From a virus, in IMG/VR virus record IMGVR_UViG_3300037069_000627, positions 1 to 30,538 of that record: DNA of 30,538 bases. One strand, 5' to 3'. The first letter of the stretch is position 1; every line of letters begins with the position of its first letter. A program made the translations under genes and the position numbers. This document shows, in pieces, positions 1 to 30,538 of the stretch. The notes beneath the pieces were generated by a model that was given only the letters and a program-made list of their open reading frames with translations, made no database searches and was not told the DNA's origin.

Positions 1-177
1 GAAGTGGTTCAGTGGGTGCCCATCGTGCCATTCGCCAATATCGACAACTTCCTTTTGCATGACATGAGGCGAGATGCAGTGGTTTGGATACCGCGTGTTG
101 TGTAGAACATCGACAGCGCCATTGATGCCGATCTCGTCATGATCAACAATCAATATTGTTATTTTGTAAGCCTTCAC
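1..177 (-). CDS. Conserved phage hypothetical protein (3' end cut by window edge)
   Basis: The minus strand is open from a GTG at 177 to base 1, giving 59 codons without a stop, beginning MKAYKITILIVDHDE and containing NTRYPNHCISPHV and DIGEWHDGHPLN. The style resembles small conserved phage proteins that I recall but cannot name. The GTG overlaps the TGA of the upstream gene (GTGA), which supports this start and translational coupling. The gene continues beyond the window, so its full length and function are unknown. It is the fifth gene of the leftward operon. Confidence 0.7.
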   Translation of the reverse strand, partial: MKAYKITILIVDHDEIGINGAVDVLHNTRYPNHCISPHVMQKEVVDIGEWHDGHPLNHF

Positions 178-356
178 ACTGGCACCCCCGTAACAACAAA
201 GTACAACCCAACCACACAAACAGCCACCATTGCAGACCACCACAACCAACCTTCGCCGGGGTTCTGTTTTGGTTCGCTGATCTTGGTCGAGGTGTACGGC
301 CCGAAAGCCTCCTGCAGAGTGCGACTTGAGCGCAGTGTGTAGTTGCTGTTTTTCAT
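174..356 (-). CDS. Small single-span membrane protein (60 aa)
   Basis: The ATG at 356 is preceded by GGAG eight bases upstream (acggagtagacaa), so a longer in-frame reading that starts at 584 is rejected as a shadow of the two genes upstream. The protein has a polar N-terminus (MKNSNYTLRSSRTLQEAFG) and one hydrophobic segment at about residues 36-57, WWSAMVAVCVVGLYFVV, near the C-terminus, suggesting a tail-anchored inner-membrane protein. It overlaps both neighbours by 4 bp (ATGA upstream, GTGA downstream). Function is unknown; phage early membrane peptides of this kind sometimes act in superinfection exclusion, which is only inference here. Confidence 0.7.
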   Translation of the reverse strand: MKNSNYTLRSSRTLQEAFGPYTSTKISEPKQNPGEGWLWWSAMVAVCVVGLYFVVTGVPV

Positions 357-526
357 TTGTCTACTCCGTGAATCCATTTCAAAGGGCTGTAGGCGCAAAA
401 GCTGAGTGGTACAGCAAGCGCGAACCACCAACCATCGGCGCCAAGAACAAACACTGCATAACCAGTGCCGCCATAAAGCACCGCCATCATGCAGATGATG
501 TAAATCAGGTATGTAAATGCTTTCAC
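353..526 (-). CDS. Small two-span membrane protein (57 aa, GTG start)
   Basis: Reading the minus strand from a GTG at 526 gives 57 residues (MKAFTYLIYIICMMAVLYGG then a second hydrophobic stretch WWFALAVPLSFCAY) ending in HGVDK and TGA. A strong Shine-Dalgarno (TGGAGGATAA) lies directly before the GTG. The start overlaps the upstream stop as GTGA and its own stop overlaps the next start as ATGA, so it fits exactly between two other cistrons. Two hydrophobic segments at about residues 4-19 and 33-47 imply an inner-membrane hairpin. It is under 60 codons and easily missed. Function unknown. Confidence 0.7.
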   Translation of the reverse strand: MKAFTYLIYIICMMAVLYGGTGYAVFVLGADGWWFALAVPLSFCAYSPLKWIHGVDK

Positions 527-801
527 TTATCCTCCACATCAAACAAGCCACTAGCCCGGCGATAACTGGCGAACCGTCGATCAATCACGACAGGCGGGTC
601 TTTCGGCAAAAGCTGGGCGAAGTCGGAGCGCTGTTCTTCCAGGCTTGGGTCTTGCTGTTCAGCATGGCGAACTGCAATGATCACAGCCGCAATAAGCGAA
701 GCGGCAAGACCAACCCATACCCAGGGCTCCATCTCGCCCCACATCACGTACACAGCAGCCGCAGCTACAGCGCAGTAGTTTAGGATTACGTCTAGGGTCA
801 T
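523..801 (-). CDS. Small two-span membrane protein (92 aa)
   Basis: The ATG at 801 has AAGGAG placed well upstream (taaggagaaccatc). The first 46 residues hold two hydrophobic spans (ILNYCAVAAAAVYVMW and WVWVGLAASLIAAVIIAV) with a short GEMEP turn, followed by a charged, probably cytoplasmic tail (residues 47-92). It lies 11 bp downstream of the 813-1190 gene and overlaps the next gene by GTGA. No family is recognised. Its position in the leftward early operon suggests an accessory host-interaction role, without direct evidence. Confidence 0.65.
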   Translation of the reverse strand: MTLDVILNYCAVAAAAVYVMWGEMEPWVWVGLAASLIAAVIIAVRHAEQQDPSLEEQRSDFAQLLPKDPPVVIDRRFASYRRASGLFDVEDK

Positions 802-812
802 GATGGTTCTCC

Positions 813-1190
813 TTAAAACGGGATTCCGTCATCATCTTCAACCACCACGCCATCAATCTTCCCGCTGAAGCCGATGGATTGCAGCTTGCTGATGCTGTCC
901 AAGATGTGGTTCTCGACTTTCTGAGAATTGATGCGGTGTTTGCGCAGTTGCTCTTGAAGAGATTCAACTTGCGCAGTGGTGATTTTCTCTTCTTGGAAGA
1001 AGTTGATGGTGATCTCTGCCTCGCCAACTTGGCAGTAGTCGGCGTCACCTTTGAAGTCGTAGTTCGAGAAAATGAACTGACCCAGAGCAAAGCCATCGTC
1101 CTTGCCTGCATCGTTTGACTTCACGATATTCTGCATCGTCTCGGTGTACTTCCCAACGTAAACCCGTGCCTTACCCTTAGCTTGTTCCAT
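813..1190 (-). CDS. Conserved phage hypothetical, first gene of leftward operon (125 aa)
   Basis: The start at 1190 is chosen over an in-frame ATG at 1268 because it has AAGGAAGAAC directly upstream. The protein begins MEQAKGKARVYVGKYTET, is mixed alpha/beta in character, has a probable helical or coiled segment at about residues 68-105 (QVESLQEQLRKHRINSQK) and ends in an acidic tail VEDDDGIPF. The acidic C-terminal tip recalls single-stranded-DNA-binding or recombination-mediator proteins, but no such family is recognised. It is the promoter-proximal gene of the minus-strand operon, about 130 nt from the predicted start of transcription. Confidence 0.7.
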   Translation of the reverse strand: MEQAKGKARVYVGKYTETMQNIVKSNDAGKDDGFALGQFIFSNYDFKGDADYCQVGEAEITINFFQEEKITTAQVESLQEQLRKHRINSQKVENHILDSISKLQSIGFSGKIDGVVVEDDDGIPF

Positions 1191-1252
1191 GTTCTTCCTT
1201 GGTTGTGTTGATTGGGGCAGTAACCGGGCTACCTTCGATGCTACGTACAGTC

Positions 1253-1268
1253 TTGCAGCATTCTGCAA
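1253..1268 (-). other. Hairpin in leader of leftward transcript
   Basis: TTGCAG (1253-1258) and CTGCAA (1263-1268) form a perfect 6-bp stem with a 4-base loop. It lies in the roughly 130-nt untranslated leader between the leftward promoter and the first gene. Size and place resemble a boxB hairpin of a nut site, but the loop is not a recognised N-binding pentaloop, so this is only suggestive. Confidence 0.3.
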
Positions 1269-1328
1269 AATTTAACGACGCGGGTTCTAGCCGAGTGTCT
1301 GGGGTCATGCGGTTACTGCTTGGTGTCG

Positions 1329-1357
1329 ATTATTTATCGAGTGATGTTGGTTGTCAA
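1329..1357 (-). promoter_or_regulatory. Leftward early promoter
   Basis: On the minus strand TTGACA (1357-1352, 6/6 consensus) is followed by 17 bp and AATAAT (1334-1329, 5/6). Transcription should start near 1322 and run into the minus-strand operon. The -10 lies within a second small dyad, TCGAT/ATCGA (1326-1330 and 1336-1340), a possible extra operator. Confidence 0.65.
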
Positions 1358-1368
1358 CCTCTTGACAA
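1351..1368. promoter_or_regulatory. Palindromic operator holding both divergent -35 boxes
   Basis: TTGTCAA (1351-1357), CCTC, TTGACAA (1362-1368) is a perfect 7-bp inverted repeat with a 4-bp centre. Each arm is the -35 hexamer of one of the two divergent promoters, so one bound dimer could block both. A shorter overlapping dyad GGTTG-T-CAACC occupies 1349-1359. The Cro-like protein encoded at 1396 is the obvious candidate ligand; this is inference. Confidence 0.6.
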
Positions 1369-1389
1369 GAAATATTTGCAAGCGAAAAT
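1362..1389 (+). promoter_or_regulatory. Rightward early promoter, probably giving leaderless mRNA
   Basis: TTGACA (1362-1367, 6/6) is followed by 16 bp and GAAAAT (1384-1389, 4/6). The predicted transcription start falls at about 1396, the A of the Cro-like ATG. That gene also lacks a usable Shine-Dalgarno (GAGG sits one base from the ATG), which agrees with leaderless translation. Confidence 0.5.
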
Positions 1390-1395
1390 AGAGGC

Positions 1396-1578
1396 ATGAA
1401 AAAATCATACGCTTTCAAACGGCTCAAGCCCCGGGAAATCGCCCGCCTGCTTGATATCTCAACTGCTGCTGTGTATGCGTGGCCGGAGGAAATACCGGAG
1501 GCGCGTGCCAAGCAGATCAAAGAGCATCTAGACCGGCTCAAGCAAGAGCGCAAACAACGTGAGGACTTTGTATTATGA
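1396..1578 (+). CDS. Cro-like helix-turn-helix repressor (60 aa)
   Basis: The protein is small, basic and has a helix-turn-helix at about residues 12-30: KPREIARLLDISTAAVYAW, matching the pattern of P22 Cro-type proteins (about 60 aa), in which an AVAKALGIS-like helix is followed by AVSQW and then an IPE turn; here the turn is EEIPEARA. The C-terminal third is a charged helix that could dimerise. It is the first gene of the rightward operon, directly behind the divergent promoter/operator, as expected for Cro. Its role would be to repress one or both early promoters. The next gene overlaps by ATGA. Confidence 0.75.
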   Translation: MKKSYAFKRLKPREIARLLDISTAAVYAWPEEIPEARAKQIKEHLDRLKQERKQREDFVL

Positions 1579-1943
1579 AGATGAACCCCGAAGTAAAAGC
1601 CAAATGGGTCGCCGCTCTGCGTAGTGGTGAGTACAAGCAAATTCAAGGACGACTCCATGATGAGAAAGGATTTTGCTGCCTTGGTGTGCTGTGCGCAGTC
1701 TCCGAATTGGGCGATTGGGTGATGGATGAAGATGACGAAGAAGAAAAGGCCCAAATGGCGTATGTGTGCGAAAAATCAGCAGACTCCGAGGTTGCTCCTA
1801 ACGATGTTGTGGAATGGGCTGGATTGCTGAAACCTGACCCAGATATCTCGGATGGCAACCTAATGACCCAGATAGCATCGCTTAATGATTACAAGAAATG
1901 GACCTTCGCCCAGATCGCCGACGCCATAGAGGCCCAGCTATGA
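1575..1943 (+). CDS. Conserved phage hypothetical protein (122 aa)
   Basis: The sequence begins MKMNPEVKAKWVAALRSGEY, has a central FCCLGVLCAVSE and ends LNDYKKWTFAQIADAIEAQL. I recognise this layout from many unrelated tailed phages, always without known function. The acidic run DEDDEEEK lies in mid-protein (about residues 52-59). The ATG overlaps the preceding stop (ATGA) and the stop overlaps the next start, placing it firmly in the early operon. No catalytic motif is visible. Confidence 0.75.
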   Translation: MKMNPEVKAKWVAALRSGEYKQIQGRLHDEKGFCCLGVLCAVSELGDWVMDEDDEEEKAQMAYVCEKSADSEVAPNDVVEWAGLLKPDPDISDGNLMTQIASLNDYKKWTFAQIADAIEAQL

Positions 1944-2326
1944 ACATGCAGAACTGGTCAGAACGCGCCGACTACCTAAAAAAGCGCTACGACTACGCCC
2001 GCCACGTAGGCTCGGCTCAAGCCGAAGTCTGGCGCTTGAACTTGCTTGCTCACCTGGAAGCCGAGCCGGATTCTGACACCACGCCCCTACCCGAAATAAC
2101 CGAGCCTTCTACTGTGGAAAAGTTCGGGGATTGGTGGATAAACCATGCGGGTGGATCGCGGCCAACAGAAGATGCAAGTGTGCGCGTCGAGGTCCGCTAT
2201 CGAAACCCTGATGCTTGTATCGGTTTCCATGAGCAAGGCTTGGCTTCTGGGCGTTACTTCTGGAAGTGGGACGAAGGTTCGGATTGGTGTGGCGACATCA
2301 TCGCCTACAGAGTAGTAAAGGACTGA
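1940..2326 (+). CDS. Hypothetical early phage protein (128 aa)
   Basis: The start at 1940 (MNMQNWSERADYLKKRYDYA) is chosen over an in-frame ATG at 1898 because it overlaps the upstream stop as ATGA. The N-terminus is helical. The C-terminal half (about residues 78-128: VRVEVRYRNPDACIGF to DIIAYRVVKD) is beta-rich and ends in the DIIAYRV signature seen in many phage hypotheticals. It has no visible enzyme motif. Function unknown. Confidence 0.7.
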   Translation: MNMQNWSERADYLKKRYDYARHVGSAQAEVWRLNLLAHLEAEPDSDTTPLPEITEPSTVEKFGDWWINHAGGSRPTEDASVRVEVRYRNPDACIGFHEQGLASGRYFWKWDEGSDWCGDIIAYRVVKD

Positions 2327-2328
2327 CC

Positions 2329-2685
2329 ATGGGAACTCACATGAAAAAGAACGTGACCGTAGCGATATTCGACAAGGAAAATGATTACGGAGACGAATGG
2401 CCTCCAACCGATATCGCCGGGTTTCAAACATGGTTCACCTCGCAAGTGGCCAAGATCCCGGTGGAGTTTCTTCACACTGCCAAGATCGAGCTATCAAGCG
2501 TGGTGAGTTATGAGGACAGCGCGCCAACAATCTGCATATCCTACACAAGGCAGGAAACTGATCTGGAGCAGATCACAAGAATTCAAAGGACCGAATCAGC
2601 GCAAGCCTATGACAGACAGCGGGAGATGGAGACGCTGGCTGACTTGCTTGAGAAATACCCAAACTTCCTCGTCAATAAAGGCTGA
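2329..2685 (+). CDS. Hypothetical early phage protein (118 aa)
   Basis: The start is either 2329 (MGTHMKK, with AAGGA upstream) or 2341 (MKKNVTVAIFDKENDYG, with GGGAA upstream); both are plausible. The protein has a beta-rich core (KIELSSVVSYEDSAPTICISYTR) and a helical C-terminus ending LLEKYPNFLVNKG. It is two bases from the preceding stop and two from the next start, so it belongs to the same operon. No known family is recognised. Confidence 0.65.
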   Translation: MGTHMKKNVTVAIFDKENDYGDEWPPTDIAGFQTWFTSQVAKIPVEFLHTAKIELSSVVSYEDSAPTICISYTRQETDLEQITRIQRTESAQAYDRQREMETLADLLEKYPNFLVNKG

Positions 2686-2687
2686 CC

Positions 2688-3005
2688 ATGAGCAATGAAC
2701 TGAAACGGTATCAGGTCGAGGCCGATTTCCCAGGCACTCAGGTTTCACTGATTGAATCTGATGAGGGGAATTTGGTCTTTCACTCCGACGCCCTAGCCGC
2801 CATAGAAGCGGCTAAACCGAAGTGGGAGCCGATTGAGACGGCACCGGATGAAGGCGAGTTTCTTGTATGGATGCCAAACGAAAGAACGAAAGTGCAATCG
2901 TGCCGCCGCCGTCGAGCCATGGATGTTATCGGCGGATGTTTCGGCTTTGACCTGACGAAGCCGACCCACTGGATGCCCTTTCCCCCTCCCCCAGAAAGCG
3001 AGTAA
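2688..3005 (+). CDS. DUF551-like phage protein (105 aa)
   Basis: Residues from about 45 to the end match the DUF551 pattern: WEPIETAPDEGEFLVW near the start of the domain and THWMPFPPPPES at the end. DUF551 proteins are small, widespread in phages and prophages, and have no established function. The N-terminal 44 residues (MSNELKRYQVEADFPG) form a separate short region. It is two bases from the preceding stop and six upstream of the RNA-ligase start. Confidence 0.75.
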   Translation: MSNELKRYQVEADFPGTQVSLIESDEGNLVFHSDALAAIEAAKPKWEPIETAPDEGEFLVWMPNERTKVQSCRRRRAMDVIGGCFGFDLTKPTHWMPFPPPPESE

Positions 3006-3010
3006 GTGAA

Positions 3011-4198
3011 ATGAAAGTTACCCAAGACCAAGGCGCACGGCCAGTAAAGAACTGGGCCGTCGATATTGAAGAGCAAGCCATGCTCCAGGCCAAGAACCTG
3101 GCGCGCCTGCCATTTATTGCACCCCAAGGCGTGGCACTTATGCCAGATGCCCACAGTGGCAAAGGTTCGACCATCGGCAGCGTGATCGCGACAGAGCGGG
3201 CAATTGTGCCTGCGGCTGTCGGCGTTGACATCGGCTGTGGCATGAACGCTGTGCGCCTAAGCTTGAAAGCATCTGATCTACCGGATAGCCTAGTGGCGAT
3301 TCGTTCGGCCATTGAGGCATCAATCCCATTGGGTGCTGGCGGGGCTTATCAAGACGACTATACATGCAACGAAAACGCGCTGTTGTTGTCTCGCATGCCT
3401 ATGCCCGAATCGGCGATTGTGGCCACGTCTGGGGCCCTGCAAAAGGCTACGCGGCAGCTTGGCACGCTGGGCAGCGGAAACCATTTCATCGAGTTGTGCC
3501 TGGATGAGAACCAAGACGTTTGGATCATGCTGCACAGTGGTTCTCGTGGTATCGGAAACATGATTGGCACATACTTCATCGAGGTTGCAAAACGTCGAAT
3601 GGAGCAGTTTTTTATCAGCCTGCCTGATAGCGATCTTGCCTACTTGCCAGAGAATACCGACGACTTCAACGATTATGTTGAGGCTGTTGGCTGGGCGCAG
3701 AATTACGCGCTGGAAAACCGCCGGTCAATGATGCAATCCGTGCTCGACGTGCTGCGCAAGCTGGTGCCGGTCGAATTTACGATCACGCAAGAAGCAATCA
3801 ACTGCCATCACAACTACGTTGAGCGTGAGAACCATTTTGGCCGCAACATGTGGGTGACCCGTAAGGGAGCTATCCGGGCGCGTGTAGGCGATCTAGGCAT
3901 CATCCCTGGCTCTATGGGGCAGAAGAGCTACATCGTGCGCGGTAAGGGCAATCCTGACAGCTATTGCTCATGCAGCCATGGGGCAGGCCGGAAGATGAGC
4001 CGCGCCGAGGCTAAACGGACCTTCTCGCTTACCGACCTTGTGAACCAAACGGAAGGCGTAGAGTGCCGCAAGGATGCCGAAGTGCTGGACGAGATCCCAG
4101 GCGCATACAAGGACATTGATGTGGTCATGGCGGCGCAGGCTGACTTGATCGAGGTGGTGCACACGCTGAAACAGGTTCTTTGTGTAAAAGGGGCCTGA
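3011..4198 (+). CDS. rtcB: RtcB-type RNA ligase
   Basis: RtcB joins RNA ends bearing 2',3'-cyclic phosphate (or 3'-phosphate) and 5'-OH, using GTP and manganese. At 395 aa it is close to E. coli RtcB (408 aa) and looks intact. Visible signatures are DAHSGKG (46-52), GVDIGCGM (71-78, metal ligands D73 and C76), GSGNHF with H158, HSGSRGIGN from H175, CHHNYVERENHFG (265-277) and SHGAGR with H323, the expected guanylation histidine. It sits inside the phage early operon, six bases after a DUF551-like gene, and is followed by a terminator and a structured RNA. Likely uses are repair of host or phage tRNAs cut by defence nucleases, or ligation of a phage RNA; neither is shown by sequence. Confidence 0.93.
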   Translation: MKVTQDQGARPVKNWAVDIEEQAMLQAKNLARLPFIAPQGVALMPDAHSGKGSTIGSVIATERAIVPAAVGVDIGCGMNAVRLSLKASDLPDSLVAIRSAIEASIPLGAGGAYQDDYTCNENALLLSRMPMPESAIVATSGALQKATRQLGTLGSGNHFIELCLDENQDVWIMLHSGSRGIGNMIGTYFIEVAKRRMEQFFISLPDSDLAYLPENTDDFNDYVEAVGWAQNYALENRRSMMQSVLDVLRKLVPVEFTITQEAINCHHNYVERENHFGRNMWVTRKGAIRARVGDLGIIPGSMGQKSYIVRGKGNPDSYCSCSHGAGRKMSRAEAKRTFSLTDLVNQTEGVECRKDAEVLDEIPGAYKDIDVVMAAQADLIEVVHTLKQVLCVKGA

Positions 4199-4213
4199 CC
4201 CCAACACCACACC

Positions 4214-4236
4214 AAAGGGGCTCCGGCCCCTTTTTT
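4214..4236 (+). terminator. Intrinsic terminator after rtcB
   Basis: AAAGGGGC (4214-4221) pairs with GCCCCTTT (4226-4233) around a 4-base loop and is followed directly by a T-run (4231-4236). It lies 15 bases beyond the rtcB stop and should end or attenuate the first early transcript. Confidence 0.85.
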
Positions 4237-4311
4237 CTTTCCGACCTCGAAAAAAGTATGTAGGAGAGCGCGCCACGGGGGAGGAAGTGCTGTAAGATTG
4301 AATTACTGGAA

Positions 4312-4340
4312 GCGGCATCTTCTGGTACATCTGCGATAAT
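4312..4340 (+). promoter_or_regulatory. Putative extended -10 promoter for a non-coding RNA
   Basis: TGCGATAAT (4332-4340) is an extended -10 element (TG-n plus GATAAT, 5/6). A poor -35 (GCGGCA, 3/6) sits 17 bp upstream, as is usual for extended -10 promoters. The predicted start, 4346-4348, is two to four bases before the long inverted repeat. Confidence 0.45.
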
Positions 4341-4345
4341 GAACA

Positions 4346-4469
4346 AGAGTCCCCTAGAGGTTTTAGATGGGGCATGTGTGAGAAGAGGTATAGGGTTGTT
4401 CGCCCTGCAGAGTACCAAATCTTGCCCATGCCCGGGCCATGCCCCATCTAAGAGTTCTAGGGGATTTTT
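4346..4469 (+). ncRNA. Candidate structured phage ncRNA with 27-bp terminal helix
   Basis: Bases 4350-4376 pair with 4438-4464 in a nearly continuous 27-bp helix: one G/G mismatch (4360/4454) and two G-U pairs (4359/4455, 4362/4452). The helix base, CCCC/GGGG, is followed by TTTTT (4465-4469), as in an intrinsic terminator. The apical part holds two further hairpins: GGTA/TACC plus AGGG/CCCT (4387-4416) and GCCC/GGGC (4424-4437). With an extended -10 promoter just upstream, this looks like an autonomous transcript of about 120 nt with paired ends. No open reading frame on either strand is convincing. I do not recognise an RNA family. It lies between the rtcB terminator and the next early gene. 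Confidence 0.6.
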
Positions 4470-4782
4470 GCGTTCTGGGTCGGTGTAGGGAGGGATTGGA
4501 CGACGTTGCCCCATACATGCTTAGCAAACGGATTCATGCAACCAGTGGGTTTTGGCGTAACAGAATCGCCCGATAGGTGTGGGTCGTAGCCCCGCATAAG
4601 GATTCTGAGTGATAGCGGTTATCGAGCGACTATCACCTGTGCTCTCAGGCCTTGGCTCCGGGAAGCAGTACGCAGTAAGAAAACTCTGGGATTCATCAGG
4701 GTTGGCTTACTGCACCCTAAACCTTTCACCAAGAAGCAGACTAGGTTCTAGTAAGTAGTTCAACTAAGAAGGAAACAAGGAT
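4470..4782 (+). other. Non-coding, structured leader before the 4783 gene
   Basis: No plausible gene lies in these 313 bases. Inverted repeats suggest folded RNA: TGTGGG with CCCGCA near 4578-4596 (one wobble); CTGAG/CTCAG (4605-4609/4644-4648) enclosing TGATAG/CTATCA (4610-4615/4630-4635); GCAGTAAG/CTTACTGC (4672-4679/4706-4713); and AGGGT/ACCCT (4698-4702/4714-4718). The right arm of the third lies inside the loop of the fourth, so the two are alternatives or a pseudoknot. A Shine-Dalgarno (AAGGAAACAAGGAT) ends the region. No tRNA T-loop was found. Confidence 0.4.
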
Positions 4783-5100
4783 ATGAAAGTCGAATACAGC
4801 TCAAACAATTCCGGTGGCTACTGGTGGCTGAAGGATGAAGATTGGAAGGCGCTTGAAAAAGCAGGTTGGGTGGTCAATTGGGCCGCAAATCAAACCGAAG
4901 GGATTGGCAAGGCCGACAAAGATGGCCGCTGGCTGGGCGCGCTTGCTACAGAGGCGACCCGCGAAGGATTGTCACGCAGGATGGCGATTGCTGAGTGGGA
5001 GGAAATCACCGGGCAATTTGAGTCGGAAGAAGGTTGCCCTTGCTGCGGGAATCCACATAGCTTCACTTTTTATGACGATGACGGCAAGATGCAGTTCTGA
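4783..5100 (+). CDS. Conserved phage hypothetical with CPCC zinc motif (105 aa)
   Basis: The protein starts MKVEYSSNNSGGYWWL, continues with a helical, Trp-rich middle (TREGLSRRMAIAEWEEITG) and ends with GCPCCGNPHSFTFYDDDG, where CPCC plus a nearby His (about residues 84-91) could bind zinc. This arrangement is familiar from many phage genomes but has no assigned function. It is the first gene after the structured region at 4199-4782, with an AAGGA-type ribosome-binding site. Confidence 0.75.
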   Translation: MKVEYSSNNSGGYWWLKDEDWKALEKAGWVVNWAANQTEGIGKADKDGRWLGALATEATREGLSRRMAIAEWEEITGQFESEEGCPCCGNPHSFTFYDDDGKMQF

Positions 5101-5107
5101 AATAAAA

Positions 5108-5139
5108 CAGGGGCCGAATCCTTACGAGATTGGCCCCTG
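5108..5139. other. Strong hairpin between early genes
   Basis: CAGGGGCC-G-AATC (5108-5120) pairs with GATT-GGCCCCTG (5128-5139), 12 bp with one bulged G and a 7-base loop. No T-run follows on the plus strand; on the minus strand it is followed by TGTTTTATT, so it could act as a leftward terminator, or as an RNA-stability or attenuation element rightward. Confidence 0.5.
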
Positions 5140-5154
5140 AGTGGATCAACGATA

Positions 5155-5187
5155 GCTCGCAGTCCGACCAAGAAGAAGCGAGCATTT
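5155..5187 (+). terminator. Weak intrinsic terminator candidate
   Basis: GCTCGC (5155-5160) and GCGAGC (5178-5183) form a 6-bp stem with a 17-base loop, followed by ATTTT (5184-5188). The loop is long and the T-run short. It lies just before the ribosome-binding site of the 5203 gene. Confidence 0.3.
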
Positions 5188-5202
5188 TAACAGAGGTGGA
5201 AA

Positions 5203-5556
5203 ATGGCTCTAGATTTATTTGGCAGTGAAGTCACAGAGGTAACGGTAGACCCGCAACAGAGCTTTAAAGAGTTCTGGGAAGCCTACCCAAGCGGCGACCG
5301 GCGCACGGCAAAGCCCAAGTGCATTGCGTACTGGATCAAGAACAACTTGGAGCGCGAGGCAGAGCAGATCATTGCCCATGTGCACCACATGAAGACCGAG
5401 GACAGTTGGGTTCGTGGGTTTCATCCAATGACCATGACTTACCTGAATCAGCGCCGGTGGATGGACTGGACGCCAAGCGCTGCCCCCCAGAACAAACAGC
5501 AGGCGCTCGAATCCTCGAATGACGCTGTGTTGCGCAACTTCTTGGCGGGGCTGTGA
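5203..5556 (+). CDS. Probable phage replication-associated protein (117 aa)
   Basis: Residues 20-95 carry FKEFWEAYP, GDRRTAKPKCIAYWIK, ERE-AEQIIAHV and a conserved-looking WVRGFHPMTMTYLNQRRWMDW. This pattern (FW-x-YP start, Lys-rich helix, then YLNQRRW-x-DW) is what I associate with the C-terminal part of phage replication initiation proteins. The gene is in the slot between cro and nin-type genes that holds replication genes in lambdoid phages. It is short and lacks a visible N-terminal DNA-binding domain, so a helicase-loader or accessory role is equally possible. AGAGGTGG precedes the ATG. Confidence 0.5.
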   Translation: MALDLFGSEVTEVTVDPQQSFKEFWEAYPSGDRRTAKPKCIAYWIKNNLEREAEQIIAHVHHMKTEDSWVRGFHPMTMTYLNQRRWMDWTPSAAPQNKQQALESSNDAVLRNFLAGL

Positions 5557-6209
5557 TGACGCCAAAGGACAAAGCCCAAGTGGCCGAGATGATCACAGGC
5601 GCATACGCCTACTACCGCCAGGCGATCACGCCGTTTGTGCTGGACGTGTGGGTGAAGGCCTGCGAAACCTTCCCCGTCGAAAGCATCAGTAAAGCCCTGA
5701 GCGCGCATTTGGTTGACCCTGATCGCGGACAGTTCGCGCCCAAGATTGCCGACATTATCCGCATCCTGCAGGGCACCAAGAGCGACAAAGCCGCCATGGC
5801 CTGGAGCAAGACCCTAGACGCGGTGGGAAGCGTAGGTGCTTACTCTGACGTGGTGTTTGACGATCCGGCCATCCATGCGACGGTTGAAGACCTGGGCGGC
5901 TGGTGCAAGCTGTGCCGCACGGACTACGATGAACTGAGCTACACGCAGCACAGATTCACCAAGGCTTACGAAACCTACGTTCAGCGCGGGACGTTTGACT
6001 ATCCGCGTCGGCTCGGCGGTGAGCGCAGCCCGGACGAAATGTACGAAAAGCGCGGGCTTCAAGTTCCACGGCCTGCGATGGTGGGCGACGTGGAGAAATG
6101 CAAACAGGTGCTGGCGCTCGGGAACGCATCTGGGAAAACGCCTATCACGTTCGCTAGTCAATTGTCCAAGTTGGACGCACTGAAGATCGAGGGAGGGAAT
6201 CGGCCATGA
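5553..6209 (+). CDS. DUF6475-like phage protein, possible replication accessory (218 aa)
   Basis: The N-terminal 80 residues are helical (KDKAQVAEMITGAYAYY, VDPDRGQFAPKIADIIRIL). They are followed by a region with VVFDDPAIHATVEDLGGW, which fits the DUF6475 pattern in many phages. A Cys pair (CKLC) lies at about residues 118-121. The start is GTG at 5553 (overlapping the upstream TGA) or ATG at 5556. Location directly after the replication-associated gene suggests the lambda P position (helicase loading), but no AAA or helicase motif is visible. Confidence 0.6.
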   Translation: MMTPKDKAQVAEMITGAYAYYRQAITPFVLDVWVKACETFPVESISKALSAHLVDPDRGQFAPKIADIIRILQGTKSDKAAMAWSKTLDAVGSVGAYSDVVFDDPAIHATVEDLGGWCKLCRTDYDELSYTQHRFTKAYETYVQRGTFDYPRRLGGERSPDEMYEKRGLQVPRPAMVGDVEKCKQVLALGNASGKTPITFASQLSKLDALKIEGGNRP

Positions 6210-6583
6210 CACCTGAACGAGCATTGGCGCTGGTGCTGCGCTACTCGGAGTTGACGAAGGCGGTGCGTGACGATAAGAAGCGAATTGGCAATCATCTTGA
6301 GTTGTGTCCGGGATTTAAGGGGAAGCGTCGAGAGCGCGAGGAATTTGAAGGTGTTTTGCTTCTAACGCAAGCGGCCCAGGGTGATCAGAAAACACACTTG
6401 GCAAGCTGGTATGAGCCTGAAATCGGCGAATATGGCGGCAAGGAATATTTCGACATTGACGTTGAAGAGCAGGCCGAGGAATGCCCCCACTGCTACGCCG
6501 CGCACCTTGTGATTCAGGAGCGGAAAGCACGCCGACGCAAGCTTGCAGGCATTAAAGGCGCAATCACAAAGGCCGCCCCATGA
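6206..6583 (+). CDS. Conserved phage hypothetical with CPHC motif (125 aa)
   Basis: It begins MTPERALALVLRYSELTKAV, a helix with KKRIGNHLELCPGF, and ends with an ECPHCYAAHLVIQERKARRR segment in which CPHC and a downstream His may bind a metal. The mostly charged composition and the Lys/Arg-rich C-terminus suggest nucleic-acid contact. I recognise the layout from other phage early regions but no function has been assigned. Both ends overlap neighbours by 4 bp (ATGA). Confidence 0.75.
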   Translation: MTPERALALVLRYSELTKAVRDDKKRIGNHLELCPGFKGKRREREEFEGVLLLTQAAQGDQKTHLASWYEPEIGEYGGKEYFDIDVEEQAEECPHCYAAHLVIQERKARRRKLAGIKGAITKAAP

Positions 6584-6774
6584 CCCGCTCCGAAGCCCTG
6601 CATAAGCTTCTGGCGCTGGGGCCGATAAAGAAGTCGGAGCTTGTCGAAATCTGCGGCTGGCCACTGCATACCCTCGACAAACTGCTTTACCAGATGTGGG
6701 AGCGAAACCAAATCATCCGCTACGGCCCGCGCCGGAACCGGACCTTTGAACTAACTTTTGAGGTGACGAGATGA
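6580..6774 (+). CDS. Small winged-helix-like DNA-binding protein (64 aa)
   Basis: Residues 4-42 form a helix-turn-helix-like pattern: EALHKLLALGPIKKSEL, VEICGWPLHTLDKLLYQMW, followed by a short basic wing IIRYGPRRNRTFEL. This resembles the winged-helix modules of MarR- or DprA-type proteins reduced to the minimal fold. It probably binds DNA; the target is unknown. Overlaps of 4 bp join it to both neighbours. Confidence 0.6.
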   Translation: MTRSEALHKLLALGPIKKSELVEICGWPLHTLDKLLYQMWERNQIIRYGPRRNRTFELTFEVTR

Positions 6775-6947
6775 ATAGAGAAGAATACGTGAATCAATTT
6801 GCCGCAATTATCGTTTTACGTGCCGATTGGGATCCGGTGGATGCGATGAAGATCGCTGAAACCGGCTACGAAACAGCGCTGGAGATGGGTGAAACCGACG
6901 ACCCCGAAGGCGATGCAGAAGAAGAACTATCCAACTGGTACGACTGA
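6771..6947 (+). CDS. Small acidic hypothetical protein (58 aa)
   Basis: An ATG overlapping the preceding stop (ATGA at 6771) opens 58 codons: MNREEYVNQFAAIIVLRADW at the start and DDPEGDAEEELSNWYD at the end. It is strongly acidic and helical. A coding-like composition, exact 4-bp overlap and lack of other candidates in the interval support it. Function unknown. Confidence 0.6.
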   Translation: MNREEYVNQFAAIIVLRADWDPVDAMKIAETGYETALEMGETDDPEGDAEEELSNWYD

Positions 6948-6952
6948 AATGA

Positions 6953-7141
6953 ATGTACGACAAGACACTTGCCCATCTGACTGCAATGTACCGCGACCCT
7001 GCCTGGCGAAAACATGCGATACACAGAGCCACGGAATTGGATGCGGACAACTCCGGCCTGTTCACCGGGATTCTGTCCGATTTTCAATCAGAGTTGCGGG
7101 CGCTGAGGTCCGCGCTACCACGGAACACAACTGGAGACTGA
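6953..7141 (+). CDS. Small hypothetical protein (62 aa)
   Basis: The reading frame starts five bases after the preceding stop and encodes MYDKTLAHLTAMYRDPAWRK, ATELDADNSGLFTGI and a basic end. It looks like a helical conserved phage protein, but no family is recognised. The ribosome-binding site is poor (GAAATGA), so translation may be coupled to the upstream gene. Confidence 0.55.
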   Translation: MYDKTLAHLTAMYRDPAWRKHAIHRATELDADNSGLFTGILSDFQSELRALRSALPRNTTGD

Positions 7142-7144
7142 ACC

Positions 7145-7414
7145 ATGAACTGTAAACCTGGGGATTTAGCAATAATTGTGCGCAGTCGGTATGTTGGTCG
7201 TATCGTGGTTGTTAAAACATTGGAGCCGAATTACCAATTTTGGGAATTTTCTGCCGATAGCTGGCGTACCGAGCCGATTCTTCGTGACTTACTTGGACGC
7301 GAGGTTCCATGTCCCGATAGTTATCTTCGCCCCATCATCGACCCTGGCGAAGACGCCCAAGACGAAACCCTATCCTGGCTCGACGTCCCCAGCGCTGAAA
7401 AGGTGGATGCGTGA
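7145..7414 (+). CDS. Conserved phage hypothetical, SH3/KOW-like (89 aa)
   Basis: The N-terminus MNCKPGDLAIIVRSRYVGRI followed by VVVKTLEP, WEFSADSW and PDSYLRPIIDPGEDAQDETL is a familiar phage protein pattern. The alternation of short beta strands suggests a small SH3-like barrel comparable to KOW domains. No function is known. The stop overlaps the next GTG start as GTGA. Confidence 0.75.
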   Translation: MNCKPGDLAIIVRSRYVGRIVVVKTLEPNYQFWEFSADSWRTEPILRDLLGREVPCPDSYLRPIIDPGEDAQDETLSWLDVPSAEKVDA

Positions 7415-7998
7415 AGATCGCCATTCTTTTCGCTCGCGCCGATTCGGTCTACAAGGACATGCCGGATACGGACGTTTACGACATTGAGCGAGACGCCAGA
7501 ACCTGGCCAGGCGGCGGCGCAGGCGTCTACCACCCACCGTGCCGCGCCTGGGGCCAACTCTCGCACATGGCAAAACCTCGCCCAGACGAAAAAGACCTTG
7601 CGAGGTGGTCTATCGCTCAGATTCGGAAATTCGGCGGGGTACTGGAGCATCCGAAGAAATCCAAGCTATGGCCGGATCAAGGATTGCCACGACCTGGACA
7701 GCGGGATAAAAATGGCGGGTTTACGATGCCAATATTTCAAAGCTGGTGGGGGCATAAAGCGGAAAAGGCAACGTTTCTCTATGTCAGTGGAATTGAGCCA
7801 TGGGAGTTGCCTGATTTCCCTATTCGGATGGGAGATGCAACCCATGTCGTGGGAACCAGTGGCCGCCGGCGGGACGGAACTAGAGATAAGAGTCGTCCAG
7901 AAATCACCAAAGCAGAACGTGAGCACACCCCGCCAGCTCTAGCCGAATGGTTAGTAGAGGTTGCGCGCCGAATCGAGGCGAAGAAGCATGCAGAATAA
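7411..7998 (+). CDS. Cytosine-C5-methyltransferase-like phage protein (195 aa)
   Basis: The protein lacks a clear annotation but carries landmarks of the C5 cytosine methyltransferase fold: a beta strand IAILFAR (3-9), VYDIERDAR (22-30) where these enzymes have the acidic residue after strand 2, HPPCRAWGQLS (41-51), which resembles the PPCQ-x-FS catalytic loop with C44 as candidate nucleophile, and GGVLEHP (75-81) in the place of the ENV motif. The SAM-binding F-x-G-x-G loop is not seen and there is no obvious target-recognition domain, so it may be a shortened, diverged or inactive member. Homologues in phages are usually hypothetical. GTG start at 7411 overlaps the previous stop. Confidence 0.6.
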   Translation: MKIAILFARADSVYKDMPDTDVYDIERDARTWPGGGAGVYHPPCRAWGQLSHMAKPRPDEKDLARWSIAQIRKFGGVLEHPKKSKLWPDQGLPRPGQRDKNGGFTMPIFQSWWGHKAEKATFLYVSGIEPWELPDFPIRMGDATHVVGTSGRRRDGTRDKSRPEITKAEREHTPPALAEWLVEVARRIEAKKHAE

Positions 7999-8572
7999 AC
8001 CTCCAAAAGCCAAAGCATGTAATGGCTGCAAGGCGAAATTCGTTCCAGCCCGAACCATGCAATCGTGTTGCGGCCCGCTCTGTGCGCTCGATGTTGCCCG
8101 ACAAGTCCGAGAGAAGAAAGCGCGCCAGGAGGCTTTGGCTGATCGGCGGGTGACGAAGGAGAGGCTGGACACGATGAAGGGTATCCCCCAGCTCATCAAA
8201 GAAGCGCAGCAGGCCTTCAATACGGCAATCAGGGAAAGGGATCGAGCTGCGGGGTTTCCCTGTATCTCCAGTGGTCGCCCGTTGGACTGGTCAGGCAATG
8301 CCGTTGACGCAGGACATTGGAGAAGCACGGGTTCTGCGCCGCATCTTCGCTTCAACCCGGATAACTGTCACGCACAATCAAAACACGATAACCTCTATCT
8401 ATCAGGCAACGTTCAGGCCTATCGCGTCGGACTAATCGCCCGCATCGGCCTGGAACGCGTCGAAGCCCTGGAAAACAACAACGAGGTTCACAAGTGGACC
8501 CGTGAAGAGCTGATCGAGATCAAAACCAAATACGCCGCCTTGGCGCGTCAACTCAGGAAGGAAAGAGAATGA
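7988..8572 (+). CDS. ninG: NinG recombination protein
   Basis: NinG (Rap in lambda) acts on branched recombination intermediates and promotes phage-plasmid or phage-host recombination. The 194-aa length fits. The N-terminus has a Cys cluster, CNGC (11-14) and CC plus C (27-32). The C-terminal half has the HNH-like signature DAGHW (107-111), LRFNPDNCHAQ (120-130) and LSGNVQAYR. The usual QC-x-x-CN step is QSKHDN here. The start at 7988 (MQNKPPKAK) is preferred to an in-frame upstream ATG at 7961; it overlaps the previous gene by 11 bp. Confidence 0.85.
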   Translation: MQNKPPKAKACNGCKAKFVPARTMQSCCGPLCALDVARQVREKKARQEALADRRVTKERLDTMKGIPQLIKEAQQAFNTAIRERDRAAGFPCISSGRPLDWSGNAVDAGHWRSTGSAPHLRFNPDNCHAQSKHDNLYLSGNVQAYRVGLIARIGLERVEALENNNEVHKWTREELIEIKTKYAALARQLRKERE

Positions 8573-8700
8573 AGTATTCAGAAATGGCTTTTATCGTGAT
8601 GAGCATTTATCTGGCTGGCGGCATGGGCAGGCTGGGGTGCGGAATTTTCGGGATCATCTGGATGACTCTTTGGTTGATCGGCATGGCTATGGGGAGATAA
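8569..8700 (+). CDS. Small membrane protein (43 aa)
   Basis: ATGA overlap with the ninG stop opens 43 codons: MKYSEMAFIVMSIYLAGG, a Gly-rich turn, then GIFGIIWMTLWLIGMAMGR. Two hydrophobic stretches imply a membrane hairpin. AAGGAAAGAGA lies directly upstream of the ATG. Function unknown. Confidence 0.6.
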   Translation: MKYSEMAFIVMSIYLAGGMGRLGCGIFGIIWMTLWLIGMAMGR

Positions 8701-8702
8701 CC

Positions 8703-8732
8703 ATGATCACCATCAAACAAGGCCACCTATGA
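8703..8732 (+). CDS. Nine-codon minicistron coupled to next gene
   Basis: ATG at 8703 follows a strong GGGGAG six bases upstream and opens MITIKQGHL before TGA. The stop overlaps the ATG of the next gene as ATGA. It may be a leader peptide that brings ribosomes to the 8729 start, which has no Shine-Dalgarno of its own. It is too short to be certain. Confidence 0.3.
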   Translation: MITIKQGHL

Positions 8733-8959
8733 TCCGCGACTACCTCCCCTGGCTGCTATCAGCCATCACCATCTGGATGACCCTGCTAGCCGGGAACATG
8801 CACCCGCGTGCCTGGGCGGTCGGATTGCTCAATCAGGCGCTCTGGCTGGTCTGGATCATTGCCACCGCGACCTGGGGCCTAATCCCGCTAAACATCGCAC
8901 TCTGGATCGTTTACGCACGAAATCACTGGAAGTGGAATAAATCCCAAAATAGTTCTTGA
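8729..8959 (+). CDS. Small membrane protein (76 aa)
   Basis: It begins MIRDYLPWLLSAITIWMTLL and has further hydrophobic stretches (AWAVGLLNQALWLVWIIATA and LIPLNIALWIVYA), followed by a basic tail NHWKWNKSQ. Two to three membrane spans are likely. Comparable Trp-rich small proteins occur in many phage nin-like regions without known role. Translation is probably coupled through the nine-codon cistron in front. Confidence 0.7.
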   Translation: MIRDYLPWLLSAITIWMTLLAGNMHPRAWAVGLLNQALWLVWIIATATWGLIPLNIALWIVYARNHWKWNKSQNSS

Positions 8960-8983
8960 CGTTGCGCGCAACGGTGCTATAGT
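8956..8983 (+). promoter_or_regulatory. Strong early promoter with internal palindromic operator
   Basis: TTGACG (8956-8961, 5/6), 16 bp, then TGC-TATAGT (8975-8983), an extended -10 with 5/6 match. The spacer contains a perfect 12-bp palindrome, GTTGCGCGCAAC (8961-8972), well placed for a repressor to block RNA polymerase. Transcription would start near 8990 and supply the 9010-11854 genes. Confidence 0.7.
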
Positions 8984-9009
8984 TGAGCCATAGCAACCAA
9001 GGAACTGAA

Positions 9010-9141
9010 ATGTACAACGTCATCGACAACCAAACCGGAAAAATCGTAGGCACCTACTCCACCGCTAGCCGCGCCCGCAATGCCCGCGACAAGAAGGATC
9101 TGGCATACGGTGCGATTCGTTACTCGGTTCGTCCAGTCTGA
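9010..9141 (+). CDS. Small conserved phage protein (43 aa)
   Basis: MYNVIDNQTGKIVGTYSTAS then RARNARDKKDLAYGAIRYSV. This short N-V-I-D-x-x-T-G-K start with an Ala/Arg-rich helix is seen in many phages; no function is known. AAGGAACTGAA gives a good ribosome-binding site, and it is the first gene behind the 8956 promoter. The stop and next start share TGATG. Confidence 0.7.
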   Translation: MYNVIDNQTGKIVGTYSTASRARNARDKKDLAYGAIRYSVRPV

Positions 9142-9299
9142 TGGCCAAGACCACAAAAGAGCGCTCCCAATCCCTCCGAGAGCGCCGCAAGCTTCTCGGA
9201 TTGGTGAAATGGGAATGCTACGCCACCCCCGAGAACATCGCAGAGCTTAAGAAGAAGCTGGCGATGCTTGAGCGAGTTGATGGGATGGTGAAGAAATGA
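9141..9299 (+). CDS. Small basic helical protein (52 aa)
   Basis: MAKTTKERSQSLRERRKLLG begins a strongly basic N-terminus; the remainder, LVKWECYATPENIAELKKKL, has the strand-helix-helix shape of ribbon-helix-helix proteins. A DNA-binding role is plausible but not proven. It overlaps the previous stop by one base and the ninB start by ATGA. Confidence 0.65.
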   Translation: MAKTTKERSQSLRERRKLLGLVKWECYATPENIAELKKKLAMLERVDGMVKK

Positions 9300-9721
9300 G
9301 CGACAAGCTAACCCTTCCCCTATGGGAGCCAGTACAGGCCCACAAAGCCATCCTGGCGGTCTACGCAAGGGCGAAACCTTTGCTCATGGCGGGACATAGG
9401 CTTGTCGTTGAATTGCGGCCTGAGAAGCGATCAGACCTCCAGAACGCCAAGATGTGGGCCATGCTGGGTGAGGTAGCCAAGCAAGTCGATTGGCACGGCC
9501 AGAAGCTGGACAGTGAGGATTGGAAGCACATCTTTACCGCCAGCTTGAAGAAACAGCGAGTGGCCCCGGGGATCGATGGCGGTTTCGTGGTCCTCGGCAC
9601 CAAGACAAGCAAGATGACCAAAGCCGAAATGTCGGAGCTGGTCGAGTTGATTTACGCATTTGGCGCGCAGCATGACGTGAAGTTCGCGGATGACTACGCG
9701 TTTCCACCTAGCCAGCTATGA
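9296..9721 (+). CDS. ninB: NinB recombination protein
   Basis: NinB (Orf in lambda) is a recombination mediator that binds single-stranded DNA and can replace RecFOR for phage Red recombination. The 141-aa length agrees with the family. Recognisable stretches are RPEKRSDLQNAKMWAMLGE and a following VDWHGQKLDSEDWKHIF, with GTKTSKMTKAEMSELVELI at the C-terminus. It lies downstream of ninG and small cistrons, in the usual nin-type region. Confidence 0.88.
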   Translation: MSDKLTLPLWEPVQAHKAILAVYARAKPLLMAGHRLVVELRPEKRSDLQNAKMWAMLGEVAKQVDWHGQKLDSEDWKHIFTASLKKQRVAPGIDGGFVVLGTKTSKMTKAEMSELVELIYAFGAQHDVKFADDYAFPPSQL

Positions 9722-9739
9722 ACGATAACCAAGGGGTAA

Positions 9740-9952
9740 ATGATGAGGATTCTAGAGTGGCTCACAAAACGGAAGATCGACGCCTTGAAGCTTGAGTTGA
9801 TCGGGCTTAATGCTCAGATTGACAGTGACCACACAATTGCGATGGCATGTGGAAGGGTGTTCCCTCGGGCCCGAGCAGTCCAGGCAAAACAGAAAGCAAT
9901 CCTCATTGAGCGAATTCGACGACTCGAACAAGCTGAACCCGGACAGCAGTAA
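9740..9952 (+). CDS. Small coiled-coil hypothetical protein (70 aa)
   Basis: ATGATG at 9740 follows AAGGGG four bases upstream. The protein is helical with heptad-like hydrophobics (ILEWLTKRKIDALKLELIGL and a C-terminal AILIERIRRLEQ). A competing 25-codon frame overlapping the ninB stop (9718) has no Shine-Dalgarno. Function unknown. Confidence 0.55.
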   Translation: MMRILEWLTKRKIDALKLELIGLNAQIDSDHTIAMACGRVFPRARAVQAKQKAILIERIRRLEQAEPGQQ

Positions 9953-9975
9953 ACCGGAACAACCAAGGAAGAAGA

Positions 9976-10224
9976 ATGATTCTCCGAATGCCAGCAGTTT
10001 TGGCGGAAACCGGCCACCGCAGCCACGCCAGCATCTACAACGCCATTAATGATGGTTTGTTTACTAAACCTGTTCCGATTGGTGATCGTGCAGTTGGATG
10101 GCCTGACTATGAGGTATCGGCCATTAACCGAGCCAGAATTGCAGGGCGTACAGACGATCAAATAAAAGATCTGGTGGCGCGCCTGCACGAAAAGCGTGTT
10201 TCTCATTACGATGAGAAGGTTTAA
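9976..10224 (+). CDS. AlpA-family transcriptional regulator
   Basis: AlpA-type proteins are small MerR/Xis-like DNA-binding regulators common in phages; they activate or repress nearby genes, often integrase or late regulators. Here 82 aa with LRMPAVLAETGHRSHASIYN (helix-turn-helix), a short GLFTKPVPIGDRAVGWPDYE wing and VSAINRARIAG at the domain end. All family landmarks are present. GGAAGAAGA precedes the ATG. No integrase is in the window, so the target gene is unclear; the palindromic promoter at 8956 is one candidate site. Confidence 0.85.
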   Translation: MILRMPAVLAETGHRSHASIYNAINDGLFTKPVPIGDRAVGWPDYEVSAINRARIAGRTDDQIKDLVARLHEKRVSHYDEKV

Positions 10225-10280
10225 CTGCTAACCAAGTCTGAAGCGGGACAGCCCAAAACCCGCACAACCAAAGGACAGAG

Positions 10281-10544
10281 ATGACAGATCATGTTCATTG
10301 GATCATTGGGGCAATCATCCTGGTCATCCTGGGGCTAGTCATCGAGGCTGGCTACGAGGATCAAAAGCGCTGGAACGCGTTCAAAACTTCTCACAACTGT
10401 CAGATCGTTGGGAAGATGGATGGCGAGACATTCAACACCTTCGGCGTATCTGGAAATGGGCAAATGACAGTTGGAGTGGGTTCTACATCCTCAAAGACAG
10501 GATGGAAGTGTGATGACGGAATCACATACTGGAAAGAAAGCTAA
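10281..10544 (+). CDS. Membrane-anchored phage hypothetical (87 aa)
   Basis: Residues 7-25 (WIIGAIILVILGLVIEAGY) form one N-terminal membrane span. The remainder, with NCQIVGKMDGE and KTGWKCDDGITYWKES, has two Cys that could form a disulphide in the periplasm. The ending TGW-x-CDDG-x-TYW is shared by phage proteins of unknown function. AAAGGACAGAG is the ribosome-binding site. Confidence 0.75.
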   Translation: MTDHVHWIIGAIILVILGLVIEAGYEDQKRWNAFKTSHNCQIVGKMDGETFNTFGVSGNGQMTVGVGSTSSKTGWKCDDGITYWKES

Positions 10545-10546
10545 CT

Positions 10547-10780
10547 ATGTTTTGCGCCTTTTGTGGAGGAACCGACCACAACACAGAAGGGTGCAAGAGA
10601 TTTAAAGAGGGCAAGATATGCGAGATACTGCGGTTTACAGCAAAGAACTGTTCGAGGAATGGTTCAAGCCAGACTACAAGGCCGGTAACATACACTGGAA
10701 GAAATCACCCGTCCGAAGCATCCCAGCGGGTTCTATCGCTGGAACTCCGGGAAGTTATGGAGAGATCCGAATCCAGTTGA
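10547..10780 (+). CDS. Zinc-knuckle-like small protein, possibly truncated or overlapped
   Basis: The first 25 residues, MFCAFCGGTDHNTEGCKRF, contain C-x2-C-x4-H-x4-C, a good zinc-knuckle spacing like that in short phage proteins. Beyond about residue 26 the frame overlaps the 10618 HNH-like gene by 163 bp and the composition no longer looks conserved. The real protein may have been cut by insertion of the HNH gene. The ribosome-binding site is only moderate. Confidence 0.4.
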   Translation: MFCAFCGGTDHNTEGCKRFKEGKICEILRFTAKNCSRNGSSQTTRPVTYTGRNHPSEASQRVLSLELREVMERSESS

Positions 10781-11043
10781 AAAATGCTGAATTCGTCGCG
10801 CATCGCGTGCTATGGTTCATGCGACATGGAGAAAATCCCAAGCGCATCTTCCACAAAAACGGCAACAACGCGGATAATCGGGAGTCCAACCTGATCTCAA
10901 CTAAGCGGCGCGAAGTGGTAAAAGTACCCTTGTGCAAGGTCGAAAAGGTCATGACGAACGATGCAATCAGGAAGGCGCGCAAGATCGTCCCCCGGCGCGA
11001 TCCAATGATCTGGTCTATGTTTGGAGTAGGAGTCTCTGCATGA
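10618..11043 (+). CDS. HNH-type endonuclease, diverged (141 aa)
   Basis: Residues 7-70 fit the N-terminal part of phage HNH proteins (LFEEWFKPDYKAGNIHWKK, then AHRVLWFMRHG). The HNH region is RIFHKNGNNADNRESNL (76-92): H79, N87 and N91 are retained, but the Asp normally before the His is Phe. Such free-standing HNH proteins are often mobile homing endonucleases or nickases. The C-terminal 45 residues are basic and unusual. It overlaps a zinc-knuckle frame upstream and the next gene by ATGA. Confidence 0.65.
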   Translation: MRDTAVYSKELFEEWFKPDYKAGNIHWKKSPVRSIPAGSIAGTPGSYGEIRIQLKNAEFVAHRVLWFMRHGENPKRIFHKNGNNADNRESNLISTKRREVVKVPLCKVEKVMTNDAIRKARKIVPRRDPMIWSMFGVGVSA

Positions 11044-11129
11044 TTGCTGTTCACATCTTTGTTGTTTGCCTATTCGCCGCCCTAGCTCTTGCGCCATTGC
11101 TTGACGTCGATATCGAGGCGGTGCTGTGA
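11040..11129 (+). CDS. Very small membrane peptide (29 aa)
   Basis: ATGA overlap with the HNH stop opens MIAVHIFVVCLFAALALAPL and then DVDIEAVL. GGAG elements lie 9-15 bases upstream. A single hydrophobic span with a short acidic tail implies a membrane peptide. It is too short for family assignment. Confidence 0.45.
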   Translation: MIAVHIFVVCLFAALALAPLLDVDIEAVL

Positions 11130-11142
11130 TGTTTGGAGCGGC

Positions 11143-11496
11143 ATGAAAACGGCCATCGAATTTCTAAGAAAAAATGAGTGGTCTATGGGCAATGGGCAGT
11201 GTCCTAATTGTTGCGGCCTGAGCCCAAAGTTTGAGAAACAGTCGGATGCAAAAGACATAGGCCACAAAAAGAATTGCAGTCGAGCTAAGGCACTAAGGGA
11301 TCTCGGCGAGAAGCCCTTGATGAAGGGGAAATATGTGCCAGAGTTCGAGTGGGAAGATTTCCTGACAGAAAACGGAATATTTGGTAGGCGACACAAGACG
11401 CCGAATGGTTGCCCAAAATACAAACAATGGGCAATTAAAAATTCCGCAAGATGGAAAAAGTTGTTCGAGGAGGTATATGCCGACAATTCAAAGTGA
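11143..11496 (+). CDS. Conserved phage hypothetical with Cys motif (117 aa)
   Basis: Start at 11143 (TTTGGAGCGGC upstream) is preferred over an in-frame ATG at 11089 that overlaps the small membrane peptide. The protein begins MKTAIEFLRKNEW and has GQCPNCCGLSP (about 18-28) and GHKKNCSRAKALRDLG, so CPNC...H...C could bind zinc. The C-terminal half is basic and aromatic. The pattern occurs in many phages without known function. It overlaps the next gene by 20 bp. Confidence 0.65.
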   Translation: MKTAIEFLRKNEWSMGNGQCPNCCGLSPKFEKQSDAKDIGHKKNCSRAKALRDLGEKPLMKGKYVPEFEWEDFLTENGIFGRRHKTPNGCPKYKQWAIKNSARWKKLFEEVYADNSK

Positions 11497-11854
11497 AAAG
11501 CTAGACGACGTTCTCTCGGCCTATCACCACTGGGCCAAGAACTACATCCCCATCCCGGTTTGCTCGGCTGATCCCATGTTCCGCAATGCCAAGGCAGGAA
11601 GGGGATACGACACTACCGCCGAAATCATCGAGGATGAACTACACGCCAAGACGATGAAAGCCGTAGACTTTCACATTGGCGAGATCAAAGACCCATTCCG
11701 CGCCGCTCTCCACATTCTGGCCAGGAACTGCTACACCGGTCGGTCTGTTTGGCTTTCACCCAGACTGCCAGCAACCCCGGAAGAACGTGCTCCGATCATC
11801 CAGAGCGCTAGGGAGCAACTGACCAAGCGGTTAGAACATGCTGGAATTATCTGA
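11477..11854 (+). CDS. Last early gene, candidate late regulator (125 aa)
   Basis: Start at 11477 has an excellent GGAGG site. The protein reads MPTIQSEKLDDVLSAYHHW, ALHILARNCYTGRSVWLSP and LPATPEERAPIIQSAREQL. It is largely helical, and the LSPRLP-x-x-PEER segment is familiar from proteins at the end of phage early operons, where they are usually hypothetical. It lies exactly where lambdoid phages carry Q or another late activator, directly before a promoter-plus-terminator pair. No Q, RinA or sigma signature is visible, so the regulator role rests on position. Confidence 0.65.
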   Translation: MPTIQSEKLDDVLSAYHHWAKNYIPIPVCSADPMFRNAKAGRGYDTTAEIIEDELHAKTMKAVDFHIGEIKDPFRAALHILARNCYTGRSVWLSPRLPATPEERAPIIQSAREQLTKRLEHAGII

Positions 11855-11863
11855 ATATTCCTA

Positions 11864-11890
11864 TTGACAAATCAAAACCTGTGTTATTCT
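11864..11890 (+). promoter_or_regulatory. Putative late promoter
   Basis: TTGACA (11864-11869, 6/6) is followed after a short 15-bp spacer by TATTCT (11885-11890, 4/6). The start would be near 11897, and the first bases contain a GCGCA/TGCGC hairpin (11903-11907/11912-11916). It is the only good promoter between the early operon and the terminase genes. Confidence 0.55.
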
Positions 11891-11961
11891 CAGCCTCGGA
11901 TTGCGCAAGCCTGCGCGATTGAAACGAATCCCTCCTTGGTTGGCTCCCTCGCCATCCTCTT

Positions 11962-11997
11962 AGCCCCGAACAGTGACCACCACTACCGGGGCTTTTT
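11962..11997 (+). terminator. Intrinsic terminator early in the late transcript
   Basis: AGCCCCG (11962-11968) pairs with CGGGGCT (11987-11993) across an 18-base loop and runs into TTTTT (11993-11997). It lies about 70 bp beyond the predicted late start and before any gene, so the late genes would need readthrough, as with Q-type antitermination. Confidence 0.75.
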
Positions 11998-12041
11998 CTA
12001 TTCCGCACCTTGGCGTTCAAGGGGCCTCTAACCGGGCAAAG

Positions 12042-12063
12042 CTCAATCTAGACTAGATTTGAG
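12042..12063. promoter_or_regulatory. Inverted repeat before small terminase gene
   Basis: CTCAATCTAG (12042-12051) and CTAGATTTGAG (12053-12063) are complementary except for one extra base. It lies 10 bp before the terminase ATG and includes the only GAG that could serve as a ribosome-binding site, so it may control translation or act as a protein-binding site. Confidence 0.4.
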
Positions 12064-12072
12064 TAGACTTAT

Positions 12073-12366
12073 ATGGCAAAAGGTATAAAGACTGGCGGTC
12101 GAATCGCAGGAACACCGAATAAGGTGAATAAAGAGTTCCGCGAGACGATCACAAAGCTTCTCGAAGATAACGCTGACAACATGGCAACATGGATTGCTCA
12201 GGTTGCAAATGGGGTGGCTGATCAGAAGCCAGACCCGGGCAAGGCGCTTGACCTGCTAGCAAAGCTGGCTGAGTTTGCCGCGCCCAAGCTGGCCCGGGTT
12301 GAGCACACTGGTGAAGGTGGCGGTCCTGTTGTGATTTCGGCCTCGCCGGTGGATGAGCGGCTATGA
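12073..12366 (+). CDS. Probable terminase small subunit (97 aa)
   Basis: The protein begins MAKGIKTGGRIAGTPNKVNK, a basic start typical of DNA-binding small terminase proteins that precede TerL in many phages. A helical region follows (FRETITKLLEDNADNMATWI) and then DPGKALDLLAKLAEFAAPKLAR. It would recognise the packaging site and bind the large subunit. Evidence is mostly position and general similarity; at 97 aa it is shorter than P22 gp3 (162 aa). It is separated from terL only by a 41-aa cistron. Confidence 0.6.
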   Translation: MAKGIKTGGRIAGTPNKVNKEFRETITKLLEDNADNMATWIAQVANGVADQKPDPGKALDLLAKLAEFAAPKLARVEHTGEGGGPVVISASPVDERL

Positions 12367-12488
12367 AGATATTGGCGCTTCCGTTCAAGATTATTGCCAC
12401 GATATGCATTGTGTTTGCTGCTCTTATAGAGGGGCGCGGGCATGATTCGTTTGCTGAATACTTGCGCGATGGTTTCATGCCTAAATGA
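12363..12488 (+). CDS. Small membrane protein between terminase genes (41 aa)
   Basis: An ATG overlapping the previous stop (ATGA) opens MKILALPFKIIATICIVFAA followed by LIEGRGHDSFAEYLRDGF. The hydrophobic segment (about 4-22) suggests a membrane span or signal-like anchor. Its stop overlaps the terL start (ATGA), so it is likely translated and couples the two. Function unknown. Confidence 0.55.
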   Translation: MKILALPFKIIATICIVFAALIEGRGHDSFAEYLRDGFMPK

Positions 12489-13837
12489 AGCTCACAGCCA
12501 GGCAGGAACAGGCTCAGTTAGTTCTTGCCGGTGACGCTACGCACTGCATGCTGTTTGGTGGCAGTCGAAGCGGGAAAACCTTCCTGCTGGTGAGAAACGT
12601 AGTGATGCGGGCCATGAAGGCCCCCAAGAGCCGCCACGCTATTCTGCGGTTCCGATTCAACGCCATCAAAGCCTCTGTAGTGATGGACACGTTCCCAAAG
12701 GTGATGCAGCTTGCATTTCCTGGTGTGACATACACGCTCAGTAAGACTGACTGGTATGCAGAGTTTGAGAACGGCGCCCAGATTTGGTTTGCTGGGCTGG
12801 ATGACAAAGAGCGCACCGAGAAGATTCTGGGGATGGAGTTTGTCACCATCTACCTGAATGAGTCGAGCCAGATCCCGCAAGGCTCCAGAGATATCGCGGT
12901 GACTCGCTTGGCTCAAGCTGTGGATCAGTTGATCAATGGCAAGCCAGCCGGACCGCTGAAGCCGAGAATCTACTATGACTGCAATCCGCCATCAAAGGTG
13001 CATTGGTCATACAAGTTGTTCGTTGAGAAGCGCGACCCTGAGACGAAGCAGCCGCTAACCCGGCCTGATGATTACGCTTCGTTCCAGATCAACCCGCATG
13101 ACAATCGTGAGAACGTCTCCGAGGGTTACCTTGAGACGCTGGAAGGTCTAAGCGCCAGACTGAAGAAACGGTTCTTGAAAGGCGAGTTTGCCGATGCAAC
13201 GCCGAACCAGCTCTTCAAGGAAGAAGACATAGACAAATGGCGCGTGCTAGATGGCACGGTGCCGGATATGGTGCGCGTTGTGGTGGCTGTTGATCCTTCT
13301 GGGTCTGATGATGCCGACAACGCCGACAACGATGCGATTGGCATTTGTGTGGTGGGACTTGGTACTGATGGCAACGCCTACCTGCTGGAAGACTGCACGG
13401 TGAAGGCTGGCCCGGCAACCTGGGGCAACATCGCCACGACTGCATATGACCGTCACAGCGCTGATGTGATCGTGGGTGAAATCAATTACGGCGGCGCGAT
13501 GGTGAAGCAAACCATCCAAGTTGCAAGACCTCGGACTAACTTCCAGGCTGTGACCGCAAGCCGAGGCAAGGCAGTGAGAGCAGAACCATTCAGCGCGCTC
13601 TATGAGAACGGAAAGGTTCGGCATGTTGGCGATTACCCCGAGTTGGAAGATGAGCTTTGTGCTTTCTCCACCTTTGGTTATATGGGCGAGAACAGCCCAA
13701 ACCGCGCCGATGCACTGATTTGGGCACTCGCCGCTCTGTTTCCTGCCATCGTAAAGCCTCCAAAGGCTGAGAAAAAGACCATCATTAACCGCAACCGCTC
13801 CGCACTCACAAGAGGCGGTGGCGCATGGATGAGCTAA
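12485..13837 (+). CDS. terL: Terminase large subunit
   Basis: TerL is the packaging motor: an ATPase that pumps DNA through the portal and a nuclease that cuts the concatemer. At 450 aa it has Walker A GGSRSGKT (25-32) and a Walker B-like strand VTIYLNE (120-126) with N before the catalytic E. The coupling region NPP (168-170) and an RNase H-like nuclease follow, with candidate acidic residues D270 (VAVDPSG), E332 (VGEINYGG) and D409 (RADALIW). No frameshift is seen. The ATG overlaps the preceding stop and has no Shine-Dalgarno, so translation is probably coupled. Confidence 0.93.
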   Translation: MKLTARQEQAQLVLAGDATHCMLFGGSRSGKTFLLVRNVVMRAMKAPKSRHAILRFRFNAIKASVVMDTFPKVMQLAFPGVTYTLSKTDWYAEFENGAQIWFAGLDDKERTEKILGMEFVTIYLNESSQIPQGSRDIAVTRLAQAVDQLINGKPAGPLKPRIYYDCNPPSKVHWSYKLFVEKRDPETKQPLTRPDDYASFQINPHDNRENVSEGYLETLEGLSARLKKRFLKGEFADATPNQLFKEEDIDKWRVLDGTVPDMVRVVVAVDPSGSDDADNADNDAIGICVVGLGTDGNAYLLEDCTVKAGPATWGNIATTAYDRHSADVIVGEINYGGAMVKQTIQVARPRTNFQAVTASRGKAVRAEPFSALYENGKVRHVGDYPELEDELCAFSTFGYMGENSPNRADALIWALAALFPAIVKPPKAEKKTIINRNRSALTRGGGAWMS

Positions 13838-13847
13838 AGGAAAACCA

Positions 13848-14153
13848 ATGGGCTTGAAGACTACAACCAACTGCTACGGCTACCAGCAGGTTCTTGCTGC
13901 GGCGACGGTCACGGCCTTCCGCTTGGCATTGCCCAATCCTTACCCGAGCAACAAGAACACGCCCGCGACTTACGCCATCATCCAGGCCGAAGCCTTTGCC
14001 CTGCGCTGGCGTGATGACGGCATTGCACCGACGACGACTAGCGGCATGGTTATCCCTGCTGGTGGTGAGTTGCGCTATGACGGCGACCTAACCAATCTGC
14101 AGTTGATCAACGGCGCGGCTGGTGCGATCTGCAATTATTCTCTCTACTCATGA
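13848..14153 (+). CDS. Beta-rich probable virion protein (101 aa)
   Basis: The sequence MGLKTTTNCYGYQQVLAAAT continues with AIIQAEAFALRWRDDGIAP and GMVIPAGGELRYDGDLTNLQ, ending NYSLYS. The alternation of hydrophobic strands suggests a small beta sandwich. Similar short proteins occur in structural regions of many phages. Placed between terL and the portal gene, it could be a capsid-decoration or fibre-associated protein. AAGGA lies before the ATG. Confidence 0.65.
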   Translation: MGLKTTTNCYGYQQVLAAATVTAFRLALPNPYPSNKNTPATYAIIQAEAFALRWRDDGIAPTTTSGMVIPAGGELRYDGDLTNLQLINGAAGAICNYSLYS

Positions 14154-14587
14154 TTGAAACCAGCGCCCTCAACACCTGGCCATTCTTGCCGGGGCCGCTG
14201 ACCTCGGGCACTTTGCCTGCTGCTGCGACTTGCCCGCAGATGATGGCTTACTGCTCAGATGTGAAGTCATTCATGCTGAGTGATGGATTGATTTGGAAGT
14301 CAATCACTGATAAGCGGTTCGAGACCTATGCGGGTGTGACTGACGCAAGCGGCAATTACACCGTTGTGTTCGCCACCCCCTTCCCTGGTGTTCCGCGTGT
14401 CTTTCCTGTTCTTGGCCCTGGCGCAGCAGCAAACGCCCGCATTAAGCCAACGGTCGAGCTAGCAACCGGATTTACCGTCAACGCCAACACAAATGCAGGC
14501 GTGAACATCTTGGGTATTGATGTGCTGTTGCTTGCCACCACTAATGTGGCTGGCGCACCTGTTCGCGTCTTAGTCGTAGAGTCATGA
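14150..14587 (+). CDS. Probable structural or fibre-like protein (145 aa)
   Basis: Residues 60-145 (YAGVTDASGNYTVVF, FPGVPRVFPVLGPG, GIDVLLLATTNVAG) read like a beta-sandwich domain found at the ends of phage fibre-type proteins. The N-terminus contains WPFLPGPLTSGTLPAAATCP and a CSDVKSFMLSDGLIW segment. Its place just before the portal gene is unusual for P22-like phages. It overlaps both neighbours by 4 bp (ATGA), and neither start has a Shine-Dalgarno, so translation should be coupled. Role unknown. Confidence 0.6.
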   Translation: MIETSALNTWPFLPGPLTSGTLPAAATCPQMMAYCSDVKSFMLSDGLIWKSITDKRFETYAGVTDASGNYTVVFATPFPGVPRVFPVLGPGAAANARIKPTVELATGFTVNANTNAGVNILGIDVLLLATTNVAGAPVRVLVVES

Positions 14588-16776
14588 CAGAAAAAGACCT
14601 TCTAGAACTAGCCCGGCAACAGTACGCCGAAGCACTGGAATCGGATACGACCATCCGCGAAGAGTTCAAGGAAGATCTGCGCATCTTCGACGGTGAGGGC
14701 ATTTGGCCTGAACGCCTGCGAATGGCTCGGGAAGGCGACCCCAAAGGCGCTCGACCCTGCCTGAACATCTCCGACCTCGGCCCGCGTGTTCACCAGGTAA
14801 CCAACGACTTCCGCCAGAACCCGCCAAGCATCAAGATTCGCCCGGTTGACGACAACGCAGACGTAGACACCGCCAAGGTGTTTAACGGATTAGCTCGCCA
14901 CATGGAGCAGCAGTCTGATGCCGACATTGCCTACCAGACCTCCAACTTCTACCAGTCTGTGGGCGGTTTCGGTTATTTCCGCATGACCGAGGAAATGAAG
15001 GACGGCACTGCGGAGCTGATGATTAAGACCATCGCGAACCCTCTGTCTGTGAAGATGGACCCGTTTGCCATGGACCCGACCGGCTGCGATGCACGGTTCT
15101 GCTTTATTGACGAAGACATTCCAAAAGCCACGTTCAAGCGCGAGTATCCCAATGTGGACATGGAAGGTTGGGGCGAAGGCGACGAGGAAAGCGGCTGGAT
15201 CACCGAGGACTCTGTGCGAGTAGCGGAGTGGTTCAACATCGAGGAAGTTTCGTCCAAGAACAAGATCCAAACCGAGGCTTACGGTGAGCTTGGCGAGGAT
15301 GACTATTGGGCCAAAGCCGAAGAATTGGGCGAGCAACCTAAAGTAAAGGCATCTGGCATCGAGAAGCGCAAGGTATGTGTCTGGCGCAAGATGGTGGGGA
15401 CCAAGATCCTTAAGACTGTCACGCTGCCGATTTACTACATCCCCGTCTTCCGCATGGCTGGCGAGACCTACATCACCCAAGGTCGGCGCGTGTTCAAGGG
15501 CATGGTTCGGGACAGCCGGGATGCGGTTCGCTCCGTGTCTTACACCTTTTCTGCTTTTATCGAAACAGTGGCATTGCAGCCAAAGGCTCCATTTATTGGA
15601 GTTGCTGGTCAATTTGACGGTTTTGAAAGAGATTGGGCCGGTGCAAACACCGAAAACCATGCATATCTCGAATACAACTCCGTTGACATTAACGGCAAGG
15701 ACGCGCCACCGCCTCAGCGGTCTCAGCCACCACTAGCATCACAAGGGCTGATGCAGGCTTTGACATTGGCTCAGAACGCGCTCAAAGACACTTCCGGCCT
15801 GGGCGCTGCATCTCTTGGCCAAAAGGGTAATGAGACCAGCGGCAAAGCAATCCTGGCCCGCCAGCGTGAAGGCGATGTTTCGACGTTCCACCTACAGGAC
15901 AATGCAGCCAAGGCTATTCGGCAATGTGGCCGCGTGTTTGTGCAGTGGGCGCCGAAGGTTTACGACGAACCGGTTGTTGCTCGCATCATTGGGGAAGATG
16001 GTTCGGCTGATCAGGCCTATCTCGACCCATCGCAAGAGCAGTCGGTTCGCAAGATCAGCATGCCCGACGGCTCAATTCGCAGCATCTACAACCTGGGTGT
16101 GGGCAAGTACGACGTAATCGCCTCGGTAGGCCCAAGCTACACCACCAAGCGTGTCGAGCAGGCCGAGATGATGAATCAACTGTTCCAGGCCTTCCCGCAA
16201 GCCTTCCCGGTGCTGGGCGATATTTACCTTGAGATGCAGGACGGACCGGGCATGGACCGGATGGCAAAGCGCTTGAAAGCCATGCTGCCACCTCAAGCTG
16301 CTGCGGCGGATGAGGAAGAGAACCAAGTTCCGATCCCGCAAGAAGTTCAGGCCAAGCTGAAGCAGATGCAGGACTTGCTGCAACAAGGTCAGCAAGCAGT
16401 AAATGAGCTGATGCAAGAGAACCAGAAACTACAGCAGCAAGTGGCATCGAAAGAGGCTGAGGTCCAGGCCAAGGTTTACGGCGAGAACGAAGAGACCGAG
16501 CGCACCAAGATTGACGCCGCGAAGTCGATCCAGATTGCTGAGATGAACAACAACAGCAAAGAAGCCATCGCCGGTTTGCAACAGCAGATGAGCGAGATGC
16601 AACAAGCGTTTGAACAGCAGCGTCTTTTCATTGAGACGATCCAGGCTCAGAAGCAAATGGATCACTCGCAAGGTATGGACATGGAAAACATGCGCCAGAG
16701 CCAAGAACAATCCCAATTCGACCGAGAGCAAGCAATTGCCCAGAGTCAACAACCGACACAGCCTTCGGGCGTGTAA
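14584..16776 (+). CDS. P22-type portal protein
   Basis: The portal is the dodecameric ring at one vertex of the capsid that passes DNA during packaging and ejection and nucleates assembly. The 730-aa length matches P22 gp1 (725 aa). The N-terminal region (ARPCLNISDLGPRVHQVTND, FRQNPPSIKIRPVDDNADVD, SVGGFGYFRMTEEM) is typical of the family. The last 150 residues are rich in Gln and strongly helical (LKQMQDLLQQGQQAVNELM and onward), consistent with the long C-terminal barrel helices of P22 portal. Followed closely by scaffold and coat genes. Confidence 0.92.
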   Translation: MTEKDLLELARQQYAEALESDTTIREEFKEDLRIFDGEGIWPERLRMAREGDPKGARPCLNISDLGPRVHQVTNDFRQNPPSIKIRPVDDNADVDTAKVFNGLARHMEQQSDADIAYQTSNFYQSVGGFGYFRMTEEMKDGTAELMIKTIANPLSVKMDPFAMDPTGCDARFCFIDEDIPKATFKREYPNVDMEGWGEGDEESGWITEDSVRVAEWFNIEEVSSKNKIQTEAYGELGEDDYWAKAEELGEQPKVKASGIEKRKVCVWRKMVGTKILKTVTLPIYYIPVFRMAGETYITQGRRVFKGMVRDSRDAVRSVSYTFSAFIETVALQPKAPFIGVAGQFDGFERDWAGANTENHAYLEYNSVDINGKDAPPPQRSQPPLASQGLMQALTLAQNALKDTSGLGAASLGQKGNETSGKAILARQREGDVSTFHLQDNAAKAIRQCGRVFVQWAPKVYDEPVVARIIGEDGSADQAYLDPSQEQSVRKISMPDGSIRSIYNLGVGKYDVIASVGPSYTTKRVEQAEMMNQLFQAFPQAFPVLGDIYLEMQDGPGMDRMAKRLKAMLPPQAAAADEEENQVPIPQEVQAKLKQMQDLLQQGQQAVNELMQENQKLQQQVASKEAEVQAKVYGENEETERTKIDAAKSIQIAEMNNNSKEAIAGLQQQMSEMQQAFEQQRLFIETIQAQKQMDHSQGMDMENMRQSQEQSQFDREQAIAQSQQPTQPSGV

Positions 16777-16782
16777 ACCCTA

Positions 16783-16798
16783 CCGGTGGGTCCACCGG
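16783..16798. other. Perfect hairpin between portal and scaffold genes
   Basis: CCGGTGG (16783-16789) and CCACCGG (16792-16798) flank two bases. No T-run follows. It may stabilise mRNA, mark an RNase site or slow ribosomes entering the scaffold gene. Confidence 0.5.
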
Positions 16799-16817
16799 GC
16801 TTCCTCCCCAGGAAACT

Positions 16818-17627
16818 ATGTCAACTGAAAACGCATCCGGGCAACCGGAGGGGCTAACACAGCCCGCTGATACAAGTGGTCAGCAAACCAACGTGACGGG
16901 CACGCAAGAAAACCCGGAGGTCCAGGCCGAAGAGCGCAAATTCACGCAAGCCGAGCTTGATGAGAAGTTGCAGAAACGCCTAGCCAAAGAAAGACGCACG
17001 GCAGAGGCGCGTTATCAGTCGCTTGAGCAGCAGATTGCCGAGTTACGCACGCCAAAGGCTAGCGCCGAAGTGAAGACGGAAAGCGCCCCCAAGCGCGAAG
17101 AATTCAGTTCCTACGAGGATTTTGTGGAGGCCAAGGCATTGCACACGGCCCGCACGGAAGCCCGGAAAGAGCTTGAGGCCTTCAAGAACAAGACGAAGCA
17201 GAAAGAGCAGGAAAGCAAAGCCTCGAAGGCTCAGCAGGACTTTCAAAAGCGAGTGGATGCCGTTGTCGAGATGGGCCAAAAAGCCTATGCCGACTTTGAC
17301 GCCATCATCAATGAAGCGGTGGAAGATGGATTGATCCCCACAAAGGGGCCGATCTATGAAGCCATCATGGATTCCGATGTGGGCGAGAAACTGGCCTATC
17401 ACCTTGCCAAGAACCCTGATGTGGCCGAGCGGATTCAGAAGCTTTCGGCCTATGCCGCCATCCGTGAATTGGGGAAGCTGGAAGACAAACTTACGGCGAA
17501 AAAGGAAGCTCGGGAAACGATGGAACCCATCACCGGGCGATCAAACTCCAACGCAGGTTTCAGCGAAAACATGTCTATGGACGCATATGTCAAAGCTAGA
17601 AACAAGCAACTGAAAGCAGGAAACTGA
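16818..17627 (+). CDS. Scaffolding protein
   Basis: The scaffold directs coat protein into a procapsid and leaves before DNA entry. The 269-aa protein is highly charged and helical: a disordered Gln/Thr-rich N-terminus, a coiled region (FTQAELDEKLQKRLAKERRT, ARYQSLEQQIAELR), a middle LEAFKNKTKQKEQESKASKA and a basic C-terminus MDAYVKARNKQLKAGN. A positively charged end is how P22 gp8 binds coat protein. The position between portal and coat genes fixes the call. AGGAAACT precedes the ATG. Confidence 0.88.
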   Translation: MSTENASGQPEGLTQPADTSGQQTNVTGTQENPEVQAEERKFTQAELDEKLQKRLAKERRTAEARYQSLEQQIAELRTPKASAEVKTESAPKREEFSSYEDFVEAKALHTARTEARKELEAFKNKTKQKEQESKASKAQQDFQKRVDAVVEMGQKAYADFDAIINEAVEDGLIPTKGPIYEAIMDSDVGEKLAYHLAKNPDVAERIQKLSAYAAIRELGKLEDKLTAKKEARETMEPITGRSNSNAGFSENMSMDAYVKARNKQLKAGN

Positions 17628-17628
17628 A

Positions 17629-18894
17629 ATGGCAAACAATCTCTTGACCCCCATCATGATCACCCGCGAAGCCGCGCGTGTTCTTGAAAACAACCTGACA
17701 TTCTCGAAAAACGTAAACCGCGAATACTCCGACGAGTTCGCAGTCCGTGGCGCGAAGATCGGTAACACGATCAACGTGCGTATTCCCCCTCAGTACGTGG
17801 GCCGCACTGGTGCTGCCCTGGCTGTTGAGGACGCAATCGAAACGTTCCGCCCGCTGACTCTGACGACTCAGTTCGGCGTGGACATTTCGTTCACCACGGC
17901 TGACATGACGCTGAGCATTGATGACTTCTCGGAACGCTTCTTGACGCCAGCGATGGCAACGATTGCGAACCGCGTGGACTTCGACGGCACCACCATGGCC
18001 AAGAACAACACTTGGAACCAAGTTGGCACGCCTGGCACCACGCCAAACAGCATGCTGACCTACTTGCAGGCCGGTGTGAAGATGGACGATATGGCCGCGC
18101 CTCGTGATGGCAACCGTGCCGCCGTGTTGTCGCCAAACGCCCAGGCTGTGCTGGTGGATGCGCAAAAGGGCCTGTTCCAGTCTTCGGAGTTGATCGCTGA
18201 CCAATACCGCTCTGGCAACATGGGTCTGGCTGGTGGCTTCAAGTTCTCGATGGACCAGAACGTCCCAGTGCACACCGTTGGCCCTCTGGGTGGCGCTCCT
18301 ACCACCACGGGTGCGCAATCGGCCTCTGCCACGCCTGCCGGTGTGACTGGTGCAGTTGGCGCAAACCTGCTGACTCCTTTCCCACTGGTTACCGGCTCTT
18401 GGACCGCTGCCGCCGCGCTTCGTCTGCGCGCTGGTGACACGTTCACTCTGGCTACCGTGTTCTCCGTGAACCCACAAAACCGCCAATCGACTGGTCAGTT
18501 GCAGCAATTCGTTGTGACTTCTGACTTCAGCTCGGATGCTGGCGGCGCTGGCTCGGTGAACATCTTGCCCCGCCCGATCTTCAGCGGCCCATTCCAGAAC
18601 GTGACCTCGGTGACGAACAACATCCCAGCAACGACTCCGCTGGTGGTGGTGGGCACTGCAAGCACCGGCTACCGTCAGAACTTCGTGTTCCACAAGGACG
18701 CCTACATGCTGGGCACCGCTGACTTGATCATGCCTGACGGCGTGGACTGGAAGGCTCGCGTGAACTACAAGGGTGTCTCGATCCGCGCTGTTCGTCAGTA
18801 CCGCATCGGCACCGATGACTTGCCAACGCGTACTGATGTTTTATTCGGCTGGGCACCGTTGTACCCACAACTTGGCTCGCGCGTCACCGAGTAA
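17629..18894 (+). CDS. Major coat protein, P22 gp5-like
   Basis: The 421-aa protein (P22 gp5 is 430 aa) begins MANNLLTPIMITREAARVLE and continues NNLTFSKNVNREYSDEFA, GNTINVRIPPQYVGRTG and LTTQFGVDISFTTADMTLSI, all typical of the P22 coat family with HK97 fold. A Gly/Ala/Thr-rich insertion (residues about 220-300) probably includes the inserted I-domain-like region. It begins one base after the scaffold stop with AGGAAACTGAA upstream. Being the most abundant protein it should be highly translated. Downstream lies a small UUCG hairpin. Confidence 0.93.
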   Translation: MANNLLTPIMITREAARVLENNLTFSKNVNREYSDEFAVRGAKIGNTINVRIPPQYVGRTGAALAVEDAIETFRPLTLTTQFGVDISFTTADMTLSIDDFSERFLTPAMATIANRVDFDGTTMAKNNTWNQVGTPGTTPNSMLTYLQAGVKMDDMAAPRDGNRAAVLSPNAQAVLVDAQKGLFQSSELIADQYRSGNMGLAGGFKFSMDQNVPVHTVGPLGGAPTTTGAQSASATPAGVTGAVGANLLTPFPLVTGSWTAAAALRLRAGDTFTLATVFSVNPQNRQSTGQLQQFVVTSDFSSDAGGAGSVNILPRPIFSGPFQNVTSVTNNIPATTPLVVVGTASTGYRQNFVFHKDAYMLGTADLIMPDGVDWKARVNYKGVSIRAVRQYRIGTDDLPTRTDVLFGWAPLYPQLGSRVTE

Positions 18895-18903
18895 GAAACA
18901 CGG

Positions 18904-18919
18904 AGGGCCTTCGGGCCTT
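18904..18919 (+). other. UUCG-tetraloop hairpin after the coat gene
   Basis: AGGGCC (18904-18909) pairs with GGCCTT (18914-18919; one G-U) around TTCG. There is no T-run. UUCG hairpins are very stable and could protect the coat mRNA 3' end or slow transcription. Confidence 0.55.
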
Positions 18920-18942
18920 CCCTTCAACCGAAAGGAAAAAAG

Positions 18943-19269
18943 ATGCCAAGTTCTCTCCCCTACGGCAACATTAACAAGCTAAATCTTGTCACTGTTGTTC
19001 TGTCGCCTGCCTCCGTGGCGGCAAACACTACCGCCGAGCAGCTATTCACTGTGCCTGGCGTGGACGCGTTTCAAGACTTTGTGATCGACATCACCAAACC
19101 TACCGCTCAAGCTGGTTTGGGCATTGTCGGTTTGCGAGTCTCTGGCGCTGCTCAGGTGGGTGTGACCTTCTCCAACAACACCGCCGCCCCCATCGTTCCG
19201 ACTGCCGCCCAGGCTTATACTTTCGCTATCGCACGTCGCGATGGTCCAGCAATTGGGAACATGTCATGA
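18943..19269 (+). CDS. Probable capsid-associated protein (108 aa)
   Basis: It starts MPSSLPYGNINKLNLVTVVL and continues with SPASVAANTTAEQLFTVPG and PTAQAGLGIVGLRVSGAAQ. The strand-rich, Thr/Ala-rich composition resembles small virion proteins that follow coat genes in several phages. A capsid-decoration role is possible but unsupported by motif. A strong ribosome-binding site (AAAGGAAAAAAG) suggests high expression, as for virion proteins. Confidence 0.6.
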   Translation: MPSSLPYGNINKLNLVTVVLSPASVAANTTAEQLFTVPGVDAFQDFVIDITKPTAQAGLGIVGLRVSGAAQVGVTFSNNTAAPIVPTAAQAYTFAIARRDGPAIGNMS

Positions 19270-19571
19270 TCAAACCCCTTGGTAATCGAATCCTCATCAC
19301 TCCCATCGTGGAAAACCGCTCTGAAGTTCTCTGGACTCCGGCGCAACTCTCTCGGTGGGGCAATGGGCTTTTGGCAACCAAGGGGGTTGTGATGGAAATT
19401 GGCCCCGATGTACTCGATGTGAAGGTGGGCGAGAAAGTCCACTTCTCCGATTCCTGCGGCAAGCCCTGCGCGGAAGGCATCATCATCCGCGAGGACGACA
19501 TTGCGTTTGCCTATGAGGATGATTTCAAAATCGAGTGGGTCGGAGCTACTGAAGTTGAGGTAACCGCATGA
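19266..19571 (+). CDS. GroES-like co-chaperonin (101 aa)
   Basis: GroES caps the GroEL folding chamber. The length and order of features match: KPLGNRILITP at the start (GroES has RPLHDRVIVKR), a mobile-loop-like SEVLWTP (19-25) before a linker, GVVMEIGPDV (40-49), DVKVGEKVHFSD (51-62; GroES has DVKVGDIVIFND) and REDDIAFAYED (75-85; GroES has SDILAIVE). It follows the coat region, as if made to fold the coat protein with host GroEL, a need known for P22 coat; this link is inference. The start overlaps the previous stop by 4 bp. Confidence 0.82.
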   Translation: MIKPLGNRILITPIVENRSEVLWTPAQLSRWGNGLLATKGVVMEIGPDVLDVKVGEKVHFSDSCGKPCAEGIIIREDDIAFAYEDDFKIEWVGATEVEVTA

Positions 19572-19801
19572 TCCCCTATCCCGCCTTCCGCTTTGGACCG
19601 GACAACACCAGTGTGGTGGTTCTGTCGCCTGAAGAAGATTCCTTGCTTGATGAGCAATGGTCAGACAAACCGCCCGAAGTCTTCGATGCCAAGACCGCAC
19701 CGACCTACGGCAATGTGAACATGATCCCTCAAAAGATCGACGTTGATGCCATTGCAGAAGAAGTGAAACGCAAGCCAGGGCGCCCAAAGAAAGCTGACTG
19801 A
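19568..19801 (+). CDS. Small protein with AT-hook-like tail (77 aa)
   Basis: It begins MIPYPAFRFGPDNTSVVVLS and ends EVKRKPGRPKKAD, an AT-hook-like basic tail (GRP core flanked by Lys/Arg) that could touch DNA. GAGGTAACCGC is a good ribosome-binding site and the start overlaps the GroES-like stop (ATGA). The first half may be a small fold. Similar short proteins with KRKPGRPK-type tails occur in other phages. Function unknown. Confidence 0.6.
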   Translation: MIPYPAFRFGPDNTSVVVLSPEEDSLLDEQWSDKPPEVFDAKTAPTYGNVNMIPQKIDVDAIAEEVKRKPGRPKKAD

Positions 19802-20511
19802 TGAGCACGCAGACCGTTTTGGACCTCATCACGCTTTCACTGAAGAAGGCGCGGGTCCTGGGGACAGGTGACATTCTTTCCGACGAGGATGCGCAAACCT
19901 CGCTGGACACGTTCAATCTAATGCTCGACAGTTGGTCCCTCGACAAGCTGTTTGTGTACGTCGAGACGCTCTACCCCTTCACCTTGACCGGCGCGGCATC
20001 CTACACCGTGGGCCTCGGTGGCAATCTGAATATCGACCGCCCGAACAAGTTGGTTTCGGCGTATGCCCAGATCAACGGTGTCAGCTACCCGATGCAGATT
20101 CTGGACAGCGGCGAGCAGTACGACAACATCCGCTTGAAAGGCCTCTCACAAGCTTGGCCAGCATGCGTTTGGTATCAGCAGAGCTACCCCCTAGGGACGC
20201 TGTTCTTCTATCCCCTTGGTGCCTCGCAGTGTTATCTGCGGTTCACGACGCCTCTGCAGCAGTTCCCGGCGCTCAATACACCCATCGCCCTGCCTGCTGG
20301 CTACAAGAAAGCGATTGTTGACGCTGGCGCAGTTGAACTAGCTCAGGCCAACAACACCGAAATCTCCCCACTTGTCGTGCAATCAGCAGCAAATGCGATT
20401 GCCCGCCTGAAGCGCCAAAACTCACAACCCGCAACCCGCAGCGTTGATGCGACCGCATTGTCTAGCCGTGTGGGTTGGAACCAGTACAACATTCTGAGCG
20501 ATGGCTACTAG
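19801..20511 (+). CDS. Packaged-DNA stabilisation/tail accessory factor, gp4-like
   Basis: P22 gp4 binds beneath the portal and closes the head after packaging. This 236-aa protein has LDLITLSLKKARVLGTGD, LDTFNLMLDSWSLDKLFVY, LYPFTLTGAASYTVGLGG and PAGYKKAIVDAGAVELAQ, all of which fit the gp4 family (P22 itself is 166 aa, others longer). Its place right before the gp10-like gene supports this. The start shares TGATG with the preceding stop. Confidence 0.85.
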   Translation: MSTQTVLDLITLSLKKARVLGTGDILSDEDAQTSLDTFNLMLDSWSLDKLFVYVETLYPFTLTGAASYTVGLGGNLNIDRPNKLVSAYAQINGVSYPMQILDSGEQYDNIRLKGLSQAWPACVWYQQSYPLGTLFFYPLGASQCYLRFTTPLQQFPALNTPIALPAGYKKAIVDAGAVELAQANNTEISPLVVQSAANAIARLKRQNSQPATRSVDATALSSRVGWNQYNILSDGY

Positions 20512-21913
20512 TCTCAAGCCGGTTCCGCTGTTCGGGATCGGAACGTTTGGCAAGTCGGTGAACGTTGATGCTCAAGTGCGAACCAACCTCTATGTAGAGG
20601 TGCAGATCGACAGCGAGAAGAGCCGCCTGGCGCTGTTCCCTACGCCCGGCTTGGTGACCTTCGTGAACTTTGGAGCGTACCCATCCCGGGGCATTTGGAA
20701 GAAAGGCGACTTTCTCTACGTGGTGAACCGCTTCACGCTCTGGCGCGTGTCGAATGACGGAGCCATGCTGAATGTCGGCACGCTCTTGACCTCTTCCGGT
20801 CGTGTGGACATGACCGACAACGGAACGCAAATCATCATCGTGGATGGCCCGAACGGCTACATCTACAACACGAACACGGCAGTTTTCGCGCAGATCACCA
20901 GCCCCAACTTCCCAGGCGCTGGAACGGTGACATTCCTGAACGGTTACTTTGTGGTGACCAAGCCCGACACAGGGCAGTTTTACATCAGTTCACTGTATGA
21001 CGGCTTAACCTGGGCCGCGCTGGACTTCGCAACGGCTGAGTCAAACCCCGACAATTTGGTGCGGGTAATTGCCGATAACGGGCAATTGGTGTTGTTTGGG
21101 CCTGAAACCTGCGAATTTTGGGGGGATTCGGGCGCGCTAGACTTCCCGTTTGCCAGAGTGGGTGCATCGGCTATCGAATGGGGCTTGGCTGCTCGTTGGT
21201 CGCTCTGCAAGTTCATGGACTCGCTAATCTTCCTGCGCCGCAACCGTTTGGGAGCCGTGCAGGTTTGCACCTTGAGTGGGTATATGGCAACGCCGGTATC
21301 GACGCCAGAGCTTGATTTTGTGTTCTCGAAATACACGGCAACGAGTGATGCGACCGGCTACAGCTATATGGTGTCAGGCCATCCGTTTTTCGCCATTAAT
21401 TTCCCGAGCGCTAATGAGTCTTGGCTGTATGACGGCCTGACCAAAGCATGGAGCAAGCAGCAATACAGCGCGACCCCTAGTCGTCACAGAGGCGAGATCC
21501 AGCAAAATTATTTGGATCGGAACTTCGTGACAGACTATGAAAACGGCAAGCTGTATCAGTTGACCGATGGGGTCTATACGGACGACGGCGAAACCATTGT
21601 GCGCGAGATCATCGGACGCCATCAGACGATTGGCGACTGGATGAGCATAGACGAGCTTTGGTTCGAAATGAATTCGGGTGTCGCGCCGCTTGTTGGCCAG
21701 GGCGAAAACCCCATGATGATGCTGCAGATCTCAAAGGATGGTGGGCATACATTTGGGCGAGAAATCTTCGTTCCGATGGGCAAGCAAGGGGAATACCGGC
21801 GCCGCGCTGTGTTCCGCAACCTTGGCCGCGCCCGAGATTGGATCTGCAAGGTTCGAGTCACGGATCCAGTCGGCACCGTTTGGGTGGCCGCCTGGGCTAG
21901 GATGGGGCGATAA
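20501..21913 (+). CDS. Packaged-DNA stabilisation protein, gp10-like
   Basis: P22 gp10 (472 aa) forms the ring below gp4 and connects to the tail needle and tailspikes. This 470-aa protein begins MATSLKPVPLFGIGTFGKS and contains beta-propeller-like strands throughout (GIWKKGDFLYVVNRFTLWRV, GTVTFLNGYFVVTKPDTGQF, VRVIADNGQLVLFGPETCE). The C-terminus has ISKDGGHTFGREIFVPMG, RRRAVFRNLGRARDWICKV. The gene overlaps gp4 by 11 bp. The match to length, order and motifs is strong. Confidence 0.9.
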   Translation: MATSLKPVPLFGIGTFGKSVNVDAQVRTNLYVEVQIDSEKSRLALFPTPGLVTFVNFGAYPSRGIWKKGDFLYVVNRFTLWRVSNDGAMLNVGTLLTSSGRVDMTDNGTQIIIVDGPNGYIYNTNTAVFAQITSPNFPGAGTVTFLNGYFVVTKPDTGQFYISSLYDGLTWAALDFATAESNPDNLVRVIADNGQLVLFGPETCEFWGDSGALDFPFARVGASAIEWGLAARWSLCKFMDSLIFLRRNRLGAVQVCTLSGYMATPVSTPELDFVFSKYTATSDATGYSYMVSGHPFFAINFPSANESWLYDGLTKAWSKQQYSATPSRHRGEIQQNYLDRNFVTDYENGKLYQLTDGVYTDDGETIVREIIGRHQTIGDWMSIDELWFEMNSGVAPLVGQGENPMMMLQISKDGGHTFGREIFVPMGKQGEYRRRAVFRNLGRARDWICKVRVTDPVGTVWVAAWARMGR

Positions 21914-22180
21914 ATGGCAGGGCGTCAAGGCTACGACTACCCGACGAACACCGTCCTTTTGGATGAAGCAGGAAATCTAACCGTTCCGTGGGCTAACTGG
22001 ATCCAACGAACGCACAACAATGCGCGCACTCTGCAAGAGTCCGGGGTCACAGCAGACCGGCCTGACAAGCTTCTCTGGATAGGCCGCTTTTACTTCGATA
22101 CCACTCTGGGTAAACCGATCTGGGTGAAGCAGGTAACCCCTGCGATAATCTGGTGTGACGCAACCGGAGCCGCTGTTTAG
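21914..22180 (+). CDS. Small tail-region protein (88 aa)
   Basis: It has MAGRQGYDYPTNTVLLDEAG, ITHNN-type helix (WANWIQRTHNNARTLQE) and a beta-rich end LLWIGRFYFDTTLGKPIWVK. The end is like short domains found on phage fibre or tail proteins. In P22 the tail needle gene (gp26) would follow gp10; this protein is too short and not coiled-coil enough to be that, so its role is open. Confidence 0.6.
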   Translation: MAGRQGYDYPTNTVLLDEAGNLTVPWANWIQRTHNNARTLQESGVTADRPDKLLWIGRFYFDTTLGKPIWVKQVTPAIIWCDATGAAV

Positions 22181-22182
22181 CT

Positions 22183-22779
22183 ATGAAATACTTCCTGAAG
22201 ATCGCAGAAAACATCAACGTTTTGCCGGTGCTGATGCGCTTGCAACAGAACCCGCAGTTCTGGCGAGAAGACACCTATTTGCGAACCTTTCCGCAAGGGC
22301 CGTTTGGTGAGGTGGATAGCATCATTGCGCGCTTTCCTCCGCGTGCCGTGGCTGCAACTCAGGAAGAGGCCGACGCCTTGATGGCAACGCCCGGATACGA
22401 TCAGCATGAATGCGTTGACCAGCCGATTTACGGCCAGATTCCAGAGCTTCGCCCACTGGTGATGAACCTGTTTACCTTTGTGGGGGGCACTCGGTTGGGC
22501 CGGGTGATGATCAATCGGGTGAAGCCAGGAGGCCGCATCACGAAGCATGCCGATACGCTAGACCACGCGCAGTATTGGTCCCGCTTCCATATCTGCCTAA
22601 CAAGCGCTTCAGGCGTGACGTTTACAGCTGGAAATGAGTCCATCTGGATGGCTCCAGGAGAAGCATGGTTTTTTGATAACGGAAAGGTGCAGTTGGATGG
22701 TTCGCCGAGGCCCGAGCATGAAGTGGTCAATAACAGCGAACAGGATCGCATCCACCTTGTGGTAGATATAAAGTGCTAG
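22183..22779 (+). CDS. Aspartyl/asparaginyl beta-hydroxylase-like 2-oxoglutarate oxygenase
   Basis: The 198-aa protein matches the Fe(II)/2-oxoglutarate double-stranded beta-helix family: GRITKHADTLDHAQY gives H122 and D124 as iron ligands, FHICLTSASGVTFTAG and GEAWFFDNGKVQ form the core strands, and EHEVVNNSEQDRIHLVVDI supplies H179 and R189 (2-oxoglutarate anchor). Members hydroxylate Asp, Asn, Pro or other side chains, usually of proteins. It is in the tail module between a tail protein and a mobile HNH gene. The substrate could be a virion or host protein; nothing in the sequence says which. Confidence 0.8.
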   Translation: MKYFLKIAENINVLPVLMRLQQNPQFWREDTYLRTFPQGPFGEVDSIIARFPPRAVAATQEEADALMATPGYDQHECVDQPIYGQIPELRPLVMNLFTFVGGTRLGRVMINRVKPGGRITKHADTLDHAQYWSRFHICLTSASGVTFTAGNESIWMAPGEAWFFDNGKVQLDGSPRPEHEVVNNSEQDRIHLVVDIKC

Positions 22780-23279
22780 AGGGTGTTCCCGTGGTGAATT
22801 TCCCGCTTCTTCTTGAGATAAGCCTCATGAGCTTCTTTGGGGGTATCGAACACACCAAGAGGGATGCTTTTTCGATTCAGGGTTATCTGCGCGGAGAACC
22901 TGTTTCCTCGCTGCACCACGCCAAGAAGCCCGAGCTTGTTGTTGGGTTGAGCGGCTCTTCGATTCTGCAGATTAATTCCCTGAGGTACGTCGCGCAGGTT
23001 TGCAAAGCGGTTATTCGTTCGGTCACCATCAATATGGTCTATTTGCCAGAGTGGCAGTGCGCCAGTCATGTAGAGGTACGCAAGCCGGTGCCCATAGTGG
23101 TTGCATTGATCAATCATGACCATACGGTATCCGAGAGACTTGCTGATATTTCCGGCCATCTGTCCAGATTTTGCTGCTCTACCACGGTTGCACAGCCATG
23201 TAAAAAAGCCGGTTTCCGGGTCATAGTGCAGAACTTCTCGCAAACGTTCTGCGGTGAGGTTAGACTTAGGTTTGCTCAT
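22776..23279 (-). CDS. HNH endonuclease with AP2-type domain (minus strand, mobile)
   Basis: A 167-aa free-standing endonuclease with an N-terminal region (LREVLHYDPETGFFTW), GHRLAYLYMTG (63-73), a complete HNH motif WQIDHIDGDRTNNRFANLR (78-96: D81, H82, N90, N94) and a C-terminal AP2-like DNA-binding region (LGVVQRGNRFSAQITLN, LGVFDTPKEAHEAYL). AAAAGGAACGACAGC precedes the ATG. It lies opposite to the late genes, between oxygenase and acetyltransferase genes, as an inserted homing-type element. Its stop and the oxygenase stop share CTAG, giving TAG on both strands. Confidence 0.9.
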   Translation of the reverse strand: MSKPKSNLTAERLREVLHYDPETGFFTWLCNRGRAAKSGQMAGNISKSLGYRMVMIDQCNHYGHRLAYLYMTGALPLWQIDHIDGDRTNNRFANLRDVPQGINLQNRRAAQPNNKLGLLGVVQRGNRFSAQITLNRKSIPLGVFDTPKEAHEAYLKKKREIHHGNTL

Positions 23280-23315
23280 GCTGTCGTTCCTTTTAAACGA
23301 TGGTTTGGGAAGTGG

Positions 23316-23343
23316 AAGCCGGGCGCGTCAACGTCCGGCTTTT
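23316..23343 (+). terminator. Intrinsic terminator-like hairpin before acetyltransferase gene
   Basis: AAGCCGG (23316-23322) and CCGGCTT (23335-23341) form a 7-bp stem with a 12-base loop and lead into TTTT (23340-23343). It lies between the HNH start and the acetyltransferase start and would attenuate late transcription unless antiterminated. Confidence 0.55.
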
Positions 23344-23374
23344 GCGCATCTTACAGCAAAGAAAGCATGGCGCA

Positions 23375-23830
23375 ATGATCACATACGCCGTCGAATCTTG
23401 GTCAGACGTAAAAGACGAGATGGCACCGCTGTGGGTTAAACATTGGGAAGAGGTGGCAGTTAATCGAGATGCCATCAAGTTGGACCCCGACTACGACACC
23501 TACGCAGCCTTTGAGCAAGTCGGCATGCTCTGCATCGTGGTGGCCCGCAAGGATGGAAAGATCATCGGCTATCACTTCAGCATCGTCCGGCCACACCTGC
23601 ACTACAAGAGCAGTCTGAGCTGCTTCACCGATATCTATTTCATCGACCCAGAATACCGGGCTGGGCGCATCCCCTTGAAACTCTTCCAGAAGGTGGAAGA
23701 AGTCATGAAAGCCAAGGGCGTGCAAAAGATGTTCACCGGGACAAAACTATCTCTCGATGCTGGGCCTCTGTTTGAGTACATGGGCTGGACCGAGACCGAA
23801 CGACTTTATATAAAAATGCTGGAGAACTAA
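23375..23830 (+). CDS. GNAT-family acetyltransferase, phage tail-module type (151 aa)
   Basis: The start at 23375 (MITYAVESWSDVKDEMAPLW) is taken because an upstream in-frame codon at 23300 would lie across the terminator. The body has GMLCIVVARKDGKIIGYHFS, CFTDIYFIDPEYRAGRIPL (acetyl-CoA binding loop R-A-G-R), LFQKVEEVMKAKGVQKMFTG and FEYMGWTETERLYIKMLE, the usual GNAT layout. Such proteins are common next to ejection genes in podoviruses of Proteobacteria. The substrate is unknown. The ribosome-binding site is weak. Confidence 0.8.
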   Translation: MITYAVESWSDVKDEMAPLWVKHWEEVAVNRDAIKLDPDYDTYAAFEQVGMLCIVVARKDGKIIGYHFSIVRPHLHYKSSLSCFTDIYFIDPEYRAGRIPLKLFQKVEEVMKAKGVQKMFTGTKLSLDAGPLFEYMGWTETERLYIKMLEN

Positions 23831-23832
23831 CT

Positions 23833-25002
23833 ATGGTTGCGGCAATTGGCGCAGCGGCTGGCCTGGCCAGTGCTGCTATTTCATCGAGTGGCGCCAAGAG
23901 CGCCGCAAACAAGCAGTCTGATGCAGCCGACCGCGCATCCGAACAACAGGCCGCTGCTGCGGCGCAAACACGCCAAGACCTGGCGCCCTGGACGGCATCC
24001 GGTGGCGCTGCGCAGGCCAAGCTGAATCAGTTGCTGGGCCTTGGTGGTGGCACGCCTACAGGGCTTAGCTCTCAAGGGCTGCAATATGGTTTGACGCCTG
24101 ACCAAGTACGTCAACAGTTGCTTAGCCAGTACACCAGCGGCGGAACCTCTGGACCTAATGTTGACCTAGACCAGTATGCAAGAGTAGAAGGCAAAGGTTA
24201 TGGATCCTGGGGTGGTCGTGAGGGTGATATTTGGATGCCTGCACCCAAGCAGACTTCTGCGACTACGGTTGATGAGCAAGGGCTGAACGCAGCCATCCAG
24301 AAGTACATGTCCGAGCAGACGGCGGCGGGTTCTGCTGCACAGTCCGACCCTTCTTATGGATCACTGTTGCAAGCCTACAAAGGCGGGCAGGAATACGACG
24401 CAGGGCCAGCCTTCAGCTTCACAGGCGACAACCTGGCAAGCGATCCGGGCTATCAGTTCGGTCTGCAGCAAGGTACGCAAGGCATCGACCGTGGGCAAGC
24501 AGCACGCGGGAACTACCTTTCTGGCGCAGCCATGAAGGAACTAACCCGCTTCAACGAAGACTACGCCGGAACCAAGTTCAACGACGCTTTCAACCGTGCC
24601 AGTTCGACCTACAACACCAATCAGAACACCAATCTGAACGAGTGGAACACCAATCTGAACGCCTACAACAACAACCGGAGCAGCGTTTACAACTTCTTGA
24701 CCGGTGTTTCCACTTTGGGCCAAAACTCTGCGGCTCAGACTGGTAGCAGCAACCAGCAAGCGGCGAACAACATTGCGGGGAATACCCTTGCTTCTGGCAA
24801 CGCACAAGCAGCTGGGACCGTGGCTAGCGGAAATGCCCTTTCCTCTGGGATTAACAACGCTGTGAACAGCTACAACTCTGCGCAAAATATGAACAGTGCG
24901 GGCGGCTGGAATAACCTGTTGTCGTCGTCAAATCAAAATGATCCTTACTCGCTAGGGTCTAGCTCTGGCAGTTCGCTCTCTGGCCTGAAATACACGGGTT
25001 AA
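23833..25002 (+). CDS. Probable DNA-ejection/virion protein, gp7-like position (389 aa)
   Basis: It begins MVAAIGAAAGLASAAISSSG, a hydrophobic Ala/Gly-rich region that could insert in a membrane, followed by an Ala/Gln-rich helical stretch and DLAPWTASGGAAQAKLNQLL. A middle block has ASDPGYQFGLQQGTQGIDRG, GNYLSGAAMKELTRFNEDYA. The C-terminal half is dominated by Asn/Gln/Ser, with a short repeat NTNLNEWNTNLNAY. It occupies the position of P22 gp7, the first of three ejection proteins. I infer the same role; no enzyme motif is seen. Confidence 0.7.
   Translation: MVAAIGAAAGLASAAISSSGAKSAANKQSDAADRASEQQAAAAAQTRQDLAPWTASGGAAQAKLNQLLGLGGGTPTGLSSQGLQYGLTPDQVRQQLLSQYTSGGTSGPNVDLDQYARVEGKGYGSWGGREGDIWMPAPKQTSATTVDEQGLNAAIQKYMSEQTAAGSAAQSDPSYGSLLQAYKGGQEYDAGPAFSFTGDNLASDPGYQFGLQQGTQGIDRGQAARGNYLSGAAMKELTRFNEDYAGTKFNDAFNRASSTYNTNQNTNLNEWNTNLNAYNNNRSSVYNFLTGVSTLGQNSAAQTGSSNQQAANNIAGNTLASGNAQAAGTVASGNALSSGINNAVNSYNSAQNMNSAGGWNNLLSSSNQNDPYSLGSSSGSSLSGLKYTG
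24624..24661 (+). repeat. Tandem 21-bp repeat in ejection gene
   Basis: A 17-base sequence (GAACACCAATCTGAACG) occurs at 24624-24640 and again at 24645-24661, period 21 bp, keeping the reading frame and giving the peptide NTNLN twice. A partial copy precedes it (24612-24622). Confidence 0.8.
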
Positions 25003-25005
25003 ACC

Positions 25006-26364
25006 ATGCCTCTTGATCCAAACATCATTTTGCAAGCGGGTCGGGGTGTTACGCCCCTGAAAGACCCGAACGAAATTGCAGCCGAGCAGGCTCAGCGCCA
25101 GATGCAACAGCTTCAGGTGCAACAGGCCCAGCAAGCGGCGACTGACGATGCGACTTATCGTCAAGTGCTCAAATCGGTCCCGGCTGGCGGCGATCAAGTG
25201 ACGGCTCTGCAACGCGCCGGTCTTGGAAAGCAAGCCCAGCAGGCTCAGCAGTTCCAAACTGAGCAGCAAAAGGCCCAAGGCGAGCGCGGCAAGTTGGTTG
25301 CTGAAGGCATGAAGAACGGCGCGGCGGCTATCCTGGCCAACCCGACCGAAGAAAACGCCATCCAGACGCTGGAATTCGCGGCGCAGAACTACGGGTTGCC
25401 TCAGCAGATGGTGGACACGGCAAAGTCCCAGATTTATGCGTCTCGCGGCGACCCCTTGAAGCTTCGCCAACTCGCGGTTGGCTGGGGCGGTGATGCCGAG
25501 AAGGTCATGGGCAAGTTTGCCACCGAGAATTTGGGCGGCGTATCATCAACACAGCGCGTCAATCCGCTTACCGGTCAAGTCGAAGTAGCAGCGACTCAAG
25601 CCCGAACCCAATCGCCGGATAATGCGGCTACCGTGGCGCAATCAGCGGCCAATGCAGCACTTGCAGCCCAAACGGCTCGTCGTGGTCAAGATATGACCAA
25701 TACGGCAAGCAAGGCACCTTCTGGTTATCGCCAGAAAGCCGATGGCACGCTTGAATTCATCCCTGGTGGCCCTGCTGACCCAAACACGAAGCCAGCCGGT
25801 GGCAAGCCTCTGAACGACACCCAGGCCAAGGCGCTGCAATTCGGCACGCGGATGCAGGTTGCCAATGAATTGGTAGACGCCCTGGCTGAATCTGGAGTAA
25901 ATGCATCGGTCCCTGGTTCTCGGGCTGGCTGGGGTCTTGGCGCAACTATCTCGGCGCTGCAACCCGCTCAGCGCCAGCAGTTGGACCAAGCCAAACGAGA
26001 TTTCATCAATGCCGTGCTGCGCCGAGAGTCTGGCGCGGCTATTGCGACGAGCGAGTTTGATAGCGCTGAAAAGCAATACTTCCCACAGCCTGGCGATAGC
26101 GAAGCCGTCAAAGAGCAGAAGAAGCAAAACCGTATGCTGGCGACTCGCGGCATTTTGGCCGAGGTTCCAGACGCTGAAACTCGCATTGCTCAGGTGCGCG
26201 GCCAGAAGACTGGCGGGGCTAGCGGCTCTTGGGATGAAGCTCCAGCAGGCCAGAAACCTAAGCAACGCTCGGTAAACGTCCAGGGAAAAGACTACATGGC
26301 AGAGCTAGCCCCTGATGGCAAATACTACGTCCAGCGTGACGGGAAATGGTTTGAGGTGCGCTGA
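25006..26364 (+). CDS. Probable DNA-ejection protein, gp20-like position (452 aa)
   Basis: The N-terminal 130 residues are Gln-rich helices (AAEQAQRQMQQLQVQQAQQA, LGKQAQQAQQFQTEQQKAQG). The central part contains KPLNDTQAKALQFGTRMQVA and QLDQAKRDFINAVLRRESGA, with SEFDSAEKQYFPQPGDSEAV after it, a segment recognisable from podovirus ejection proteins. The C-terminus is KYYVQRDGKWFEVR. It is the second of three ejection-type genes; its stop overlaps the next start as TGATG. The role is inferred from order and composition. Confidence 0.75.
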   Translation: MPLDPNIILQAGRGVTPLKDPNEIAAEQAQRQMQQLQVQQAQQAATDDATYRQVLKSVPAGGDQVTALQRAGLGKQAQQAQQFQTEQQKAQGERGKLVAEGMKNGAAAILANPTEENAIQTLEFAAQNYGLPQQMVDTAKSQIYASRGDPLKLRQLAVGWGGDAEKVMGKFATENLGGVSSTQRVNPLTGQVEVAATQARTQSPDNAATVAQSAANAALAAQTARRGQDMTNTASKAPSGYRQKADGTLEFIPGGPADPNTKPAGGKPLNDTQAKALQFGTRMQVANELVDALAESGVNASVPGSRAGWGLGATISALQPAQRQQLDQAKRDFINAVLRRESGAAIATSEFDSAEKQYFPQPGDSEAVKEQKKQNRMLATRGILAEVPDAETRIAQVRGQKTGGASGSWDEAPAGQKPKQRSVNVQGKDYMAELAPDGKYYVQRDGKWFEVR

Positions 26365-28805
26365 TGCCTGAACTCGTACCAATTGAATACGACCCTTTCA
26401 AGGGCACCAGCACGCCCCAAGATTTTGCCAAGCGCTACGGTGGCGCGGCAGATAAGGCGGCGAAGGAGTTGGGCGTAGACTCCAGTGTGATCCTGGGTCA
26501 ATGGGGCCTTGAGACTGGCTGGGGTAAGTCCATCGTCCCAGGAACCAATAATCTGGGAAACATCAAGGATTTCGCCGGTACCGGTGTTGAAGCAACCGAC
26601 AACATGACCGGCAGCAAAGACAAGTACCGCGCCTATGAATCCCCTGATGCTTTCGCAACAGACTATGTTTCATTGGTCCAGCGTAAATACCCCGACGCGG
26701 TGGGCGCAAAGACGCCTGATGATTTCGCTAAGGCCTTGAAGGCTGGCGGATATGCCGAAGACCCGCGCTATGTAGACAAGGTTGTCCAGGCCTCTCGCAT
26801 GGCCGGCACGAAGCCGAGCGTATTGGCTACTGCTGGCAAAGCGGTCACTGATGCCATCGTGCCGAGTGCACAGGCTGCAGAGCCTACCCTTGTTCCGGTT
26901 GATTTCGATCCATTTGCCAAGCAAGCCAAGAAGCAAAGCCCCAACATGATCACCAGCGTTGGCGCTGGATTGGGAAAAGGCGTCGGCACCGTGGCCCTGG
27001 GTGCTCAGCGATACCTCGGCAAAGGCTTGAGCGCTCTGGGTGCCGATGAGGCAGGCGGCTGGCTGCAACGCGATGCAGAGCAAGGCCAAGCCAAGCTGGA
27101 AGCCGAGAATCTGCCATTCAAACAGGCAAACCCAACCTCGAATGCCTTGGGTGAGCTTGGCGGCAACATCGCGGCTACGCTGCCAGTTGGAGGCGCCCTA
27201 GGTGGCGTGGCTAAAGCAGCAGGCGCAACGACATTCGGCAATGCCCTGGCAAGCGGCGGCATGACGCTAGGAAAGACCGGCGGTAATGCGGTGGGTAACA
27301 TGCTGACCCGCATGGCAGGCGGCGCCGTGACTGGGGGCGCATCTGCTGCCCTGGTAGATCCTGAATCCACAACAACCGGTGCTGTGATTGGTGGGTTGCT
27401 GCCTCCTGCTGTTGGTTTGGCTGGCGCGGCTGGCAATGCCCTGGCTCGGACCATTCGCGGCCCTGGTGCTGCTCCTGGTGTGGCTGAGGCAGCGCAAGCG
27501 GCTCGGGCTGCTGGTTATGTACTTCCACCATCCCAGGTTGATCCATCGCTGACTAATCGTTTGCTTGAGGGCTTCTCTGGAAAGCTCACGACTGCTCAAA
27601 ATGCCAGCGCAAAGAATGCCGAAGTCACAAACTCGCTTGCGGCTAAGGCTCTTGGCTTGTCAGATGACACGAGGCTGTCTCCCGAGGTCCTGAATGATAT
27701 CCGCGAAACGGCCGGGCTATCATATCGAGATGTCGCATCGCTGCCTGTTCGTGCGCCATATTCTGAGACAAAACAAAACCTCCTATCGGCCATCGAGAAA
27801 GCCAAGAGCGAGAAAGAAACCGCATTGCAGGCAGCCGGAAAACTCAAGACGTTCTCGGCTCAGCAAAACAGCTTGGCCAATGGGCGCGATATTGCTTTGG
27901 CTCGAAACCAACTAGAGAATCAGCTTTACTACAACACCGGCTCGATGGGGCGAACGGCTCAATCTCCGTCGTCTTTGCCGGTGCCTGGATACCCTCGTTT
28001 CCCTGCTCGCTACACGAACAACATTGACCGCGTAGCCGAAGGTAATGCTGGCGTTGACGATGCAATGAAGATCTTCAACACTAAGCGGGTGGAGGAAGAG
28101 GCGGCAACTAAGGCATTGAAGGAATTCGAATCTAAGGCCAAAGCGCTTCCTACAAAAGAGGGGATCGACCCTCAGAAGCTTGTCTTCGACCTTCGAAAAG
28201 CCAGAAATGACACCAGCGCGTGGTATACGGCTTATGGTCGTTCGGCTGATCCAGATGCTTTGGCAAAGGCGCAGGCCGCAGAAGATCTGGCCAAAAACCT
28301 AGAAGGCACGCTAGAGGGTTACGCGAAGAGCCTGGGCCGAGAAGATCTGTACACCGACATGGTTAAGGCACGCCAGTTGATCGCCAAAACTTATAGCGTT
28401 GAAAAGGCACTGAATGGAACCACTGGCACTGTGGATGCCAAGAAATTGGCTCAGCAGTTGGCAAAGGGCAAGCCTCTTACAGGTGAACTAAAGCAGGCGG
28501 CTGAATTCGCTGCACGTTTCCCTAAAGCTGCCCAAACCGTGGAAGGGATGGGAAGTCTTCCTCAGACAAGCCCTCTCGATTGGGCTGCATCGGGTATCGC
28601 GGCGGCCACAAGCGGAAATCCTTTGATGATGGCCGGTGTTCTGGCGCGCCCAGCGGCTCGGCAGTTGTCTTTGTCGAACGCCTTCCAGAATCGCTTGGTT
28701 CAATCCCGCACAGCAGCCCCTCAACTGCAACTCACCCCCGAGATTCGGAATGCGTTACTTCAGGGTGTTTATCGGGGTGCCCCGGTTGCTGGGGCCGAGC
28801 GCTAA
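26364..28805 (+). CDS. Ejection protein with N-terminal glucosaminidase domain, gp16-like position (813 aa)
   Basis: Residues 15-150 form a peptidoglycan-hydrolase domain of the glucosaminidase (FlgJ-like) type: SSVILGQWGLETGWGKS gives the catalytic glutamate E50, followed by GTNNLGNIKDF and a C-terminal helix set. This would open the cell wall for DNA passage. A duplicated short motif appears, VPIEYDPFKG at the start and VPVDFDPFAK at about residue 178. Beyond it are Ala/Gly-rich hydrophobic stretches (about 235-370) and a helical C-terminal half. The last 74 bp overlap an antisense gene. Confidence 0.8.
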   Translation: MPELVPIEYDPFKGTSTPQDFAKRYGGAADKAAKELGVDSSVILGQWGLETGWGKSIVPGTNNLGNIKDFAGTGVEATDNMTGSKDKYRAYESPDAFATDYVSLVQRKYPDAVGAKTPDDFAKALKAGGYAEDPRYVDKVVQASRMAGTKPSVLATAGKAVTDAIVPSAQAAEPTLVPVDFDPFAKQAKKQSPNMITSVGAGLGKGVGTVALGAQRYLGKGLSALGADEAGGWLQRDAEQGQAKLEAENLPFKQANPTSNALGELGGNIAATLPVGGALGGVAKAAGATTFGNALASGGMTLGKTGGNAVGNMLTRMAGGAVTGGASAALVDPESTTTGAVIGGLLPPAVGLAGAAGNALARTIRGPGAAPGVAEAAQAARAAGYVLPPSQVDPSLTNRLLEGFSGKLTTAQNASAKNAEVTNSLAAKALGLSDDTRLSPEVLNDIRETAGLSYRDVASLPVRAPYSETKQNLLSAIEKAKSEKETALQAAGKLKTFSAQQNSLANGRDIALARNQLENQLYYNTGSMGRTAQSPSSLPVPGYPRFPARYTNNIDRVAEGNAGVDDAMKIFNTKRVEEEAATKALKEFESKAKALPTKEGIDPQKLVFDLRKARNDTSAWYTAYGRSADPDALAKAQAAEDLAKNLEGTLEGYAKSLGREDLYTDMVKARQLIAKTYSVEKALNGTTGTVDAKKLAQQLAKGKPLTGELKQAAEFAARFPKAAQTVEGMGSLPQTSPLDWAASGIAAATSGNPLMMAGVLARPAARQLSLSNAFQNRLVQSRTAAPQLQLTPEIRNALLQGVYRGAPVAGAER

Positions 28806-28884
28806 ACCATGTTTTCAGGAAGCAGAACACAAATGCGCCAACGATGAGAGCGGCAGCTTTCCAGATCAGATAAGACTCGTACAT
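28732..28884 (-). CDS. Antisense small membrane protein (50 aa)
   Basis: The minus strand ATG at 28884 has AAGGA six bases upstream and opens MYESYLIWKAAALIVGAFVF continuing CFLKTWFSARPQQPGHPDKH. A single membrane span (about 6-25) and a polar tail are clear. The sequence looks like small phage membrane proteins rather than an accidental frame. It overlaps the 3' end of the gp16-like gene. The CCTTAAGG palindrome at 28892-28899 supplies the Shine-Dalgarno for this gene and for the fibre gene on the other strand. Confidence 0.6.
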   Translation of the reverse strand: MYESYLIWKAAALIVGAFVFCFLKTWFSARPQQPGHPDKHPEVTHSESRG

Positions 28885-28906
28885 CGAAAATCCTTAAGGT
28901 AAAAAT

Positions 28907-30337
28907 ATGGCTGTATTCCTCGCCCCGGTGATCAACACGCAGCAAGTTGACAACAATGGCGCGCCTCTTTCAGGTGGAACAATCGAAGTTTACCTTGCTG
29001 GCACATCTACGCCATCGACCACGTACAGCGACAAAGCGGGATTAGTTCCCAATACTTGGCCGATTGTGCTCAATACCTTGGGCGTGAATAACCAGGGTGA
29101 GGTCTGGCTGACTGGCGGCGCATCCTACAAATATGTGATCAAGAATTCTGTTGGCATCGTCCAGCGCACCCTAGATAACGTTAGTGGGATCAATGATTCG
29201 ACCCTTGCGGCTGACCAGTGGGTTATTTTCCAAGGAACCCCAACCTATGTTAGCGGAACGTCCTTCACCGTCCCAGGCGATCAAACGTTCGTGTTTCTGC
29301 CTGGAACTCGGGTCAAGACGGTCAATACCGGGGGTGTGGTTTACGGAACCATAGTTCGGTCGGTTTACACAGCCTCCACCCTGGTGACGATCATTACCGA
29401 TAGCGGGGCTCTTGATTCCGGCTTGTCGGTTGTTTCTACGGGCGTGATCACGGCGGCGAATCCGTCCCTGCCTGGAACTCTGACGACGCCCCCGTTTCGG
29501 AATCGTCTGCTGAACGGCGCATTGCGTATCGACCAACGCAACAGTGGAGTCTCTCTTGTCATTGTGGCAGGAGCTGCGATTGCATATACCGTGGACCGCT
29601 TCTATGCCTCTTGTACTGGCGCAAATGTCACGGCCCAGAGGGTTCCGGGGACTGGCTACCAGAACGCTGTGACCATTACCGGGGCCGTTGCGAACACGGC
29701 GACGCTCTTCGGTCAACGAATCGAGTCGTCCAACTGTTTCGACTGGGCAAGCAAGCAAGCCAATGTCCAGATCCCAATCTCGGCAGTGGGTATCACGTCC
29801 GTGACGTGGAACGCCTACGCCGCCAACGCAACAGATAACTTCGCCGCTAAAACTCTGCTGGCGACAGGTACGCTCACACTATCTAGTGCCGTAGAGACGA
29901 AGTACTTTAGTTTCGCGGCTGGAGCAAATGCCGCTCGGGGGGTGGCGATCGAGTTCGTCACAGGTCCGCTAGTCGCAGGCCAGTCGATCACTTACCAAGG
30001 CGCAGTACAGGCCGAGGCTGGGCAAGTCAGTCCGTTCGAGACTCTTGAAATCGGGGAGGACATTCGCAGATGCCGTCGCTATTTTCAAATCCAACAAGGA
30101 AGCTTCCAGGGACAAGTCGTCAGCGGCACCGCCTATGGAACAACGGCAAACTTCGCGGTCGAGATGCGCACCACTCCAGCATCCGCGTTCATTGGGGATG
30201 CCCTGGTCTCGAACTTTCCAGGTGGTTCAATCGCGACTGCATTTTCCAGGACCTATGCGATCGACTACGCAAAAATCGCTAATGGCACCGGTGCGGGCGT
30301 GTTCTCTACGATCTTCAGTCTCTCTGCTGAGTTGTGA
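28907..30337 (+). CDS. Tail fibre/receptor-binding protein (476 aa)
   Basis: Residues 1-110 carry an adaptor-like domain: VFLAPVINTQQVDNNGAPLS, GGTIEVYLAGTSTPSTTYSD and LGVNNQGEVWLTGGASYKYV, a pattern found at the N-terminus of many phage fibres. The central and C-terminal parts are beta-rich with FRNRLLNGALRIDQRNSG, YTVDRFYAS and FETLEIGEDIRRCRRYF, reminiscent of carbohydrate-binding jelly-roll modules. It should bind the host receptor. It has no enzymatic tailspike signature that I can see. TTAAGGT precedes the ATG. Confidence 0.8.
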   Translation: MAVFLAPVINTQQVDNNGAPLSGGTIEVYLAGTSTPSTTYSDKAGLVPNTWPIVLNTLGVNNQGEVWLTGGASYKYVIKNSVGIVQRTLDNVSGINDSTLAADQWVIFQGTPTYVSGTSFTVPGDQTFVFLPGTRVKTVNTGGVVYGTIVRSVYTASTLVTIITDSGALDSGLSVVSTGVITAANPSLPGTLTTPPFRNRLLNGALRIDQRNSGVSLVIVAGAAIAYTVDRFYASCTGANVTAQRVPGTGYQNAVTITGAVANTATLFGQRIESSNCFDWASKQANVQIPISAVGITSVTWNAYAANATDNFAAKTLLATGTLTLSSAVETKYFSFAAGANAARGVAIEFVTGPLVAGQSITYQGAVQAEAGQVSPFETLEIGEDIRRCRRYFQIQQGSFQGQVVSGTAYGTTANFAVEMRTTPASAFIGDALVSNFPGGSIATAFSRTYAIDYAKIANGTGAGVFSTIFSLSAEL

Positions 30338-30385
30338 CCAACAATCCCGGTATGCCACTCAGGAAAAATAAATTAGGCCAGAACT

Positions 30386-30538
30386 ATGGAAGATAAAGGG
30401 GTAGCTATGCCAGTCATGAAAGCGGCTTCTGCTGTTTTGGCCGCTGGCTATGCGGGCCTGAGTTACTCCGAGCTTGCCGCAATCCTTGCTGGAATTTACA
30501 CGTCTCTTCTCATTGGGGAGTGGGTCTGGAAAAAGTTC
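30386..30538 (+). CDS. Probable holin (3' end cut by window edge)
   Basis: From ATG at 30386 the frame is open for 51 codons: MEDKGVAMPVMKAASAVLAA, then GYAGLSYSELAAILAGIYTS and LLIGEWVWKKF. This MEDKG start, two hydrophobic spans and W-rich ending fit class II-type phage holins, which make the inner-membrane pore at lysis. A second start at 30407 has AAAGGGG at better spacing, so a dual start like lambda S is conceivable. Its place after the fibre gene fits a lysis cassette continuing beyond the window. Confidence 0.75.
   Translation, partial: MEDKGVAMPVMKAASAVLAAGYAGLSYSELAAILAGIYTSLLIGEWVWKKF

Follow-up and report, generated by a model that had tools for sequence, protein, structure and literature searches.

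The window, the whole stretch of DNA analysed here, comprises the 30,538 bases of the virus record IMGVR_UViG_3300037069_000627. Portal matches named "phage P22 like portal protein" indicate that the source virus is a P22-like podophage. Between rtcB (ending at 4198) and the next gene (starting at 4783) lies a structured element. The features of this locus are as follows.

3011-4198, + strand: rtcB, judged an incidental neighbour from the comparison of neighbouring genes.
4214-4240, + strand: predicted intrinsic terminator of the rtcB unit, separating rtcB from the RNA gene.
4293-4298, + strand: putative -10 (TAAGAT) of the RNA gene's own promoter, the best sigma70 match, at a position common to seven members of the family and weak in the window.
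4304-4327, + strand: P0, a 5' hairpin with the loop CGGCAU (4313-4318), present in 13 of 13 members.
4350-4376, + strand: 5' arm of P1, from folding and covariation.
4380-4423, + strand: P2, a variable apical hairpin, from folding; it is kept despite changes between L168 and L170.
4424-4437, + strand: P3, a hairpin with the loop AUGCCC, 5 bp of which are complementary to the P0 loop, from folding, covariation and loop comparison.
4438-4464, + strand: 3' arm of P1, from folding and covariation.
4465-4469, + strand: U-run, from the sequence presumed to form an intrinsic terminator together with P1.
4470-4782, + strand: non-coding gap after the RNA, not unusually stable in the window (z -0.4).
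5203-5556, + strand: O-type replication initiator of 117 aa, C-terminal domain only, matching residues 176-265 of phrog_9474.
5553-6209, + strand: gene overlapping the short O gene, carrying DUF6475, with a distant match to the helicase loader phrog_2289.

On the minus strand, overlapping ORFs of 129 and 159 aa (3968-4514) run across the element. They are likely by-products of the palindrome, and annotation software may call them genes.

A first-pass annotation, based on the letters of the window, had described a 27-bp helix with one mismatch and two G-U pairs. Folding bore this out: P1 pairs 4350-4376 with 4438-4464 over 27 positions, with a single mismatch (G4360) and two G-U pairs. The two apical hairpins placed inside the helix correspond to P2 and P3, and the GGGG and TTTTT reported after it read GGGG A TTTTT behind the 3' arm. 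The minimum free energy of the 124 nt was -68.9 kcal/mol versus -36.4 +/- 3.7 for 200 dinucleotide shuffles (z -8.7), none of which was as good; the minus strand folds more weakly (-55.6 kcal/mol). The element is the window's most stable fold of its kind and occurs there in a single copy. When 1.37 Mb of viral DNA was scanned with a descriptor of stem, junction and T-run (duplex energy <= -39 kcal/mol), only the element and its homologues were returned. The annotation knew of no family with this layout, and the element had no match at the gathering cut-off in Rfam 15, which we take to include pRNA, 6S, GOLLD, ROOL and YrlA. At E<=5, only chance-level matches appeared, the best being a plant miRNA with 18 bits against a cut-off of 85. 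ARAGORN found no tRNA in the element, and no T-loop motif was seen in its sequence. Moreover, no antisense complement of at least 12 nt was present elsewhere in the window; an antisense partner may still come from the opposite strand of the locus itself. With regard to the gene and the fold alone, we are nearly certain that the element is an RNA gene with a selected fold, and we infer that this gene is transcribed.

The family now comprises 13 distinct members: the window, L123, L134, L168, L170, L172, L208, L225, L228, L245, L292 and two elements in named phages, Xanthomonas phage Kintu and Stenotrophomonas phage S72. In all 13, P2 and P3 are enclosed by a P1 of about 25 bp. L134 and L123 were found by a long-stem scan of terminase-related contigs and have the three-way junction and T-run with largely different letters. 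L168, L170 and L172 were added by a motif pattern in viral contigs, and L208 by a second pattern (model E 3.3e-8). A held-out covariance model built from L168, L170, L134 and L172 only recovered the window at 39.5 bits (E 1.2e-7 over 1 Mb) and L123, also left out, at E 2.9e-6 over 1 Mb. Around O-type initiator genes, L245 (E 2e-11), L246 and L228 (E 6e-8) were found; L246 is identical to L245 over the compared stretch, and the two were counted once. L225 and L292 were recognised by eye near O-type initiator genes, with model matches of E 1.7e-5 (filters off) and only 0.09, respectively. Kintu (PP313117.1, about 33,680-33,842; model E 2.5e-10, fold z -6.6) and S72 (PQ492157.1, about 14,647-14,753 with P0 further upstream; model E 7e-4, fold z -7.2) complete the set. 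Since the searches used exact motifs from early members, the number and distribution of members are biased, and many of the contigs searched were fragments.

The elements of the window, L123, L168 and L208 had no DNA similarity to 50,697 phage records, and L172 matched these only via a separate RNA downstream of its element. The exact P1 palindrome was absent from the viral contigs. Twelve pattern matches in genome contigs were discarded as chance because all fold differently. The model gave no match at E 0.01 over 369 genomes of one class, a search that shows little as it had stricter filters and no positive control. There was also no match in the stretches of phages DSL-LC05, Shpa, AP1, PS-1 and two Manatee Spring phages, nor in the Pseudomonas phages Solano and Hali and the Bordetella phages IFTN2 and PHB09. 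The initiators of Hali and PHB09 are full-length; what seemed to be a gap in Solano reads as coding sequence. Paracoccus phage Shpa (L212, NC_041868.1) has a non-coding gap at 33,977-34,392, where a junction is enclosed by a stem of about 20 bp; this gap had no motif in common with the RNA family. We found no description of the RNA in the papers searched; as several published lists of candidate RNAs stand outside Rfam, it may nevertheless have been described. The RNA family is new in having no Rfam match, and we claim novelty for the family, not for a mechanism.

The covariation check proposed for the helix was run, and compensatory changes were found. In seven aligned members, both sides had changed at 22 of 36 pairs, with 236/243 cells paired. 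Paired cells and pairs with both-side changes were 35/35 and 5/5 in P0 (5-bp core), 112/119 and 8/17 in outer P1, 61/61 and 6/10 in inner P1, and 28/28 and 3/4 in P3. The pairing values of the helices were never reached in 2000 partner shuffles, and sliding the register roughly halved them. The first MAFFT alignments had put the arms wrongly, so the members were aligned by hand for the covariation counts, with shuffling and sliding as controls; because this alignment is manual (one bulged T of L208 was set aside), the numbers lean towards structure. The matches of the held-out model are independent of it. On this comparative evidence, the fold is under selection, its shape being kept while its letters change. 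Positions 11-12 of P1 are a weak spot, with a mismatch or wobble, in the aligned members. An invariant UUUAG/CUAA motif, at one stage taken for a protein site, was withdrawn because it is absent from L225, L228, L245 and L292.

The loops of P0 and P3 are complementary over 4-7 bp across the 13 members. They read CGGCAU/AUGCCC in the window (5 bp), CGGCAU/AUGCCA in L170 (5 bp), UGGC/GCCA in L134, L172, L123, L208 and Kintu (4 bp), CUGGCA/UGCCAG in L228 (6 bp), UGUGCG/CGCACA in L292 (6 bp) and GUAGCAG/CUGCUAC in S72 (7 bp); L168 has 4 bp. L225 (UGGCAG/CUGCCA) and L245 (CUGCCA/UGGCAG) each form 6 bp with the strands swapped relative to each other. Watson-Crick pairs stand at 56 of 66 loop positions versus 31 expected with exchanged loops, a value reached in 0 of 50,000 shuffles. 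Loop registers were chosen by eye, and a register-free count agrees. To judge from these loops, the P0-P3 contact covaries and was rewritten several times in evolution. If the P0 loop pairs with the P3 loop, the 5' hairpin docks at the junction or two RNA molecules are joined; intra- and intermolecular pairing predict identical covariation.

The start of the RNA has to be revised. The P0 hairpin stands upstream of P1 in 13/13 members, with a linker of 23-30 nt in the seven measured, and shuffled leaders formed a P0-type hairpin with GGCA in its loop in 0.2-1.4% of cases. In these seven members, the best sigma70 match has a spacer of 17 bp and stops 6-9 nt short of P0; this promoter is strong in L123, L134, L172 and L208, and that of the window is not above chance. 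The annotation had placed an extended -10 at 4332-4340 and proposed an RNA of about 120 nt with paired ends. The letters TGCGATAAT do stand at 4332-4340; however, a generic promoter scan returned nothing there, and the start in the homologues lies 30-40 nt further upstream. Since the homologue promoters are upstream of P0, the proposed extended -10 would fall inside the RNA. A start near 4300-4305 and a length of about 165-170 nt are probable for the RNA, and its 5' end is probably not paired with the P1 helix, which P0 (4304-4327) precedes. At the other end, the T-run is found in 12/13 members; S72 is without it, yet keeps the fold.

The genes upstream of the RNA vary and include rtcB, NinG with a small gene, helicase-primase and methyltransferase genes. 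The element does lie downstream of rtcB in the window, as annotated. However, rtcB is present in one of seven records carrying the RNA, and the model had no match in 66 loci around other phage rtcB genes or in 13 whole rtcB-bearing contigs. Therefore, the position behind rtcB is incidental, and rtcB was rejected as the partner of the RNA. The blast similarity between L134 and L172 is a block of 220-230 bases that ends just after the T-run, and the DNA beyond is unrelated, which suggests that the element behaves as a cassette. This block and the conserved, covarying structure uphold the description of a discrete non-coding gene. In the members read, the RNA is followed by about 270-530 nt of non-coding DNA, and several of these gaps had no unusual stability.

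Other structures were noted near some members. In L172 (7769-8000; the same region in L217), a second structured RNA with a 20-bp closing stem (z -5) lies behind the element, and in L123 (5299-5445), another structure with a long stem and multiple hairpins (27 bp, -79 kcal/mol) lies about 190 nt behind it. At L221:3174-3278, a promoter-like sequence, a small hairpin, a three-way-junction stem and a T-run stand directly upstream of a replication gene. This locus, in a relative of the window's 5553-6209 gene, scored 18.5 bits (R1) and is possibly a very distant family member.

The better-supported genomic partner is the replication module rather than rtcB. Eleven of the 13 members (window, L134, L172, L123, L208, L225, L228, L245, L292, Kintu and S72) are followed downstream by an O-type initiator of which only the C-terminal domain is left. 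In these short initiators, no more than about 45 residues precede the C-terminal region that was matched (e.g., residues 218-292 of phrog_678 or 176-265 of phrog_9474), whereas full-length relatives have 120-280 extra residues, which match initiator N-terminal regions in the three tested. With one uniform descriptor, strong matches were found only beside short initiators and in 0/28 full-length clusters. Among records found via other genes and not via the RNA, six of nine clusters with short initiators had it and none of 28 with full-length ones did (one-sided Fisher 3.6e-5); L225 and L292, which are among the six positives, were recognised by eye, and the clusters are not fully independent lineages. 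Blind descriptor matches alone gave 3/9 versus 0/28 (p 0.011). L088 and L266 have a short initiator with no RNA recognised nearby. In L168 and L170, the RNA stands beside helicase-primase genes and no O gene was seen; the gene behind the L168 element (2500-2928, minus strand) has a weak match to the hairpin domain of Acb2/Tad1, a family of anti-defence signal sponges (25.6 bits versus a cut-off of 27). Rha/KilAC genes are present in L225, L228 and L245, and such other genes could supply DNA binding instead. The gap contained no iteron-like direct repeats, and GC skew revealed no switch and no origin signal.

The observations comprise the fold and its covariation, the recurrence of the element among unrelated flanks and its link with C-terminal-only initiators. 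Since the RNA usually stands beside a shortened initiator gene, it may help phages to start DNA copying. We tentatively favor a role in the start of phage replication, in which the RNA would replace the missing origin-binding domain of the initiator, and we infer every step of it. An independent phage gene would yield an RNA of roughly 165 nt consisting of P0, the linker, P1 enclosing P2 and P3, and the U-run. The C-terminal part that most of these phages keep of the O-type initiator would, by analogy with lambda O, recruit the helicase loader. The RNA and the gap behind it would supply the role of the lost DNA-binding half, possibly by marking the origin, opening it or priming synthesis. A more specific version, that origin recognition passed from the N-terminal domain of O to a folded kissing-loop RNA and that the remaining protein only recruits the helicase loader, is conceivable and rather doubtful. 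There is a precedent in mycobacteriophages without repA, for which a non-coding RNA region is needed for replication (PMC7157519).

Other roles would also agree with parts of these results. The RNA may act in trans as a decoy or scaffold for a host or phage protein, much as adenovirus VA RNA does, with P1 binding or blunting a factor that handles dsRNA, for example RNase III or a sensor of a defence system. The autonomous cassette with differing flanks, the many different upstream neighbours among homologues and the weak spot within P1 suit such a role, which we regard as somewhat unlikely; it leaves the link with C-terminal-only initiators unexplained, no protein partner was identified, and the RNA-repair gene rtcB is not a neighbour common to the members. 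A further candidate role is that of a cis-acting leader, made just behind a sigma70 promoter of the early or the replication operon. It would be an attenuator or, like HK022 put, an antitermination RNA, and its target would be the polymerase that goes on into the replication genes. Promoter, folded RNA, T-run and replication genes follow in that order on one strand in most members, and the putL RNA of HK022 is directly behind an early promoter (PMC9378689). However, the put RNA, at about 70 nt with two stem-loops, differs in size and layout, the present RNA ends in canonical terminator form in 12/13 members, and L134 and L172 have unrelated DNA behind it; we consider a leader unlikely.

The remaining alternatives are far less probable. 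A packaging or multimer RNA resembling phi29 pRNA, with the P0-P3 contact between molecules, would account for the pairing of the arms, both apical hairpins and the covariation between the loops. This is improbable: the terminase large subunit (12485) and portal (14584) genes are 8-10 kb away in the window with no adjoining packaging genes. Whereas pRNA is located beside packaging genes at a genome end, the element stands within the replication module, at a distance of 8 kb from the terminase gene. Moreover, there was no Rfam match, and a linker of hardly varying length (23-30 nt), which has to span a helix of about 25 bp, fits a contact within one molecule. A strong terminator or a DNA palindrome only (a mobile repeat or a packaging or recombination site) is very improbable; P1 with the U-run has terminator form and its arms are inverted repeats, but conserved G-U pairs, a 4-bp P3 and P0-P3 covariation would be senseless for DNA or a plain terminator, the element is single-copy in the window, and S72 dispenses with the T-run. 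Ro, Y RNA and RtcB form one operon in some bacteria, and the long stem near the RNA ends and the adjoining rtcB of the window recall a bacterial Y RNA. We give this idea almost no credence because no Ro (TROVE) gene was found in seven records (which may be fragments), only one of these has rtcB, no YrlA match appeared even at E 5, and no T-loop-like module was seen.

The RNA family is unannotated in cultured phages, which makes its role testable now. If the replication role is true, RNA and protein would share or swap the job of finding the replication origin, and the replication of phages that have half an O protein would be explained. If it is false, an autonomous phage RNA gene is still added that existing libraries miss, partly because the helix sequence is almost free to change.

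We also noted a candidate large RNA of another type. In Stenotrophomonas phage CUB19 (L210, OM638088.1), an unannotated non-coding stretch of 800 nt (about 41,067-41,865) lies directly before a six-tRNA array and has an unannotated tRNA-like sequence at its 3' end. Its fold z is -11.5, and Rfam gave no match up to E 2. Stretches like it are present in Kintu, S72, SOVA965 and Silvergun, and the RNA at L172:7769-8000, which has a T-arm-like hairpin, is 77% identical to the 3' part of the CUB19 stretch. The latter has the look of one more large, ornate RNA of phages, placed as GOLLD and ROOL are.

Several known RNAs are similar in form to the present one. Adenovirus VA RNA has a long terminal stem, a three-way junction and a loop-loop contact; the two are alike in all three, and we claim no common ancestry. 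The phi29 pRNA has paired arms, two apical hairpins and loop-loop pairing, whereas the present RNA has the extra 5' hairpin P0, is found in other phages and stands in the replication module. ColE1 RNA I and RNA II are structured RNAs with loop-loop contacts at an origin; the fold differs here, and the window has no 12-nt antisense complement elsewhere. HK022 put is likewise a phage RNA directly behind a promoter and is unlike it in its two stem-loops and length of about 70 nt. GOLLD and ROOL are phage-encoded structured RNAs of unknown function (PMC12286853); the present RNA has about a quarter of their length, is not located at tRNA arrays and has no Rfam match. The RNA origins of the mycobacterial prophages RedRock, Alma and LadyBird were compared by description. 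These phages are without a RepA-like initiator, whereas a C-terminal initiator remains here; they are similar in that a non-coding RNA region serves phages in which a replication initiator protein is missing (PMC7157519).
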